A model generated the notes under the pieces. The model was not told the origin of the DNA. It did no database searches and was given only the letters and a program-made list of their open reading frames with translations. Below are positions 1 to 64,000 of a DNA stretch of 64,000 bases, piece after piece (position 1 is the stretch's first letter; every line of letters starts with the position of its first letter). The translations under genes were made by a program, and so were the position numbers. The DNA comes from Cutaneotrichosporon cavernicola (lineage: Eukaryota; Basidiomycota; Tremellomycetes; Trichosporonales; Trichosporonaceae). The stretch is taken from contig NC_083394.1 of NCBI RefSeq assembly GCF_030864355.1, positions 310,001-374,000 on the forward strand, read 5' to 3'.

Positions 1-76
1 AGACTAGGGCTAGAAATACACTGATAGCTGGGTAATGTTGACAGCAAGTCGTACAGGATGATCCGAAAGGATCTAT

Positions 77-1593
77 CTAAACAAAGGCGAGTTTGTGGTT
101 GTGCAGGTGGGGGATTGACTCGACGAGGCCCTGGAGCTTGCCGCTACAGCCGTGATGGGCCGGCATAAGCTTCGGCATGGGCACGGGCATGGGGCTGTTT
201 CGCGGCGTCGGGAGATGGCAGTCGGACGAGTTCGTGTTACTGGCGCCAAACCCGAAATCACACACCTCGGACCCGACGAGGCCGGGGGTCCCTGCAGGCG
301 TGGCCGGGTGGTGCACGGGCGCGGTGATGTATCTCGGCGACGGTGATGGGACATAGTGATGGTGGAACTGGGGCGAGTAGGGACTGGGTGGTGGCCCCAC
401 GAGATACCCGTAAAGATCGGACATGTCGGATGGCGGGGTCTGCACATACTCGGAAGTGTACGAGGGCAAGTACGAGATGTAGGGCGAGGCATTGGATGAG
501 GGAATGGACTGTGGTGGCCGTCGTGGCTTTGCGGGCTGTGCGCGTACTGGAATGGGAGGAGGCACGGGCATCGGCGGCGGTGCTGAGAAAGAGGGTGCCC
601 TCTTGACCATGCTGGTGAGCTGGGCGAGGGTGATGCGGTCTGCGGGGTTGGACGCGAAAAGGCCTGCGCAGATCTCGGCTGTGGAGTCGGAGACGGGGAG
701 GATTCTTCCAAGGATGGATGGGTTGTCGATGTAGGCGCGGAACGTTTCATCGTCGATGGTGGCCTGCTTCCAAGGGTTCCGGACGCAGGCGAGGTTGATG
801 AGGATGATACCGAGTGACCAAAGGTCAGCCTGGACTGTCGAGTAGTTGTCAACTGGCTCAAACAGCCCACCCTGGCATTCAGGGGAGAGGTAAAAGGTGG
901 AGCCGCTAAACGTTAGCATTGATCGATCGGGAGCTTTGTTACTCACCATCCAAAGTCACGGCTGAAGGGCTCTGTAGTCGCAAGCCCAAAGTCGGCCAGA
1001 ACAACCTTTGTCCCGTCGGCTGAGCATAGGATGTTCTCGGGCTTGAGGTCACGGTGGTAGATGCCCATGTCGTGGCAGTGGCGGACGGCGTCGACAATCT
1101 GGAGGAAGACGGAGCGGACGAGCTCGTCATCTCCAATGTATCTCCCACGGTCGGCAATCATGGCAAACAAGTCACCACCTGGGATGTAGTCCATGACAAT
1201 GTAGGTGTAGTCATCATCGTGAAGCACCTGGTGAATGGCGGCAATGTTTGGGTGGCTACTTGCGATGGTGTGAAGCATGATCTCTCGTCTTTGGAAGAGA
1301 CGCTGACGTTCGTCGAGGCCTCTGCGGGAGAGGCATTTGACTGCTCGTAAATGGGCAACGGCACCTCCGGCTTCGCAGGGGCATGCTTGAAAGGTATGTG
1401 GTAGGTGGTGGGGTGCGCTCGAGCCACCAACAGTTGACCGGCACGGGCAGCCTTTGGGACAGGCACATGCCGAATTCCAGTCACGCGCGAGGTAGACTGC
1501 ACCATACGCACCGACACCTAAGATGGATTTGAGCTCGATCCCCCATTCGAGAGTGAGACCAGCAAGATCAAGACCTTTGGTGGTGGAACGCAT
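77..1593 (-). CDS. Ser/Thr protein kinase, Ran1/Pat1-Ksp1-Sks1-like
   Basis: Two exons (947-1593 and 77-905) flank a 41-nt intron at 906-946 that starts gtgagt and ends ctaacgtttag; the product is about 491 aa. Visible kinase motifs are the glycine loop GVGAYGAV, the beta-3 lysine in RAVKCLSR, the catalytic loop YHRDLKPEN, the metal-binding ADFGLA, and SPE of the activation segment after GCGSTFYL. The intron splits the Cys codon of GCGSTFY. The C-terminal 150 residues are Pro/Ser-rich and look disordered. Ran1/Ksp1-type kinases link nutrient state to growth, meiosis or filamentation in other fungi; that role is inferred here. A Cys-rich insert (CACPKGCPC, then CPCEAGG) sits between the glycine loop and the beta-3 lysine, which is unusual. 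The start chosen is the first Met of the open frame, shortly before the kinase domain. Confidence 0.85.
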
Positions 1594-2470
1594 CGATGCC
1601 TGTTATGGCGTGGAACGGGGTTGTTGATAGAGACTGGGAGGGAACGGGATGGCAGAAGCCTGGGGACCGATGTGGCGTGTGGCGGTTGAGATTGTGTGAA
1701 TTCGGACGTGACGGTGCCAGCGTTGAATTCTCGTGGAGCTCGGTGGATACGTTTCGAGCAGCGTGGGGATCATGCAATTGGGAGGGGGGGCAAGTAGATG
1801 TGATGTTTCGTTGTGAGACGGCGATGTAAGGCGCAGTCGTAGTAATCGATAGGTGGAGTGGAGTGGGTTGGAGTCGTATGCCGGCCAGCCGGCGGTTTGG
1901 ATAGTCTGTAGGTAGTTGTGGGTGACCTGGGCATCCTTCATGTCCTTATGAACAACTGCAACACGCACATGACAGACGTCGTTTCACGTGCTTGCTCCTG
2001 CGATTCCTACAAACGATAGCACGGTGCTACGCAGACCTTGGAGGGGCCGGGCGCATATACTAGGGAGGGGGGTAATGGCGGCGTCGTAACAGGAACAAGT
2101 GGCGGTGGGCGTTGTAGGCCAGATCAACAGACTAGGGTGAAAGAGTTGTGTGGCGCGTCATTCCGCACCCAAATCCACCTAGGAGATGCTTTGCCAGCGC
2201 TCGGGCTCTGCTTAGAAACCTGAGTGCCATGGAAAGCAAGGTTTGCGAAGCTTGGAGAAGAACCCTCGGCCCGGCCAACAAGCTTGGAGTACCGGGTAGG
2301 TGACGTGACGCAAGCAACTTGGTACTGGGTCTAGGCCAAACCCCAAGGTCGCCTCTACTTGTCAGGCATACGTCTATCCTTCTGGACAAGCGTTCGGTTA
2401 GACGTTTCATCACAATGAATTCTCTCCGATACCCCTATGCACACAATTGCCTCAAACCTATTCTATTCTG

Positions 2471-2572
2471 CCACCTCCCTCTCCCCTCCCTCCTCCTCCT
2501 CCTCCTCCTCCTCCTCTGCTTCCCCCCTCCCCCCTCTCTCCCTCCCCCCCCCCTTCCTCCGCTACTCCATTT
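2471..2572. repeat. Pyrimidine-rich low-complexity tract (TCC)n
   Basis: A nearly pure C/T tract with a core run of TCC triplets at about 2489-2516, followed by C-rich blocks. It lies about 0.9 kb upstream of the kinase start. Confidence 0.85.
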
Positions 2573-2944
2573 GCCCCAAGTACAAGGGCGCTTGCCGACC
2601 ACAACCCGAAAGTGTCCAAGCGCGCTTGCGGCGGCTCCGGGCCAAGGCCAAGCAAGGCTCATGACACCGGCGCTCAGGCGCACATTGGCACTCCCGATCA
2701 GTCACCAATGCATTGGATTGAGCATCGTGCGCCGTGGCGCCGCTTCATACCAAGCACGCCTCTGCACGGTGCTACAGCTTGAACATGGGGTGGGGCAGGG
2801 CTAATAAATATCAAGGGTAACAACGCATTGACGGCCAGGACCTGTTCCCTAAGCAGCAGGCACGTAAGATCTAGACCCCCTGACAATTGGGAACGCAAGC
2901 CATCCATGCCACCCGCAGACGCCTAGCACGCTTAGCCACTTCAG

Positions 2945-3013
2945 CCTCCGCCTCCGCCTCAACCTCAACCTCAGCCTCAGCCTCAGCCTCAGCTCGGCCT
3001 CAGTTCAGCCTCA
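2945..3013. repeat. Imperfect hexamer repeat, CCTCAG/CCTCCG/CCTCAA
   Basis: About ten tandem copies of a CCTCNN hexamer can be read directly. A related GCTGCC/GTTGCC run follows at about 3051-3090. No coding context is apparent. Confidence 0.8.
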
Positions 3014-6000
3014 CAGTCTACGTATCGGTGCAACTAATCTCATGTGACGCGGTTGCCGCTGCCGCTGCCGTTGCCGCTGCCGCCGCATCCTTATGACATT
3101 GCGAGCGTGTGCTTTAAATTCAGGTACTACGTTCCATCGCACCGCGTGTGCGAGGCCTTCGGACGGCTCGGTGGCGGTAACCTTTGGGCACCTTTGTCAG
3201 CTTGGACAGTAACTAAATCGGCGCCCATCTGGTCATCTTTCCCCCGCCCTCCCACTCATCAATGGATTAGGTCGATCCCCCGCAGCCCCCGGATCGTCTC
3301 CTTCCACCAAACAACCACACAACAGGTGAGGGTTTCACCAAGTTGGAAATCCCGTGGCTTGTTAGGCTGGGAGGGTAATCCATCAAATCCAAGTAGCGCT
3401 CACCGGGCGCCCGTGCTCGACGCCCATAGGAATGCACGCCTCACTCAACTGCCCTTGCCTTGGGCCTTGGTCACCTTGATTTGGCTCTCACCCTCCTCCA
3501 AAGACCTGTATCCTGGGTCACTCGTATGGTTCCAGCATTCCTAACATTCTCATTCCCTAGACGAGACACAGTTGTGACACGTTCTCTTCCGAGGCAGTTT
3601 CCCGGTCGGGCTATATCAGGACAAGGTTGAGTTTGTTAGGGTTTATAAAAAGGTTCATCATCAGCCGCTGACATGAACTCGAGTTATTCATTCGACCCAA
3701 TCTTTCACAAACCCCTGCATTTGGCGTAATGGCGTTCGGTAGGCCCTTGTCTTTCCAGCCTAGCTACACGGGTGAACGGATATACACAAAACAAGTAGGG
3801 ACAAAAGCTAAGCCTTGTACAACTCACATACAGGTAGATGTGTTGAGCGCATGATGGCGGCATCTGGTAATCTGTTACACACCAGTGCCTACGATTGAAC
3901 AAGGGTGTGGCGGGCCTAGCCCATAAATGGACCCCCCACGGACCACGAACAAACAACCTCACTCCTCACTGAATCTTGTCCCTTGTTTCGATGCTGGGAG
4001 CTGGCAACAGTCGGCTGACTCTCCCCCACTCTCTGCACTGTTCGCTGCTTTGAGGCAATTTATACAGTGGTACTCACCACCATGAGGACCGGGCGTGTGG
4101 CGCCTCAGCCGAACTGCCGATCACGCAGATCAGCCGCGCACGGGCGAGGGCCAGTTTTTCAGGGTTATCAGCTTGAGCACGTTGGATCAGGACTGTCCAC
4201 CTCAACATCCGAACACCGCTGTAAAGGGCAAGATCCAAATATCAAGCACGCCAGTATCTATTGTAGACAAATGAACACGTCGTACAGTACATACCAATGT
4301 ACCAATGACCAACTTTGGACAATAGGATAGCATCCTAAATTCAGTGCCCAAATTGCCTCATTCCTTGATTGCCTCATTGTGTAGATTGTCGCCCAGGTAC
4401 ACTGATTGGCAGTGGTACCATTACCATTACCCCGGTATTCCCGGTATCAATGCCTCACCTCTCAAAACCTACTTGCGGGCCGCGCCGGCCGCCATGTTCA
4501 TACGGCGCGGCGGGGCCCGCCTACGTCAAACTGGGTCATGTCGTTACAGTACCTTGAGAGTAAGCATTGAGGACCGAGTGAGCCGACCAGTAGAGTGAGG
4601 AGGGGGACGAGAGGCAAACATTGCTGATCCATTCCTCGCTTGTGATCGTCACGCATACATCTTGCCACTGTGTTTTTCAGGGATTACACAGTTTCGTCCG
4701 CGGAATCACCGCATAAACTATACTCGGGCCGTGAGATACACTCTAGATACACGCAACAACACAGTATTTTGTCATTGGTCGCACAAGCGATCCCAGCGAG
4801 GCATGAGGCATGTATCTTGAGGCCTCGTGGCTTCATCTCCTCAGGTACCCGGTGAGAGCTTGTATTACCATTTTTTGACTGTCGGGATGTTGCGAAAAAA
4901 GCCATGAAGCCATGTATGCTTGATGAGAGTGACAATGAATTGGAATTCTCCTCCTCATCACCTGAACCAGGACCAAACTCCCCCACTCAAAGAGGGGCTT
5001 GAAGGCCAAGACAGACGTGGCGTATCGAGTTACGGAACCTCCATTTCTTGTCCGCTTGTCACGAGCGCCCGGCCCTGGTTTGCGCGCCATGCCTTACCTT
5101 ATTGCCTTGTCCATTGTGTCTTGTGTATTGACTTGCTGTGCCAGTCAGCCCACCCGCCTCTCTAGCCATCCTCGTCATTCGGCATCTCGCCATGGCATTC
5201 AGCAGCAAAAACGCCACCGATATTCCGCATCCCGCAGCCGCACAGCCCAAGGCCCACAATCCTCAGTCGTCAGGTCGAGGAACAACATAACAGTCTCCAC
5301 CCCGTTTCATAGCGTGCGAACAGTGTCCGGTGCCAAGTTTGCTTGGCGCGTTCAACGTCTCGGAACGAGCGATGCGAGGTGATATGATGGGAGACACCCA
5401 GCGGGCCCCCAGATCGTTGTGTTCTGTAATCGTCAGCCGCCAGATCGCTGAGCTGGTTCCTTTGTTCAGCTTTTCCAGCCATTTGGGGAAGCCATTTGGA
5501 GTGGGAATCAGAAGACAACGTAGGTAAAATCAGTGGTGTGGCAGACGTGGATCCTAAGTGGCAGATGACCGGCATACGAATCCGAGGGCTAGGTCAACTG
5601 GATCAGGTGGGCGATTACAGCCTGACATCCACAATGCCCACAAGTCATCCATTTCACAAGTCCTCGAGGTATTGTCTTGCAACTTCAGAACAGAGAACAA
5701 CCCATTTTAACAATGTGATAGTGTCAGTATAATTCATAGACACCAGATATGGCGTGTTTAGGCGAGATTACCCATGCCAATGTTAACAGAAAATCATGGC
5801 CCGCTGGAGAAATTGCCACAACCTTGCACGCGTGTGGCAACTTGTCAGGCGATTTTGTACTCTCTTGTTGGTCACAGTCCCGCTGAAAGGGGAAACAGAT
5901 GACCGTGCCCAAATTCATGGGGCCAGGATGTACTGCCGAGTAAAGCATGTGAGTGGGAGTACCGAACCTGGGTTTGCCCCAGTCGTAACGTCGATGTGGG

Positions 6001-6564
6001 ACCTGGTACATCTTTCTCGGTCGGGGTTGGGGTTGGGTTTGGATATTAGGCTGTCTTCCTCGTCTCACTCGTCTCACTCTCACTCCTCTCACTTATCCTT
6101 GTTACTTTGTGGCAGTGCTGAAAGAGAAAACGACCTTGTAGTCCATCCAGGTCAGCCACATGAGCCATCACAGAGCCACAGTACAAGGGGCAAAGTCCTG
6201 TCCAGACCGCAACCTGCGACAAAGGGATCATTAATCCCAGGTGGGAACATGGGAAATGGCAAGGTCGATTTAGATGTCTACATACTGCAGTGAGGGTGGG
6301 AACGTGGGAGAAGTGAGTGAGTGAGAGAGTGAAAATGGGTATGGAGAAGACCCACGACCAAGTTCCTTCTCTCAGATTAGATGAACGGATACATGCAGCC
6401 GCAGACACAAGTCGTCATCTGCCGCAATTCATGTAACCCGAACGTAGGAACTGTCCACAGCCCAGAGCTCTCGCCAAGCCCATCACATCCTCTGCCCCTC
6501 GTCAAACATACGATCCATGAATGTCGCTAACTCGTAGTGTCGTTATTGTCCATGAAAACCCAGA

Positions 6565-9500
6565 CTAGAAGTATGTGTCCCGCTCCATCCCCAGGACTGG
6601 GCACGGCCGAGCGCCCGACGAGTGGGCCGAGTTCCAACTGCGCACGCTCCCCGTCGGCGTGTCGAGGTCGAGGACGGGTTCGTCGCCGGGTCCCCCGACC
6701 GACGGGCTGGACGTCTCGGGGTCGGTGCTGGCCACGCCTCGCCCGGCATTGCGAGTGCTGTGCGTCGGGAAGCGGTACGAGACGTTGGTGAACGTCTCGT
6801 CCGTGCCCGTGTTGTCAGTCATATATGTCTCAGCGATGCTGACAATGTCCTCGTCACCCCCGTCTTCGTCATCCTCCTTCTCCTCGGGCTGGGGGGGGAA
6901 GCGCACCGGCGTCGACGACTGCGATGCCAGGCCGGGTTTGGCCAGCGATTCGCGGCGCGGAGGTGCTTCGGCTGTCGGCACGTAGTATGCCATCTGGCGT
7001 CCGCGTAGTGTGAATCCACATTTCTCGTAGAACGCTGGTGTCAGTATAGGAGCGGGTAGTAAGAGGTGAGTGGGTTATGGGCAGGCACCGGTATGGGATT
7101 GGATATATTGGTACTCACGGACTTTACACTCCTGGCAGTCCAGAATCGTCTTGTAGCAACCCAACTCGGTCGCAAGGTTACGCAATCCCACGACAAGCTT
7201 CATCCCTAGTCCGCGCCCCTGACCACTCTGGCCAACGACAATGTCTTCGATGTGTGCGGAAACGCTACCGCCGCGGATAAACTTGCGCTCCTTGACAACA
7301 GTGCCGGACGCGACGACCTGGTCTGTCGCGCGATCGACGAACACGACAATATAATACGTGTCGTGGCACGACTTGAGGGCGCGGAAGAGAGCGGCGTACA
7401 CGCTCGGCGCGAGGGCCGGGGACGGCGACAGATTGCCAAGTAGCGCAAAGTGGGCGCGGAGGAAGTCGTCCGAGGCAAGCGGGCGCACATGAATGTCGTT
7501 GGGAAGGGAGTCGCGCAACGACATCGGGATCTTGTCGGGGTTGAAGAGCAGGTCGAGGCCGTCGTCGGGTGTAAGGCCTATCTGCCCGTTCAATGCGTGC
7601 TCCATGTCCATCGAGTCCATGTCCAGGCTGGCCAGTTGGGATCCGAAGCCGCTGCTGTCCGGGTGCGGCGGAATGTGTGGCGTCTGGGCACCAGGTGGAA
7701 GGGGTGGCTGGAGTGACGACTGGGCCGAGATGTGCTGGCCCGTCGAATTGTGTGACGGAGGCTGGAACGAGATCGGTGTCTGCACCGGCCGGGGTGCGAC
7801 ACCAGGGTCGTCGCTCCCCGCACGCGCGTGCTGCGCAGCTATAGGGTGCTGCGTCGTGTACACGTGCAGCGGCGGGGTATGCACTGCAGGCGAGCCCGAC
7901 AGCGCACTCATCGAGTTCCCGCCCGTCGGCGAAGGGTATAGGTCGAGGCGGGTCTGCGAGCTCATCCTGCTGCTTGCCTTACTGGGCGACTGTGGTTCGC
8001 CGCCATAGTTGCCCTCCGGCGGGAACAGGAATTCGGGGTAGGTGATAATTTCCTCGAGCACCGTGTCCTTCTGGAGGTGCATCTTGAGCGCGTCGGCATC
8101 GTTGGACATCTGCTCCTGCCCAAAGAGTACCGAGTTAAACACGACGGCCAGGTTGGTCGCGTTCATCTTGTTCTCAGCGGCGTTCTTCGAGATGCGGTTC
8201 AGGTGCTCGATGACGGCCTGGAACGTCGTCTGGTGGATGGTCGGCAGGCGGCGGAGGCGGCCGCGCAGTGTAGAGAAGTGGTTCTTGTAGTGCTCCTCTC
8301 TCGACTCGGTCCACTTGACCCGCTCAGCGTGTGGCAATGGGAAGAGAGGGTCTGGCAGGTCGCGCAGATACGCCTTTAGCACGACAGCGACTGAGTAGAC
8401 GTCGTCGTCTGAGGTAAAGTTGAAAGTGTCCTCGTTCAGCTCAATGTTGTGGATCAGGCGGCGCACAGTTTGCTGCCGTCCGCTCATGCGGTAGATGCCC
8501 TCGGCGTCGTTGCCGAGGGCGTCGATCCAAGCGATGCACTTTTCGACTATGAGCGGTGGCCTCCCGTGGCCGCCCATCTCTCCACGCGCAAAGTCGTAGT
8601 CGGTTAGGCGGAAGCCAAAGATGAGCGATCGACAAGTTCCGACATAGAAGTTCTCGTACATGATCTGTGGGTAGCGCGAGACGACGGGAAGGCGAGAGTG
8701 GAAGAGCGCCTTGTCGCGCGTCGGGTCAACCTGGCGAACACTCTGCGAGACGACGTCGGTCGACTGGGCGAGCGTCATGGCTGCGCCGCGTGCGATTTGC
8801 GCGTACGCGCGGAGCGCGACGAAGAGCGCCGCATTGAGTTCAACGTTGAACTGACTCAGGCTGGTGATGGCCGATTGCTGCAACTTCTCGCGGCGCAGAC
8901 GCAGCGTCTCGACATGGAACACGCCGTGGCGGTACGCCTTGTCGGCCTCCTCGGCGTCGCGCTTAGTTTTGGCGCCCTTGACTGCACCGTTATTGTGCCG
9001 CACGGACCCTCGTCTCACACTCGCGCTCGCGCCGCCAAGTGTGCTGTCCGGGGCAACAATCGAAGGTGGGCCCTCGCCTTCGCGCTCGCCGCCGAGGCGC
9101 TGCATGATCGCCGCAAAGCCCTTCTTCGAGTGCGCAGCAATGTCGCTAAACACCTCCTTAGACTTGGCGTCGACTGCCTGCCTGGTCGCGGCGTACGATC
9201 CCGAGCCGGAACGGGCGCGCCCAGAGATGCTGTTAGACAGGCCGTGCCCAAGGGACCGGGTCTCACGCTCGAACGGACGAACGTCGGACTGCGCCGATGC
9301 AGCAGTCTGCTGCTGAGGGTACGGCGGCTGCGGGTAGGACTGTGTGTACAGCGTTTGGGCGTGCTGTGGGCTCTGTGGGGACTGCGCGTTGGGCGCATTC
9401 CCCGGTGGGGTGCCCGATTCTGCGTCGGACAGTCCGCTGCCCCAGCTCCCTGTCGCATTGTTGATGGACGAAGTGCTTGGCGAATGTCCGTGGGACGAGT

Positions 9501-10397
9501 AGGGGTGAGGCTTGGACTCGGGAGGTTCCTTCGGAACCTGCTCGGCCAGGAGTTTGGCCTGCATTTCTATCGCTTGTTGCTGCTTGCGGTGGTCCTCGAC
9601 GGCTTGCGTCTTTGAGCGGTACGCGCGCTGCATCTTGGGCACCTTGACATAGGCGTATTCTTCGTACGAGCCCGTCGCTGCCTTGAGGTCTTCGCAGATA
9701 CGGCTCTGGACACGGGTTTGTGTATGACGCACTGCGACGAGTGGGGCCAACACATCGTTCTGGAGCGCATTGTAGAAAGCCTCACGTGTCTCGATCTCCC
9801 TGGTCGTGTAATCACGCACGTCAAACCACGCACGGCGCGCGGTCGAGGTGACACGCGCGCGTGGATGCGGTGCACTGCAGTCAGCCACAGGGCGAGTCCA
9901 CTCGCGCCACGTAGACATACTCGTCCTGGAGGATGTCGGCGCCCTTGGATTTGGCGTGGAGTTTGGACAATGCCTGGATATAATCCTTCTCGATTTTGAG
10001 GCTGTGGAAGGAGTCAGCACGTTGCGCGTTACAGGCTCACCGCTCAGTGAAGTAACTGATGTATCCTTCGTCTGGACGTCAGCGATTCGTCATTAGGAAT
10101 GCAACCCGATCCTGCCAACAGCCTCACTGCGGCAGAGCAATGGAATGGCAGCTATTGATAGCGATTGCCACCAGCTCCACCGCTGACGCGTCCGCAGTTG
10201 CGCGCGGTCCGTCAGATAAGGCTAAGCAGAGCAGGGTCGACGTACCCTCTGTGAGCTTGCGCTGCGCGTTAGCACGAACCCGTCCGCCTTGCGCCACCCA
10301 CCTTGAACTCGCGCAGAATGTGCTGGTCCTGGTCCTCGCCCTTACGCGGTAGCGCCTGAGTTGGCTGGACGCCAGGTTCAAGCTGTGAGTATGCCAT
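6565..10397 (-). CDS. RGD1-GNA1 fusion: F-BAR / RhoGAP protein fused to glucosamine-6-phosphate N-acetyltransferase (GNA1)
   Basis: Six exons: 10302-10397, 10246-10261 (a 16-nt micro-exon), 10041-10071, 9921-10001, 7119-9874 and 6565-7034, giving 1,149 aa. The N-terminal part has F-BAR character (YISYFTERLKIEKDYIQAL, then a coiled segment). A Gln/Ser-rich linker interrupts it, and helical sequence resumes near residues 350-480. A RhoGAP domain spans about residues 510-693, with the arginine finger in GIYRMSG and conserved NLAVVFNSVLF. After a Ser/Pro linker, a full GNA1 domain follows at about residues 848-1010. It opens LLFNPDKIP, has VRPL, the acetyl-CoA loop QGRGLGMKL, IEDIVV, and closes FYEKCGFTLRGRQMAYY. 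A 135-residue acidic tail ends the protein. No stop codon separates RhoGAP from GNA1, which share the 2.7-kb exon. RhoGAPs switch off Rho GTPases; GNA1 makes GlcNAc-6-P for UDP-GlcNAc, the chitin precursor. An internal start could also yield GNA1 alone. Confidence 0.9.
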
Positions 10398-11053
10398 GGC
10401 TGATCGAACGTGTATGAGTGGGTGTCGACTAGCTGGCGTGTAGGATGGACGGTCTTTGCTGGTGGCAGTGCCGGATGCCGCAAGTCCGGGATGCCAGGAG
10501 GGGAAGGATCAAGAAATGGGAGCGTGACGAGTTGCAGGGAAGTCGAGGGGGATGTGTAGATGAGAGAGATAATAAGAAGAGACTCGATAAGGATATGGAG
10601 ATTGTTGAAGACGAGGAAGAGGAGGAGGATGGTGTATAGTGTGTGAGATGGATGGGTTGGGGCTTTATGACAAGAGTCCAGGGGTTTGGAATCCAACCTT
10701 CCTTTCCCCCCTACCAAAGCCAGGCACACACTGCACCTAACAACTCCCACGCCAACAGGTCCACCCCCTCCAGCCAGCCCACGTAAATCGTCCACGACTT
10801 CCTTCAGGTAAAGTGGCGATATCATTGTGCATGCGAAACATGGCGGCCGTCTATGGAACACGGAGAGAGGAAAAGGGAATATCTGTGACAGCGAACTCAT
10901 AATGGGTATCTCTACAGACAGCGGCGACGCTCGGCCGTGCCTCGAGAACATTGGCAACGGGCGCGCCGGAGCCTCCTAATACTAGCCCGCTTTTGACGCT
11001 CGCGTGGCCTTATGCAGCCTGCTTGACGGGTACTGATGTCAGTTACGTTTGGA
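10398..11053. other. Intergenic: RhoGAP-GNA1 promoter and CK2 alpha 3' flank
   Basis: This 656-bp gap lies between the start of the RhoGAP-GNA1 gene and the end of the next gene on the same strand. It must hold the RhoGAP-GNA1 promoter. A long minus-strand frame runs through it into the first exon but shows no domain and is treated as chance. Confidence 0.55.
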
Positions 11054-12428
11054 TCAGAAGGCCGTACCAAAGTACGGGTGCTGCTGCGCCTCGGCTGCTG
11101 TCAAGCGCTCCTGGTGGTCGTAGCGGAGAAGCTTGTCCAAAAAGTCAATGGCCTCGTTCGAGATGAAGCGCTGGTTCTCGGTCGTGATAAACTTGGTCCA
11201 CGGCTTGCGCGGGTAGCGCGAGATGAGGTCGTTGAACTGGGAGTCGAGGTCAATGTCGTAGCGCTCGAGGTAGTTGAAGAGCTCGTCAGTGCCGAGCACC
11301 TTTGTGATTTTGACAAGCTGGTCGGCATTGTCATGGCCGTGGAAGAAAGGCTCCTTTCTGAAGATCATGGACGCAAACATGCACCCGAGCGACCACATGT
11401 CGAGCGAGTAGTCGTACTCCTGGAAGTCGACGAGGAGCTCGGGACCCTTGAAGTACCGCGATGCCACGCGCACGTTGTACTCTGTGCCCGGGTGGTAGAA
11501 CTCGGCCAGTCCCCAGTCGATGAGGCGCAGTTGCCTCTTCTCGTGGTCGATCATGACATTGTGTGGCTTGACGTCGCGGTGCATGATACCCTTCGAGTGG
11601 CAAAAGTCGAGCGCCTTGAGCAGCTCAAAGATGTAGAAGCGCACGTCAAAGTCGGTGAACTTGGGGTACAGCGTCTTGAACTCGGTGTTGTTGACGTACT
11701 CGGACACGATCGACGGAGTCTTGGACTGGCTGTCACGCACCACATCCAACAAGCCGATGACGTTGGGCCCACCCGCCAGGTTCTGCAGGATCTTGATCTC
11801 GCGCTTGATCTTCTTCTTCTTCACTGGCTTGAGCACCTTGACGATGCACTTCTGGTTCGTGGGCAGGTGGACCGACTCGAAAACCTTGTCAGATCAGCAA
11901 ACACACTCTGGTGATGATGCTTGACGCTACGTACCTCTGAGTACTTTCCTCGTCCGACCTTGCGCACAATCTCGTAGTTGTCCTGTACGCCCCATGTGAC
12001 GACGAGGTTGTCTGGAGTCAGAGACGAGGTGAGCGAGGTGGAGGAGGCGATGGGGGCGAGGTGGAGGGCGGAGGGAACAGGGGGCTGAGGAAGAAACGGG
12101 AGAGGGGAGGGGGAGGGGAAGAGGAGGAGAACGGGACGGAGATAGGCAAGAAGGAGGACAGCCGATGGGAGACGAGCGAGCAAAGTGAGAATAATCGCCG
12201 CGGCTATCAACAGCGCTATCACTAAGCGCAGTGAGGGCAGTAGCTAGACAATGTCGCACAACACAAGCACAAGCTGCCAGCCGAGCCGTCCCCGCCAATC
12301 ACACGAAGCAACGCACCATAGTCCCACCACGAGCGGCCCATCTTCTCGTTCACGTCGGCGTAAACCCGTGCCTGCTGTCAGTGCTTCCTCGACATTGCGC
12401 AGCTCACAATACTCCGTGCGCCCGACAT
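11054..12428 (-). CDS. CKA1: Casein kinase 2 catalytic (alpha) subunit
   Basis: Four exons (12408-12428, 12317-12371, 11935-12011, 11054-11884) give 327 aa, the usual CK2 alpha size. Diagnostic features are [11 protein letters not shown] at the N terminus, the basic cluster [28 protein letters not shown] in place of DFG ([12 protein letters not shown]) and GPELLVD. The C terminus is short (YFGTAF). CK2 is a constitutive Ser/Thr kinase for acidic sites; it forms a tetramer with beta subunits and acts in nucleus and cytoplasm. The first intron is 36 nt and ends ctgacagcag. The second is 305 nt, unusually long for this window, and is pyrimidine-rich on the sense strand. The third ends ctgacaag, a non-CAG acceptor. 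The start is set by the tiny first exon encoding MSGARSI. Confidence 0.95.
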
Positions 12429-13184
12429 TGTGAAGAGCTGGTCGTCGACGGGGCGAATGCGGGTGCGAGGGCGAGGTCGAGAGCGGGAAATTGTGGGCGG
12501 GTACGACGCTTGGCGTCGGGTTAATCGGGGACGAAAGTGGGGATGCCAAGTGCGGCGGTTGAAAGTTAATGAGGAAAGGGAGGGAGGATGGCGACAGGGG
12601 GAGATCCGGTCGACAGAGGACGGTAACGCGGTGGCGCTTTGTGTTGTGTTGTAGATGGCGAGTTTATGTAAGATGATCAGAGGAGAAGAGTGAAGAGTGA
12701 AGAGTGAATGAATGCTATGAGTGGTTGTAGGGTGTGTGGTTTGTGGGTTGTGTTGTTGATGGATATCACTAGTTGATGCCCAAAGAAACGACGCGTAGTA
12801 CAATTATGCTACTACACTCCTGTACTCCTGCTATGGCCTGCTACCTACTACTGTACTACTACTACTACTGCTACTTACAACTACTCAATGCAATGACTCA
12901 TGCCAACGGGAGTATTTTCGAAACGCCGTCAAATGGCAGTGTGGCATTCCATCCAACCGCCATCTCTAACTCTCTAATCTCCCTTTCAACTGCACGTTCC
13001 TATCTACTACTCTTAACATCTGGACATGACATCTGAACCATTCCAGATCGACAAGTGAGCCAGCACAACGGCCACTGCACTCCCATTCCCCCTGCCTCCC
13101 ATCCAGTCTCTTTCTCGCTCACGCTGCATGCATATATAATACATTAATTTGCCGGTCTATCAGTCGGCCATCGTTTATTGTCCG
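12429..13184. other. Intergenic: CK2 alpha promoter and leader
   Basis: A 756-bp gap holds the CK2 alpha promoter/5' leader and the 3' flank of the membrane-protein gene. It contains GAAGAGT repeats near 12690 and a TAC trinucleotide run at about 12843-12885. No gene was found. Confidence 0.6.
12843..12885. repeat. TAC/CTA trinucleotide microsatellite
   Basis: An interrupted run of TAC triplets about 420 bp upstream of the CK2 alpha start codon. Confidence 0.8.
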
Positions 13185-14998
13185 TTACTGTCCATCAGGG
13201 CGGTTGGGCCGTGCGGGCTCCTCGGAAGGACGTGACTGCGGGGACCCAGGTCCGGCCATGGATGAGGGCCGCACGTCTGTCGAGCCTGAAGCCCGCGACG
13301 TCCGGTCGCCCGCCTCGTCGGGGTTGGAAGTGTACAAAGGTGGTGGGTCGAGGAACGCGAGGAGCGCCTCGCGATCGACTGGGCGCCCCGAATTGGCGCT
13401 GTCAATCGCCATTTCGGATACAGTCTGGAGATCCTCAAAGCGGCGGCCGCGTGTGCCACCGCTCGATTCGCTCAAAGGAGGCCCCACATTCGCCCCGCGA
13501 CTGAGAGCCAACATGCCCTTCTCGCCGACCTGACGCGGCCGGCTCGCACCACTGCTGGGCTGGAGCGGTAGAGGTTGCGAACCGCTGCTCTCGGTCGACA
13601 GCATGCTGTTACGGTTCGGGGTGTCGTACGTGTAGGGCGTCATGTGAGGGTCCGCCTCAGCGTGGTCGGCTTCGGATCTCGCATCGTCTGAATACGGTCC
13701 CTCGAAGACGTCGATTTCGAAACCCGAGTGGGGGCGGCGTCCGCTGCGTTCATGGCCGCTCGTGCGCTGGCCGGTCAGGCGGCCAATCAAGCGCATCCGA
13801 GTCTCCTCGGACCGCCTCCGTGAATCGCTTACCATTGCTCCGTTCTCGGTACTACTGCGCTTGCGCCGGCGGCAGAACAACCACAGTGCCGTGAGAACAA
13901 GAATGAGGCCTACGATGCCACCAACGACACCGCCCACAATCGCACCGACGTTAGAGCCACCACCTCCGGCACTGGGAGACGGCGACGCTGAGGGCGTCGC
14001 GGACGGCGTCTGCGTTGGCTTGCTGGTCACTCGTGGACTGTCGGGGCCCATGCACGTGCTGTTACCGCTAAACTGCACTGTAATGGGCGTAGTGCTGCCG
14101 CCCGTCCCGTATTTCCCGGCGTCGGTCATTAGGAGGAGGAACCGCGTGCCAGATTCCATGTCAACGGTCCAATTTGCCGAGGAGAGCTGTCGGTCTTGCG
14201 GGACGGGGATGTCCCAAGTGCTGCCGCCTGGTACAAACCCGTGTAATCCCAAAGGGTACGTGATGTTCTGCGTGTTCCAGGCGACGCGCATCGAGCTACA
14301 TTGATGTGGGAGGTCGACCGGCTCGGTCCAGAAGAAGAAGTCTGCGAGGGCCAGTGCGCTGAGGCACGCCGGGTCCTGCGAGATCTGGACACCTGGTCAT
14401 GTCAGCTTCAACAGCACAGTCGCCAGCCGCCAGCCGCCGACGGACTCACGTTGGATGTCGCTTGCACCACCAGTGCCCCATCCCGTTGCGTCCGAGAGCA
14501 CCACCGCAAACTCGAGGCCGGTGGGCTGCTCGAGCTTGAACGTGTAACTGTAGGGCGGGCTGCCAGAGACTGGGAGCGAGATGTTTTGGATTCGGCCATA
14601 GGTAATAGTAACCGCCTAAGGTCAACGTGGTCCAGGGTGCGCTCAGGCTGGTGGTGTTGCCACCCATCCGGCCGGTCTGTCAACCAGAGCACTCACCGGA
14701 ACAATGAGCATGTAGAACGGTGCTGTTCCGCCATCCCTGTCGAGTTAGCGAGCATAGAGGAAAGAGAGGTGACGGAGGGAGGATAGAGTGTAATGTGAAG
14801 ACATCGCATGAGCTGGGCAAGCCCGGAAGTGCAACAGGGACGTGTTGAGATAATGTGCGGTCATCGGCGAACGGCGATAACGTAGACGTAGACGCACCAC
14901 GTGATCGTCCAGTCCTGACATTGTGTTGGTGTGGTCGTCGTAAAGTTGAACGCTGAGGCGCCGACGGCCGCAGCCAGAAATACGATTGTCGACCACAT
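13185..14998 (-). CDS. Secreted, single-pass membrane protein with Ser/Thr/Pro stalk
   Basis: Four exons (14898-14998, 14697-14736, 14450-14615, 13185-14392) give about 504 aa. It starts MWSTIVFLAAAVGASA, a good signal peptide, then a Thr-rich NFT site. The ectodomain seems to hold two related modules: one with GTAPFYMLIVP and GLEFAVVLSDATGWGTGG, the other with GTRFLLLMTDAGKYGTGG. N-glycosylation sequons NIT, NWT and NST are present. A Ser/Thr/Pro stalk leads to one membrane helix (VGAIVGGVVGGIVGLILVL) and a basic stop-transfer CRRRKR. The cytoplasmic tail of about 200 residues is low-complexity and rich in Ser, Pro and Arg. The layout resembles fungal wall or stress sensors such as Mid2/Wsc, but I see no WSC domain, so the function is unknown. 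A plasma-membrane location is inferred. Confidence 0.8.
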
Positions 14999-15801
14999 TG
15001 ATATTGTTGTGAGAGAAGAAGAGGATGAGAATCGTCAGCAGATGATGACCTCGTTGACGTAGGAAGTCTTGGCGGCCTAGCGGGATGGAGGCTGGCGGTC
15101 TAACAAGGTTCGGCAGAAGGGGCGAGGGAAGGGTTTGTGGAGGAAAGGGGTCGCGTTCGCGGCATTCACGCCGCTAAACAAAGTAGACACGACAATGAGA
15201 GTGAGTAAAGAGAAAGAATGATTAAAAGAATGAGAGATGGGAGATGAGAGAAAAGTGAAGAGTAAAGGGGTAGGAGAAGGGATGCATCTCTCTAAAGGTT
15301 TAGGAAGTATTATGGGTTTGAATTGTTAGGAATGACATAGGACAGGAGTGAGTGTAACTAGGCTTTGACTGAGACATTACCCCTGGTGGCGATGGAGGCT
15401 ATAATCCCCTTTGTCACACTCGCACTCAAACCTCTTCTATGACGGTATCCAGCGACTAAACATATATACATCAATATATAAATACAGACTTTCTAAACGC
15501 TTGTCCTCATTCTCCGCATTTCCCGGACAGCCATGCACATCTCAACCAGCTTGCGTGCATGGATACATCCTCCCTCTCAGCTCTCAGGCAAATGCGGTGC
15601 AATACAACAATCGACTGTACCGCGCCCAATTCAGGCTCTAATCCTTAATCCTGCCAGCGTACCTGTACGCGTACCTGGTCGGTTAACCCGTTGACCCCTG
15701 CATCCTGCATCCCGCATCCTTGCGTCCTGCATCCTGCATCCAACCGAACCGACAAAACACAGGTACTCTAGAGAGATTACAACAGACAAGCAGGGTGCAG
15801 G
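14999..15801. other. Intergenic with purine-rich leader and a 7-bp minisatellite
   Basis: About 800 bp between the membrane-protein start and the 3' end of the RabGAP gene. The left part is purine-rich (GAGA-like) and likely the promoter/leader of the membrane-protein gene. The right part holds the CATCCTG repeat. No gene was seen. Confidence 0.6.
15698..15741. repeat. CATCCTG minisatellite
   Basis: Six consecutive 7-bp units related to CATCCTG, two of them diverged, just beyond the 3' end of the RabGAP gene. Confidence 0.8.
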
Positions 15802-17498
15802 CTACAAGTCACGTAGGGCCGGCACATACTGGCCCAGATATGCACGCGCCCACGAGATGTCGCGCCGCATAAATGTCGTCCACCACGCCGCGAGGCGGTA
15901 TCTCCCGGTTGAGCGGTATAACGCGGCCCCGACGCCGATCAGTAGTACACCGATGGTGATGGTGGTGACGATGCGCCGGGAGCGCGCGAGTCCGCCGAGC
16001 CGGTCGGGCCAGGGGACCGGCTCTTCGTCGTCGAGCTGGTCACCGCCTGGTAGCACCACGTCCTTGTCGATACATGCCTCGGCGTCGGCCAGCGTCCACG
16101 CCTTCAGAGCTGCCTTTTCGTCCACCTTGGCCTGCTCGTCCAGTTGCTCTCCAAGCTCCAAAACGTAAGTCCTCACAACACTTCCAGAGCCCAAAACTTC
16201 GTGCGCGCGCACGCGCGACCCATCGAATGGATGTTTTGCCTGCAGCTTGTCGGCGAGCTGGAAGATGCCGCTCAACGCAATGGGTGTGTAGGGGTTTGGC
16301 TCGTCGAACTTGCCTCTCGCCTCCGCATTAGGGTCGTGGAAACCGGGCGGGGGCGTGGGTTCATCCGGCGTATCCGAGTACAGCGGAGGCAGTCGCTGGA
16401 ACAGCGGGTGGAGGAGAGATGGATCAAGGCGTACTTCGGGTCCGAGGTCAGCAGCAAGCTTGAGCATCTGCCGCTTCTTCGACATGAGGATCTGATGTCA
16501 GCCTAACACAGGAGAGACGCACAGCAACAGCGAGGTAGATTGCGCTGATGGGGTTGCGGGCGATGAGGTAGTCGAAGATGCGCTGAACGGGTGCAAGAGT
16601 ATCAACATCGTGTGAGAACAGCGTCAGGATCCAACTGAGGGCGAAGAACGGCAGTGTCGGTACCGGCGAGATTCTGGAGTGAGCCACGTCTGCAGAGATA
16701 CGTACGATGCCGAGATGCGGTACAGCCCTGGGTCAGCTGCGGCGAGCACACGCCGAAGGAGCTTGAGCATGCCCATCATGGGCCCGAGGTCCTTGCCCAT
16801 TCCATCGCGCGTGCGGCTGAGCGCAACCACCTCGGTGGCGCGCACGAGCGTGTCCCATTCCTCTCTATCCTGTGCTGTAGCCCCTTCTCGAGGGCGAGGC
16901 ACTTTCGAGAGAAACGTGAGGTACATCACGGTTGCGATGTCATGGAAGCCTTGGAAGTAGCTCAGCGCAGGATGGCGTTGGAGGACGGTGCAGATCAGCG
17001 CCGTCAGATCCTCCTGCATGTCTGCCTTGGCGTCGGACGATATATCTGCGGACGTTAGTGTGTTCGGTCCATCAGAAGCGAAAGAGGAAAAGGAAGTGGA
17101 AGAGAAAGAGGAAGAAGCAGACTCCAACACTCACCCCGGGGATACGTCACGAACGCCCGCCGCGTGTCGAGCAGCACCTGCCCCTCATCCTGGTGGGGGG
17201 TGTACACGACCGTTTCAGCGTCGGTCTCGGGTGTCGCGAACCGTGTCGTTTCTGGCGATGAGGGTGTACTCTGCAGCCTTTCGACACGGAGGAGCTCGAG
17301 CCTGATATTAGCTAATAGCGCGGTGAGGAGGGATGGGGGAACTCACCAGGCGCGGCATCGAGCGGACCGGCTCCCAAACCCGCCCGGCATCACCGAAAGG
17401 CGGCGCAGTCTATCCTCGTCATGCGCATTCACGGCCGCGTCGACCTCGGCATCTCGGACCGCCTCCCATCCGCCGGCCTTTTCGTCGATGCGAGACAT
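15802..17498 (-). CDS. GYP8: TBC-domain RabGAP of the Gyp8/TBC1D20 family, C-terminally membrane-anchored
   Basis: Multi-exon. The arginine-finger element is VLLDTRRAFVTYPRG (family IxxDxxR). The glutamine-finger element is ALSYFQGFHD, followed by DIATV. Later conserved TBC segments are DPGLYRIS, FALSWILTLFSHD and IARNPISAIYLAVAI. The C-terminal third ends with a hydrophobic helix (IVTTITIGVLLIGVGAAL), as in Gyp8/TBC1D20, which sit in the ER membrane and inactivate Rab1/Ypt1-type GTPases. The intron at 16492-16522 is 31 nt (gtgcgt to gctgacatcag); the next one upstream is 32 nt and ends ctcactccag. The start used is the Met of MSRIDEKAGG; an in-frame Met at 17528 would add ten residues. It is divergent from MVP1, also a membrane-traffic gene. 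Confidence 0.85.
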
Positions 17499-17712
17499 GT
17501 TATCACTGACAAGTGGAGGATGTTGCATTCCGCTAACTGGAGATGCGGGGAGGAGAGGTTGAGGAAATCCAGGCACGGCCAGATTATCCCTGGTGCCCCC
17601 CTTCGACCAACTCGCGTCGTCACCGCCACCACATTCACTCGTCTCCAAGATAATGTTGTGGGTTTTTGCTCGCACCGACGCAGCTGACAACAGTAATACG
17701 CCGCGGGCAAAT
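17499..17712. promoter_or_regulatory. Bidirectional promoter between GYP8 and MVP1
   Basis: Only about 215 bp separate the two likely start codons, so both promoters must overlap. The exact start of MVP1 is uncertain: upstream in-frame Mets exist at 17593 and 17653. Confidence 0.5.
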
Positions 17713-19699
17713 ATGCAGAGCGGCGGATTCTCAGATCCCCTCGCGAGCGGGTACGATGTCGACCCGTGGAGCGGGACGCAGAGTCCTGCTCGCGGTGGAA
17801 CACCCGCACCCAACATGCCCCGCATGCCTAGCATGCCGAGCTTGAACTCTAGCTCTTTGAACACGAGCACGAGCACCGTTACCAATGGTAGCGGTGGCAG
17901 TGGCTTGTCGCAGACGCCAAACCTCGATGCTCTCATCGGTGCGTTTCCCAGTGGCGGTGCTGACGCCAGACGACCCACCGGAAGGATACATCACTCTGTT
18001 CCGGCAGCTCGAGAGCGGCGGCGCCGTCTCCCAGGCCACACTGCATCGTATGGTGGCGAGTGCGCGCCTCCCGACACCGGTCGCGGAAAAGGTTCGTCCA
18101 TCCGTTGTCTCTTTTCGCCAAGGAGACTGGTCCAGGGCTCACGCCAGATCATCAGCTTAACGGACGACCAGTCGCTGGGTCGCGCGGATCTATACCGCGC
18201 GCTCGCACTCGTCGCACTCGCCCAGTCCGATCCAAGCTCCGAACTGACTCTCGCAGCCGTGGACGCAGCACTCCCCCTCCCAGCTCCGCGTCTGTCGGTG
18301 ACATCCGACTCGCCCGCGCCAGCACGCCCAACCCTCCCCCAGAGTCCCAGTAGCACCTTTTCCCCATGGGACACCACGCAGCACTTCCCCCCCGCTCGTG
18401 CGACCTACGACGCGAACGGAGCGCAGAACGGCGGTAACCCCGACGCTGAGGCTGAGCGTGGGTACTGGCTACGCCTCGAGAAGGTGTCTGTCGAGCTGTG
18501 CGCACAAAAGGAAGGATGGTTCTTGCAGAAGTACCGCGTGTCGAGTGACAAGCGGCCCGATACGCTGTCGCGCCGTTACTCGGACTTTGTGTGGCTCCAC
18601 TCGACGCTGCTACATCGCTACCCGTTCCGCCTCCTCCCGGCCCTGCCGCCGAAAAGGATGAACCCCGACTCAGCGTTCCTTGAGACCCGCCGTAAGGGCC
18701 TGCAGCGGTTCATCAATGCCCTCGTCAACCACCCCGTCGTACGTGACGATGGTGCGCTCAACGTCTTCATGACAGAGCCCAACTTTGAGGCGTGGCGCAA
18801 GCGCGTCAAGGTGTCGACGGAGGAGGAGAGTGCGAGCAAGCGCCTGAACCCGGCGCAGGAGATGGCGATCCCGGCCGACCTCGAGGACAAGTTGGAGTGA
18901 GTGTGGAGCCAACGAGCGAACCAAGCTGGCCAGCTAGAGTCTCCTGAAAGCAGACTGACAGCAGTGGCCTCCGCACGCGCCTTCCGGGGCTTGTCTCGGC
19001 GTACCAAAAGATGGTGACGCTCGCCGAGCGCGAACTAACTCGCCGCACACAGGGCGTGACCGAGGCGACGCGCTTTGCGGTCGTGCTTGCAACCGTATCG
19101 GAGGACATGCCGGCTGCGTGCTACCGCTGCGTGCCAGGCGGCAAATGTTGCGATGTGTGTCAGGGGACCGGGCGAGGCCTAGCCACAGTGGGCTACACGT
19201 GGTCTCGCCTAGCAGAACAGCGCGAGAGAGTGAGTATCACCACTTTTGCAGCTGACAGCAGGAGTTGTCCAACCTGAGTGACGGCATTGAGGCGCTCAAA
19301 CGCCAGCGCGACCTATACATGGCCTTCCGTGATCTGTTCCACCGCCACGAGCGGCTCTCTCGTGACGGCGTAGACTCGTTGCAAAAGCGCGTCGTGTCCC
19401 GCCAATCCAAGATCGAGGGCCTGCGCGCGGCCACCAAACCGGGATGGGAGGACGAGGTGGGCAAGCTCACAAATGGCATCGAGCAAGATAACAGTGCTAT
19501 TACGGCACTGCTCGCGCGCCGCGTGTTCGTGCGCGCGTGCATGTGGCACGAACTCGGTGTCGTCTTTCACTCGCGGCAGGCGGCACAGGCTACCCTTGGA
19601 TGGAGGGCTTGGGTCGGCGCAGAGAGTAACGCCGTCAGGTCGGAGGGGAGGGTGTGGGACAGGCTGGGGGAGGACCTCGAGGATATGCCGCTCGAGTAA
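17713..19699 (+). CDS. MVP1: Sorting nexin Mvp1 (SNX8 homologue)
   Basis: Five exons (17713-17938, 17970-18091, 18148-18896, 18965-19229, 19262-19699) give about 599 aa. The introns are 31, 56, 68 and 32 nt. The N-terminal DPLASGYDVDPWSG resembles the Mvp1 start. A middle segment (GYITLFRQLESGGAVSQ to RADLYRALALVALAQ) matches the EH-like region. The PX domain has SRRYSDFVWLH, RYPFRLLPALPPKR and RRKGLQRFINALVNHP, including the Arg and Lys residues used for PI3P binding. The C-terminal BAR half contains KRQRDLYMAFRDLFHRHERL and ends near ACMWHELGVVFHSRQ. Mvp1 acts on endosomes in retrograde membrane traffic. The start at 17713 is preferred because the conserved N terminus begins there; longer starts at 17593 or 17653 cannot be excluded. 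Confidence 0.9.
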
Positions 19700-20119
19700 T
19701 GGATGGTTTTATGGTACAGTACGACGTTTCTTGATGCATGCTTTTGGTTTTCCCCGGCGACCAAGTCGCCAGCGCGTAACCAACCTTTCTCAATGATTGA
19801 TGATCGCAAGTCGCAGATTGGAGAGGGGCGGGAGTATATTTCGTGTGTCTAATTGCCACCCAACTGATAATAACACTTTGAAATAACTCTTGGAATACAA
19901 TAACCTTTGGAAACAGTCAAAAAAGACTCAAAACCTCATCCGATCTCCTTCTCTACTCCTCTCTTCTCTTGTCTAGTCCCTCCTCACCACAACTCACCTT
20001 GAATCCGTACTCTCTTCCCTTCACCTTCACGGTTTACCTCTCTTCTCGCTTCACCTCATCTCACCTTCCACTGTGCCCCTCATCCCAACCTTCCCCGACA
20101 TCCCTCTCTGTTTCTGACA
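19700..20119. other. Intergenic, CT-rich in its right half
   Basis: About 420 bp after MVP1. The right half is rich in CTCTTC/CCTCAC, typical of a leader upstream of a plus-strand gene. No gene was seen. Confidence 0.5.
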
Positions 20120-21363
20120 ATGCAACCTCTTTGGCTCTCATTCACACGGTGGAAATTCTACCTGCGCGTGCGCTCCCTTAGCCCTCGGGGTGGCGTTACG
20201 AAAGTGAAGTGTGTCACATGCCAAAAGCACGACTGCAGCTTCAGGCCGAGGAAGGGAAGACGTTGTGCTGTATTCCAGGTATTGGTCAACTCGTCAGCGT
20301 CTGAATCCGAGAACGACTGGGAAGCGGCATCCGAGTCTGATGAGTTGGATGCATCTCCGCCTCCTCGGACACCACCCCAACTCGCGAAGTCACACCACGG
20401 CGCGATTCATTCCGCCACCGCGAGCGCCTCTGGAACGGAACCGCAAGGCTTAGAGCACCATACAGCCCCACCGACACCGGGTCCAAGCCGCTTTCCCCAG
20501 CAACACGTTGCGTCAACCCAGTCATCATCATTCCGCAATGCCGACCCGGAAACCATGGTGATCTCATCAATGATGAAGAGGACGCCCTCATCACCAACGA
20601 TGAAGCGGTCGACACTGACCTTACAAAGCCTCAGACAGCGCCGCATACGATGGCGTCGGTGAAGCGTCGTGCGTTCAAGTCTCCTGATCAGAGCGAGCCG
20701 AAGAAGTTTATCCGTATCAGCTCTTGCAATCCTGACCGCGCGACGTACCACTTCCTCCGAGGGGATTTCAATGGCAGGTCGCCTCCCCTTACCGACACTG
20801 CGCATTTGGACGAGGAGGGACTCCTAATGGAGATCCTCCACCCCCATGACCTTCCCCGTATCCCCTTCCTGAAACGCTACGTCGAAATCGAAGAGGTGCT
20901 TGGCGAGTTCATCGCAACAGTGGGCATCAAGAGCGGCATCATCCGTGGAGGCAATCAGCTCGACCACTTCGTCGTCCCAGCCTACATGTACAAGTGGTTG
21001 TCCCTCAATTCCTACTCCAAGATTCTTCACTGACCACAGGCCCGAGCTGAGCTGGCTTGCCTGCATTGCAATATTGGAGAGAGTCCGTGCATCCTCGTCA
21101 ATGTACCAGCACCACCGCCTCAGGGTCTTCCTGGTTTCCGTCCACCGCTGATGAACCTCATCCCTCTACCGACCTGCATGGGCTGCAAGGCAGACGGCCT
21201 GGGCTGCCGTTGGGAATTCAACCAGTTCGAGGACGTCATCCACATCAAGCTCCAGGCAATCGCATGGCCCGGGAAGTATGAAGCCGACATGGTCAGTTGG
21301 GACATGCGTCACGAGCGCATTATGTGGTTCGACTGGGCAACCGTGATACATGTTGTGGTTTGA
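20120..21363 (+). CDS. Unrecognised protein with repeated CxxC-C motifs (gene model tentative)
   Basis: Three reading segments look coding but lie in different frames, so introns or frameshifts are needed. Segment 1 (from about 20120) has CVTCQKHDCSF and GRRC, then an acidic Ser/Pro region. Segment 2 (about 20550-20996) has DLINDEEDAL, KKFIRISSCNPD and FLKRYVEIEEVLGEF. It probably ends at YMYK, where gtggtt begins a 46-nt intron ending ctgaccacag at 21042. Segment 3 (from 21043) continues AELACLHCNIGESPC and then CMGCKADGLGCRWEF. The three motifs share the pattern C-x2-C-x(4-5)-C. A further possible exon lies at about 21509-21776 (GLVGPHPKNRRYMVSPELF), which loosely echoes GIIRGGNQLDHFVVPAYMY of segment 2. 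I do not recognise the family. It could be a fast-evolving, lineage-specific gene or one already broken by a frameshift near 20550. Confidence 0.4.
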
Positions 21364-21861
21364 GGGTGTGTCTCGTGTGCTGGCTTCGACTGTAGCTGTC
21401 TCTTGAACTTGAATTCCGCCTGAACGTATCGTACCCTACACTGACTTTGGATACTCGCAAACCCACTCCAACATGCATGAACCGGATAGATATACGGATA
21501 CAGGGGTATGCTAAAGGCCTCGTCGGGCCACACCCAAAGAATCGCCGCTACATGGTCTCGCCCGAGCTGTTTGCAAACTTTGTCAAGATAAAGTTGAGGA
21601 ACGTCGTTTCGTCGTCCTGCCCTCCTGGCTCGCTTCCGGATCTGGAATCAGCCTTGTTCTCAAAAGAGATCGAGATCAACGTCGAGATCTGCGAAGCGAG
21701 GCGTGCACAAGCCTGGCGGCCCGGCGGCGATCTCGCTTGCAACCCTGGCATTCTCGCTTCTGGTGCAACTTCATGAAGCAACGCCAAAGCACCTCGCGCT
21801 CGCCTGGCTACCACGCCACGGCGCAGTTCAGCCGCTGCGCCGCTTCGCTTCTCATTATTAC

Positions 21862-24800
21862 TCACCCCTCATCGCCCGTCTGCTGAATTGCGAACGGGTT
21901 GAACGCCATCTCCACGCCTCGGTGAGGGCCTCCAAACGCCGAAAAGTCAAAGTTGTCGACGGCTGAGCCGAACTCTTGGCCCGTCCCAAAGTTGAGGCTA
22001 TGTCCGTTACTCTCTACTGCATTGTTGTTGTTGGCCGTGTTGTTGGGGTTGTTGTTGTTGTTGGCGTTGGCAGCGCTGCCGGCGCCCTGTAGGGCGAGCT
22101 GCTCGCTGGGGCTCAGGCCCGGGCCGGGACCGGGGCCGGGGAGGATGCCCATCTCCTGGTACGGTGAGAGGTTGACCTGGCCCTGGAAGCCCTGCATCAT
22201 GTTGTTGGGGTTGCCAAAGCCCGGAGACGAGCGGTCCGTGAAGCCAAAGGGGTTCTCTGGACTCCAGCTCGTGTTGAGCTTCTCCTCCTCCCTCTGGCTT
22301 GGTGGCTGGAGGGGACGCGGGAGAGAGCCGAGCTGCGGCGGCGGACGGCGCGCGCCGAATGGCTGGTGTACGTCCAAGCCTGGCATCTGCGGTGGTACAT
22401 AGTTCCAAGGGTTGGGTACGCCGCTTCCGTTCGCCTGCTGCATCACGCGGCGGCGCGCTTGTCGCTGCTCCTCCTGCTCGCGCGCCTGCTGGAGGCGCAG
22501 CTGGCGCTTCTCCTCCTCGGCGGCGCGGCGGCCGGAGTTGGTCTTGGCCAGGCCGAGGAGGAGGTCGACAGGCGTGTTCTCGTCGCTTGGCTCGGTTCGC
22601 GCTGCCCCGTTCTGCGCGCCGTTTGCAACTGCCGCCTGAGCCTTGCTCGGGTTCTTGGCCGTGAGGAACTCGACGATCGCCAGCTCCTCCTTGACGATTG
22701 GCTCCGACATGCTGCCCTGCTCGTCGCGAGCCCTTCCGGAGACAACATTGAGTAAGTGACGCAGCTCGTCCGCTTGCGGAGACTCCGGGTCGACTGTGGT
22801 TAGCGGCGCTTCAGCCGAGCGGCGCGTTGGCCAATCATACTCACGCTTAATGGTGACACCCAGAACCATATACGAATTGAGCACTCGGTATCCTCCCGAG
22901 TTGATGATGAGATCACCCTTCTCCATTATGAATGCACGCCGGCTCAACAGGTCGGCAGTAGCCGATTCGATCGCCGCGTTGCGCGAGTACTCGTACCGTC
23001 CGTCCTGCGGCTTTCGTCGGAGCAGGTACGGTCGGTTGAGCGTGATGCGCGTGTAATACCATTCGCACGCGAGGAGATGGCGCTGCACGAACAGGTACGG
23101 GTGCGTCTGGTCAAAGCTCGTGTCCGGGTTGATCATCGCGAGGAACGGCGGTAGACCGCTGCGCCAGGCGAGCAGCTCCTTGTCGAGCGCCAACACTGTC
23201 TGATAGTCGGGCAGCTGGATCGTGAACGTGTGGTATGCTATGCGGCCCATAATCTCAGCGAGCTTGTGGCTGAGGTGTCAGCTTCGTCTTTGCGGGTTTA
23301 CTGGGTGCAAGGCGACTTGCGACGCACACGCCAAACCTGCAGGATAGCACCTGCAGGCACGGCGCACAAGCTCCTCCGTGCACACGGCAGATCACGCCGG
23401 TACTCACCGCACAATCACATAGGTGTAAACCGTCGGTGTGGTCATTGGGTGCCCAGCAGGATCAAAGTCGCCTTCGATCTCATCGTCATCGAGGTTGGCG
23501 GGAGGTCGCGCGTCTGTGTGGGCGTCGGAGATTGAGGCGGGTCGACCGACCAGGAGCGAAATCGTCCTATCGAGATGGTACAGCATCGCCCAGGCGCGGC
23601 GTCGAATCTCTACTTCGCGCTTGTCCGCGAGATTCAGCACAGTGCCATCACGATAGAGGCCGAGCTGGAATGCGGTGGTTAGTGGGGTCGAGCCTTCCGC
23701 TGGGCGACGCGTTAGAAGCCTGCGGATGTCAGCTGACAGCACGTGACGCGGAGACCCACATGTAGCGTGACGCCAGTAGACCGGCAAAGAGCACGTCGAG
23801 GTTGTCGCGCTGCAGGGCCTTTGCATACTCGAGGCCACTGCGCGCAGAGCCGTAGAATCTTCTTGACCAGGCCTGTTGCTCGTCGCCAGGCATCACGTCG
23901 GAGCTCGCGGACAGGGCGGCAATCGCAAGCTTCTGTCAGCGTCTCATTGCATCACGCTCGACCCACGACGATGAACATGAGCGGGATCCACTTGATCGTG
24001 TCCGCATCGAGCTTGGGATTCGAGGGGTTGCGCCCGATCGAGTCAAAGAAGGCCTGGTATCTGCGCTCGAACTGTGGTCGGTTGATCTTGTACCTGGTCC
24101 AGCTGCCGAGTTAGCTCATCACTTCTTCTATGGCCCCAAGCCCATCCCATCTTGCGAGATGAGACGCCCGCACGGGCCGTGTTTGCGCCACCTACTCAAT
24201 GTCCCTGCCGTTAGCGTTAGCATCGCACGGCGGAGCTCACCGAAAGTACATCTCGACAAGGGCGTCGGCCATGCGACGGCCAGGAACACCCGCGATGAGC
24301 CACTCGAGATGGTTCTTTGTGATGCCAGACTCGCGGAGTGTAAGAAGCACATCGCGTAGCTCGGCATTGTCCTCGACGGTGAGGTTGATCATGCGCCCCT
24401 CGCGCAAACCCCAGCCATAGCCGCTTCGTCCCACTGGCGTAGATGTGGACAAGCTGGCGGGGAATAGACCCGAGGGTGGGGGCTTGTGGGCGTACGCCTG
24501 GCGTGGGGGTTCTTGTTGTGGTCCGCTCTGGGGGTGGAAGACATCCTCGCCCGAAGGCAAGCTGGACACATCCGGACTTGAGGCGTCGTTAAATCCGCGC
24601 CCTTGAATCGCTTGTGGAATCACCTGGGTTAGCCGCGCTAGCATGCCCTCGATCGTCGTGAGCCGCGCATGCACGTCCGAGTTGCTGCAGTTAGCTAAAC
24701 TCGGCCTGGGCGTCCGAGCGCATTCCCCATCTCCCGCGCTTGCCCATGGGGACGAGGCGGGGCTGGATGGGTCCAAGCGCCAACTGAGACGTACGCGTTA

Positions 24801-25220
24801 GGGTCCTCTACGCCGTTGAGGAAGGGCCGACAGAGATGCGGCACACGGCGGGCCACGCATTGCGAGCACGGCTCTTTGCGGTCGCACTTTTGCTTGCGGC
24901 GATGACACTCTACGCACGAGAAGTGGACGCGGGTGCGCTTGGCTTCGCGTGCGCGTGGAACCGCGGCGGTGGGCGCAGGCGTCGCTGTGCCAGAGTTGGC
25001 TGTGCTCTGAGGATTTGAGGCAGCTGCGCTGTCTTCCTCTGTCATTGATGATGGCCTGTCCTTGCGTGTCGGCTGGCCAGGACCAGTTGGCGGAGCCTTG
25101 CGCTTCTTGTCGCCACCTGGGTGTTGTGGGTTTGGTCGAGCACCACCGAGGCCGGGACCGGCTATAGCTACGCCGGGATCCATGGGAGCTGCGGCGATGG
25201 GGACGCCTACTGGCGCGGAC
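21862..25220 (-). CDS. Zn2Cys6 fungal-type transcription factor
   Basis: Multi-exon; about 900 or more residues in total. The N terminus carries a basic stretch and a Zn2Cys6 binuclear cluster: CVECHRRKQKCDRKEPCSQC, with the sixth Cys in HLC. A fungal-specific transcription factor domain follows in several exons, with RRRAWAMLYHLDRTISLLVGRPASI as its most typical segment, then QLPDYQTVLALDKELLAWRSGLPP. The last exon (21862-23250) holds a long Gln/Arg-rich coil, then low-complexity Gly/Pro and poly-Asn stretches, ending AIQQTGDEG. Such factors bind CGG-containing sites and control metabolism or development; the target genes cannot be told from sequence. The start is the Met of MSAPVGVP. Upstream on its own strand is a long gene-free promoter region. 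Confidence 0.85.
22020..22070 (-). repeat. Asn-codon (AAC/AAT) repeat inside the Zn2Cys6 gene
   Basis: Interrupted AAC/AAT codons encode the poly-Asn stretch near the C terminus of the transcription factor. It is likely to vary in length between strains. Confidence 0.75.
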
Positions 25221-27037
25221 ATGGGTTGGTGGGGGATACAGTCAGTTGAAAAACAGCGCGCGGACGGTATGCGAGCTGGGGTCGACTGGGGGTTTTGTCA
25301 CGCGTGTGGGGTGACCGGGGCGATGGTGTGGAGTGCGAAGGATAAGGCGAACTGGGAGCAAGGGGAAGGGAGAGTTGCGAGAGGAGGGAAGGCTAAGCCG
25401 GGGCCGAGCAAGCAGAGTGTATTGGGTATTTGAATGTGAGAGATAGATTGGATTAATCACAAAGGAGTGGATGTAGGTTGTGGGCGTTATTGGGTTATTA
25501 ATTGTGGGGATTGGATGCGGGGACAAGGAAGAGGATGGGATGTAAAGAGCAAATGATAATGTGGATAGTTGGATGGTGGTGATGGTAGTGGTTGTGGTTG
25601 TGAGGGGATGATGGGAGCAAGGGGGACGAGGTAAGGTAAGGGAGGAAGGGGAGACAAAGTTGGCAAGGGCATGACCGATGGAGTGTGGCAACTGGTAGTT
25701 GGCAGCTACCAGCTTTCAATGTACACTGACTGGCTACTGTATCGTACACCAAAAGAGGATATAGGGCATAGGGCATATGGGCATATAGGGGAAGCCAAGA
25801 GGGTAACGTTAGGGCAAAAAGGGAGGATGAGACTAATATGACTCTATAGCTCTATAGACAAGAGTCCAAGAGGAAAGGGGTGGGGGCAAGAGATAGAATA
25901 CGGGAATACAGGAATTACAGGGGTCTCACAATCATAATGTCCCCATGTACGTAACAAGCCCATCCTCTGTCAATCTACTATCATTTCACGCCTAATCAGC
26001 ATTATAAGCGGCATCAAAGCTCCGTTAAAGGGGTTCATGCCAGTACTCCCAGTACTCTAGGCACAGGGCGGCTCACTCATCTGGGGCCGGCGGTAAGGGA
26101 TAGGGTCATGCAGAATATACAGGGAAGATTCAAAACCCATCCAGCTGTTAAAAGGCAGAGCATTCAAAAGCCCAAGTGTCAAAGTTGGCCAACGGACAAT
26201 CATTGGAGAAAGGTACAACTGGGCAATTGACAACTTGACACGCACCTTGGCATCCATTCCCTCCATTTCCTTTAATCTTTATTGGCTAACAGAGTCGTAA
26301 TCTCGTCTCTCAAAGTTCTCCTGGGAAATAATCACTTTAACAGCCAATCCCAACTTGCATATCACCGTCGCTTCACAGCTAGCTCCTAGCTGACCTAGTT
26401 GGGCCACGTTCTCCCTCTTCAATCCTCATTGATCCTTTCAAGTGTTGTTCAACTTGTTTAATAAGGTCTTGACATCTGGAAATCTACAAGGCATCTAAGG
26501 GCAAAAGGAGGTCGTGTTAAACAATGCTTCTAAACTTGTTCATATGATCTGATCTTCTTGTCTTTCGACATTGTATGATGTGTTCGAACCTGGTTCATCA
26601 GTTTCACGGACAGTAATGGATAACGTACTATTATCAGACCTTGTTCCGTCAAATACCGTATCCCGTGATCCCGCCCTTACCCAAACATCAACGGATATCC
26701 CGTCTCATCCCCGGATCCATCCTCTGGCGTGCTACCCGGTTATACAATTTCCGTCTACTGTTGTGGTACAATTTGTACTTCACTCTACCATGTTGCCGGT
26801 TAGTTGTATGTACATGTACATTGTTGTATCAAAATATACAGATTCACTACGTACAAACTCTCGAGACAACTATCAACTACTCTAGACAACACATGTCTAA
26901 GTGCTGTCTGTCGGATATGTCGGGGTTGGGTTGGTGATAGGTCAGGTTGGGTTTGCGAACTTGCCTACCAAATTCCTAATCCCCAACCGAGCAATATCAT
27001 TGCAATCCCCAAGAAAGGTATCACACGACCACCTCAC
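25221..27037. other. Intergenic region without supportable gene
   Basis: About 1.8 kb between the start of the Zn2Cys6 factor and the end of the RING gene. The sequence is more AT-rich than its neighbours, with GATGG/TGGTGG runs near 25570 and a short ATAGGGC repeat at about 25760-25790. The promoter of the transcription factor must lie in the left part. Open frames are short and show no domain. Confidence 0.6.
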
Positions 27038-29624
27038 TCAGTCAATGTCCAGGGAAGAGCCCGCGGGCCACTCGATGCTGCTCCCACCAACAATCTCTGA
27101 TACCCCCCCTCCTTCTCCTCCTCCGCCGACAAAGGCATCAAAAGCCATAGGGGTTGGCAAAGACTTGAGAACCGGAACAGCAAGCTTGAGTAGCCCTGTG
27201 GAATGCGGTGGTGACGATGACGCAGAATCGGCGTTGGGTCCGAGAGCATAGTTGGCAATCTGCGACATGCCAAGAGGAGGCGTCTGCGCACGACGCATGT
27301 CGTTGAACACGAGGTGCGGTGCCACCGTCGATGGCGACCCCGCTAAAGCCGATGATGCTGAACCAGAGATTCTGGGACTGGCCTGTCGAAGGGACAGCAG
27401 TAGTCTGGAGTTGGACGGTGAAGGTGCAGTGTTGACCTCGTGGATCAGGTTGGCTATGGCGACTGCTGGTTGCGACTGTACTGGTACAGGGGGAGGCTGG
27501 GCGTTGGCGCCAGCGTCGGCTCTCGAGCTTGCACTTACACTCGCATTGCCAAAGGTCAGCGTCGTGGCAGCAGGAGTCGCAGTGGCCTCGCTTCTCCACC
27601 TCCACGCCGCGTGGATGGGTGACGCGCCAACGGTCATGGCAGTGCCAGTCGGGGTAGGTTCCCATTGAGTTCCCACGTCCACATAGTTGGCTTTGCGGTC
27701 GTCTTCGTCGTCCGTGTCCGTGCCGCCATCGCTCTCGTCGTCGCTGTCCGACTCGCCATTCAGGATGTGGCGCTGGGGGCGTCTACTCGGTCCTGGCTCG
27801 TTGGGTCCACCCATTGTACCAGCAGGCATTGTGTCGTCCTGTTGAATCTTCTCCGCCTCCTCGGTTGGAAGCGCATCGCATATGTGGTTGTCTTCTGTCA
27901 GAGACATCAACCTCACCGCGGCACAACTTACACTTCTTCGAGTGGATGTCATGCTCCTGACGCGCACACTTGCGACCAAACTTGCAGTTGGGCCGCCCCT
28001 TGATGTGGCCTGGCATCTTGTCCGCAACCTCAGGCTTCTGCAACTGGCGCATCCACCACTCAAAGATGCCAGACTGTTGTCAGTTGACATTTTGGACAAC
28101 TAAGCTTACGCATAGCAGTTCGTCGGAGCAGTTGCTGCAGATATTCTCCTCCTCCGTGCCGCCTTCGACGGGCATGACACACTGCTGCATCTCATTGGCT
28201 GCACCAGAGCGCAGACGGACGCCAATGTCGGCGCGCGTCATGAGGCCAAGCACGCCGCCCGAGTCGATGCCCTCTGGAGAGCGCAGCCACCCGAGGATAT
28301 CCTTGTAGATGAGAGGCGTGGTGCTGGCTTCCGAGTTGGCAGCAAGATAGATGCCCAGGTTGTACATCTCGGTCCAGTTGTCCTTGAATGCCATCGAGAG
28401 CATGTCACTCGGTCCGTCCTCGAGCATGGCCGCCAGCATGTTGTACTGGTTCGACGGCTTGGACTGAGAAGCAGGCGAGCAGTCACAATTGGTTTGCTGT
28501 TGTCAGTTTCGAGCATGTCAAAAGGAAGCTCACGGCGTCGCCGCAGAAACCTTCTCCGCAGAGACCGCAGGACGAGCTAGTGGGCGCGTTGGCGGGGCTG
28601 AGGCGTTCGCTATTGTCAGTTGCGCCAACCATCGTGAACTCACCATCCAGCGCAGAGACGGTGGCCCTCAGGAGGAACGCCATCTGCGCGGATGCACAGC
28701 GACCTCTCGGCAGGAACGTCAAAGCGGGGGACCTGATGTGAGTCAAAAATAGGGAGGGCGTTAGCTCACTGGAACTGGGCACTTCCAGCCGTCTCCCTCC
28801 GTGTAGCACCAGCGACACGGGCGCCAGTAGTCTCTCTCGTGCATGCGGGAAGCAGGAGGCGGCGTGGGAAACTGGTGTCAGCTGTTCCAGTCACGATCAA
28901 CTTACCTTCAGCACACCTCTAGCAGGGTCGAAAGGGTTGTACAGCGCCTCCGCCTGCACGATCTCGTTAGGAGGGCGCGCCGCACCAGGGTACGCCTGGA
29001 GAAGCACGCTGGCCATGGTCTTGGCCATGCGCGATGGCGTGGCGATCTGGATGGGGGAATGGCGGCACTGCGGACACGCGATGGGGTCGGGAACAGGGTC
29101 GCCAGGGAGGAGTACTGGAGGAAAGCGGGGAAGGGACTGTGTGAGTGTACATCGAGGTGGGAACATACCTTAATCCACTGGGTGACACAACTGCCACAGA
29201 AAGTGTGTCCGCAGCCATTGACCGAGACAGGCTGGATTCAGTCGCGCCCCAGAATGAGGGTGGGTGAGGAAGGCAAGGCATTGGAAGTGAGACTCACGTC
29301 GATGTATAGGCCCGCGCACATGCCGCATTCAAGCTCCTCCATGAGGCGCCGGAGGGTTGGGTCAGAGGGGCCATCTGTGTCTGGTGTTAATTGGTCAAAG
29401 TGGAAGGAGATCGCACCTTCCTCTGGCGTGGCCTCTGGTACCTGGCTCGTGCGAGGCATCTTGGGGGGATGGGGCGACGACGCTGGCTCGCCCTCGCTGT
29501 CAGCGTCAAACTCGTCACGCGAGCGGGTGCGGTTACTGCCTCCACTGCTGGTGAAGAGAAGTGGAAGTGTAGTTGCTGGAGGGGTGGCGGGTAGATCGAG
29601 GAGGTCGGTAGCGGGGGCCGACAT
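27038..29624 (-). CDS. CHFR-like RING-finger E3 ubiquitin ligase
   Basis: Multi-exon. An N-terminal disordered region (start MSAPATDLLD) leads to a C3HC4 RING: ECGMCAGLYIDPVSVNGCGHTFC then GSCVTQWIK and ACPQCR. A Cys/His-rich region follows, with WRPCRWC, WKCPVP, HRLCAGC and CGLCGEGFCG. A helical part has MLAAMLEDGPSDMLSMAFKD and ICSNCSDELLC. Near the C terminus, RPNCKFGRKCARQEHDIHSKKC resembles the PBZ-type zinc finger at the end of CHFR. An Asp/Glu-rich and Ser/Pro tail ends in SSLDID. RING ligases pass ubiquitin from an E2 to a substrate; CHFR in animals acts in a mitotic stress checkpoint. The FHA domain of animal CHFR is not visible here. One intron (34 nt, ending ctgacaatag) splits the second Cys codon of HRLCAGC. 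The join leading into the last exon is uncertain. Confidence 0.75.
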
Positions 29625-29680
29625 GGCGGGTGCTACCACTCGAGTGGAGGTGGGGACGGGTGGGGAAGGGGAGAGGAAGA

Positions 29681-29730
29681 GGGAGGGAGAGGGAGGGAGA
29701 GGGAGGGAGAGGGAGGGAGAGGGAGGGAGA
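29681..29730. repeat. Five perfect tandem copies of GGGAGGGAGA
   Basis: The 10-bp unit is read five times without interruption, flanked by diverged copies. It lies just upstream of the RING gene start. Confidence 0.95.
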
Positions 29731-29810
29731 GGGAGAGGGCGAGGGGTGTATTGAGGTGGATGGGGTTGCAGCTGTGGTAAAGGTGGAGTGTGAGTGATGA
29801 AGAGTATAGA

Positions 29811-29814
<4 letters not shown>

Positions 29815-29874
<60 letters not shown>
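29815..29874. repeat. AG dinucleotide microsatellite, 30 units
   Basis: A perfect 60-bp AG run about 190-250 bp upstream of the RING gene start codon, so CT on its sense strand. It is probably in the promoter or 5' leader and likely to vary in length. Confidence 0.95.
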
Positions 29875-29882
<8 letters not shown>

Positions 29883-30497
29883 GTGTTTGAGAGATGTTTT
29901 TGAGTACAAGTGCGAGAATGAGAAATGGCTTGGTTGAAGAAGGAGAGCTATAGGCTGTAGTCTGTGGACTGTTGGCGTGTGCTGTGGGCTGTATGACTGC
30001 TTTGTTGTACGCGGGACTAACATGGCTCGTAGGGCCCGCACGGTTAACCAGGTTGAGGTTTGGGGGGCCAGAGGGTGAATCCAGTCATACCCACCCAACA
30101 ACCGCCATCGCCATCGGGTGGCAAATCTCCCCTTTCCCCTAGAAACCCCCTTATCTAAAGTCACATATCTCCCCTAAACCCCATACGTGATCATCCATGC
30201 CTCTTCAACTCTTCACAGTCACACCCATCCAAAAACTATGCAAAGCAACAAGCTCAACAACACCCAGAGACCTCTCCACGTCTGTTGTGCTTCTATTCTT
30301 TTGGACAACCTTCTTACCCGGTTTGGATTATCTATTACGCGAGAATGCCTCTTTCCTCGTCATTCCTGCGGGGCCCAAATCAGGCACGGGCACGTGCAGA
30401 TTTGGTCCCGCCACGATTTCCGACGTTCCCCCCCTTGCCTTTGGCCAGTTGCAGCTGACTGCTGACCTCCTCACAAATACTCTGACAACAGCGCGTG

Positions 30498-32945
30498 ATG
30501 CCCGACCCAGTCTCCTCGCTCAGCGCGATCGCCCTTGAAGTCGAGGCCGGGTCCTCGGAAGCGCTCAACCAGCGCCGCACGCGGCGTGTCTATCTCGGCC
30601 CCGACGTGCTCCGATCGACCAAGCTATCCGCAGGGCAATGGGTGCTCGTCAAAGCTAAGCATCCCTCTGGATTGGGATGGATCGTGGGCCAGGTGTGGCC
30701 GCGTGTTGGACTGGACGACGGCAGTGAGTCTCCCTTGGGTGGAACTGACAGCAGCCCTGGCGCTCGCGCACACACAGCTCGCTAACCTTGGGGGAAGGGA
30801 GGTCGACGTGTTCCGCTTCCCCCTGGCTGCGTGCAAGGGTGTTGCGAAGACCGTGACGGTCAAGTACACTGGACCCAAGAAAGAAGAAGGGGAGGGGAGG
30901 AAACGCGAGGTCGAATGGGAGCGCGCCGCCGTCAAGGAGTCCCTTGCTGCGACCAAGTACGTTGCGGCTGGCTTCAGGGTCGCGGTGGGCGAGGACGATC
31001 CTACGTACGAGGTGACGGCGGTCGAAGTGTCCACTAAGGTGGCAGCTAAGATTGGCCCTGACGCCGTCGCGAACGACCTCGGCGCGATGTCCCTCTCCGA
31101 CGCGCCCATGGTGTTTGAGGCCGAATGGCGCACCAAGGTCGTGTTTGAGGACGAGACGGAGGAGGGGAAGCAGGCTGCTGCTGCAGCAACTGGGAAGCCG
31201 TCGTTGTCTTCAGCATCTGTGAGCTAGATTGACTGACGTGTGGCTGACAGCAGACCACGGCGCTCCCGTCATACATCAACATCTTCACGCCCGCGGAGCA
31301 ATCCGAGTCGGCGTACAAGCTCCTGGGCGGTCTCGACGCGCAGATCAAGGCCGTACGCGCTCTTATCGATCTGCCGCTCCAGCAGCCTGAGCTTTTTACG
31401 CGCTTCGGCCTGGCACCTCCGCGCGGCTTGTTGCTGCACGGCCCACCGGGAACGGGCAAGACCGCGCTTGCGCGAGCGATTGCATCCTCAACGCCAGGGT
31501 GTAGCTGTATCGTCGTCAACGGCCCAGAACTCTCCTCGGCATTCCACGGCGAAACAGAAGAGCGCCTGCGCGGTGTGTTCGAGGAGGCGCGCCGCCGCTC
31601 ACCCTGCATCATTGTCCTGGATGAGGTGGACGCCCTGTGCCCCCGTCGCGACGGTGGCGAGGGTGGAGAGGTCGAGCGGCGCGTCGTTGCGATGCTACTC
31701 ACGCTCATGGATGGAATGACGGCCGACGCGGGAGAGAAAGTCATTGTGGTGGCTGCGACGAACCGGCCGAACGCCATCGACCCAGCTCTGCGTCGCCCGG
31801 GGCGCTTCGACCGCGAGATCGAGATTGGCATCCCGGACGCTGTTGGGCGAAAGCACATCCTCGATATCCTCCTGTCCAAGATGCCCAACTCGTTGAGCCC
31901 TGAGGACGTCGCCGCGATTGCTGCTCGCACGCACGGTTACGTCGGTGCAGACCTGACCTCGCTCGTGCGCGAGGCAGCGAGTACAGCGATTACGCGCTGG
32001 CATGCCTCGCCGTCAGGCGAGCCGGAGCTCACCCACGCCGACGTGCTCGCCACTCTTCCCAACATCAGGCCGAGTGCAATGCGCGAAGTCTTCGTCGAGA
32101 CCCCGACTGTGCGGTGGTCTGACATCGGTGGCCAGGACGAGGTCAAGGCCAAGTTGCGCGAGTGCGTCGAGTGGCCTCTCACCCACGCGGCGACGTTCAC
32201 CCGCCTGGGCGTGGAGGCACCCAAAGGCGTCCTCCTGTACGGCCCACCGGGATGCAGCAAGACAATGACAGCCAAGGCTCTGGCGACTGAGAGCGGGCTC
32301 AACTTCCTCGCCGTCAAGGGGCCGGAGTTGCTGAACAAATATGTGGGCGAGAGCGAAAGGGCGGTACGCGAGATATTCCGGAAGGCGCGCGCGGCTGCGC
32401 CCAGCATCGTGTTCTTTGACGAGATTGACGCGCTCGGCGCTAACCGCGATGGCTCGGATGGCGCGCACGGAGGCGTCCTCACGTCCCTCCTGAATGAGAT
32501 GGATGGCGTTGAGGCGCTCTCGGGCGTCACTGTTGTGGCAGCAACGAACCGCCCGGACGTCCTCGACCCTGCCCTCACCCGGCCCGGCCGCCTCGACCGT
32601 ATCCTGTACGTCGGTGCGCCGGACGCCCAGACGCGCCGCGACATTTTTGCCCTCCGCTTCCGCTCCATGGCGGTCGAGCCCGGCGTCGACCTCGACGAGC
32701 TCGCTCGTATTGTAAGTTAAGGTATCCAAACGAGCTGACAACAGACGGAGGGTTGCTCCGGTGCCGAAGTCGCGTCCATCTGCCAAGATGCAGCGCTGGC
32801 CACGATGAACGAGGACCTCAATGCGCCGTTCGTCAAGAAATCCCACCTCCTCAACTCGGCATGCACTGTGCGGCGGCGCATCACGCCGGCCATGCTCCGC
32901 TTCTTCGAGGAGTGGCGCGACCAGAGCGGGATCAGGAGTGCCTAG
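30498..32945 (+). CDS. AFG2: AAA ATPase Afg2/Drg1 (SPATA5 family), 60S ribosome maturation
   Basis: Four exons (30498-30723, 30755-31218, 31254-32711, 32745-32945) give 782 aa, the usual Afg2 length. The introns are 31, 35 and 33 nt, all ending ctgac-N3-AG. A p97-like N domain precedes two AAA modules. D1 has Walker [14 protein letters not shown] and Walker [12 protein letters not shown]2 has the family-specific Walker [19 protein letters not shown], Walker [11 protein letters not shown] and [11 protein letters not shown]. The Cys-Ser in the D2 P-loop is a hallmark of Afg2/Drg1. In yeast this ATPase strips Rlp24 from cytoplasmic pre-60S particles. The ORF can be extended to a GTG just upstream, but ATG at 30498 is chosen. 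The gene ends 25 bp from the end of NAA10. Confidence 0.95.
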
Positions 32946-32970
32946 CTATAGAATACATGCAGGGTATAGC

Positions 32971-33878
32971 TCACGCCGCTGTGTCTTTGCCCTTGAACAC
33001 GAAACGCATCCCGTACGCATCCTCGCCGTCGGCGTCTGGTGTCAGCTTCTCTTAACTTCTGATAACTGCACACTCACAGTACCCCTTCTCCATGGCGTGG
33101 ACCTCGAAGCCTAACGCGTCGCGGTAGAGCGAGATGGCGGCACGGTTCGACTTGCGCACATGTAGAGTGATGAAGGCTGCGTTATAGTGCGCGACCATGG
33201 CGTGTTCTGGGGTTAGCTAACTCAGGCAGAGTGAGACGTCAGATGCGGGGAAGGAAATCGCGCGACACGAAAAGGGAGCGAAGCCGTCACTGTGACCGAG
33301 CGGTCGCTGCCTTCACCCCCTCATCCAACCTTCTGATCGCGAGAAAGCCAGGCCACTTCACATCGTTGTCCCCCCTTCCCCTCTCTCGTGCACTCACGCG
33401 CCTGCTTCATCAGCCTGTTCGCCAGCCCGAGGCGGCGGTACGGCCGCAGCACCGAGATGGAGGTGACGTGCCCGCTGGGCTCGGACGCCGGGTCTTCTTC
33501 CATCTTGGCGAGGATGTACCCGACAATGCGACCGGCCGGGTCGACGGCAACGTAGGACAGCTCGGGCCAGGTCAGGGCGTGGTAGAGGTCTGGAGTCAGC
33601 TCGACATCCCCCCGAGATACAGCTGATCGGAACGGCTTCGGACATCCACGGTGCGACACAGCATGCAGGCTCACACTACTGCTTCATCCCCATATCCGAT
33701 AGCCTTTCTCCCATCACCGGAACCTTCCCGGGGTCAACCAGCGGACAACACGCACAGTACTTGAACGTATAGTTCTCGGGCAAGTTGAGGAGGTTGGCAT
33801 TCTGCATGCCCAGCAGGTCATCAATCTGCGTGAGCTCTCAGCTACTTGACAGCTCACAGTGGCTTGCCTGATATCCAT
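32971..33878 (-). CDS. NAA10: NatA N-terminal acetyltransferase catalytic subunit Naa10 (Ard1)
   Basis: Five exons (33858-33878, 33756-33825, 33398-33589, 33078-33206, 32971-33035) give 158 aa. The N terminus [19 protein letters not shown] is nearly invariant in Naa10. [16 protein letters not shown] and WPELSYVA follow. The acetyl-CoA loop is RRLGLANRL, and [14 protein letters not shown] and [11 protein letters not shown] end the GNAT fold. The short acidic tail of longer homologues is reduced to KGKDTAA. With Naa15 it acetylates N termini on the ribosome after Met removal. The introns are 32, 166, 191 and 42 nt; acceptors read ctcacgcag, ctgactccag, ctaaccccag and ctgacaccag. Its last base is 25 bp from AFG2, so the two 3' UTRs must overlap or be very short. 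Confidence 0.93.
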
Positions 33879-34111
33879 GGCTGCTCTTTTGATGTTGATG
33901 CTATTCCACTCTTTAGAGGTTTAGACATTGCTCGCTCGATCAACCTCGACATCTCGATATGGACACTTTTGATAAGACCACGTGATACTGACGTGTCTTA
34001 TTTTTCGGATTTCAGCGAACCACGCATTCCCACCCCAGTGACCCTGCGCCGAACAATAAAGTCTCTGGATCTCAGAGCCGGTGTCAAGCCAACCACATCA
34101 CACTCTTTACC
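33879..34111. promoter_or_regulatory. Bidirectional promoter between NAA10 and COX15
   Basis: A 233-bp gap between divergent start codons. It contains a CACGTG E-box at 33979-33984, a TGATAAG GATA-type site just before it and a TGACGTG just after it. Use of these sites is inference. Confidence 0.6.
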
Positions 34112-35764
34112 ATGGCGCTCCTTCCCGCGGTCTTCGGCGCCGCGAGCGCAGCGAGATGTCGCACGGCACGCGCGACGCTGTCCCCGACATGGAGGATGTT
34201 GTCAACGAGCACGTCGCGTGCGCGCCCGACCTTCCCAGCAACCGCGACCGCCCTCGGCCTCAAGGCCTCGTTCGCTGCGCCCCCAAGGGAAGGCTTCTTC
34301 GCCCAGTCGTACCTCCCCTACGGACGCTCGTTTTCGTTCTTCACTCCGTCTCGTTATGCCTCGACCTCTGCCCCGTCCTCCGCTGCTGCCACCTCCACTT
34401 CCAGTGCTGAAGTACCCACGCCCGAAGATGACCGCGTCATTCCCCGCTTCATGCCGACTTGGCTGCTCGGCTGCTCGGCTCTCGTCTTCGCTATCATTGT
34501 CATTGGCGGTCTTACACGTCTTACGGAATCTGGCCTTTCGATTACGGAGTGGAACCCTATCACTGGTATCCGGCCGCCTATTACCGAGGAGGAGTGGGAC
34601 GTCGAGTGGGAGAAGTACCGCGTGTCTCCCGAGGGTATTCTGTGAGTGCCAGAAACTCCGCTGTGAGCCTGCAACTGCAGTGCTCTCTGCTCTGTAGGCT
34701 GGAGTGGCCGCGTCCACCGCTCACGTTACGTTTCCGCTCACCGAATGATCGCTAACACCAGCATGAACTCTGACATCTCCCGCTCCGACTTCAAGTTCAT
34801 CTTCTACATGGAGTGGGCGCACCGGATCGCCGGTCGTGCTCTTGGTGTCCTCTTCATCGTCCCCGCTGCCTACTACTGCACTCGTTACAAGCTCCCCCGT
34901 GGCCTTCCCGCGACCCTCCTTGCCATCGGCGCAGGTATCGGCGTGCAGGGCCTCATCGGATGGCTGATGGTCGCCTCGGGTCTCCGTGAGGAGATTGTCA
35001 CCAACAACGAGGTCGCCCGTGTCTCGCAGTACCGTCTCGCAGCGCACTTCGGTGCCGCTGTCCTCCTCTACATGGGCATGTTCTACACGGCTCTTGGCCT
35101 GCGCCGCGACCAGTCGCTGGCGAAGCAGATCAGGTCCGGTCCCGCTGGTGCTGCGGCGGTCGAGAAGCTCGCTGCGGCTCTCAACTCACCAGCTGTCAGG
35201 AGCTTCCGCGGTTTCACTGGTATCCTGGCGGCGATGGTCTTCGTCACCGCCATCTCGGGGGCATTCGTTGCTGGTCTTGACGCTGGCCTTATTTACAATG
35301 AGTTCCCTTACATGGGCGAGGGCTTCCACCCGCCTAAGGAGGAGCTCCTCGACCCCCGCTACTCGAAGGACCCCGAGCGCAAGGACATCTTGTGGCGCAA
35401 CATGTTCGAGAACCCCGTCACTGCGCAGTTTGACCACCGTGTCCTCGCCGTCACCACTGCCACGCTACTAATCGTGCAGCACATTATCGCGCGCCGCCCC
35501 TCCCTCCGCCTCGGCGCGAATGCACTGCCGCGCGCCGCGCAGCGCTGGAGCGCCTGGACCGCTGCGGCGGCTCTGGGCCAGGTCTCGCTCGGCATCAGCG
35601 CGCTCATCTACCTCGTGCCGCTCCCCCTGGCCGCCGCGCACCAGGCAGGCGCCGTTGTCGTGCTCACCTGCATCATGGGTCTGTCGGCCGCCATGCGCCG
35701 CCCCGGGCGCGCGCTGCAGGCATTGCGCCAGGCCGCAAAGGCCAAGACCCAGCCTAAGGCATAG
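34112..35764 (+). CDS. COX15: Haem A synthase Cox15
   Basis: Two exons (34112-34641 and 34762-35764) around a 120-nt intron ending gctaacaccag; the product is about 510 aa. An N-terminal Arg/Ser-rich presequence of about 90 residues without acid groups fits mitochondrial import. The membrane core has [37 protein letters not shown] with a haem-ligand His, QYRLAAHFG and, in the second half, [13 protein letters not shown] and [12 protein letters not shown] with further conserved His residues. Six to eight hydrophobic helices are apparent. Cox15 oxidises haem O to haem A in the inner mitochondrial membrane for cytochrome oxidase. The start at 34112 gives the presequence; no nearer Met would leave one. 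Confidence 0.95.
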
Positions 35765-35904
35765 ATCAGCCAAAATACCTTGCATTGTACAATCACAACT
35801 CATAAATAGTATAGTCATGGGATACTGTGTGTCCGTGTCAGCAAGAGCCAGACTGACCATGCTACACTGTTCATCCATCTACTGCTAAGTGCATCTACAT
35901 ACGC

Positions 35905-36677
35905 CTAGTCGAGGGCGCGGTTGAAACCGCCACGGCGGTTCATGTACTGGCGCCACTCCCGCTTCTTGTTGACCTTAACCGTACCGACATCGTTGCCATC
36001 GATCTCGGTGCCCTGCCGTCAGCCCACTGTTTCTCGAACTGGGACTTACCTTGGTCGTCCCGAAACCCCCAAAGCCCATCATGGCCTGCATGGCGCGCGT
36101 CTCGTCATCGACGTCGGCATTCTCAGCTGGTGCTTCCTCCTCAGGTTCCTCGGCTGTCGTCAGCGCCTCCTCTTTCCTGAGACTCACCCTTCGGCTCGAT
36201 CTTCTGCCCGTCTTCAGTGAACACGACGCCGCGCGCACGCTCCTCCTCACGCCGCCGACGACCCTCCTCAATCGCCCTCCGGTCCAGCGGCCGATCACGA
36301 TCCCACTCCCGGTCTCTTCCTCCCCGCCGATCGTCGCGGTCATCGCGCCGTCCACCGTCACGGTCATCGTAGCGCCGACCGCTGCGGTCGTCGCCACGGT
36401 CACGATCATCGTATCGCCCGCCGTATCCGCCACGTCCTCCACGAATTGCACGCCCTCCGCGTCCACCGCGGCCGTAGTCTCTGGATCCATCGCGTCCGTA
36501 CGGGTCGCCGCGATCACGGTCACGGTAGTCTCTCCCACCACGGTCACGGTCACGGTCGTACTCGCGCTCCCGGCGGGGCTCGCCTCGCGGAACCTCGTCG
36601 CGGTCGTACCTCTCAGCTCGGCGAGCAGGCGATCGTGAGCGTGGACGGCGATGGGGCGGTTCGTCGCGGGCAGACAT
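35905..36677 (-). CDS. SNRNP27: Tri-snRNP 27 kDa protein (SNRNP27 family)
   Basis: Three exons (36188-36677, 36050-36153, 35905-36012) give 233 aa. The first 150 residues are an RD/RE/RGG-rich low-complexity region starting MSARDEPPHRRPRSRSP. The C-terminal part carries the family signature: MQAMMGFGGFGTTKG, then VGTVKVNKKREWRQYMNRRGGFNRALD at the very end. The human protein belongs to the U4/U6.U5 tri-snRNP and influences 5' splice-site choice. The introns are 34 and 37 nt, ending gctgacgacag and gctgacggcag. It is divergent from HPR1 with only 163 bp between start codons. Confidence 0.9.
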
Positions 36678-36840
36678 TTTGGTTATGGTGCAATAGTGAC
36701 GACAAGATGTGGTAGTGGCGAAAACAAGTAGAATAGCGGAACCAAATTGGTCACTGACGGTTCGGTTCGTTGTTCACGAGTTCGTGTTCGATTTCGAACT
36801 ACCACTTACACTTACACTTCCATCTTTATCGGCGCCATCC
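36678..36840. promoter_or_regulatory. Bidirectional promoter between SNRNP27 and HPR1
   Basis: A 163-bp gap between divergent starts. It contains an inverted CCAAT box (ATTGGT) near the middle and a TTCGTGTTCGATTTCGAA stretch close to HPR1. Confidence 0.55.
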
Positions 36841-39148
36841 ATGGGCACGCCACTGTATACTGCACTCGGCGACGCGCTGGAGTCGTTTACGGCCGCGAGC
36901 TGGGCTGCACGCGAGCCTATGCTCGCGGGTCATTCTGGCCCTCAGGCGCTGGTACCCCTCGATCGCGAGCTGTTGAAGGAGCAGGTGACCCAGTTGTGGG
37001 CTACGATCGGGAGCGGCGAGCCGTCGACGGGTAAGCGCGCGGACGTGCTGCGCTACACGCTCGAGATGGTCGCCCGGGATCTGGTTGTGCGGCCGGTGAT
37101 GAACCGCGAGGTGAGTGCGAGACAGGACTATGGAAATGGACAATGGCCTTCACTCCTCGCTCCGCGCTGACACCAGCTCACCGAGCCCGAAGCTTCCGCA
37201 CCTGACACTACAAAGTCGCGCTTCCAGACAGCTGTGCAGGACCGGCTGGACATTGTCCTGACGCTCCTCGAGGTCGTGTTCGCTGCCAACCCCGCGCCGG
37301 CTCTCGAAACCGGCGCCCTCTTCATCCCGCTGCTCGAGGAGTTTCCAGAACTCCTCCTCTCATCCACTTGGCACCAGCTGTTCGAGTACGTTGAGAGTCG
37401 GGCGACGCGCTTCACGAAGGACATGCCTGTCGCCAAGGGAAAACAGTTGAGCATGCTGCGCCTCATCAACTCGTTCCTGCGAATGTTGAGTTGCACGCCC
37501 GGCGACCTCGAGCTGCGCGGCAGAGTGCAGATGTTTGCCAGCCGCGCCATCAGCGTGGCGGACAAGAGCGCGATCAACCTCCGTGGCGAGTATGCGCGCG
37601 TATCCACCACCTGGGAAGGCGAGGAGGCTTCCTCCCCCAAGGCGGATGGGGACGTCGAGATGGCCGACGACAGCAAAGCGGCCTCACCGTCTCAGCCCGA
37701 CTTCTATGCTGCCCTTTGGTCCCTCCAGCCGTATTTCGCCTATCCGCCCAGCCTCGACGGGCCGGAAGTCGGCGGATCTACGCCGTTCGACGAGTTCCGC
37801 ACCAAGTCGGACTTTGTGCTCGCGCGCATGTTCGAGGCGACGCGCAAGGAGCGTGTGCTTCTTGGCCGTAACCCCGAACGTGCTACTGCAGCCCGTAAGC
37901 GATCACACGCCGAGCCCGACTACCCGCGCTACCTGACGAGCCGGAGTTTACTGGAGTACGAGGTCGCGGACCCGGCGTTCCGCCGCCAAATCCTCATCCA
38001 GTACTTTATCCTCTTCCAGTTCCTGCTCAGCCTTACGAAGGACAGCGCGAAACAAACCGTCACGGGCGGCATGCCCAAGACCTTCGTCCTCGAAGGCAGT
38101 AATGCCGATTGGGTCGCCGCGACAGCCCGTGTGATCAGACAGGAGCTCAAGCAGATGCCGGACGGAATGGACGTGGACCGCGTAGTTGCCGAGCTCATGA
38201 ACCGCGAACGCCGATACGTACGTCCGCTTAAGTGATCAGCTGACCCCAGGCTGGCTGGAAGAACGACGGGTGCCACGAGGCCGAGTGGCACCTCACCCCC
38301 GCGTCGACGGACCTGGCACGCAGCGCGGCGGCAAAGTGGAAGCGACACTGCGGGCCCATGCGGCACTGGATGCATCCCATGGGTACGCCGGCTTTATCGC
38401 GGATCCAGGCGAGCAAGTATACCGACATGAGCGACTTTCTTGGCGACCCTGTGCGCTCCGAGACGGTGTTTACGCTCGAGGAGAAGCTGGCCGAGATCGA
38501 GGCTGAGGAGGAGGACGACCGGGCAATGGGCCGCGAGTCGCCAGCCGAGCTGAGAGAGGTGAGTGTGGTGAGATGGAGGGGTGGAGTAGGACTGGGTGGA
38601 AATGCCGGATCACCCGCTGACGGCAGCAAAAACGCATCATCAACTGGCTCGCACTCCGCCAAGCGCGGCGCACACACCCGCGCTTTGTCGCGTCCCTCGG
38701 CATGGAGTATAACCTGCACAAGCTCGTCGCGGCTATCCGCGAAAACGAGGCCAAGGTCGCTGCCAAGCGGGCGGCCGTCGAGGCGGGCGAGGAATCGGGT
38801 GAGGAGAAGGATGAGGGTGGGGAAGGCGGGGAAGGCGGGGAAGGTGGAGAGAAGGACGAGAGCGACGACGAGCGGCCCAGCCCGAACAGGGACAGCTCGG
38901 GCTCGCCTCCCGAGGCCAAGACGGGGCGTGCGGCAGCGGAGGAGAAGCCTGGGAGCCCCTTCGCTGCTACGGCTGCGGAGGTAGCGAAGGCCGAGGATCT
39001 GTCGCCGGCCAAGTCTGCCTCTCCCAAGTCGCCCAAGGCTTCAAGAACTGTGTCGCCTGCCGAACCTGAACATGCCGAGCCTGTTGGTGACGCAGACGTC
39101 GAGATGAAGTCGGCTTCTGAGGAGGGCGACCTGGCGCCTGCGGAGTAG
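36841..39148 (+). CDS. HPR1: THO complex subunit Hpr1/THOC1
   Basis: Four exons (36841-37110, 37177-38217, 38250-38558, 38627-39148) give about 713 aa; the introns are 66, 32 and 68 nt. The helical THOC1 core includes VQDRLDIVLTLLEVVF, LEEFPELLLSSTWHQLFEYVE, GKQLSMLRLINSFLRML, the RRILIQY-like RRQILIQYFILFQFLL, and GWKNDGCHEAEW. The last domain segment is IINWLALRQARRTHPRFVASLGMEYNL. The tail of about 130 residues is Glu/Ser/Pro-rich with a GGEGGEGG run. In other fungi Hpr1 is a scaffold of THO/TREX and couples transcription to mRNP packaging and export. Its promoter is shared with a splicing-factor gene. Confidence 0.9.
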
Positions 39149-39335
39149 AGTGGCTAGACAGCATATGCATTTTATTTGTACCATTGTCTACGCAGGAATG
39201 CAGCAGAGGCACGTCCTCTAGAAGTCTACTATCCGCAACTTCTTCGCTCACAGCCTACCTGCATTCGTGGTCTCCACCTTTCCTCCTCTGGTCTCTCCCC
39301 GTCAGAACGGTCCACGGTATCGCCAGGCACACTAG
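39149..39335. other. Convergent 3' intergenic of HPR1 and MED5
   Basis: A 187-bp gap between two converging genes; only terminators and 3' UTRs can fit. Confidence 0.5.
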
Positions 39336-42300
39336 CTACGACGCAGGACCCGTCGCGGGGCCCATCGTACTCAGTGGCGTCAGGTTAGGCCAGCGCGCAC
39401 GTATCTCGTCGTCGCTCTCGAACAGCGTGACGAGCTCGCAGATCAGCTCCTTCTGCTCGGGGCAGAGAGCGTCCACAATCCCCAGCGCGCTGACCTTGGC
39501 GCGCTTCGAGGGTGGAGAGTTAGATACCGGTCGAGCGCGCTGACACGCGAACTCGTCTGCAAGATGACTCGCAAGGTAGTCGGAGAAACCGCCCTCGTCG
39601 GCGCCGTACGCGTCCGCAGCAAGCAGCACACCGCGCAGCAGGCTGTGCAGTGCGTGGCTCGCAAACGGAAGTGGAGGAGGGGTGTGCGCCGGCGTAGTGG
39701 AAGAGAGCATCGTTGGCGTCGGAGCGGGCATGGCGGCGAGAGGAACGAAGGGGGAGCGATGGGTGAAGAGGTGCGGGAGGTAGGCGTTGATCAACGCCAC
39801 GGCCAGTGGGGGCGCGCACGCGTATGGCATGTGGAGCACGCTGACGAACGCGAGGAACTGGACCTCCGGTGAGTTTGGAGGTGTATCGATCGTCGGGGGG
39901 TACAAGATGTCGGTGGAGATGACGCCCTCGAGGAGAGGGAGAGCGCTGCGGAGGGAGGTATCGAGGGCGTCGTAAAGGCGCGATTCCCAGCCGGCAGGCA
40001 CCACGTCGAGGTGCTGGACGTTGGCTAACTCGGCACGCAGTGTCACGAGCGGGGCGGAGGGATCGAGGGGTACGGACACGGGTCCGCCATCTGGGCCACC
40101 TACGGCGTCGATGCGCGCGCGGACGCCAGGAACGTCGAATGAGCTGCTGAGCATCACCGACTCTAAGCCTGTAGCAGGGTCAAGAAGGCGCGCGATTGCC
40201 GGCGCGTTCGCGCGCAGGAGCGGAGTGGGGAAGGCACTGTCGAGCACCAGAGTCTGGAGCACATTGAGGTGCACACCCGACAATATACCCTGCCGCTCAA
40301 TCTCGGCACAGAGCCACCTCACCACGCCACCGAGACACCAGCTCAGGATCGGCTGGGCAAAGTACGAGAGGCCTGAGTGGAGCGTGTCCAAGTCAAGTTG
40401 CCCGTTCATCGTGGCGACAATGGCCTGCTGCACGATTGTTGGGGCGAGGCGGCACAGGCCCTGCGAGCTCGTCGCAAGGATGATCTCATCGTCGATGCCG
40501 TCCGACCCGAAGAGCGCCTTGACCCATCCGTTAAGGTGACCCTGTTCCGAGCTGGTCAGGTCGGCGATGTTGGACGCGCGCCGCCCGTCGTATAGCAGGT
40601 CTGGGAGGGGCAGGTCGAACTGGGCGCACAGTGCATCAGCCAGCACCACGCTCGGTCCAAAATGCGTGAGCGATGTCTGTGGGTCCTCGATTCTAGATGA
40701 CTGGTCTTCGACATGGTCGAGGAGGTGCGTTACGATCAGTTCCAGCAGCGACTTGGGTGTGATGTACGCCGTGACAAGAGCGAGTAGCGGCGGCGAGCCT
40801 GCGACGCGCAGGAACAGGTTCTCTGGGGGACGGCTGTTAGGCGCGTTCTTGATGACCTTGGGTCAGTTTGGAAGAGTCGCTGCTCCACTCACGTTGACGA
40901 GCTCCACACCGAGCGAGCGGGAAGCGCCAGTCGCGTACGAGATGAAATACGCAATCGCCTCGAGGTGGTGCTGCTGCACCCCCGAGAGTCGCTCCACGAG
41001 CGACTCGCCGACGGGACAAGGCTTGCCTCCCTCAGCAAGAGTTGCCGCCTGCTCCTCGTCCAGCAGCCCGAGGGAGAGGTACCGACGAACGGTCGTCTCC
41101 TCCAGCGACAGCATGCTCCATCCCTCGGGAGCAGTGTATCCACCGCCCTCGTCGTCGTCCATGAGTTGCGCGGACTTAGCCGTGTGGTTGCATTGCACAG
41201 ACGCATGCCAGCCTGACATCTCCTGCGTGTGAGAGGCAAAGGTGCTCCCCAGCGCGTTGTGGAGGTTGGAAGGGAACGGCCACTTGCGGTCGGCGTTGTC
41301 ACGCCACCAGCGAAGAGCGACTGGCAGTTCCTCCGTGAAGAAGACATACGCGCGAGTCGCCTGGCTAGGAGCGAGAGTCAAGCTCGCGATCACCCTGGCT
41401 GACGCTGCCTCGAGGAGCGCAAGGAGGTACGCCTGCGAGTCTGAGGTGAGAGCGCGCCCGAGGCGGATGAGATACACGAGGTTCTGGGGCGGTTGGGGAG
41501 GGACAGTGTAGTATGATGAGCTGGACGTCCAACTCTGCGCACGCTCGGTATACTCGATGAGGAAGCTGGCCATCTGCCGGAGCGGCAAGGTGGTAGGCAA
41601 GTTGCTGAGTTGCGGTACGCCGTCAAGTTCGGCGAATCCGCTGACGATTGGGACGTCGGAGAAGATGGCGGGCGCCGGTGCGGCCTCAGGCATGGGCAGG
41701 TCAGCGATGAGGCCTGTCAGGCAGTCGCGGAGGGGCTTGGCGACATCCTCTGGAAGGACACTAGAGAGCTGCGCCGCTTCGAGACCCGCTTCAAATGGCG
41801 GAGCGGGGAGGGGTGGGATGAGTGCCGTGAGCCGGGCAGCGAGGGCCAGTAGCTGTGGTGGGCCAGAGACGCACTGTCTCAGAAGCGGCAGCATTAACGT
41901 CAGAGCGGGGATGGGCTCGGCGTCACCGGACGCGCTCGTTCCGACGTCAGGTGTTGGCAGAGTGATGGGGGAGGGAAAAGGCTCGGAGGGATCCAGACCG
42001 GTCGGTGTCCCGAAGAGCGCGGTCGCAATGGACGCGAGCAGAGGAGTGTGGAGGCTGTGTTCGCTGCGGTGCATGTGGGCGAGAAGGGACAGTGCAAATG
42101 TACGCGCTGTGAGGAGCCCAGCCTCGAGCCCTTGGGAGAGATAGTTGATCAGCAGAGCAGGTGGACGCGGGCGCGAAAGGTGGTGCAATAGCGCTGCGGC
42201 GACAGCACGCCCAGCCGCCTCTGCGTCCAGGCCTTCGCGCTCGGCCCAGTCGGCCACGAGTTTAGCCCACTGTCGTCAGCCCATCCAGCAGCTTGCGCAC

Positions 42301-42369
42301 TTTTCTTGGAGGAACTGCGCGAGTGCAGGCCCGTCCAGTAAGAAGCTGGACGCTCATTGAGGAAGTCAT
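39336..42369 (-). CDS. MED5: Mediator complex subunit 5 (Med5/Nut1)
   Basis: Three exons (42301-42369, 40893-42269, 39336-40856) give 988 aa. The protein is a long Leu/Ala-rich alpha-helical repeat protein without catalytic motifs. LINYLSQGLEAGLLTARTF near the N terminus and QPILSWCLGGVVRWLCAEIERQG in the C-terminal half are typical of Med5. Med5 is a tail-module subunit that links activators to RNA polymerase II. The first intron is 31 nt (42270-42300, gtgcgc to gctgacgacag); the second is 36 nt and ends ctgacccaag. The small first exon (MTSSMSVQLLTG) is needed because the long frame otherwise lacks a good start. The match rests on remembered family segments, so it is somewhat less secure than its neighbours. 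Confidence 0.8.
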
Positions 42370-42545
42370 GATGGATGTTGTGGATTGTGGAGGGAGTCAT
42401 GAGTTGTTGCAAAGGCCGGCGGTTGAGCCGGTTGGTGCCTGGAAAGATACATCCGCTCCTTCCCCCACCTCCACGCCCAAGCCTGGTGACGCCAGAGCCG
42501 TCACCTTCCTTGCTCCTGTTGTTGTCGTCGCATTCGCCATCCACC
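42370..42545. promoter_or_regulatory. Bidirectional promoter between MED5 and VMA7
   Basis: A 176-bp gap between divergent starts. No clear TATA box; GGTTGAGCCGGTTGG lies near the middle. Confidence 0.55.
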
Positions 42546-43271
42546 ATGGCTGCTCCAACCTCCAACCCCAAGGGACGCAACCTCCTCGCTGTCATCGGTG
42601 ACGAGGTGAGTGCCACGCTGGTGTTGGTGTGGTAGGCGGCGCTGACAGCAGGACTCGGTAACCGGCCTCCTCCTCGCAGGGATCGGCGATGTCAACGAGA
42701 AGCAGGACAAGAACTTCATGATTGTGGACTCGAGTGCGTACTGCAGGATGAAGAGCGACATAGGAGGTAGTGAGACCACATCTGGTCGACCTCGCTACAT
42801 CAACGAGTCAACGACACTACACGCTCACTCACGGAGACAGACATGCTGACAAGTGCAGAGACGCAGACTTCCGCCATCGAGGCCGCGTTCCAGGAGTACA
42901 CTGAGGACCGCAAGGATATTGCTATCCTCCTTATTAACCAGCATGTGTGTAGCTGCCACACTCGTAAGTCGAGCTGACGCCAGATCGCCGAGCGGATACG
43001 TCCCACTGTTGACCGGTACCAGGCTGCGTTCCCCGCGCTCCTCGAGATCCCTTCCAAGGAGCACCCGTATGGTGAGTCCGGCGTGGTTTACGGAAGCTTG
43101 TTGCTCGATACCCTCCATTTTCTGTTCCGTCGATATCAGACGTGAAGGCTTGCCTCCTCAACGTGCCAGCCACCGCCGCTGGCCCTTCCTACCCTCCGCA
43201 GCTAGGCGCTCACCCAAGACCCAAGCAAGGACTCTGTCCTGAAGCGCGTGCAGAAGCTTCGCGGCGACTAA
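42546..43271 (+). CDS. VMA7: V-type ATPase subunit F (Vma7)
   Basis: Five exons (42546-42605, 42652-42733, 42859-42944, 42984-43071, 43219-43271) give 122 aa, the normal subunit F length. Motifs are [58 protein letters not shown] and [23 protein letters not shown]. The subunit sits in the central stalk of V1 and is needed for rotary coupling in vacuolar acidification. Coding exons of 53-88 nt alternate with introns of 46, 125, 39 and 147 nt, so most of the gene looks non-coding to a simple ORF scan. The acceptors are ctgacagcag, ctgacaagtgcag, ctgacgccag and ctcacccaag. Confidence 0.93.
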
Positions 43272-43335
43272 ATTGTAGACCAGCAGCCAGTAAGATGATG
43301 TACAGCACCTCGCGTAGTGATACAATAATCTAGCT

Positions 43336-44128
43336 CTATAACGCCTCCTCGAGCTGCGCAACCTCGGCGCGCAGTTCGTCTGCACGGTACTCTAGCCCAC
43401 GCACCTCACCCTCCATCGCAGTACACGCCATCTCGAGCTGCAGTGTCGACGTGACCAGGTCGTTCCACCGGTTCTCAAGGTGCGCAAGGTGCTCGCCCTG
43501 CACCTCGTTATAGGCTCGCCGCTGCCGGTTCACGTCGGTCACGTCCTCCTTGAGTGCCGCAAGCGTTCCATCCAGCTCCTTGGCTTGCGATGCGAGCTGG
43601 TAGTTGCGCACGAGCCACGCGTTGGGCCCGTAAGTCTGCAGTACACCAATGTTCTCGTTACTGCTGTCAGCTGCAGATCCCAAGATGCTAGCAGGACGTA
43701 TCCTCTCTTAAATACTCACCGGACCGCCATATGCGCTTCGCCAACGCGCCCGCGAGTCTCCGCCTCCTCGAGGGCCGCGAAATCTGCTCCTTCTGGCACT
43801 GCAGGCGGCGCATACTTGCTGGGGTCGATGGCGCGGATCGGTTTGTCCGCATAGTTTGCCAACAGCGTCGCTAGGCCTGCAGATTTCTGGCGTCAGCTAC
43901 GATCGACGACCGAAAAGTGGACGTACTGGGAAGACGTCCACATCGCTCCCCAGGCGAGGGTCGTCCTCGGCAACTCGTGGTGTTTGCGCTAACTCGGCCT
44001 CAATCAACGCCTCAACCTTGGCCTTGGCGCCTGGCGTTAGAGACTTGAGCGGACCACCTGGGGATCTCACCTGGTGCCTCGACCTGCTTGTCGTAGTAAG
44101 GGAGGGCGTCGATGATGGACGCGCTCAT
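43336..44128 (-). CDS. BCAS2: Pre-mRNA splicing factor SPF27 (BCAS2/Cwf7 family)
   Basis: Four exons (44071-44128, 43927-44030, 43720-43886, 43336-43660) give 217 aa. The N terminus MSASIIDALPYYDKQ is diagnostic for BCAS2/SPF27. VEALIEAELAQTP and YGPNAWLVRNYQLAS follow, then a long coiled coil (NRQRRAYNEVQGEHLAHLENRW to AQLEEAL). The protein is a core member of the Prp19/NineTeen complex that activates the spliceosome. The introns are 40, 40 and 59 nt with acceptors ctaacgccag, ctgacgccag and ctgacagcag. It ends 64 bp from the VMA7 stop and is divergent from RPD3. Confidence 0.9.
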
Positions 44129-44439
44129 GATTGTTGTTTGTGTTGTGCAAGTTCGAGTGTAATTCGAGGTTGGGTGGCAAGTGAGTGGAAGTGGAGGTAC
44201 GGCGTTTCGGTCTTTTGATCACGTGGCAACGCTTGTAACCGCAGATCAGGATGATGGAGGCAGACCACCCAACGTTGTTGACCCACACAACCCCTCGTCG
44301 TCACCATCATCCTTCATCCGCTCGCTACTGCCTCTGCACGTGGCGCCTCTTGACCAGATACCACTGGGGAGCTCGACCTGTCTATACAGGAGCTCCACAA
44401 CTCCTTAATCGCATTCCGCCTCGAGTCTATTCTGTCAAG
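44129..44439. promoter_or_regulatory. Bidirectional promoter between SPF27 and RPD3
   Basis: A 311-bp gap between divergent starts. A CACGTG E-box lies at 44220-44225. The right part is CT-rich and probably the RPD3 leader. Confidence 0.6.
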
Positions 44440-46415
44440 ATGGCAGGAATCGTTGAGCCCATTATGGGGGAGGATAAGAAGCGAGTTGTGCGTATCCGTC
44501 GCAGTGCTACCGGCAGCTCACGAGCGATCTCAGGCTAATATCAGTGTTACTTTTTTGACTCTGACATTGGCAACTACCATTATGGGCCAGGTGAGTGGCT
44601 TGTACGACCTCCACCACAGACCGTCACCCACTAACCACGAGGCCACCCCATGAAGCCGACGCGTATCCGCATGTGCCATTCGCTGGTCATGAACTATGGA
44701 TTATACAAGCAGATGGAGATCTTCGTAAGCTGACATGTCATGATGCGAGCTCACATTAGCGCGCCAAACCTGCTACGAAGCGGGAAATGTCCCAGTTCCA
44801 TACCGACGAGTACGTCGACTTCCTGTACCGCATAAACCCGGACAACGAGAGCCAGTTCAACAAGGAGCAAGGAAAATGTGAGCTTGCTATGCTCCTGATT
44901 TGGCTGACGGCAGACAATGTCGGTGACGACTGCCCGATCTTTGACGGTCTGTTCGAGTACTGCTCGATTTCGGCTGGAGGCTCCATGGAGGGTGCGGCGC
45001 GCCTGTCGCGCGACAAGTGCGACATTGCAGTCAACTGGGCTGGTGGCCTGCACCACGCCAAGAAGGCAGAGGCGAGCGGCTTCTGCTACGTCAACGACAT
45101 TGTGCTTGGCATCCTCGAACTGCTGCGCTACCATCCGCGCGTGCTATACGTCGACATTGACGTGCACCACGGTGATGGTGTGGAGGAGGCGTTCTACACC
45201 ACCGACCGGGTCATGACCTGCAGCTTCCACAAATATGGCGAGTTCTTTCCTGGCACCGGCGACATCAACGACATCGGCATCAACAAGGGCAAGGGCTACG
45301 CGATCAACATCCCCTTGCGCGACGGCATCAGCGACGAGTCGTACAAGAGCATCTTCCGGCCTGTCATGAAGCGCATCATCGAGTGGTACCAGCCTGGCGC
45401 GATTGTGTTGCAATGCGGCTCGGACTCGTTGGCTGGCGACCGCCTCGGTTCGTTCAACCTCTCGATGCGCGGCCACGCTGCATGCGTACAGTACATCAAA
45501 TCGTTCAACCTTCCTCTTCTCATGCTCGGGGGCGGTGGGTACACGGTCAAGAGTGTGTCGCGGACGTGGGCGTACGAGACGGGTCTGGCTGCAGGCGTCG
45601 AGCTCGGCGGCCAGATCCCTAACAACGAGTACTACGAGTACTATGGCCCCGATTACGAGCTCGACGTTAAGCCATCCAATATGACGGACCACAACCGGCG
45701 CGAGTACCTGGACAAAATCCGGGAGCAGGTGTTTGAGAAGTTGCGCGACAATTCAGCAGCTCCGGGTGTCCAAATGCACTCTGTGCCCAAGCTGGCGCAC
45801 GACGACGAGGACGGGAATGAAGGCGAGGATAACGAAGACCCAGACGACCGCCGTCCCATGCGCCTGTGGGACAAGGAGAAGCAGCACGAGGCGACGCTGT
45901 CTGACTCGGAGGACGAGGGCCTCGGTGGACGCCGACACCACCAGAGCCACCGCGAGGGGTCGGACAAGGCGTCGAGCAAGCGTCGCAGGTCGAAGTCACC
46001 GCGGCTCGTCTCAGGTCCAGGCTCGGCAGCGGGACAGCCCGCAGCGGACCGGTCCACATCCGTGGCGCCGGTGGCTGGCACAGCTGCGGCGGCAGCAACC
46101 GTGGCGCCGTCGACCGGCACGCTACCTGTCGCGGCGCCGAACGCGCCTTCTGCGAGCATGGACATAAAGCGATGGGCGGCTGGGGTTGAGGGCGGTGTCG
46201 AGACTAGTGGGAGCGGCAGTAAGCCCGCATCGGCGTCGCCAAAACCTGTGGCGGCAGACGATGGTGACGTCGAGATGGCGGACGTGAGCGGCGACCCGAA
46301 GCCGGCCGAGCCAGCAGCCGAGCCGACCACCGGGGAAGAGTCAATGGAGACGGCCGAGGAGCCAGGGACGCTATGTGGAGCGGGCGCAGGCGATCATGTC
46401 GCTGAGGGCGCATAG
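44440..46415 (+). CDS. RPD3: Class I histone deacetylase Rpd3/HDAC1
   Basis: Five exons (44440-44487, 44545-44590, 44642-44724, 44760-44877, 44914-46415) give about 598 aa. The N-terminal joins rebuild [23 protein letters not shown]. Catalytic motifs are [30 protein letters not shown] with zinc-binding Asp and His, and MLGGGGYT with the catalytic-loop Tyr region. The conserved [20 protein letters not shown] ends the core. The tail of about 200 residues is acidic, then Lys/Arg and Ala/Pro-rich, longer than in yeast Rpd3. The enzyme removes acetyl groups from histone tails in Sin3-type complexes. Intron acceptors include ctaatatcag, ctaaccacgag, ctcacattag and ctgacggcag. It is the last gene of the dense block. 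Confidence 0.97.
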
Positions 46416-46825
46416 CTTTGTCATAGGAGTTGTATGTATCGATGTGCTCTAGAACCAATTGCACACACTATCGCGCCACCCGCGGCGTCGACAAGCTCCG
46501 CATGCTCTTCATCGCACGTTCGAACGACCTCCCTCATTAGTGATTGGTGAGCACATATCTACCTTACGTAAGGTTCTCTTGTAACTTGTCCTCCTGATAT
46601 CAGAACCTCGACCTCGTGCGTTGCCGAACTCACGAGCGGCAACATCCATTGCATACACAGCATCTACGTCCTTTGCCATGACGACGCAATGGGTCTCTTC
46701 CAGCCATCGCTAGGTCGATCCGATAGCACTCAGGTGGCAGACGACGTTGTTGGCCCTCGCTCCACCCCCAACGCCTCACGCCTTCCCTTGGGCCAAAAGG
46801 TTTGCCCAACTCCAGCTGAGCTGCC
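46416..46825. other. Intergenic between RPD3 and tRNA-Arg
   Basis: About 410 bp with no gene seen. A TTTT on the minus strand at about 46796-46799, some 27 nt past the tRNA 3' end, could end Pol III transcription. Confidence 0.5.
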
Positions 46826-46912
46826 AGGTCATGACGGGGATCGAACCCGCAATCTCCTGATGCGACGAGGAGTAATTCGTAGTCAGACGCGATGCCATTT
46901 CGCCACACGACC
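46826..46912 (-). tRNA. tRNA-Arg(ACG) with a 15-nt intron
   Basis: On the minus strand the acceptor stem GGTCGTG pairs with CATGACC. The D arm is GCGA/TCGC, the anticodon stem TCTGA/TCAGG with loop CTACGAA, and the T arm GCGGG-TTCGATC-CCCGT. The loop is interrupted one base 3' of the anticodon by ATTACTCCTCGTCGC (46862-46876), the canonical tRNA intron position. Anticodon ACG decodes CGN arginine codons after A34-to-inosine editing. Internal boxes are TGGCGAAATGGC (A) and GGTTCGATCCC (B). The CCA end is not encoded. Confidence 0.92.
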
Positions 46913-49900
46913 CTGGTGGTTGAGGTGATTTCAAGAAGAGATAGGCTCGCGCGCACGAACTATCCAGAGCACAGAACTGGTCTCTCACACCAGGAGGAAG
47001 AAGGCTGCAGCCTAGCTTGTGACGAGAGCCGATTAGAGCGCTTGGGATATGATTGGAATCGAGCTTGAGGAAGGACAGCCTGCGCTGAGATGTGGTGGAA
47101 GAGTGCTTTAGCCCCGGAGCAGCTTGCAAGCCATTGCCAGTTTATCCTACGAGGACATTGCAGATCATCTGAGCAGTTGGTTTTGGACTTGTGAGTGAAT
47201 CTTGTCAGTTCTAATATCGAGTCGAGGTGGTGGACCGGTGGCAGGGAGGAGGTTGCTGGTCACCGTGAAGGTCAACGCACCTGGGAATAGTGCACGAGCA
47301 TGTCACCGACTCCGAAGCTGGCTCTCGATCTCGTGTCGCTCCATCCTAGTTCGGAGGTTCGGAGCTCGCTGGAGCCTGCTGACGCATCGCCACAAGCATC
47401 GCGTGTTCGGAGGTCACAACTCGGGGTCGATGCCGTACTCCCTGCCCAGAAGTTGGCCTCGGGTCAGTGACGCATCCTGGCCCTGCGTCCCTGGACCAGC
47501 AACGCCCACGATGTATCCATCAACTTCTCCGGATCGTTGGCCGTTGATGCATTCTGAAAGGGCATGCCAAAGGCGCTTGTGTCCAGGAAGGCAGTGATCG
47601 AGGCGTGCTGCGGAATTTTTGGCGTTAGGGAGAGGGTCCTGGTTGAGCACTGTCCATCAATCTCCGATCTTCAAGGAGGCGTTCCAGCCCCAATGGCGCA
47701 GGAACACCGTGGCGCGGGAAAACCGGAACAGCCTCGAAGACGCTGGCTAGCCACCGACCGAGATGAAGGGATAGTGAGGGAGGGGAAGGGAGTGTCGAGG
47801 GCGTGTGGCGGCGTCGGAGGGTCAAGAGGGGCGCAGGGTCGCGGGGAAGTGTGGCGGTGGCGTCCGGAAGGACTGAAATGAGGGGGCACGAAGGCGTTTG
47901 CAATGTCGACGCGTCTCCGTGAGGTGGACGCGGAGAAATGGAGTTGGCGATGATGAATTGTGAGAATGGGCACCTGGGGCGAAATGGAACCACGTCCGCC
48001 AAGGGTCTGTTGTGCGCATTAATGGCCCCTGGCCGCCATATCACAACAACATAGGCGATGGCGTTCGAGTCTCCCCTCTGGACGCGATCTCAGGGGATTA
48101 TTCCCGCCTGAAGTGGAAGCGACTTGGTATCAGCGCTGCGACGAGCAGCTCGAGCTCGATGTTCGGCACGACAACCTATTCTGTACCTCGTCTTCTACCC
48201 TCGCGTCCTCAGCTCGCTCTCACATCCAGGACGCTTTCTGGGTCTCCGAAGCCACCAACCTCCTCTTTATGAAGTCGGATGGCGCAAGTGTCATTCCCCG
48301 AGCAAGGAAGGTGGTGGAATGATAGGCATCCAAACGGTACTCGTCGCCCGTCGCTTGAAGTCCCTTGCATCCCTTTCGGCAAATGGAATACCAATGCACA
48401 TAGCGTTGGAGGCTCCTCCGATAGAGCTCTCTCTCCAGAGAAGTGTGTTGCGATGGGGAGAGTCAGGGAGGGAGAATGTCGTGGATGGTCAAATGTCAGA
48501 AAAGATGCGGTAGGTGGAGAAGAGCATGACGCCAGGTTATACACAGGCCCTCAATGTTCAATCGGCCAGCGAATTCCTCTTCAAGGCCACCTTGCAACCC
48601 GCACCATATTTTACTCTGCAGATCCGGCCTGTGCCGCTGGCTATCATGAGATGAGGATGGACACCATCGCTGCAGCGTTTCGACTCTGCCCCACTCTGTG
48701 ACACCGAATCTGCCCAGTTCCAACTCGACCTTGCCCAAGTCGAAGGACACCCCTCCCACCACTCAGCCAACCGCTTCTTCCATCACTTGAGGGTTCCCTT
48801 TCCCACTAGTACACACTCTTTGTCCAAAGGAACGCGAGGATCTCAGGACAAAGCACTACTCAAACTCGCTGTGACAGGTCCCACAGGTACAGCACAGAGG
48901 ACAGGCACAAAAAGGGATAGGGTCCCTAACCCCCACCTAAGCCATCCTGCACGCTATGTCACTCTGGAGTTGCTCCAGCTTCTTGGTTAACGAGAGATGC
49001 GGGCGGGCGTTGTGGTGAGACTTAGCGATTGGCAAACGGGAGAGTGAGCGGGAGGATCGGTGACACGACTTAGGGGTCTTTGACACTGAGGCACCTCAGG
49101 CACGTCGTCGTGGTTCCTCGTGTGAGTGCCACCCGCCTGACTCCCTACGTGATGCGAGGACAAACGCCACATACATATTGTTGTGGACACGTTGACCGGC
49201 GCTGGTGGCGGCGGGACGATACCGAAGGCATTGAGAAATGGTAAACATGCTGGTGGATGTGGATGCTGGTTGGGAGATGAGTGCTGGCAGTGACGGGGGG
49301 TCGGGGACCGGGAGCGCCGGTTAATTACACCGGCAGGCGCCACTGACGACATGCTACATACTCCACGTACAGAAGCTGAGGGTGGAAAATGCTGAGTGGC
49401 TCAGTAAAACGGGGGCTCGCTGTCTCAAGACGCTGCGACTCTGAGAAATCGTCCAGTGGCCGCTGCCATTGTCTCACGGCCAGCTGCTGATCTGCTGAGC
49501 GGGTCTGGACCACGACAGGCCTGTGAAGTCTGTGGTACTGACAGAGGTGAGCCAAGTGGGCTTACAGGGAGGCAGTTGGCATTTCTTGATTCCCAGAGAG
49601 GTGTAGCCTCGACTTGCAGGAAACGAAAGCTGTTGAATTGCACTCTGAACGGCGAAACATGGTGACACAGGGGGGAGGACGACCTCGCGTGGTCCAGCTG
49701 GAGATGTGAAGCGAGTGTCACTGCGAGTCTCAGTAATGAAATGTTGAATTAGGTGAATGGAGAATTGGTGGCGTTGGCATCCTCCCTTTGCGAGATACCT
49801 CCGTCACTCACATAGCCCTGTCAAGAGCCGGAATGGCTCACGCATTCATACATTACCCATTTTATCTCCTGGTCTTGCCCTGCCTGGAGAACTGGGCGGT

Positions 49901-51179
49901 TGGCTAAAAAGCGCAGCAGAAACAGCGATGGAAGCGGCCAACGTCGACCTGGGGGTGCACCATCTGCCCACTTCGGACACCACCTGGTTGAAGGATCTGC
50001 TGGTCCCGCCACCGGCACTGGGCCTTCGCTTCCTTCATTGAGAGCCTTTTGAAAAGCCGTCCTGCCCATGGTTACTCACTGCATGGACGGATGGTCTCAG
50101 CAGAGACGAGATATTAGATGGACCCGTCATCCTGCGACTCCTGTCTACACCGCGCCCGAGCCGCTGCCTGCCCTCGCCACTAGTAATCGTGTTATTCAGA
50201 GACCTCTTATAGGCCTCACTCCTCCTCCTCCTCTTGCAGTGTCTCACAACAGGTTCCATACAGGGCACTACATGTTGCATGTGCGGTCAACACCTCGAGT
50301 TGGAGTAGAACGGCTCCGTGCCTGGTCAAGGCGACTGCCACCGTCGCCAACGACCTGGCCATCTGGGTCCTGGAGCTCTCCGCTATCGTCGGAGTTGGTG
50401 CAAACGGCGGCTGAATTATTCCTCATGCAACGTCGCTCACTAATAGATTACCTGCACAATCGTATCTGCATCAAACGCTTCTGGGACTTTGGGAGCTGCA
50501 GAGCTTTCAATACCCTGAGTGGCTTCGGCTTCCCACCCACTCTCTACCCTGTGTGTTTGATGCCTTGTGTTCCAGTCTTGGTTAGGAGAACAAATACGAC
50601 AGACACGCCGCCACCGATCTGGGCGAGCAAGAAGACCTTCAGCCGCGCCTTTAAGAGTGCTCCTGTACCTTGATGGGGCTGCGAAGGTACGAAATGCTCA
50701 CAGCGAGACTCAGCTATGTTGCTCAAAATTCAGCTAGTCGGTGATACGTGACTACTATTCTGCCAAATAGTAGGCAGTGGCCTAAATCTTGACCACGATC
50801 ACTCACAGCATCTTCTGAGGCCGACAGCGGAGGGGGTTGGAAATCGATATTCTGTTCCTAAGATGGAACACGTTCACTAACCAGTGGTACTATCGAAAGT
50901 GGAGGCAGGTTCATTAACGCCTCTAAGTGGACGCAATGAGGAGAACAGCACCATCAACACTGATAGCGAGCGAGACGCTGAAGCCTAAGCGGACGGGCTG
51001 TGAGAGTGCGTTTTTGTCGAATACTGTAGAAGCTGACTACCCTTGAAGAAAATTAACGGGACGCCTTCATTTCCAACGGGCCTCAGTCCTACTCCTCCCT
51101 AGGCAATCGACGAATACAATGGTTACCCTCTGTGCCCGCTCATGCGGCGTTCCAATAGGGAGGGCCTCGGGTGAAGAAC

Positions 51180-52402
51180 GTCACGAGTTCGAACGGTCTC
51201 TGATGGCGTAGTTGGTCGGAATGGTCTGGATAGGGGAAGCGAATGGCAGCCGTTGAAGAGACAGCAGTGGCTTATGGCGGCTGAGCCTGAGATGTACAGC
51301 GCTGTCCCGGCGAGAAGCGATCTTACGCAGTAGGGCATTCGTGCATAGCTGCTGGAGAGAGCAGGGAAGCATGTGGGTTTCGTCAGATGAGAATCGACGT
51401 ACTGGTTTTTTTGACACCACTGTGTCATGTCCAGCCAACGGCGCGACCTCGTCTGGAGCTATATCAAATCCTGGATGGCAACGTACCAGTCAAGGCAGTC
51501 AAGGTTTGCAGGTTGCTGGAACCAAACTGGCTGGCCACAACCAGAAAGCTTCCCCTCGCCTCCGTGTCGGCCATGTGCCCCATTGCATATCATACCTTGA
51601 ACGGATGGAGATTCCACCACGGACAACTGAGTCACCAGCGTAGGTAACATTGCTTACCTCGTCGCCACATTCATGAGTCACAATGCGCAGATCGCTGATA
51701 AGCACCGGCCCATTATCCCGGCGATCGCGGAGGTTATCAATTTGCCGGTGAGGATCACTTCTGGATATTTCCGGCACTTGACCTCAGGGGGAAACTGACG
51801 AGTTCAGGACTGGTAACCTCACACTACCGTACGATGGCTGGCGCGTGTCGTTACGCGGACGCCGCCATTGTTCTCTCGTCACCGTGTGACGCCGCAGGGA
51901 CCCTTTCAGCGTCACCTGCCGTTAACGTCGCGACACCCTACAGTGTCTGTCTCCAGACTTGAATGTGTCGTTGAAGGGGTAGTACGAAGCCGGTCCGTAC
52001 AGCCGAGGGTCAGCGTTTCAGGTGCCGGCGCCAGCACAGGGGACTGTGTCAGGTCACCAGACTGTCGGGCGGGGTGTCGGAGAGATTGCCCTGTCTGGTT
52101 CATCGCTTGTATATGCTGGACCCAGGAGGCGAGCCAAGGGGTATTTGTTAGTCAGATGCTAGGTGTGGTAGACTTTGATGAGGGCTGGAATAGACCTGGT
52201 CACTGTAAACTGGTCACGTAATGGTTTTTGCGGAACGAGCCCTGGTGGTCTCACCTGCAGGATTAGCATCGGTGTACACGTGACGATCTCGGTCTCTTGT
52301 TTGAATGAGCCCCATGTCGCAGATGGAGTTGAAAAGCCCAATGTCCACTCTTGTTGTTCCCGTTCCTGTCCGCTAACTTGTTGGCGACACTGAATTTCAT
52401 CG
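51180..52402 (-). other. Possible velvet-like coding remnant (weak)
   Basis: On the minus strand at about 52255-52400 the frame reads WTLGFSTPSATWG, then TCTPMLILQ followed by a gtgaga donor. This aligns without gaps to RITPIQHPTDGAA ... LTPPLILQ of the intact velvet gene at 57.3-58.1 kb. Further along, about 51655-51760 reads DNGPVLISDLRIVTHECGDE, then a 31-nt candidate intron (gtaagc to gtgactcag) and LSVVESPSV. The remaining velvet strands are not found in order, and the gap between the two parts is about 500 bp. It could be a diverged or decayed paralogue, or a chance resemblance. Confidence 0.2.
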
Positions 52403-55400
52403 CTCAATAGCAGAGTGTGCTAGTTCGCTTGCTCACTGATCAGACATGCACGAACATATCATGCATGTGCGAATCTGGCCGGCGACGGTTGAGCCAACAG
52501 ATCATTTTGACTTCCGTGCACGTTGGGTCGCGATGTTCAAGTCATACAGGCGCGTTTTCGGATTCCCCGAACACAAATTGCGCGGCCTGACGGGTGGAGG
52601 TTGAATGTCTTGCCTTCGAAGCAATGGTAGGGGTCGACATGGGAGTCCAATGAAGGAGGAGAGCGCGGTGGTACCGCCAAGAGCTGAGGAGTTGATGATC
52701 AGCTTTGCCTGCCCAACTGCCTTAGCGACAAAGATCCCGGTGACGACAGGACTGTGTGAACGGTGACGCTGTTCACATTCGTAGGTCCCAAGATGAGGGA
52801 CGACTGTAGTCGGATGAGTAGAGAACACCACAACGAAGGGCGGACAGGAGGGAGAAGGAATATCGGTGCAGGTCGTGTTCGGTTGGTCTGCGATTAGCCT
52901 CAGAACCCACCATAGAAGCTGCGGGTTGGTAGAGATTCCAGGCGTCCTCGAGATGGAGACCTGGGTGGCAAAAAATTCATGTATGTCGAGTTGGTGGTCC
53001 GGATGGCGTAGGCAGCAAATGGGACACTGTTGACACGGCTGACTCTGGGATTCTTGGATCCTCCTGTCGAGATGTCGAGCGCCTGCGGTTGAACTTTTGT
53101 CTTTACCGATAAATTGGGTTACCGCAGATAGCTCCCCCATGCACCTCCCAGCCGAAGGGGGCTCTGGATTGTGAAGAGCTGGAAAGAGATACCAGTGGGA
53201 GGATAAGGGTCGGACAGACGTTCAGGGTGGAATGAGATCCAGCCTATGGTGAGTGCGCCCGAGTGGGGTAATGCGCAGTGCAGAGAAAGCACTGCCAGAT
53301 GCCTAGAGGACATGGACGTCTTGGTGCCGTGAGTGAGAGACGTTGGTGGTGTTTGTGTTGATGTTGGCAAGGATGTTGACAACTCAGTACGCTACCCGCG
53401 ATACTGAGTCACCAAACCCAACAGACTGAAGTGGTTAAGGCGCCCCTGACGTCTTGTCCCCGACCTCGTAAACGCGCACTATGAGCGGATGGAAGCCAAC
53501 GAGATTTGCGGCATGACGGATCGTAAAGGCGCCATGGAACGAACTGCGAGGAGGGGCCTTGTGGACACCGCGAAGGCAGTCCCTTGGACATCGTCTCGAA
53601 CGGCTCGTTCGCCCATAGGTTGTTAGCTCTGGAGTATTCTCCAACCTGCTAGAGGCGAGATCATACACAAAGAGGCAGAACAAGGAAATGGGTCACCGAT
53701 GGCAGATGAGCAGGTGGAGAGGGAACGAGGATGGCTGGATGCACGACTTGCTTATCCCGGTGGTCGAGAGGAGCTGCGCAGTGGGGCAGGTACCGCTTGG
53801 CGCATTTAATTTAGCGCAGATCTGCCCTCGCTCTCTGGCCTGGGTGACACGCCGCTACTCGCTGTCCTTTAGGGCTCCATGTTGAGTGGCGGAACTCAAA
53901 GCCGCAGGTCTAAGTGTGGTGTTCAGCCCGATTCAGTAGTGTTGAATCTGCCATGTAAGCTCGGAACCTAGAATGGAGAATGCCCTACCGGTATAGCACA
54001 TGCATTGCGGACATCATGACTCCGGGGGCGGGTAAATGGCAGGGACGAACACGGTTGGTGGGCCGACGACGCTCGCGCCGTTGACGTCGGTGGCGCTCAA
54101 GGTTGATAGGACGCCACACCGAAAATGGATTGGCAAGGCAGGTAAAAGGACGCCGCGACAAAATGCGTTGAATACCTTACCTTGAATGGGTTCTGTTTAT
54201 GTGATCAGGCCGAGCCTGATGTCGGGGAGGTTGAGAGCGGAGGGGCGGGGAAGCGCCAGTGATGAAGCCAGTCCCTCGGGGAACGCCGCCTGAATGGGCC
54301 CGAACTCCTGCCCACACACTCAACACCCCCTGGCCCCGAAATTGCGATCGTTCGAGCTGGTGAAACAGCCCGGTCCACTCGGGCTGTGGACGGGCTCGGG
54401 TGGCGTGATTCGTGATGGGGAAGCGTCCACGACACGGCCAAGGGCTACAGCGCGATCGATCAGGAGAGGTGGAGAGGCTGTGAATGGGCTTGTCCATGAG
54501 AGTGGAATCGTTCCCAAGTAAGATACGTCAGTGATTCTTCCTGTCCTGTCGGCCGCGCGTTGAAAACACCAAGAGGGAATCGCAATTTAGGTGGTGGCGA
54601 AAGGCGATGAGGGTGGTGGGATAATGAATCTCTCCAACCCGATAGGGGCTGGTCGAGCTCGAGGGTGATAAACAAGTTGTCTTTGGTGAGACCCAGCGGG
54701 GCGCGGCGCTTGAGCACGACGGTTGGGCACTCGGGGACACCGCCATCGACAACAGGAGCACAGGAAGGCGAAACACGGGCTCACGGGTCCGGGTGGTCAC
54801 GCCTCATTGCGGGCTGGAGGGCGGTCGCCCCATGGGCCACAAATTGGGCGGCATCGAGGCTAGAGTTACTCGCCATGATCAGATAACGTGTTGAGATGTA
54901 GTGTTTAATGGTAAGAAGAACAAGGAGGACGAGGACAACGACGAGATGGGAGCAGCCTGGGACAAAGCCGGTCCTGTTTCAATGCCGGCGTGCCTGGCCT
55001 GAGCCACACTCCCGGGTGACAGACAGCGGAACCGGGCTCACGTCGCTGCAACGATGCTGTGCTACGCAAGCGGTGTTACCCATACTGGACAGAGACGCTC
55101 GGCGAAACACTGAATGGGGTCAGAGGTCAGAGATGGAGGACGGGATGAAGGTTTGGTTGCGCTTGTCGTGTGCCACCGTCAAAACGCCCAGCGATCGGCG
55201 AACGCCATATTCGGGGACCAGTTGCGCCACCGGCCGCCTCGGCTGTTTGAATCAATCAATCAATTGAATGGTTGCTGGGTACGAGACCAGGCCAACCTGA
55301 ATTATTCATGCTTTCAATTCACAATATCACCCGCTCTTGGCAGTGTGCTGCCTGGTCGCTTGAAGCGGCCAAACCTCCGTTGGGAGATGACTCTTCGATC

Positions 55401-56613
55401 TGCGGCGGGTCACTGCCCGATCACTCCAGCTACCTATGTTGAGGTGATTTTGCCTGCCTTCTCTGGGGCTCTGAACGTACAGCGGTAAATATGGGAGTGG
55501 AGAATGTGTGGCTGCCGAGCGCAAGAGTGGACAACGTCTCTATCAGCGATGGCAACGTGCTGGCCCTGATAGAGGCTGTTGGGAGGGAATGCCTGATCAC
55601 AATGGTTTGCGGCGTCACAGCTTCCGACTGCAACTCCCTGCGTCCCAAGCAAAGTCGCATGGGTTCTCAGCATCTTGGCGCGGAGAACCACCGAGGGACT
55701 GTGCAATCAGTGGCTCAAGTGCCTGACCCGCCTCCGAGCTACCACCTTCCCACCTTGCATCCAAGGTCCACTTGTCCCACGCCTCTCTGCCACCTGGCTC
55801 ACGTCACAAAAGGGGGTAAACATCGAACCTGTGATCGGTGGACGCTGTCATTGCTCGTGTCTCGTCTGCTGGCTGCTGGCAAAAAGAGTGCCTCCGACCT
55901 CGTGCTGCGACGATCTCCCGACCTGACCCAGGAAGCTGGGTCCCTGACCCCCACTAACAACCCAACCCCCGTGGCCGCCGTGACGTTGGGTCGGGTCAGA
56001 CTGCCGTACATCTTCCCCGATTCCGTACCGTGCCTCTTCAGCGTTGTTATGAGCTGGCCCTACACTCGCCATTAGCCCGCTCCAGACCACATGACGCCGC
56101 CAGGGCCGTTACGTTCGCGCGGGTCCAGCGATCCATTACACAACGTGCTGCCACAATCGTTCTCAACTCCTACCGCTCCTGTAGAGTCGGCCAATTTCGG
56201 AACGGAAACAAGCGAGAAGGAAGACCTTCAGGTCCGGTCAAAGGCACGGAGCCCAGTAGCGCGGAAGCAGGTCTCCCAGCCGGTCGAGGGTCGAAGGATG
56301 AGCTCGCAACTGTGCTGGAATTAGGGTGGAGCGTGCGTGGCCACTCATCTGCAGGCCCAAGCGGCTGGACAGCACACCTTACTAACCCTGGCGCTTTGGC
56401 GATGGGCAAGTCAAGGACGCCACAGTTCTAGGATGGTGGATGCCACGCCAAACCAGTTCCTTACAGCTACGCTCACTTGTGTCTAGAAGCCCCTGTTCCA
56501 GGTCGTTTCACACTGGCACAACAAGCCGCGACCCTAGGAACGATGCAGGGCTGCAGACAATGGGCGGCCAGCGAGGGGAGGGGTCGCTGTCAAGCCAAAT
56601 CACTTGAACTTGC

Positions 56614-56657
56614 TTTGGGCGTAACTTGCGTTGGGCCTAACCTGCGTTGGGCGTAAG
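56614..56657. repeat. Short tandem repeat, about 16-bp unit
   Basis: Three imperfect copies of a unit near TTGGGCGTAACTTGCG. Confidence 0.7.
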
Positions 56658-57270
56658 GGATGCAATTATCAGGACAAAATGAGGCAGTCTTACAGCGGCA
56701 CCGCAAGAATCCAGCAGCCAACGCCACACTCCGACTTACCCAGAAACCTGGTCGTGTTCTCCCTCGAACGCTCGTACGTGATGAGGACAGATCGGTTGAT
56801 GACCATGGAGAATGACATTTTGCAGTAATTTCTGGCCACCTCGGATTCACCCAGGGGCCATTCTATAGGTCACCACGCGCACCAGCGCCTAGAGTGTCCA
56901 GCCCATTATATACAGGTTTCGACGGAAGATAACGAGGATAGGGTTGGAGATTCTATGATGCTAGTGCGATACAAAAAAGATCTCGTAGATGGTACAGGGG
57001 AAGCAAGCGGGGGTAACAGTGCTAATGGTAGTTGGGAGAGCCACCCGCGTGACAGGAAGGAGAGTGTGTGCTAGTGGGGCGCTTGGTGCGGTCGTTGAAG
57101 AGGAACAGCAGTGGCTCAATGCGCATATCAGGCAGACGTGGGTATCGATCAGGCGAGGAGGTATCTTCTCGGAGCCCAAAACGGATGGTTGGTCAAAGGC
57201 GCGTGGGGGAAAGGAGACGAGGGAGGAGATCTAATCAGTGGGGCAGACAGTTCGCCAACACGGAAGTGCG

Positions 57271-58100
57271 CTACCCTTCTGGCCAGAACTCGAGGAGAGT
57301 CCCCATTTCGAGGTTTGGAACGACTCCTTGTTCGGCAAAGTGGCGTGTCATTTCGGTAGTCGCTTGGGCTTCAGTCACTCGTCTCAGCATCCGCGACGAA
57401 TCTGTCGGCCATGCAACTTACCAGGGGCCGTGAACTGCTCGCGGAGGTAGACGGTAAAGTGGTTCGTCACGCAAAAGTCAAGGTACTCGCCACTAGAGAG
57501 TCGCGTCAGCATCGATTCGCGAGCGCAAGTTTGACAAGACTCACCCATTCAGAGGCATCAGCACACATTTTAAACGAAATGTGCCAGGGTATGCCACTCC
57601 AATGTCTGGAAACACCAAATAGACGCCTGGATGGCCTGTTTGAGACTCCATCTCGTACGGAGTCGAGATTGTCGAGCCTACGAGTGTATTGGTGATGATA
57701 TTTGAATCTGGCACCCGAACGCGGGACCGGTCCTCCCCGTCGACAGCCTGGAGCGTGATCGTACACACCATCGACGACAACGAGTCTGATCTGATCATGT
57801 TAGTATATATGGAACTGCAATGCCAGCAGTTTTGCACTCACGGGATAATCAGTCTATTGTCTCTGTCCCAGGTGTCGAGTTGCAGAATTAACGGGGGCGT
57901 CAACGCAATACGCGACAACGGTTGCCTCTCAAAAGCTGCCCCATCCGTTGGATGCTGGATGGGGGTGATCCTGTATCTGCTGTTCATGTCAGCGGCTGTC
58001 GAGTCTTGTGCCACTAGGCTAAGAGCCACACTCACCGCCCATCCTGGGCGAAATTGTGAGGACCGTCCGGGTCGATTTCTTGTTGCTCGCCGATGTTCAT
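57271..58100 (-). CDS. Velvet-domain regulatory protein
   Basis: Five exons (58036-58100, 57842-57976, 57545-57790, 57422-57492, 57271-57377) give 207 aa in one consistent frame; the introns are 59, 51, 52 and 44 nt. After MNIGEQQEIDPDG the velvet fold begins: RYRITPIQHP, LTPPLILQLDTWDRDNRL, SSMVCTITLQAVDGED, NTLVGSTISTPYEMES, GVYLVFPDIGVAYPGTFRLKCVL, LDFCVTNHFTVYLREQF, then TTEMTRHFAEQGV close to the C terminus. These match the VelB/VosA/VeA order, including the F-PD and final T-x-F-A-x-QG segments. Velvet proteins are nuclear, NF-kappaB-like DNA-binding factors that control development and secondary metabolism in fungi. The protein is almost only the domain, short for the family. The last acceptor (cgag) is the least certain join; a second acceptor 8 nt on is not in conflict with the frame downstream. 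Confidence 0.8.
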
Positions 58101-61100
58101 TCTCACTTTACCGTGCTGTGGCTGTCGGCGGCTCAGCCACGAGCACGGCAGTCAATACGGTGGTGGGACGAGCGAATGGTGGGGATTGCCGGTATCTGGG
58201 GAGAGGTGTCAATATGTATACACGACTTGTGGACAGGGAGGGACAGCATCAAATCCGTTTATGTTTCAAGGGTGAAGGGAGGGAACAGAGGGCTCTCAGA
58301 GGGGACACAGGCCAGGGAGGGGAACGGAAGCGAGGAACCGCGCACGTGGAGAGAATGTGGCTCATTGTGGAGATAACGTGGTTGCGGTACATGGGTGGAG
58401 GCCATGAGGCCATGAGGCCATAGGCCATAGGCCATAGGGAATAGGCCATTGTTGGTGGCCGGCCATTAGCAATACGCCCACTGAGGGAGCGTGACTTTCA
58501 GGCCAACCTGACCCCTACCACCTGCCCGAAGGATACCATCGTCGCCAGTTGGCACCGAGCAGCCAGCCGCTCGATCAGAAGTGGAAAGAACATGTCCAAA
58601 AGCATCGCCTCAACGGCAGGTAACGCTGTCATTGTCCGTGAGAAGCAATATGCGCAGCTTGACTGGCTGACCAGTCACATCGCCAAACTTGCCTTCTGCA
58701 TCGTCTCGTCCGGTGTTGACGGGGTGGGACACCGTCCACCCTCGCGACTGTATGAGACACCTAGCGAGAGGCGATGCTGGGCGTAGGTGACGAGGCGCGC
58801 CTGATAATGGGAGAGACCGATGAGATGGAAAGAGAGGAGAATGGATGGAGCGTTGACGGCCGTTTGGCGACTGGGAGAAATGAGGGTGTGAGGCGGCGAC
58901 TTGCACACAAGTCGAAGACGCAGCTGGCGAAGATGAGAGGAGAACGTGGAGAGAATGAGAGACAGAGAATGTGTGATGGAGAGAACATGGTATGGCCCTC
59001 GACTCAACACGGACGACGCCGAGCGAAGGGTGGGTGGCTGTCGAGTCAAGGGTTGGAGCTAGGTCTGCCCTTGACCGATACCCAGTTGGCCAGCTGGACC
59101 TGTCCAAGACAGTTACCACCTTTGGAACGTAATTTTGTAAAGCTCGAACCCGTTACGGTTGCCTACTTTGGCAGTGAAGCGACTGGAGAGGGGAAGAGTA
59201 GGAAGCCCTGGAGCCAGATGAGACAAGACGTCACACTCCCGAGTTGCTAGCGTGACACGCGGTTCCTAGCCGACCTGGTGACTAAAGTTGGCTAATGGTC
59301 CAGTGCAAAGCCACCCTGGGTGTACGGTTTGCTGGCATATCTCGAACAAGAATGAGGGAGACGGAAAGAGAGAAAAGAGAAAAGGGCTAGAGAGGGGATT
59401 AAAGCAGGAGGGCGGGAGCGGGCATTATGTCTCATATTGACGAGACATGATAGCAATGGGGAAGAGGCGGGGGGAGAAAGGGGAGGAGGGGGAACAAGGT
59501 GACAAAAGCAAACCTCCTAAAAGGCAGCCTTTGGTGACGTTGGGTGGGACGTGCCCTGGAAGGGGTAATGATGTAGCTAACCTCAAACGGCACGGGAGAT
59601 CGTCATTTACCCAGAATGGGCATGACCCGAGCCCAGCAAGCTGGGTCGACCGTGACACTCTGCTAAAATGGCCGGTACACTAACAATAAACCACTATAAC
59701 AAAAGCCTCTGGGACGAAACTCGGAAGTATTCAACCTGGCTTGAAGATGTGGGGTAGCAAGTAGCCAAGTTGCGGGGAAAAAAGGACAACACCACAGACG
59801 TAAAAGGATAGTGGTACTCACAGGATATACCGTGTTTACTCGTTCGACTCTACCAAAGAGTTGAAGGAGTAATACAGAATGTCTCGTTCTAACACAAGCC
59901 GTGTCGTTTGTTCCTCAGATGTGGCGTTGCGGTTGTGTATGTGGCAGGTGAAAGGCAAGCCAGTTGTCGGCTGCGATAGTGGAGGTCGACAGAGGAGGGG
60001 AATTGGAATCCACAGAGGCGGAAGATGGTATGTGAGTGGCCTAGAGTATAGGACGTCCTGGAACGCAAGGTTGAGAGAGGCTTGGCGGCTTCGGCGTGAT
60101 TGAGTGGATCGCAGGGCGAGGTCGGAAGCCTATGTGGTTTGTTCGGGGTTGGGTAGGTTGTATGCCCGAGTCGAAAGTTGGGTGTTCGGGGGCGGATGGG
60201 CGGCTGTACCCCGAGACCGTGGACTGCTCGGCTTCTGCCCTGGGGCCTGGTACGAAACTCAAATGGTTACGTCTCCTCCTTCCCGGGCAGGGCAAGTACG
60301 ACTCAAGCTCTCCCAAAGAGCTTGCTGTACCCAAGAATTGAGCTAGAAGAAGCGGATTCTGATTAAGCCTTGGGTGAGGATGACAACCAAGGGCAGAGGC
60401 GTCGTGACGTGGATAGTTGTCGGTCAAAAAGTTGGAAGTGACGTGAACGAGTAATGTCTGTCCTTTCAACGCCAAGTAGCGGGTCGACGCATGCGTGTCG
60501 GTGGAGGTTACGGAGAAGGGATCAGGTGCTAGGCAATAACTGAGGGGTCTGTCGATGGGACGATGGCGGGCTGATTGGGGAAAAAACAAAAGAGTCGGAA
60601 AGGGGAAGAGAGTCGTAGCCGCCGTCTACTTATCAAGGGTGGGGGGGACGGGGATGTATTTCTTGTATAGTTGGATGTCTGTCTCAAAGCCTACCAAGCC
60701 ATCGATTCGTCTTCCCTCCTCTTGCTCCTTGTTCCATCCAACCCAGCACGGCGCGCGCCCTTGGGCCTCTGTCCTTGGTGCATCCAAGACCATGCCTCTG
60801 CGTGCCGCAGACGATCATCAGTGCGTCGAGGTTGTTTCCCGTGTCTCTCATTGCTCCTGCGCCGCAGGCGCCGAATGCAATGCCGGCCCCTGGCTCCCTT
60901 GGAACAGGTCATGCATCCCCTTGATCCCTAACTCCATCCGTCGGCGTGTCTTGGGCTTATGAGGGCCTCTTGGTGTCCCCGCGTGTCATCAGGAAGTCGG
61001 AACCGCAGCAAAGTTCAGACACCGAAGAAACGGGTGTCAAGGTGAGAAAGAATAAGGCGCTGCAATCGTTAGGGACCAAGACATCGACTAAGGGTTGTTG

Positions 61101-64000
61101 AGAGGGTTGGGTTGCGGATTGTAGGATCCATGGCGTTGATGTGGCGAGGCTGAGGTGAGGAAACGAGGCTACCGAGGCAGAAAGATCGTGCAAGAGGCTG
61201 CGAGGGCAAAAAGCCGCAAGGAGGCGCAAGGAAGAAGGAACGTAGAGGGAAATCGAGCTCATTATTCAGGGTCAGTTTACAATCACGGACCCAACGCGCT
61301 TTCCTCTACCCTACGTGGCGCCAGTCATTGCAACATCTAGGAAATAACTTCATGCCTCGTCAGCTAGATGACGGACGCGCGCGCGGCCGCGCTATGTTCA
61401 CTCGTCCCATGTACGGATTCTCCGGTCATTCCTCATCCCCAAGCGAGACCAAAAGAGAGTACGAGGAGGGGGGTTGTTGCTTCGCCGAGCTCTACAGAAA
61501 CAGGGAGCATGGGCATTGGCAAGAGCCGAGACACTGGGTGCTCGGGCCGTAATCGAAGTTCCCCTGTCGGCACTTTAACAGAGAGCAGCGGGTAGATTGA
61601 CGGGATGGCGTAATCACTACCCTGTAATAGCCAGTAACTTGCTGCTTGTCCGTAGAAATCCCCGATTGAAGGTTGCACGCACGTCAGCAGAGCACCCAAG
61701 CATCCGACTTGCCCTTACCACACCTGTTGTGATGGTCATAGAACCTCGTCGTAACCCAGCTTGCTGGTCACGAGGCCAGTTTCGGCACCTGACAAACTCG
61801 GCTCCATTAAAGCAATCATGAGCGTGGACCCTAATACCCCCAGGCGAGCGATGGAAGGCGCCCGAGTCCTCGCTCTGAGCTCAGTGGGAAGAGTCGGGGC
61901 CATACCTGTTGGGACAATGTGGCCGACCCAGGGGGGTCATTTGATCACTTCACCTCTTGGTGGCAATGGTTGTTTCCCACCACCTCGCTACTTTGCAATG
62001 TACAACATGTCAGTTGAATCGGCAGAATTCTCTGATTCTGATAGTCATTAAGCAGTGCCCCTCATTATCTCTACTTGCTACTGACCCTCTTCGTAGATGA
62101 GCCGAGGACTGACATCGAGGCCAAGTTGGGCGGCGAGCAGCGCCCTTCATGTGCCGGTGGAATGCTCGGGCGAGCTTCGCGGCTGGCGTGCCTCGAATGG
62201 AGGCTGTGTCATGAAACAAATTCATGCTTGCGGGCGATCAAGTTTGTCTCTGTTTCCACGTACCTTGGTCCCGCGACTAGCCCGAAAAGCAATCACTGTC
62301 CGCGTGAGTCACCTGGCACAATCGCCCCCCTTGTTCGTCAACCCGGCAGATATCACGCGTCCGACTGCCAGTGGACGGTTCCCTCCATCAGCCATGGGGA
62401 TAGGAGGTTGCCCCGAGGACTGGCCCGGATCCGCTTCAACATCGCGAAGCCTGGGACCGTCCACTGCCTCGGTTGCACCGTGCTACTGATGATCATGTCG
62501 AGCCGATCGAGCTATGGGTGCTACGCACGTCGTCCAGTTCGGTACATCCAAGCTCCTGCTTTGTGGGGTTGTATTGGCGCACCGTCTAGAGAGATCACCA
62601 TTGCCCACAAGAAACGGTCGCGGGACCTACGGAGAGTTTATGACGCTCGATCATGGAAGCTCGAGACAGTTCAACCGGTCAAGCCACACGTTATTGTGAC
62701 TAGGACCACCTCATCTCGGGCCCAAAGTTTTTCTCGGGTCAATTCATCGCTAAATTCGAGGGCCTCGGGGGTGCAACACAGAGCCAGTTCTAAGTGTCCC
62801 GGGTCAGGAATAGATAGGCCTGGGAGCTCATCACACTGGCGGCAACTCCAGATCTCACCCACCCCGATCAGCCGAACTGTCCTCCCTTCCCAACAAATGT
62901 TCCATTGCTCCACGTGAGGGAATGCGAGGCTCGTGAGGCTTGGTCGCATTCCCAAAGCTGAATTGTGCTGACCTCATCAAGTCCCCGGAGGCCGGAGCAG
63001 TCTAGTCCGTTAGGCTCCGGGAACGCCGCGGCCCTCAGCCACAGGGCATTCTGAGTTCACACATTATATGGGGAGTAATAAATATCCAGGTATCCGGAAG
63101 CCTGGTTTGAATTAACTTTCTAGAGCTGAGGCTAGAGGGCCAGAGCTTCTTTCCCTCGCATTCCTACGCTCCTGGTGCAGCCTCCCGAGGGTGTAAACAA
63201 CGTCAACACCATGAATCGCACCCCTGCCCCTCTCATGTCTTCTTCCTGTCCCCTTAGTCTTCCCGAAGGGCTATCTGAGTGTGCGCACATTGCCCGCATA
63301 AGCATGATCGTGCTAATCTGCTGTGGGGTCAAGGAGGCGCATTTAAGTGAACCTTATCTTCCCGAACCGTACACGGATTGGAGCTGGCTGGGCGTCACAG
63401 GTCCGCGGGAGTGTCCGCTGGAATCGGCATCACTGTTTGGGGAGGGAAGAGCAAAATGGGCACGATCAAGGTTTGATACCAGTCATGGAAGTCACTCGCG
63501 CGCACGCCCTTGAGCATCCCGAGGAGATGGAGGGTGCCGCCGGCAGTCCATGCCTTGCTGCAAAGGGACGTTCCTTCTTCTGGGCACGCGACTGCTCTGG
63601 AAGTTTCGCGGCACATGCTTGTGGTTGCTTCGCGGAGCGGGAGCTTGGAATTTACGTATATGCTGCAGCAGGCCGCGATGCCAGCTGGTCGGTGGGTGCA
63701 CTGGCCGGCTAGGTGGCGCACCACATCGACACCGTCGACCTCAGCAGCGGACACACGGCTGACAATTTCCTCGCCCGCAACCCACAAACCTGACATTCAG
63801 CCACCATCCCATCAAGCCTCAACTAAAAAGACACGCAAGTGCATCATCGCATACATGGTAGAGTGTCACTGGACTTCAAAACGCGCAGCCCACCAAGGGG
63901 AGAGCAGAGCGATCTGCAGTCCAGTGGCTGACAAGCAGCTTGCTGTTGCCACCTAGTTTATCTCTCTGACTGTGGGGTTCAGCCAACGAGATGATAAAGT
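58101..64000. other. 5.9-kb gene-poor tract, right part
   Basis: From the velvet start to the window end no gene could be supported. The longest frame, 280 codons at 62075-62917 (+), has a composition rich in Ser, Arg and Cys and no recognisable motif. Minus-strand frames at 62671-62955 and 63395-63796 look slightly more protein-like but cannot be assigned. The velvet promoter should lie at about 58101-58600. A GGCCATA/GGCCATGA repeat occurs at 58399-58449. Confidence 0.5.
58399..58449. repeat. GGCCATGA/GGCCATA minisatellite
   Basis: Two copies of an 8-bp unit and three of a 7-bp unit in tandem, plus a partial one, about 300 bp upstream of the velvet gene. Confidence 0.85.

Follow-up and report, generated by a model that had tools for sequence, protein, structure and literature searches.

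What kind of protein is made when a RhoGAP signalling domain and the chitin-precursor enzyme GNA1 lie in one reading frame, and what might such a protein do? The question arises from a window of 64,000 nucleotides (the whole stretch of DNA analysed) of Cutaneotrichosporon cavernicola, in which six exons between positions 10397 and 6565 on the minus strand, once spliced and translated, give one fusion protein of 1,149 amino acids (126 kDa by sequence) with the domain order F-BAR, RhoGAP, linker, complete GNA1 and tail:

6565..10397, minus strand: fusion coding region, with GT..AG splicing; matches NCBI protein P0001 bar one residue
10302-10397, 10246-10261, 10041-10071, 9921-10001, 7119-9874 and 6565-7034, minus strand: exons of the fusion gene, from translation
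9544..10334, minus strand: first half of the F-BAR domain, residues 22-185 (FCH match, GAS7 profile match, long helices in the model)
10262-10301, 10072-10245, 10002-10040 and 9875-9920, minus strand: introns within the first half of the F-BAR domain
8782..8988, minus strand: second half of the F-BAR domain, residues 371-439, which follow a long insert of low confidence and form a helix in the model
8113..8556, minus strand: RhoGAP domain spanning residues 515-662; arginine finger R537, and K575, R579 and N649
7576..8112, minus strand: linker, residues 663-841, by alignment the ancestral C-terminal region of the RhoGAP protein
6976..7575, minus strand: residues 842-1013, the acetyltransferase domain of GNA1, interrupted by a phase-1 intron (7035-7118)
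7035..7118, minus strand: the GNA1 intron, 84 bases, matched in position and phase by the final intron of the stand-alone gene
6568..6975, minus strand: C-terminal tail, residues 1014-1149, acidic by translation and of low confidence in the model
6766..6786, minus strand: tail motif NVSYRFP (family form GVTYxFP), from a family count

The fusion is real. All five introns have GT..AG borders, and the 2,756-base exon (7119-9874) is free of stops across the RhoGAP domain, the linker and most of GNA1; the last exon (6565-7034) supplies PFYEKCGF and the remainder of GNA1, followed by the tail. The public protein P0001 (CcaverHIS631_0201280) differs from the window gene model by a single residue, and the genes of this genome are described as predicted with BRAKER aided by RNA-seq hints (PMC10568926). 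The open frame and the agreeing RNA-seq-hinted model together support the reading as a single protein. An artefact of assembly or gene prediction is scarcely credible: the domain order is common to 33 proteins of many species and here runs through one uninterrupted exon. Artefact and chance frame alike were rejected on the strength of those 33 proteins. The preliminary description, which had read an in-frame RhoGAP-GNA1 fusion from a stop-free exon, is thus borne out by translation, public gene model and database proteins. It had also placed the end of GNA1 and an acidic tail of about 135 residues in the next exon, where 136 residues were found with 24 D/E against 11 K/R. An NCBIfam search of the protein returned sub-cut-off matches only, and a bacterial promoter and terminator scan, a method not designed for fungi, gave nothing useful. 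The full-length predicted structure is poor overall (mean pLDDT 53.8, with domain blocks mostly at 60-85) and was used for domain blocks only.

The N-terminal half carries an F-BAR domain, assigned by sequence comparison. Its FCH match (E 1e-5, 26.2 bits) falls below the cut-off of 27.8, as it does in P0025, P0171 and P0203, and the match is above cut-off in P0238 (40.2) and P0184 (43.1). With a profile built from 14 relatives, GAS7 F-BAR structures score E 5e-9, and the homologous profile region of the second half gives a weak match to the PSTPIP1 F-BAR (E 9e-4). No F-BAR structures were among the matches listed from the fold search, which barely probed this part. The RhoGAP domain has a Pfam match of E 3e-36 in P0001 and retains the residues that serve catalysis in RhoGAP proteins, including the catalytic arginine. 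Together the two domains probably form a membrane-binding unit and a predicted switch of Rho signalling. The comparable S. pombe protein Rga7 (F-BAR plus RhoGAP) is reported to act at tips and the division site, delivering glucan-synthase vesicles there, and RGD1 is called its budding-yeast homologue (PMC12574955).

A profile check found RhoGAP followed by GNA1 in 33 of the 49 database proteins listed, from Trichosporonales and Tremellales, including Cryptococcus neoformans; this is the domain order that the preliminary description had thought worth seeking in related Tremellomycetes. Order and class were looked up for four genera, the others being placed by general classification. The relatives recovered from Agaricomycetes, Calocera and one Filobasidiales species are without the GNA1 part, and proteins of the C. 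gattii group stop at the GNA1 border. In a tree containing 31 of the 33 fusions, the fused GNA1 domains group together as a single clade on a long stem, with support 100/100, so that a single joining event, after duplication of GNA1, is most likely. Separate fusions in Trichosporonales and Tremellales were rejected by an AU test in which four rows were assigned to Trichosporonales by their tree position, after the tree had been viewed. Constraining 25 Tremellomycete stand-alone rows together, which bears on the duplication relative to the Agaricomycetes split, costs 0.09 log units (p 0.47).

The fused segments differ in how they have changed. Across 14 species pairs the linker and tail evolve faster than the fused GNA1. 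Conservation of the latter comes close to that of stand-alone GNA1 and is the lower of the two in 9 of the 14 pairs, by 10 points or less. Within the linker, an LPPxxALTRSGSLSY...GSxHTRxK stretch resembles, by eye, a part of protein P0203 of Naganishia albida, which is unfused. The GVTYxFP motif, a pattern defined post hoc from the viewed alignment, marks the tails of 24 of the 33 fusions; 79 unfused RhoGAP relatives all lack it. Two other tail motifs were counted, PAWAxEG (13/33 fusions) and PLPPGA (19/33 fusions, 1/79 controls).

The acetyltransferase part has a GNAT fold nearest to GNA1 structures. It matches Pfam Acetyltransf_1 in P0001 (E 7e-8), its best solved-structure relatives are GNA1s (E 5e-23 to A. 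fumigatus 2vez from the single sequence, E 1e-44 for a GNA1 structure with a profile of 22 fusions), and Foldseek's longer GNA1 alignment has an rmsd of 8.5. It also carries a QxxGxG motif. Residues for GNA1 substrate binding and leaving-group stabilisation are named in PMC3413214. C. elegans Glu104, Asp105, Lys136, Cys141, Tyr149 and Met161 are matched by E951, D952, K983, C988, Y996 and M1008 of the window protein, the equivalents of Tyr149 and Met161 lying outside the structure alignment and being positioned by ungapped extension. E951, D952 and C988 are retained in all 33 fused GNA1s, K983 in 32 (one R) and Y996 in 32 (one gap); the Kockovaella fusion P0030 has G at the D987 position. The phosphate-binding Arg164 of C. 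elegans is not matched, Y1011 standing in its place, and since Tyr is found there in 30/33 stand-alone basidiomycete rows too, Y1011 does not distinguish the fused copy. The fungal phosphate site is described as less polar (PMC7324522). To judge from these residues, the fused GNA1 appears intact and is not visibly decaying; a decayed second copy was ruled out by the retained catalytic residues and by conservation near that of the stand-alone enzyme.

An intact site could serve ends other than catalysis. In a sensor, occupancy of GNA1 by GlcN-6-P and acetyl-CoA would control the RhoGAP or membrane binding, so that hexosamine flux would set Rho signalling and wall synthesis. This is doubtful. 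Ligand residues are indeed kept despite a separate GNA1 for bulk catalysis, and the fused clade has its long stem and its own residues (V954, V969, R1004), together with a column that is Thr in 31/33 stand-alone enzymes but varies among R, S, T and A in the fused clade; against this, the leaving-group tyrosine and the substrate lysine are retained, and a pure sensor would need neither. A decidedly tentative variant is a metabolic gate, in which the GNA1 domain, relieved of bulk duty by the stand-alone gene, would act at the membrane as a sensor of GlcN-6-P and acetyl-CoA that sets RhoGAP output. If true, Rho-driven wall synthesis in Tremellomycetes would be tied to chitin-precursor flux, possibly via mixed dimers with free GNA1.

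The fusion is not the sole GNA1 of the cell, an assumption shown to be wrong by a stand-alone gene in the same genome (G000:C4:1385061-1385736). A query with Cryptococcus GNA1 brought up no convincing third copy, one match of E 0.1 being set aside, and, going by names, at least 20 of the 27 named fusion species possess a stand-alone GNA1. The fused GNA1 is a duplicated extra copy. The preliminary description had set against its reading a second, stand-alone GNA1 combined with an inactive fused copy; the second gene exists, but in the fused copy catalytic residues and conservation are both preserved.

Genetic data from C. neoformans bear on what the extra copy contributes. The Pfam RhoGAP entry maps to the GO term signal transduction, a type of regulation of cellular process. 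CNAG_05695, named GlcN-6-P acetyltransferase in H99, is placed under general regulation terms in PMC6687208, and we infer that it is probably the C. neoformans version of the fusion. Its deletion (as 'GNAT1') is viable with filamentation equal to wild type (PMC5595294), in a study whose available text treats 'Gnat1' as a hexosamine-pathway enzyme and mentions neither a RhoGAP part nor a second GNA1. Given this viable deletion and the C. gattii proteins that end at the border, the GNA1 part is not indispensable there. GNA1 deletion is reported to cost A. fumigatus its viability (PMC7324522), and the remaining stand-alone gene likely explains the difference; two GNA1 genes, not one, are to be considered when function or essentiality is assigned in Cryptococcus. 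The fused GNA1 might then be an active passenger of a chance fusion, its attachment to RhoGAP functionally meaningless. Both GNA1 copies are retained, the probable C. neoformans deletion is harmless under reported conditions and the C. gattii-group proteins lack the domain, as this would predict; the single origin and the persistence of the fusion in 33 proteins from two orders, and a tail motif shared by most fusions and by none of the 79 unfused relatives, argue the other way, and we regard it as on balance unlikely.

Very unlikely is the release of free GNA1 from an internal promoter or start codon, or by a splice form, with the fusion a minor product. In-frame Mets do lie before and within the GNA1 start (MDMEHALNG, IPMSLRDS), and short isoforms of Toxoplasma GNA1 from internal starts are a described precedent (PMC11218972). 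The start-Met column, however, is Met in 18/26 Tremellomycete stand-alone rows and 0/33 fused rows, a comparison that does not establish loss of the exact Met, Agaricomycete enzymes beginning a few residues earlier with F/L/S at that column. A Met within the surrounding 14 columns is found in 5/33 fused rows and absent from the other 28, and the RNA-seq-hinted gene model unites both halves.

We give an even chance to the fusion working as one protein in which an active GNA1 is tethered to membrane sites under Rho control, the septum and bud neck among them. Chitin is deposited at basidiomycete septa. The GNA1 part would acetylate GlcN-6-P, and the protein might be located like fission-yeast Rga7, at tips and the division site. 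GNA1 is described as an obligate dimer in which both monomers contribute to the active sites (PMC7324522); the F-BAR part, which in Rga7 dimerises stably, would present two GNA1 domains for such pairing, and the fused GNA1 may perhaps also pair with free GNA1. Local GlcNAc-6-P could then support chitin synthesis while the RhoGAP part lowers Rho signalling, bulk and essential GlcNAc-6-P coming from the stand-alone enzyme. Anchoring of an active GNA1 is supported by the single clade, retention in two orders and the retained catalytic and RhoGAP residues, and further by the scarcity of start Mets in fused rows, the Rga7 site and the GNA1 dimer. Several points weigh against it: with a stand-alone GNA1 present the cell may have no use for the extra activity; the probable C. 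neoformans deletion is harmless and the C. gattii proteins end at the border; GlcNAc-6-P is diffusible and two further enzymes (mutase, pyrophosphorylase) are needed; and the low pLDDT, the high rmsd, the nine less conserved pairs and the G of P0030 count too. Coupling of precursor supply to Rho sites is the best explanation, though one of inference. The preliminary description had rightly seen an in-frame fusion, of which the literature search yielded no published account, and had missed the F-BAR part, the stand-alone GNA1 and the conservation of the fusion. The locus would be a physical bridge, conserved over a long time, from Rho regulation of the cell wall to the hexosamine pathway in the group to which Cryptococcus belongs, and makes the spatial placing of wall-precursor supply testable.

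Known systems resemble either half. Like the GNA1s of A. fumigatus, S. cerevisiae, human and C. elegans, the fusion has a whole GNAT domain with HIED, QxxGxG, LDC and FYEKCGF; solved GNA1s are chains of 149-190 residues, whereas here a GNA1 of predicted activity lies behind F-BAR and RhoGAP domains in 1,149 residues. Toxoplasma gondii GNA1 likewise forms the C-terminal part of a longer protein but has short isoforms and an extension called likely dispensable, with RhoGAP not mentioned in the available text (PMC11218972). The available text of PMC12574955 names no Rga7 fusion to a sugar-metabolism enzyme, and relative to the F-BAR RhoGAPs Rgd1 (S. cerevisiae) and Rga7 (S. pombe) the fusion adds a complete C-terminal GNA1 and a motif-bearing tail.

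The fusion gene lies in an assembly of 20.2 Mb in 8 contigs. Its coding region, and its domains as placed by Pfam on P0001 (CcaverHIS631_0201280, the public NCBI counterpart), are as follows.

10397 (ATG) to 6565 (stop), minus strand: fusion coding region, six exons, 1,149 residues
Residues 38-104 of P0001: FCH/F-BAR domain, 26.2 bits, below the cut-off of 27.8
Residues 515-662 of P0001: RhoGAP domain
Residues 911-1001 of P0001: acetyltransferase domain

All five introns are GT..AG, and a single exon of 2,756 bases spans the RhoGAP domain, the linker and most of GNA1. The in-frame, one-exon join put forward in the preliminary description is borne out by this exon and by the public model of strain HIS631, which differs from ours at one residue; P0050, another database protein, likewise departs from its counterpart in this genome at one residue. 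The neighboring gene (window 11054-11893, minus strand) has a Pkinase match (E 8e-60), and its protein kinase product resembles casein kinase 2 alpha. Gene prediction in C. cavernicola is reported to have used BRAKER with RNA-seq hints (PMC10568926). The acetyltransferase part is a GNA1, its nearest solved sequences and folds being GNA1s. The FCH score also falls below the cut-off of 27.8 in P0025 (C. neoformans fusion), P0171 (C. gattii group) and P0203 (unfused, Naganishia albida), and above it in P0184 (unfused, Calocera) and P0238 (Mycena sanguinolenta). Built from 14 relatives, a profile hits GAS7 F-BAR structures (E 5e-9), with a weak match of its later part to PSTPIP1 (E 9e-4), so the F-BAR domain appears to be interrupted by a long insert; the predicted structure has helices at 22-72, 86-185 and 371-439, with a low-confidence stretch between 185 and 371.

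A search with fusion residues 420-1020, in which the best 7,987 candidates were scored, yielded 49 homologues, 33 of them with a GNA1 domain. Carriers include Cutaneotrichosporon, Vanrija and Cryptotrichosporon (Trichosporonales) and Kwoniella, Cryptococcus (including C. neoformans), Tremella, Naematelia, Kockovaella and two further Tremellales; six more sequences complete the 33. Orders were looked up for Naganishia, Cryptotrichosporon, Vanrija and Kwoniella, and the orders and classes of the other genera are those in common use. The proposed survey of related Tremellomycetes recovered the same domain order in 33 proteins, from Trichosporonales and Tremellales. A profile search returned 156 relatives; among the 120 matches listed, 33 have and 87 lack an acetyltransferase domain by Pfam, absence being judged on the gene models of one database. 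Most of the 87 come from Agaricomycetes; also among them are two entries from Calocera, four from the C. gattii group, and Naganishia albida. The protein of N. albida (Filobasidiales) has only RhoGAP and a sub-cut-off FCH, and because its region after the GAP domain resembles the fusion linker (alignment compared by eye), GNA1 was probably added onto a pre-existing C-terminal region. The C. gattii-group proteins P0170, P0171, P0035 and P0036 are predicted at 749-773 aa and end in ...SDRNLDPIF; in C. neoformans the GNA1 domain begins at exactly this point. The GNA1 part seems to have been lost or cut off in the C. gattii lineage.

A second GNA1 is present in the same genome.

C4:1385061-1385736: stand-alone GNA1, four exons, 183 aa

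The preliminary description was to fall if such a gene existed and the fused copy were inactive; the gene exists, and the retained residues and conservation described below argue against inactivity. The last intron of the stand-alone gene matches the sole GNA1 intron of the fused copy in place and phase, which speaks for duplication at the DNA level; its first two introns are missing from the fused copy. With P0184 as query, the fusion gene is the top locus of the genome (E 6e-82), the next reaching E 2e-20. Stand-alone GNA1 rows (33, chosen from 120 matches listed of 1,378) were combined with fused domains in a tree of 63 rows (31 fused ones, with stand-alone enzymes from Tremellomycetes, 25, and Agaricomycetes, 7), rooted on Agaricomycetes and leaving out the incomplete rows P0031, P0004 and P0113. 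The fused domains form one clade with support of 100/100 and a long stem. Of the 27 fusion species that carry a name, at least 20 also appear by name with a stand-alone GNA1 among the 120 of 1,378 matches listed. Duplication inside one chromosome is suggested by contigs of the same size for both genes in 14 of the 18 species with a contig given for each, and by locus tags 37-59 apart in the eight species with comparable tags; the four exceptions are both Cutaneotrichosporon (different contigs) and two fragmented assemblies. At the column of the stand-alone start, Met is found in 18 of 26 Tremellomycete stand-alone rows (a gap in the other 8) and in 0 of 33 fused rows, and any Met within columns 4-17 around it in 5 of 33 fused rows. 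Agaricomycete stand-alone rows (n=7) start a few residues earlier and have F, L or S there, so the ancestral state may have been F or L.

Purifying selection on the fused GNA1 is indicated by several comparisons. E951, D952, I953, K983, C988, Y996 and M1008 correspond to residues that PMC3413214 singles out in the C. elegans enzyme. E951, D952, I953 (Val in C. elegans) and C988 are each present in 33/33 fused rows, K983 in 32/33 (R in one), Y996 in 32/33 (a gap in P0004, whose end is cut off) and M1008 in 31/33 (two gaps); D987 is kept in 32/33, with G in Kockovaella. The phosphate-site arginine of C. elegans is Tyr in the C. cavernicola fusion; this does not separate the groups, since 30 of 33 stand-alone basidiomycete rows also have Tyr. 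Over 14 species pairs, identity is 59-95% for fused and 59-92% for stand-alone GNA1, the fused value being higher in four, equal in one and lower in nine, by 10 points at most (for C. neoformans the stand-alone row was C. deneoformans CNF03220). Linker identity (21-87%, 10 pairs) lies under that of fused GNA1 in all 10, and tail identity is 24-82% (13 pairs). Among the 33 fused tails, 24 carry a motif, [GN][VI][TS][YF]x[FY]P, whose pattern was devised after the alignment was viewed; it is present in 0 of 79 unfused RhoGAP relatives and in none of 200 shuffles of each fused tail. Kept residues, near-equal GNA1 identity, a less conserved linker and the kept motif together point to such selection at the sequence level. 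The S891 column, presumably close to the substrate phosphate, has Thr in 31 of 33 stand-alone GNA1s, and Arg (16), Ser (10), Thr (6) or Ala (1) in the 33 fused rows; a change in substrate handling there is possible.

In line with the preliminary description, which knew of no earlier account of the RhoGAP-GNA1 fusion, full-text searches of mostly open-access literature found none. Several fusion proteins stand under GNA1 names in public databases. P0238 has only FCH and RhoGAP, yet is called 'Glucosamine 6-phosphate N-acetyltransferase', a name probably inherited from a Tremellomycete fusion. Deletion of CNAG_05695 (gnat1) in C. neoformans gives a viable mutant that filaments like the wild type, and a section of the same paper treats the gene as the hexosamine-pathway acetyltransferase (PMC5595294). 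Elsewhere it is assigned to 'regulation of cellular process' as well as to two wider terms, and is absent from the lists shown there for Rho or small-GTPase signal regulation (PMC6687208); the assignment fits a RhoGAP-bearing protein, not a plain acetyltransferase. Given this assignment and the NCBI name of P0025, 'glucosamine 6-phosphate N-acetyltransferase', the deletion probably removed the fusion gene. If so, the fusion is dispensable in C. neoformans under the conditions used, which limits any claim for its role.

We infer the placement, activity and coupling of the fused GNA1 from better-known systems: the fusion is likely an active GNA1 positioned at Rho-controlled wall sites, with bulk GNA1 work left to the stand-alone gene. 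This proposal draws on Aspergillus fumigatus, where GNA1 is an obligate dimer whose deletion abolishes viability unless GlcNAc is supplied (PMC7324522), and on Schizosaccharomyces pombe Rga7 (budding-yeast homologue RGD1), an F-BAR RhoGAP with a poorly understood GAP-domain role. Rga7 works at cell tips and at the division site; together with Rng10 and Ync13 it supplies the furrow with vesicles that carry Bgs4 and Ags1, both glucan synthases (PMC12574955).
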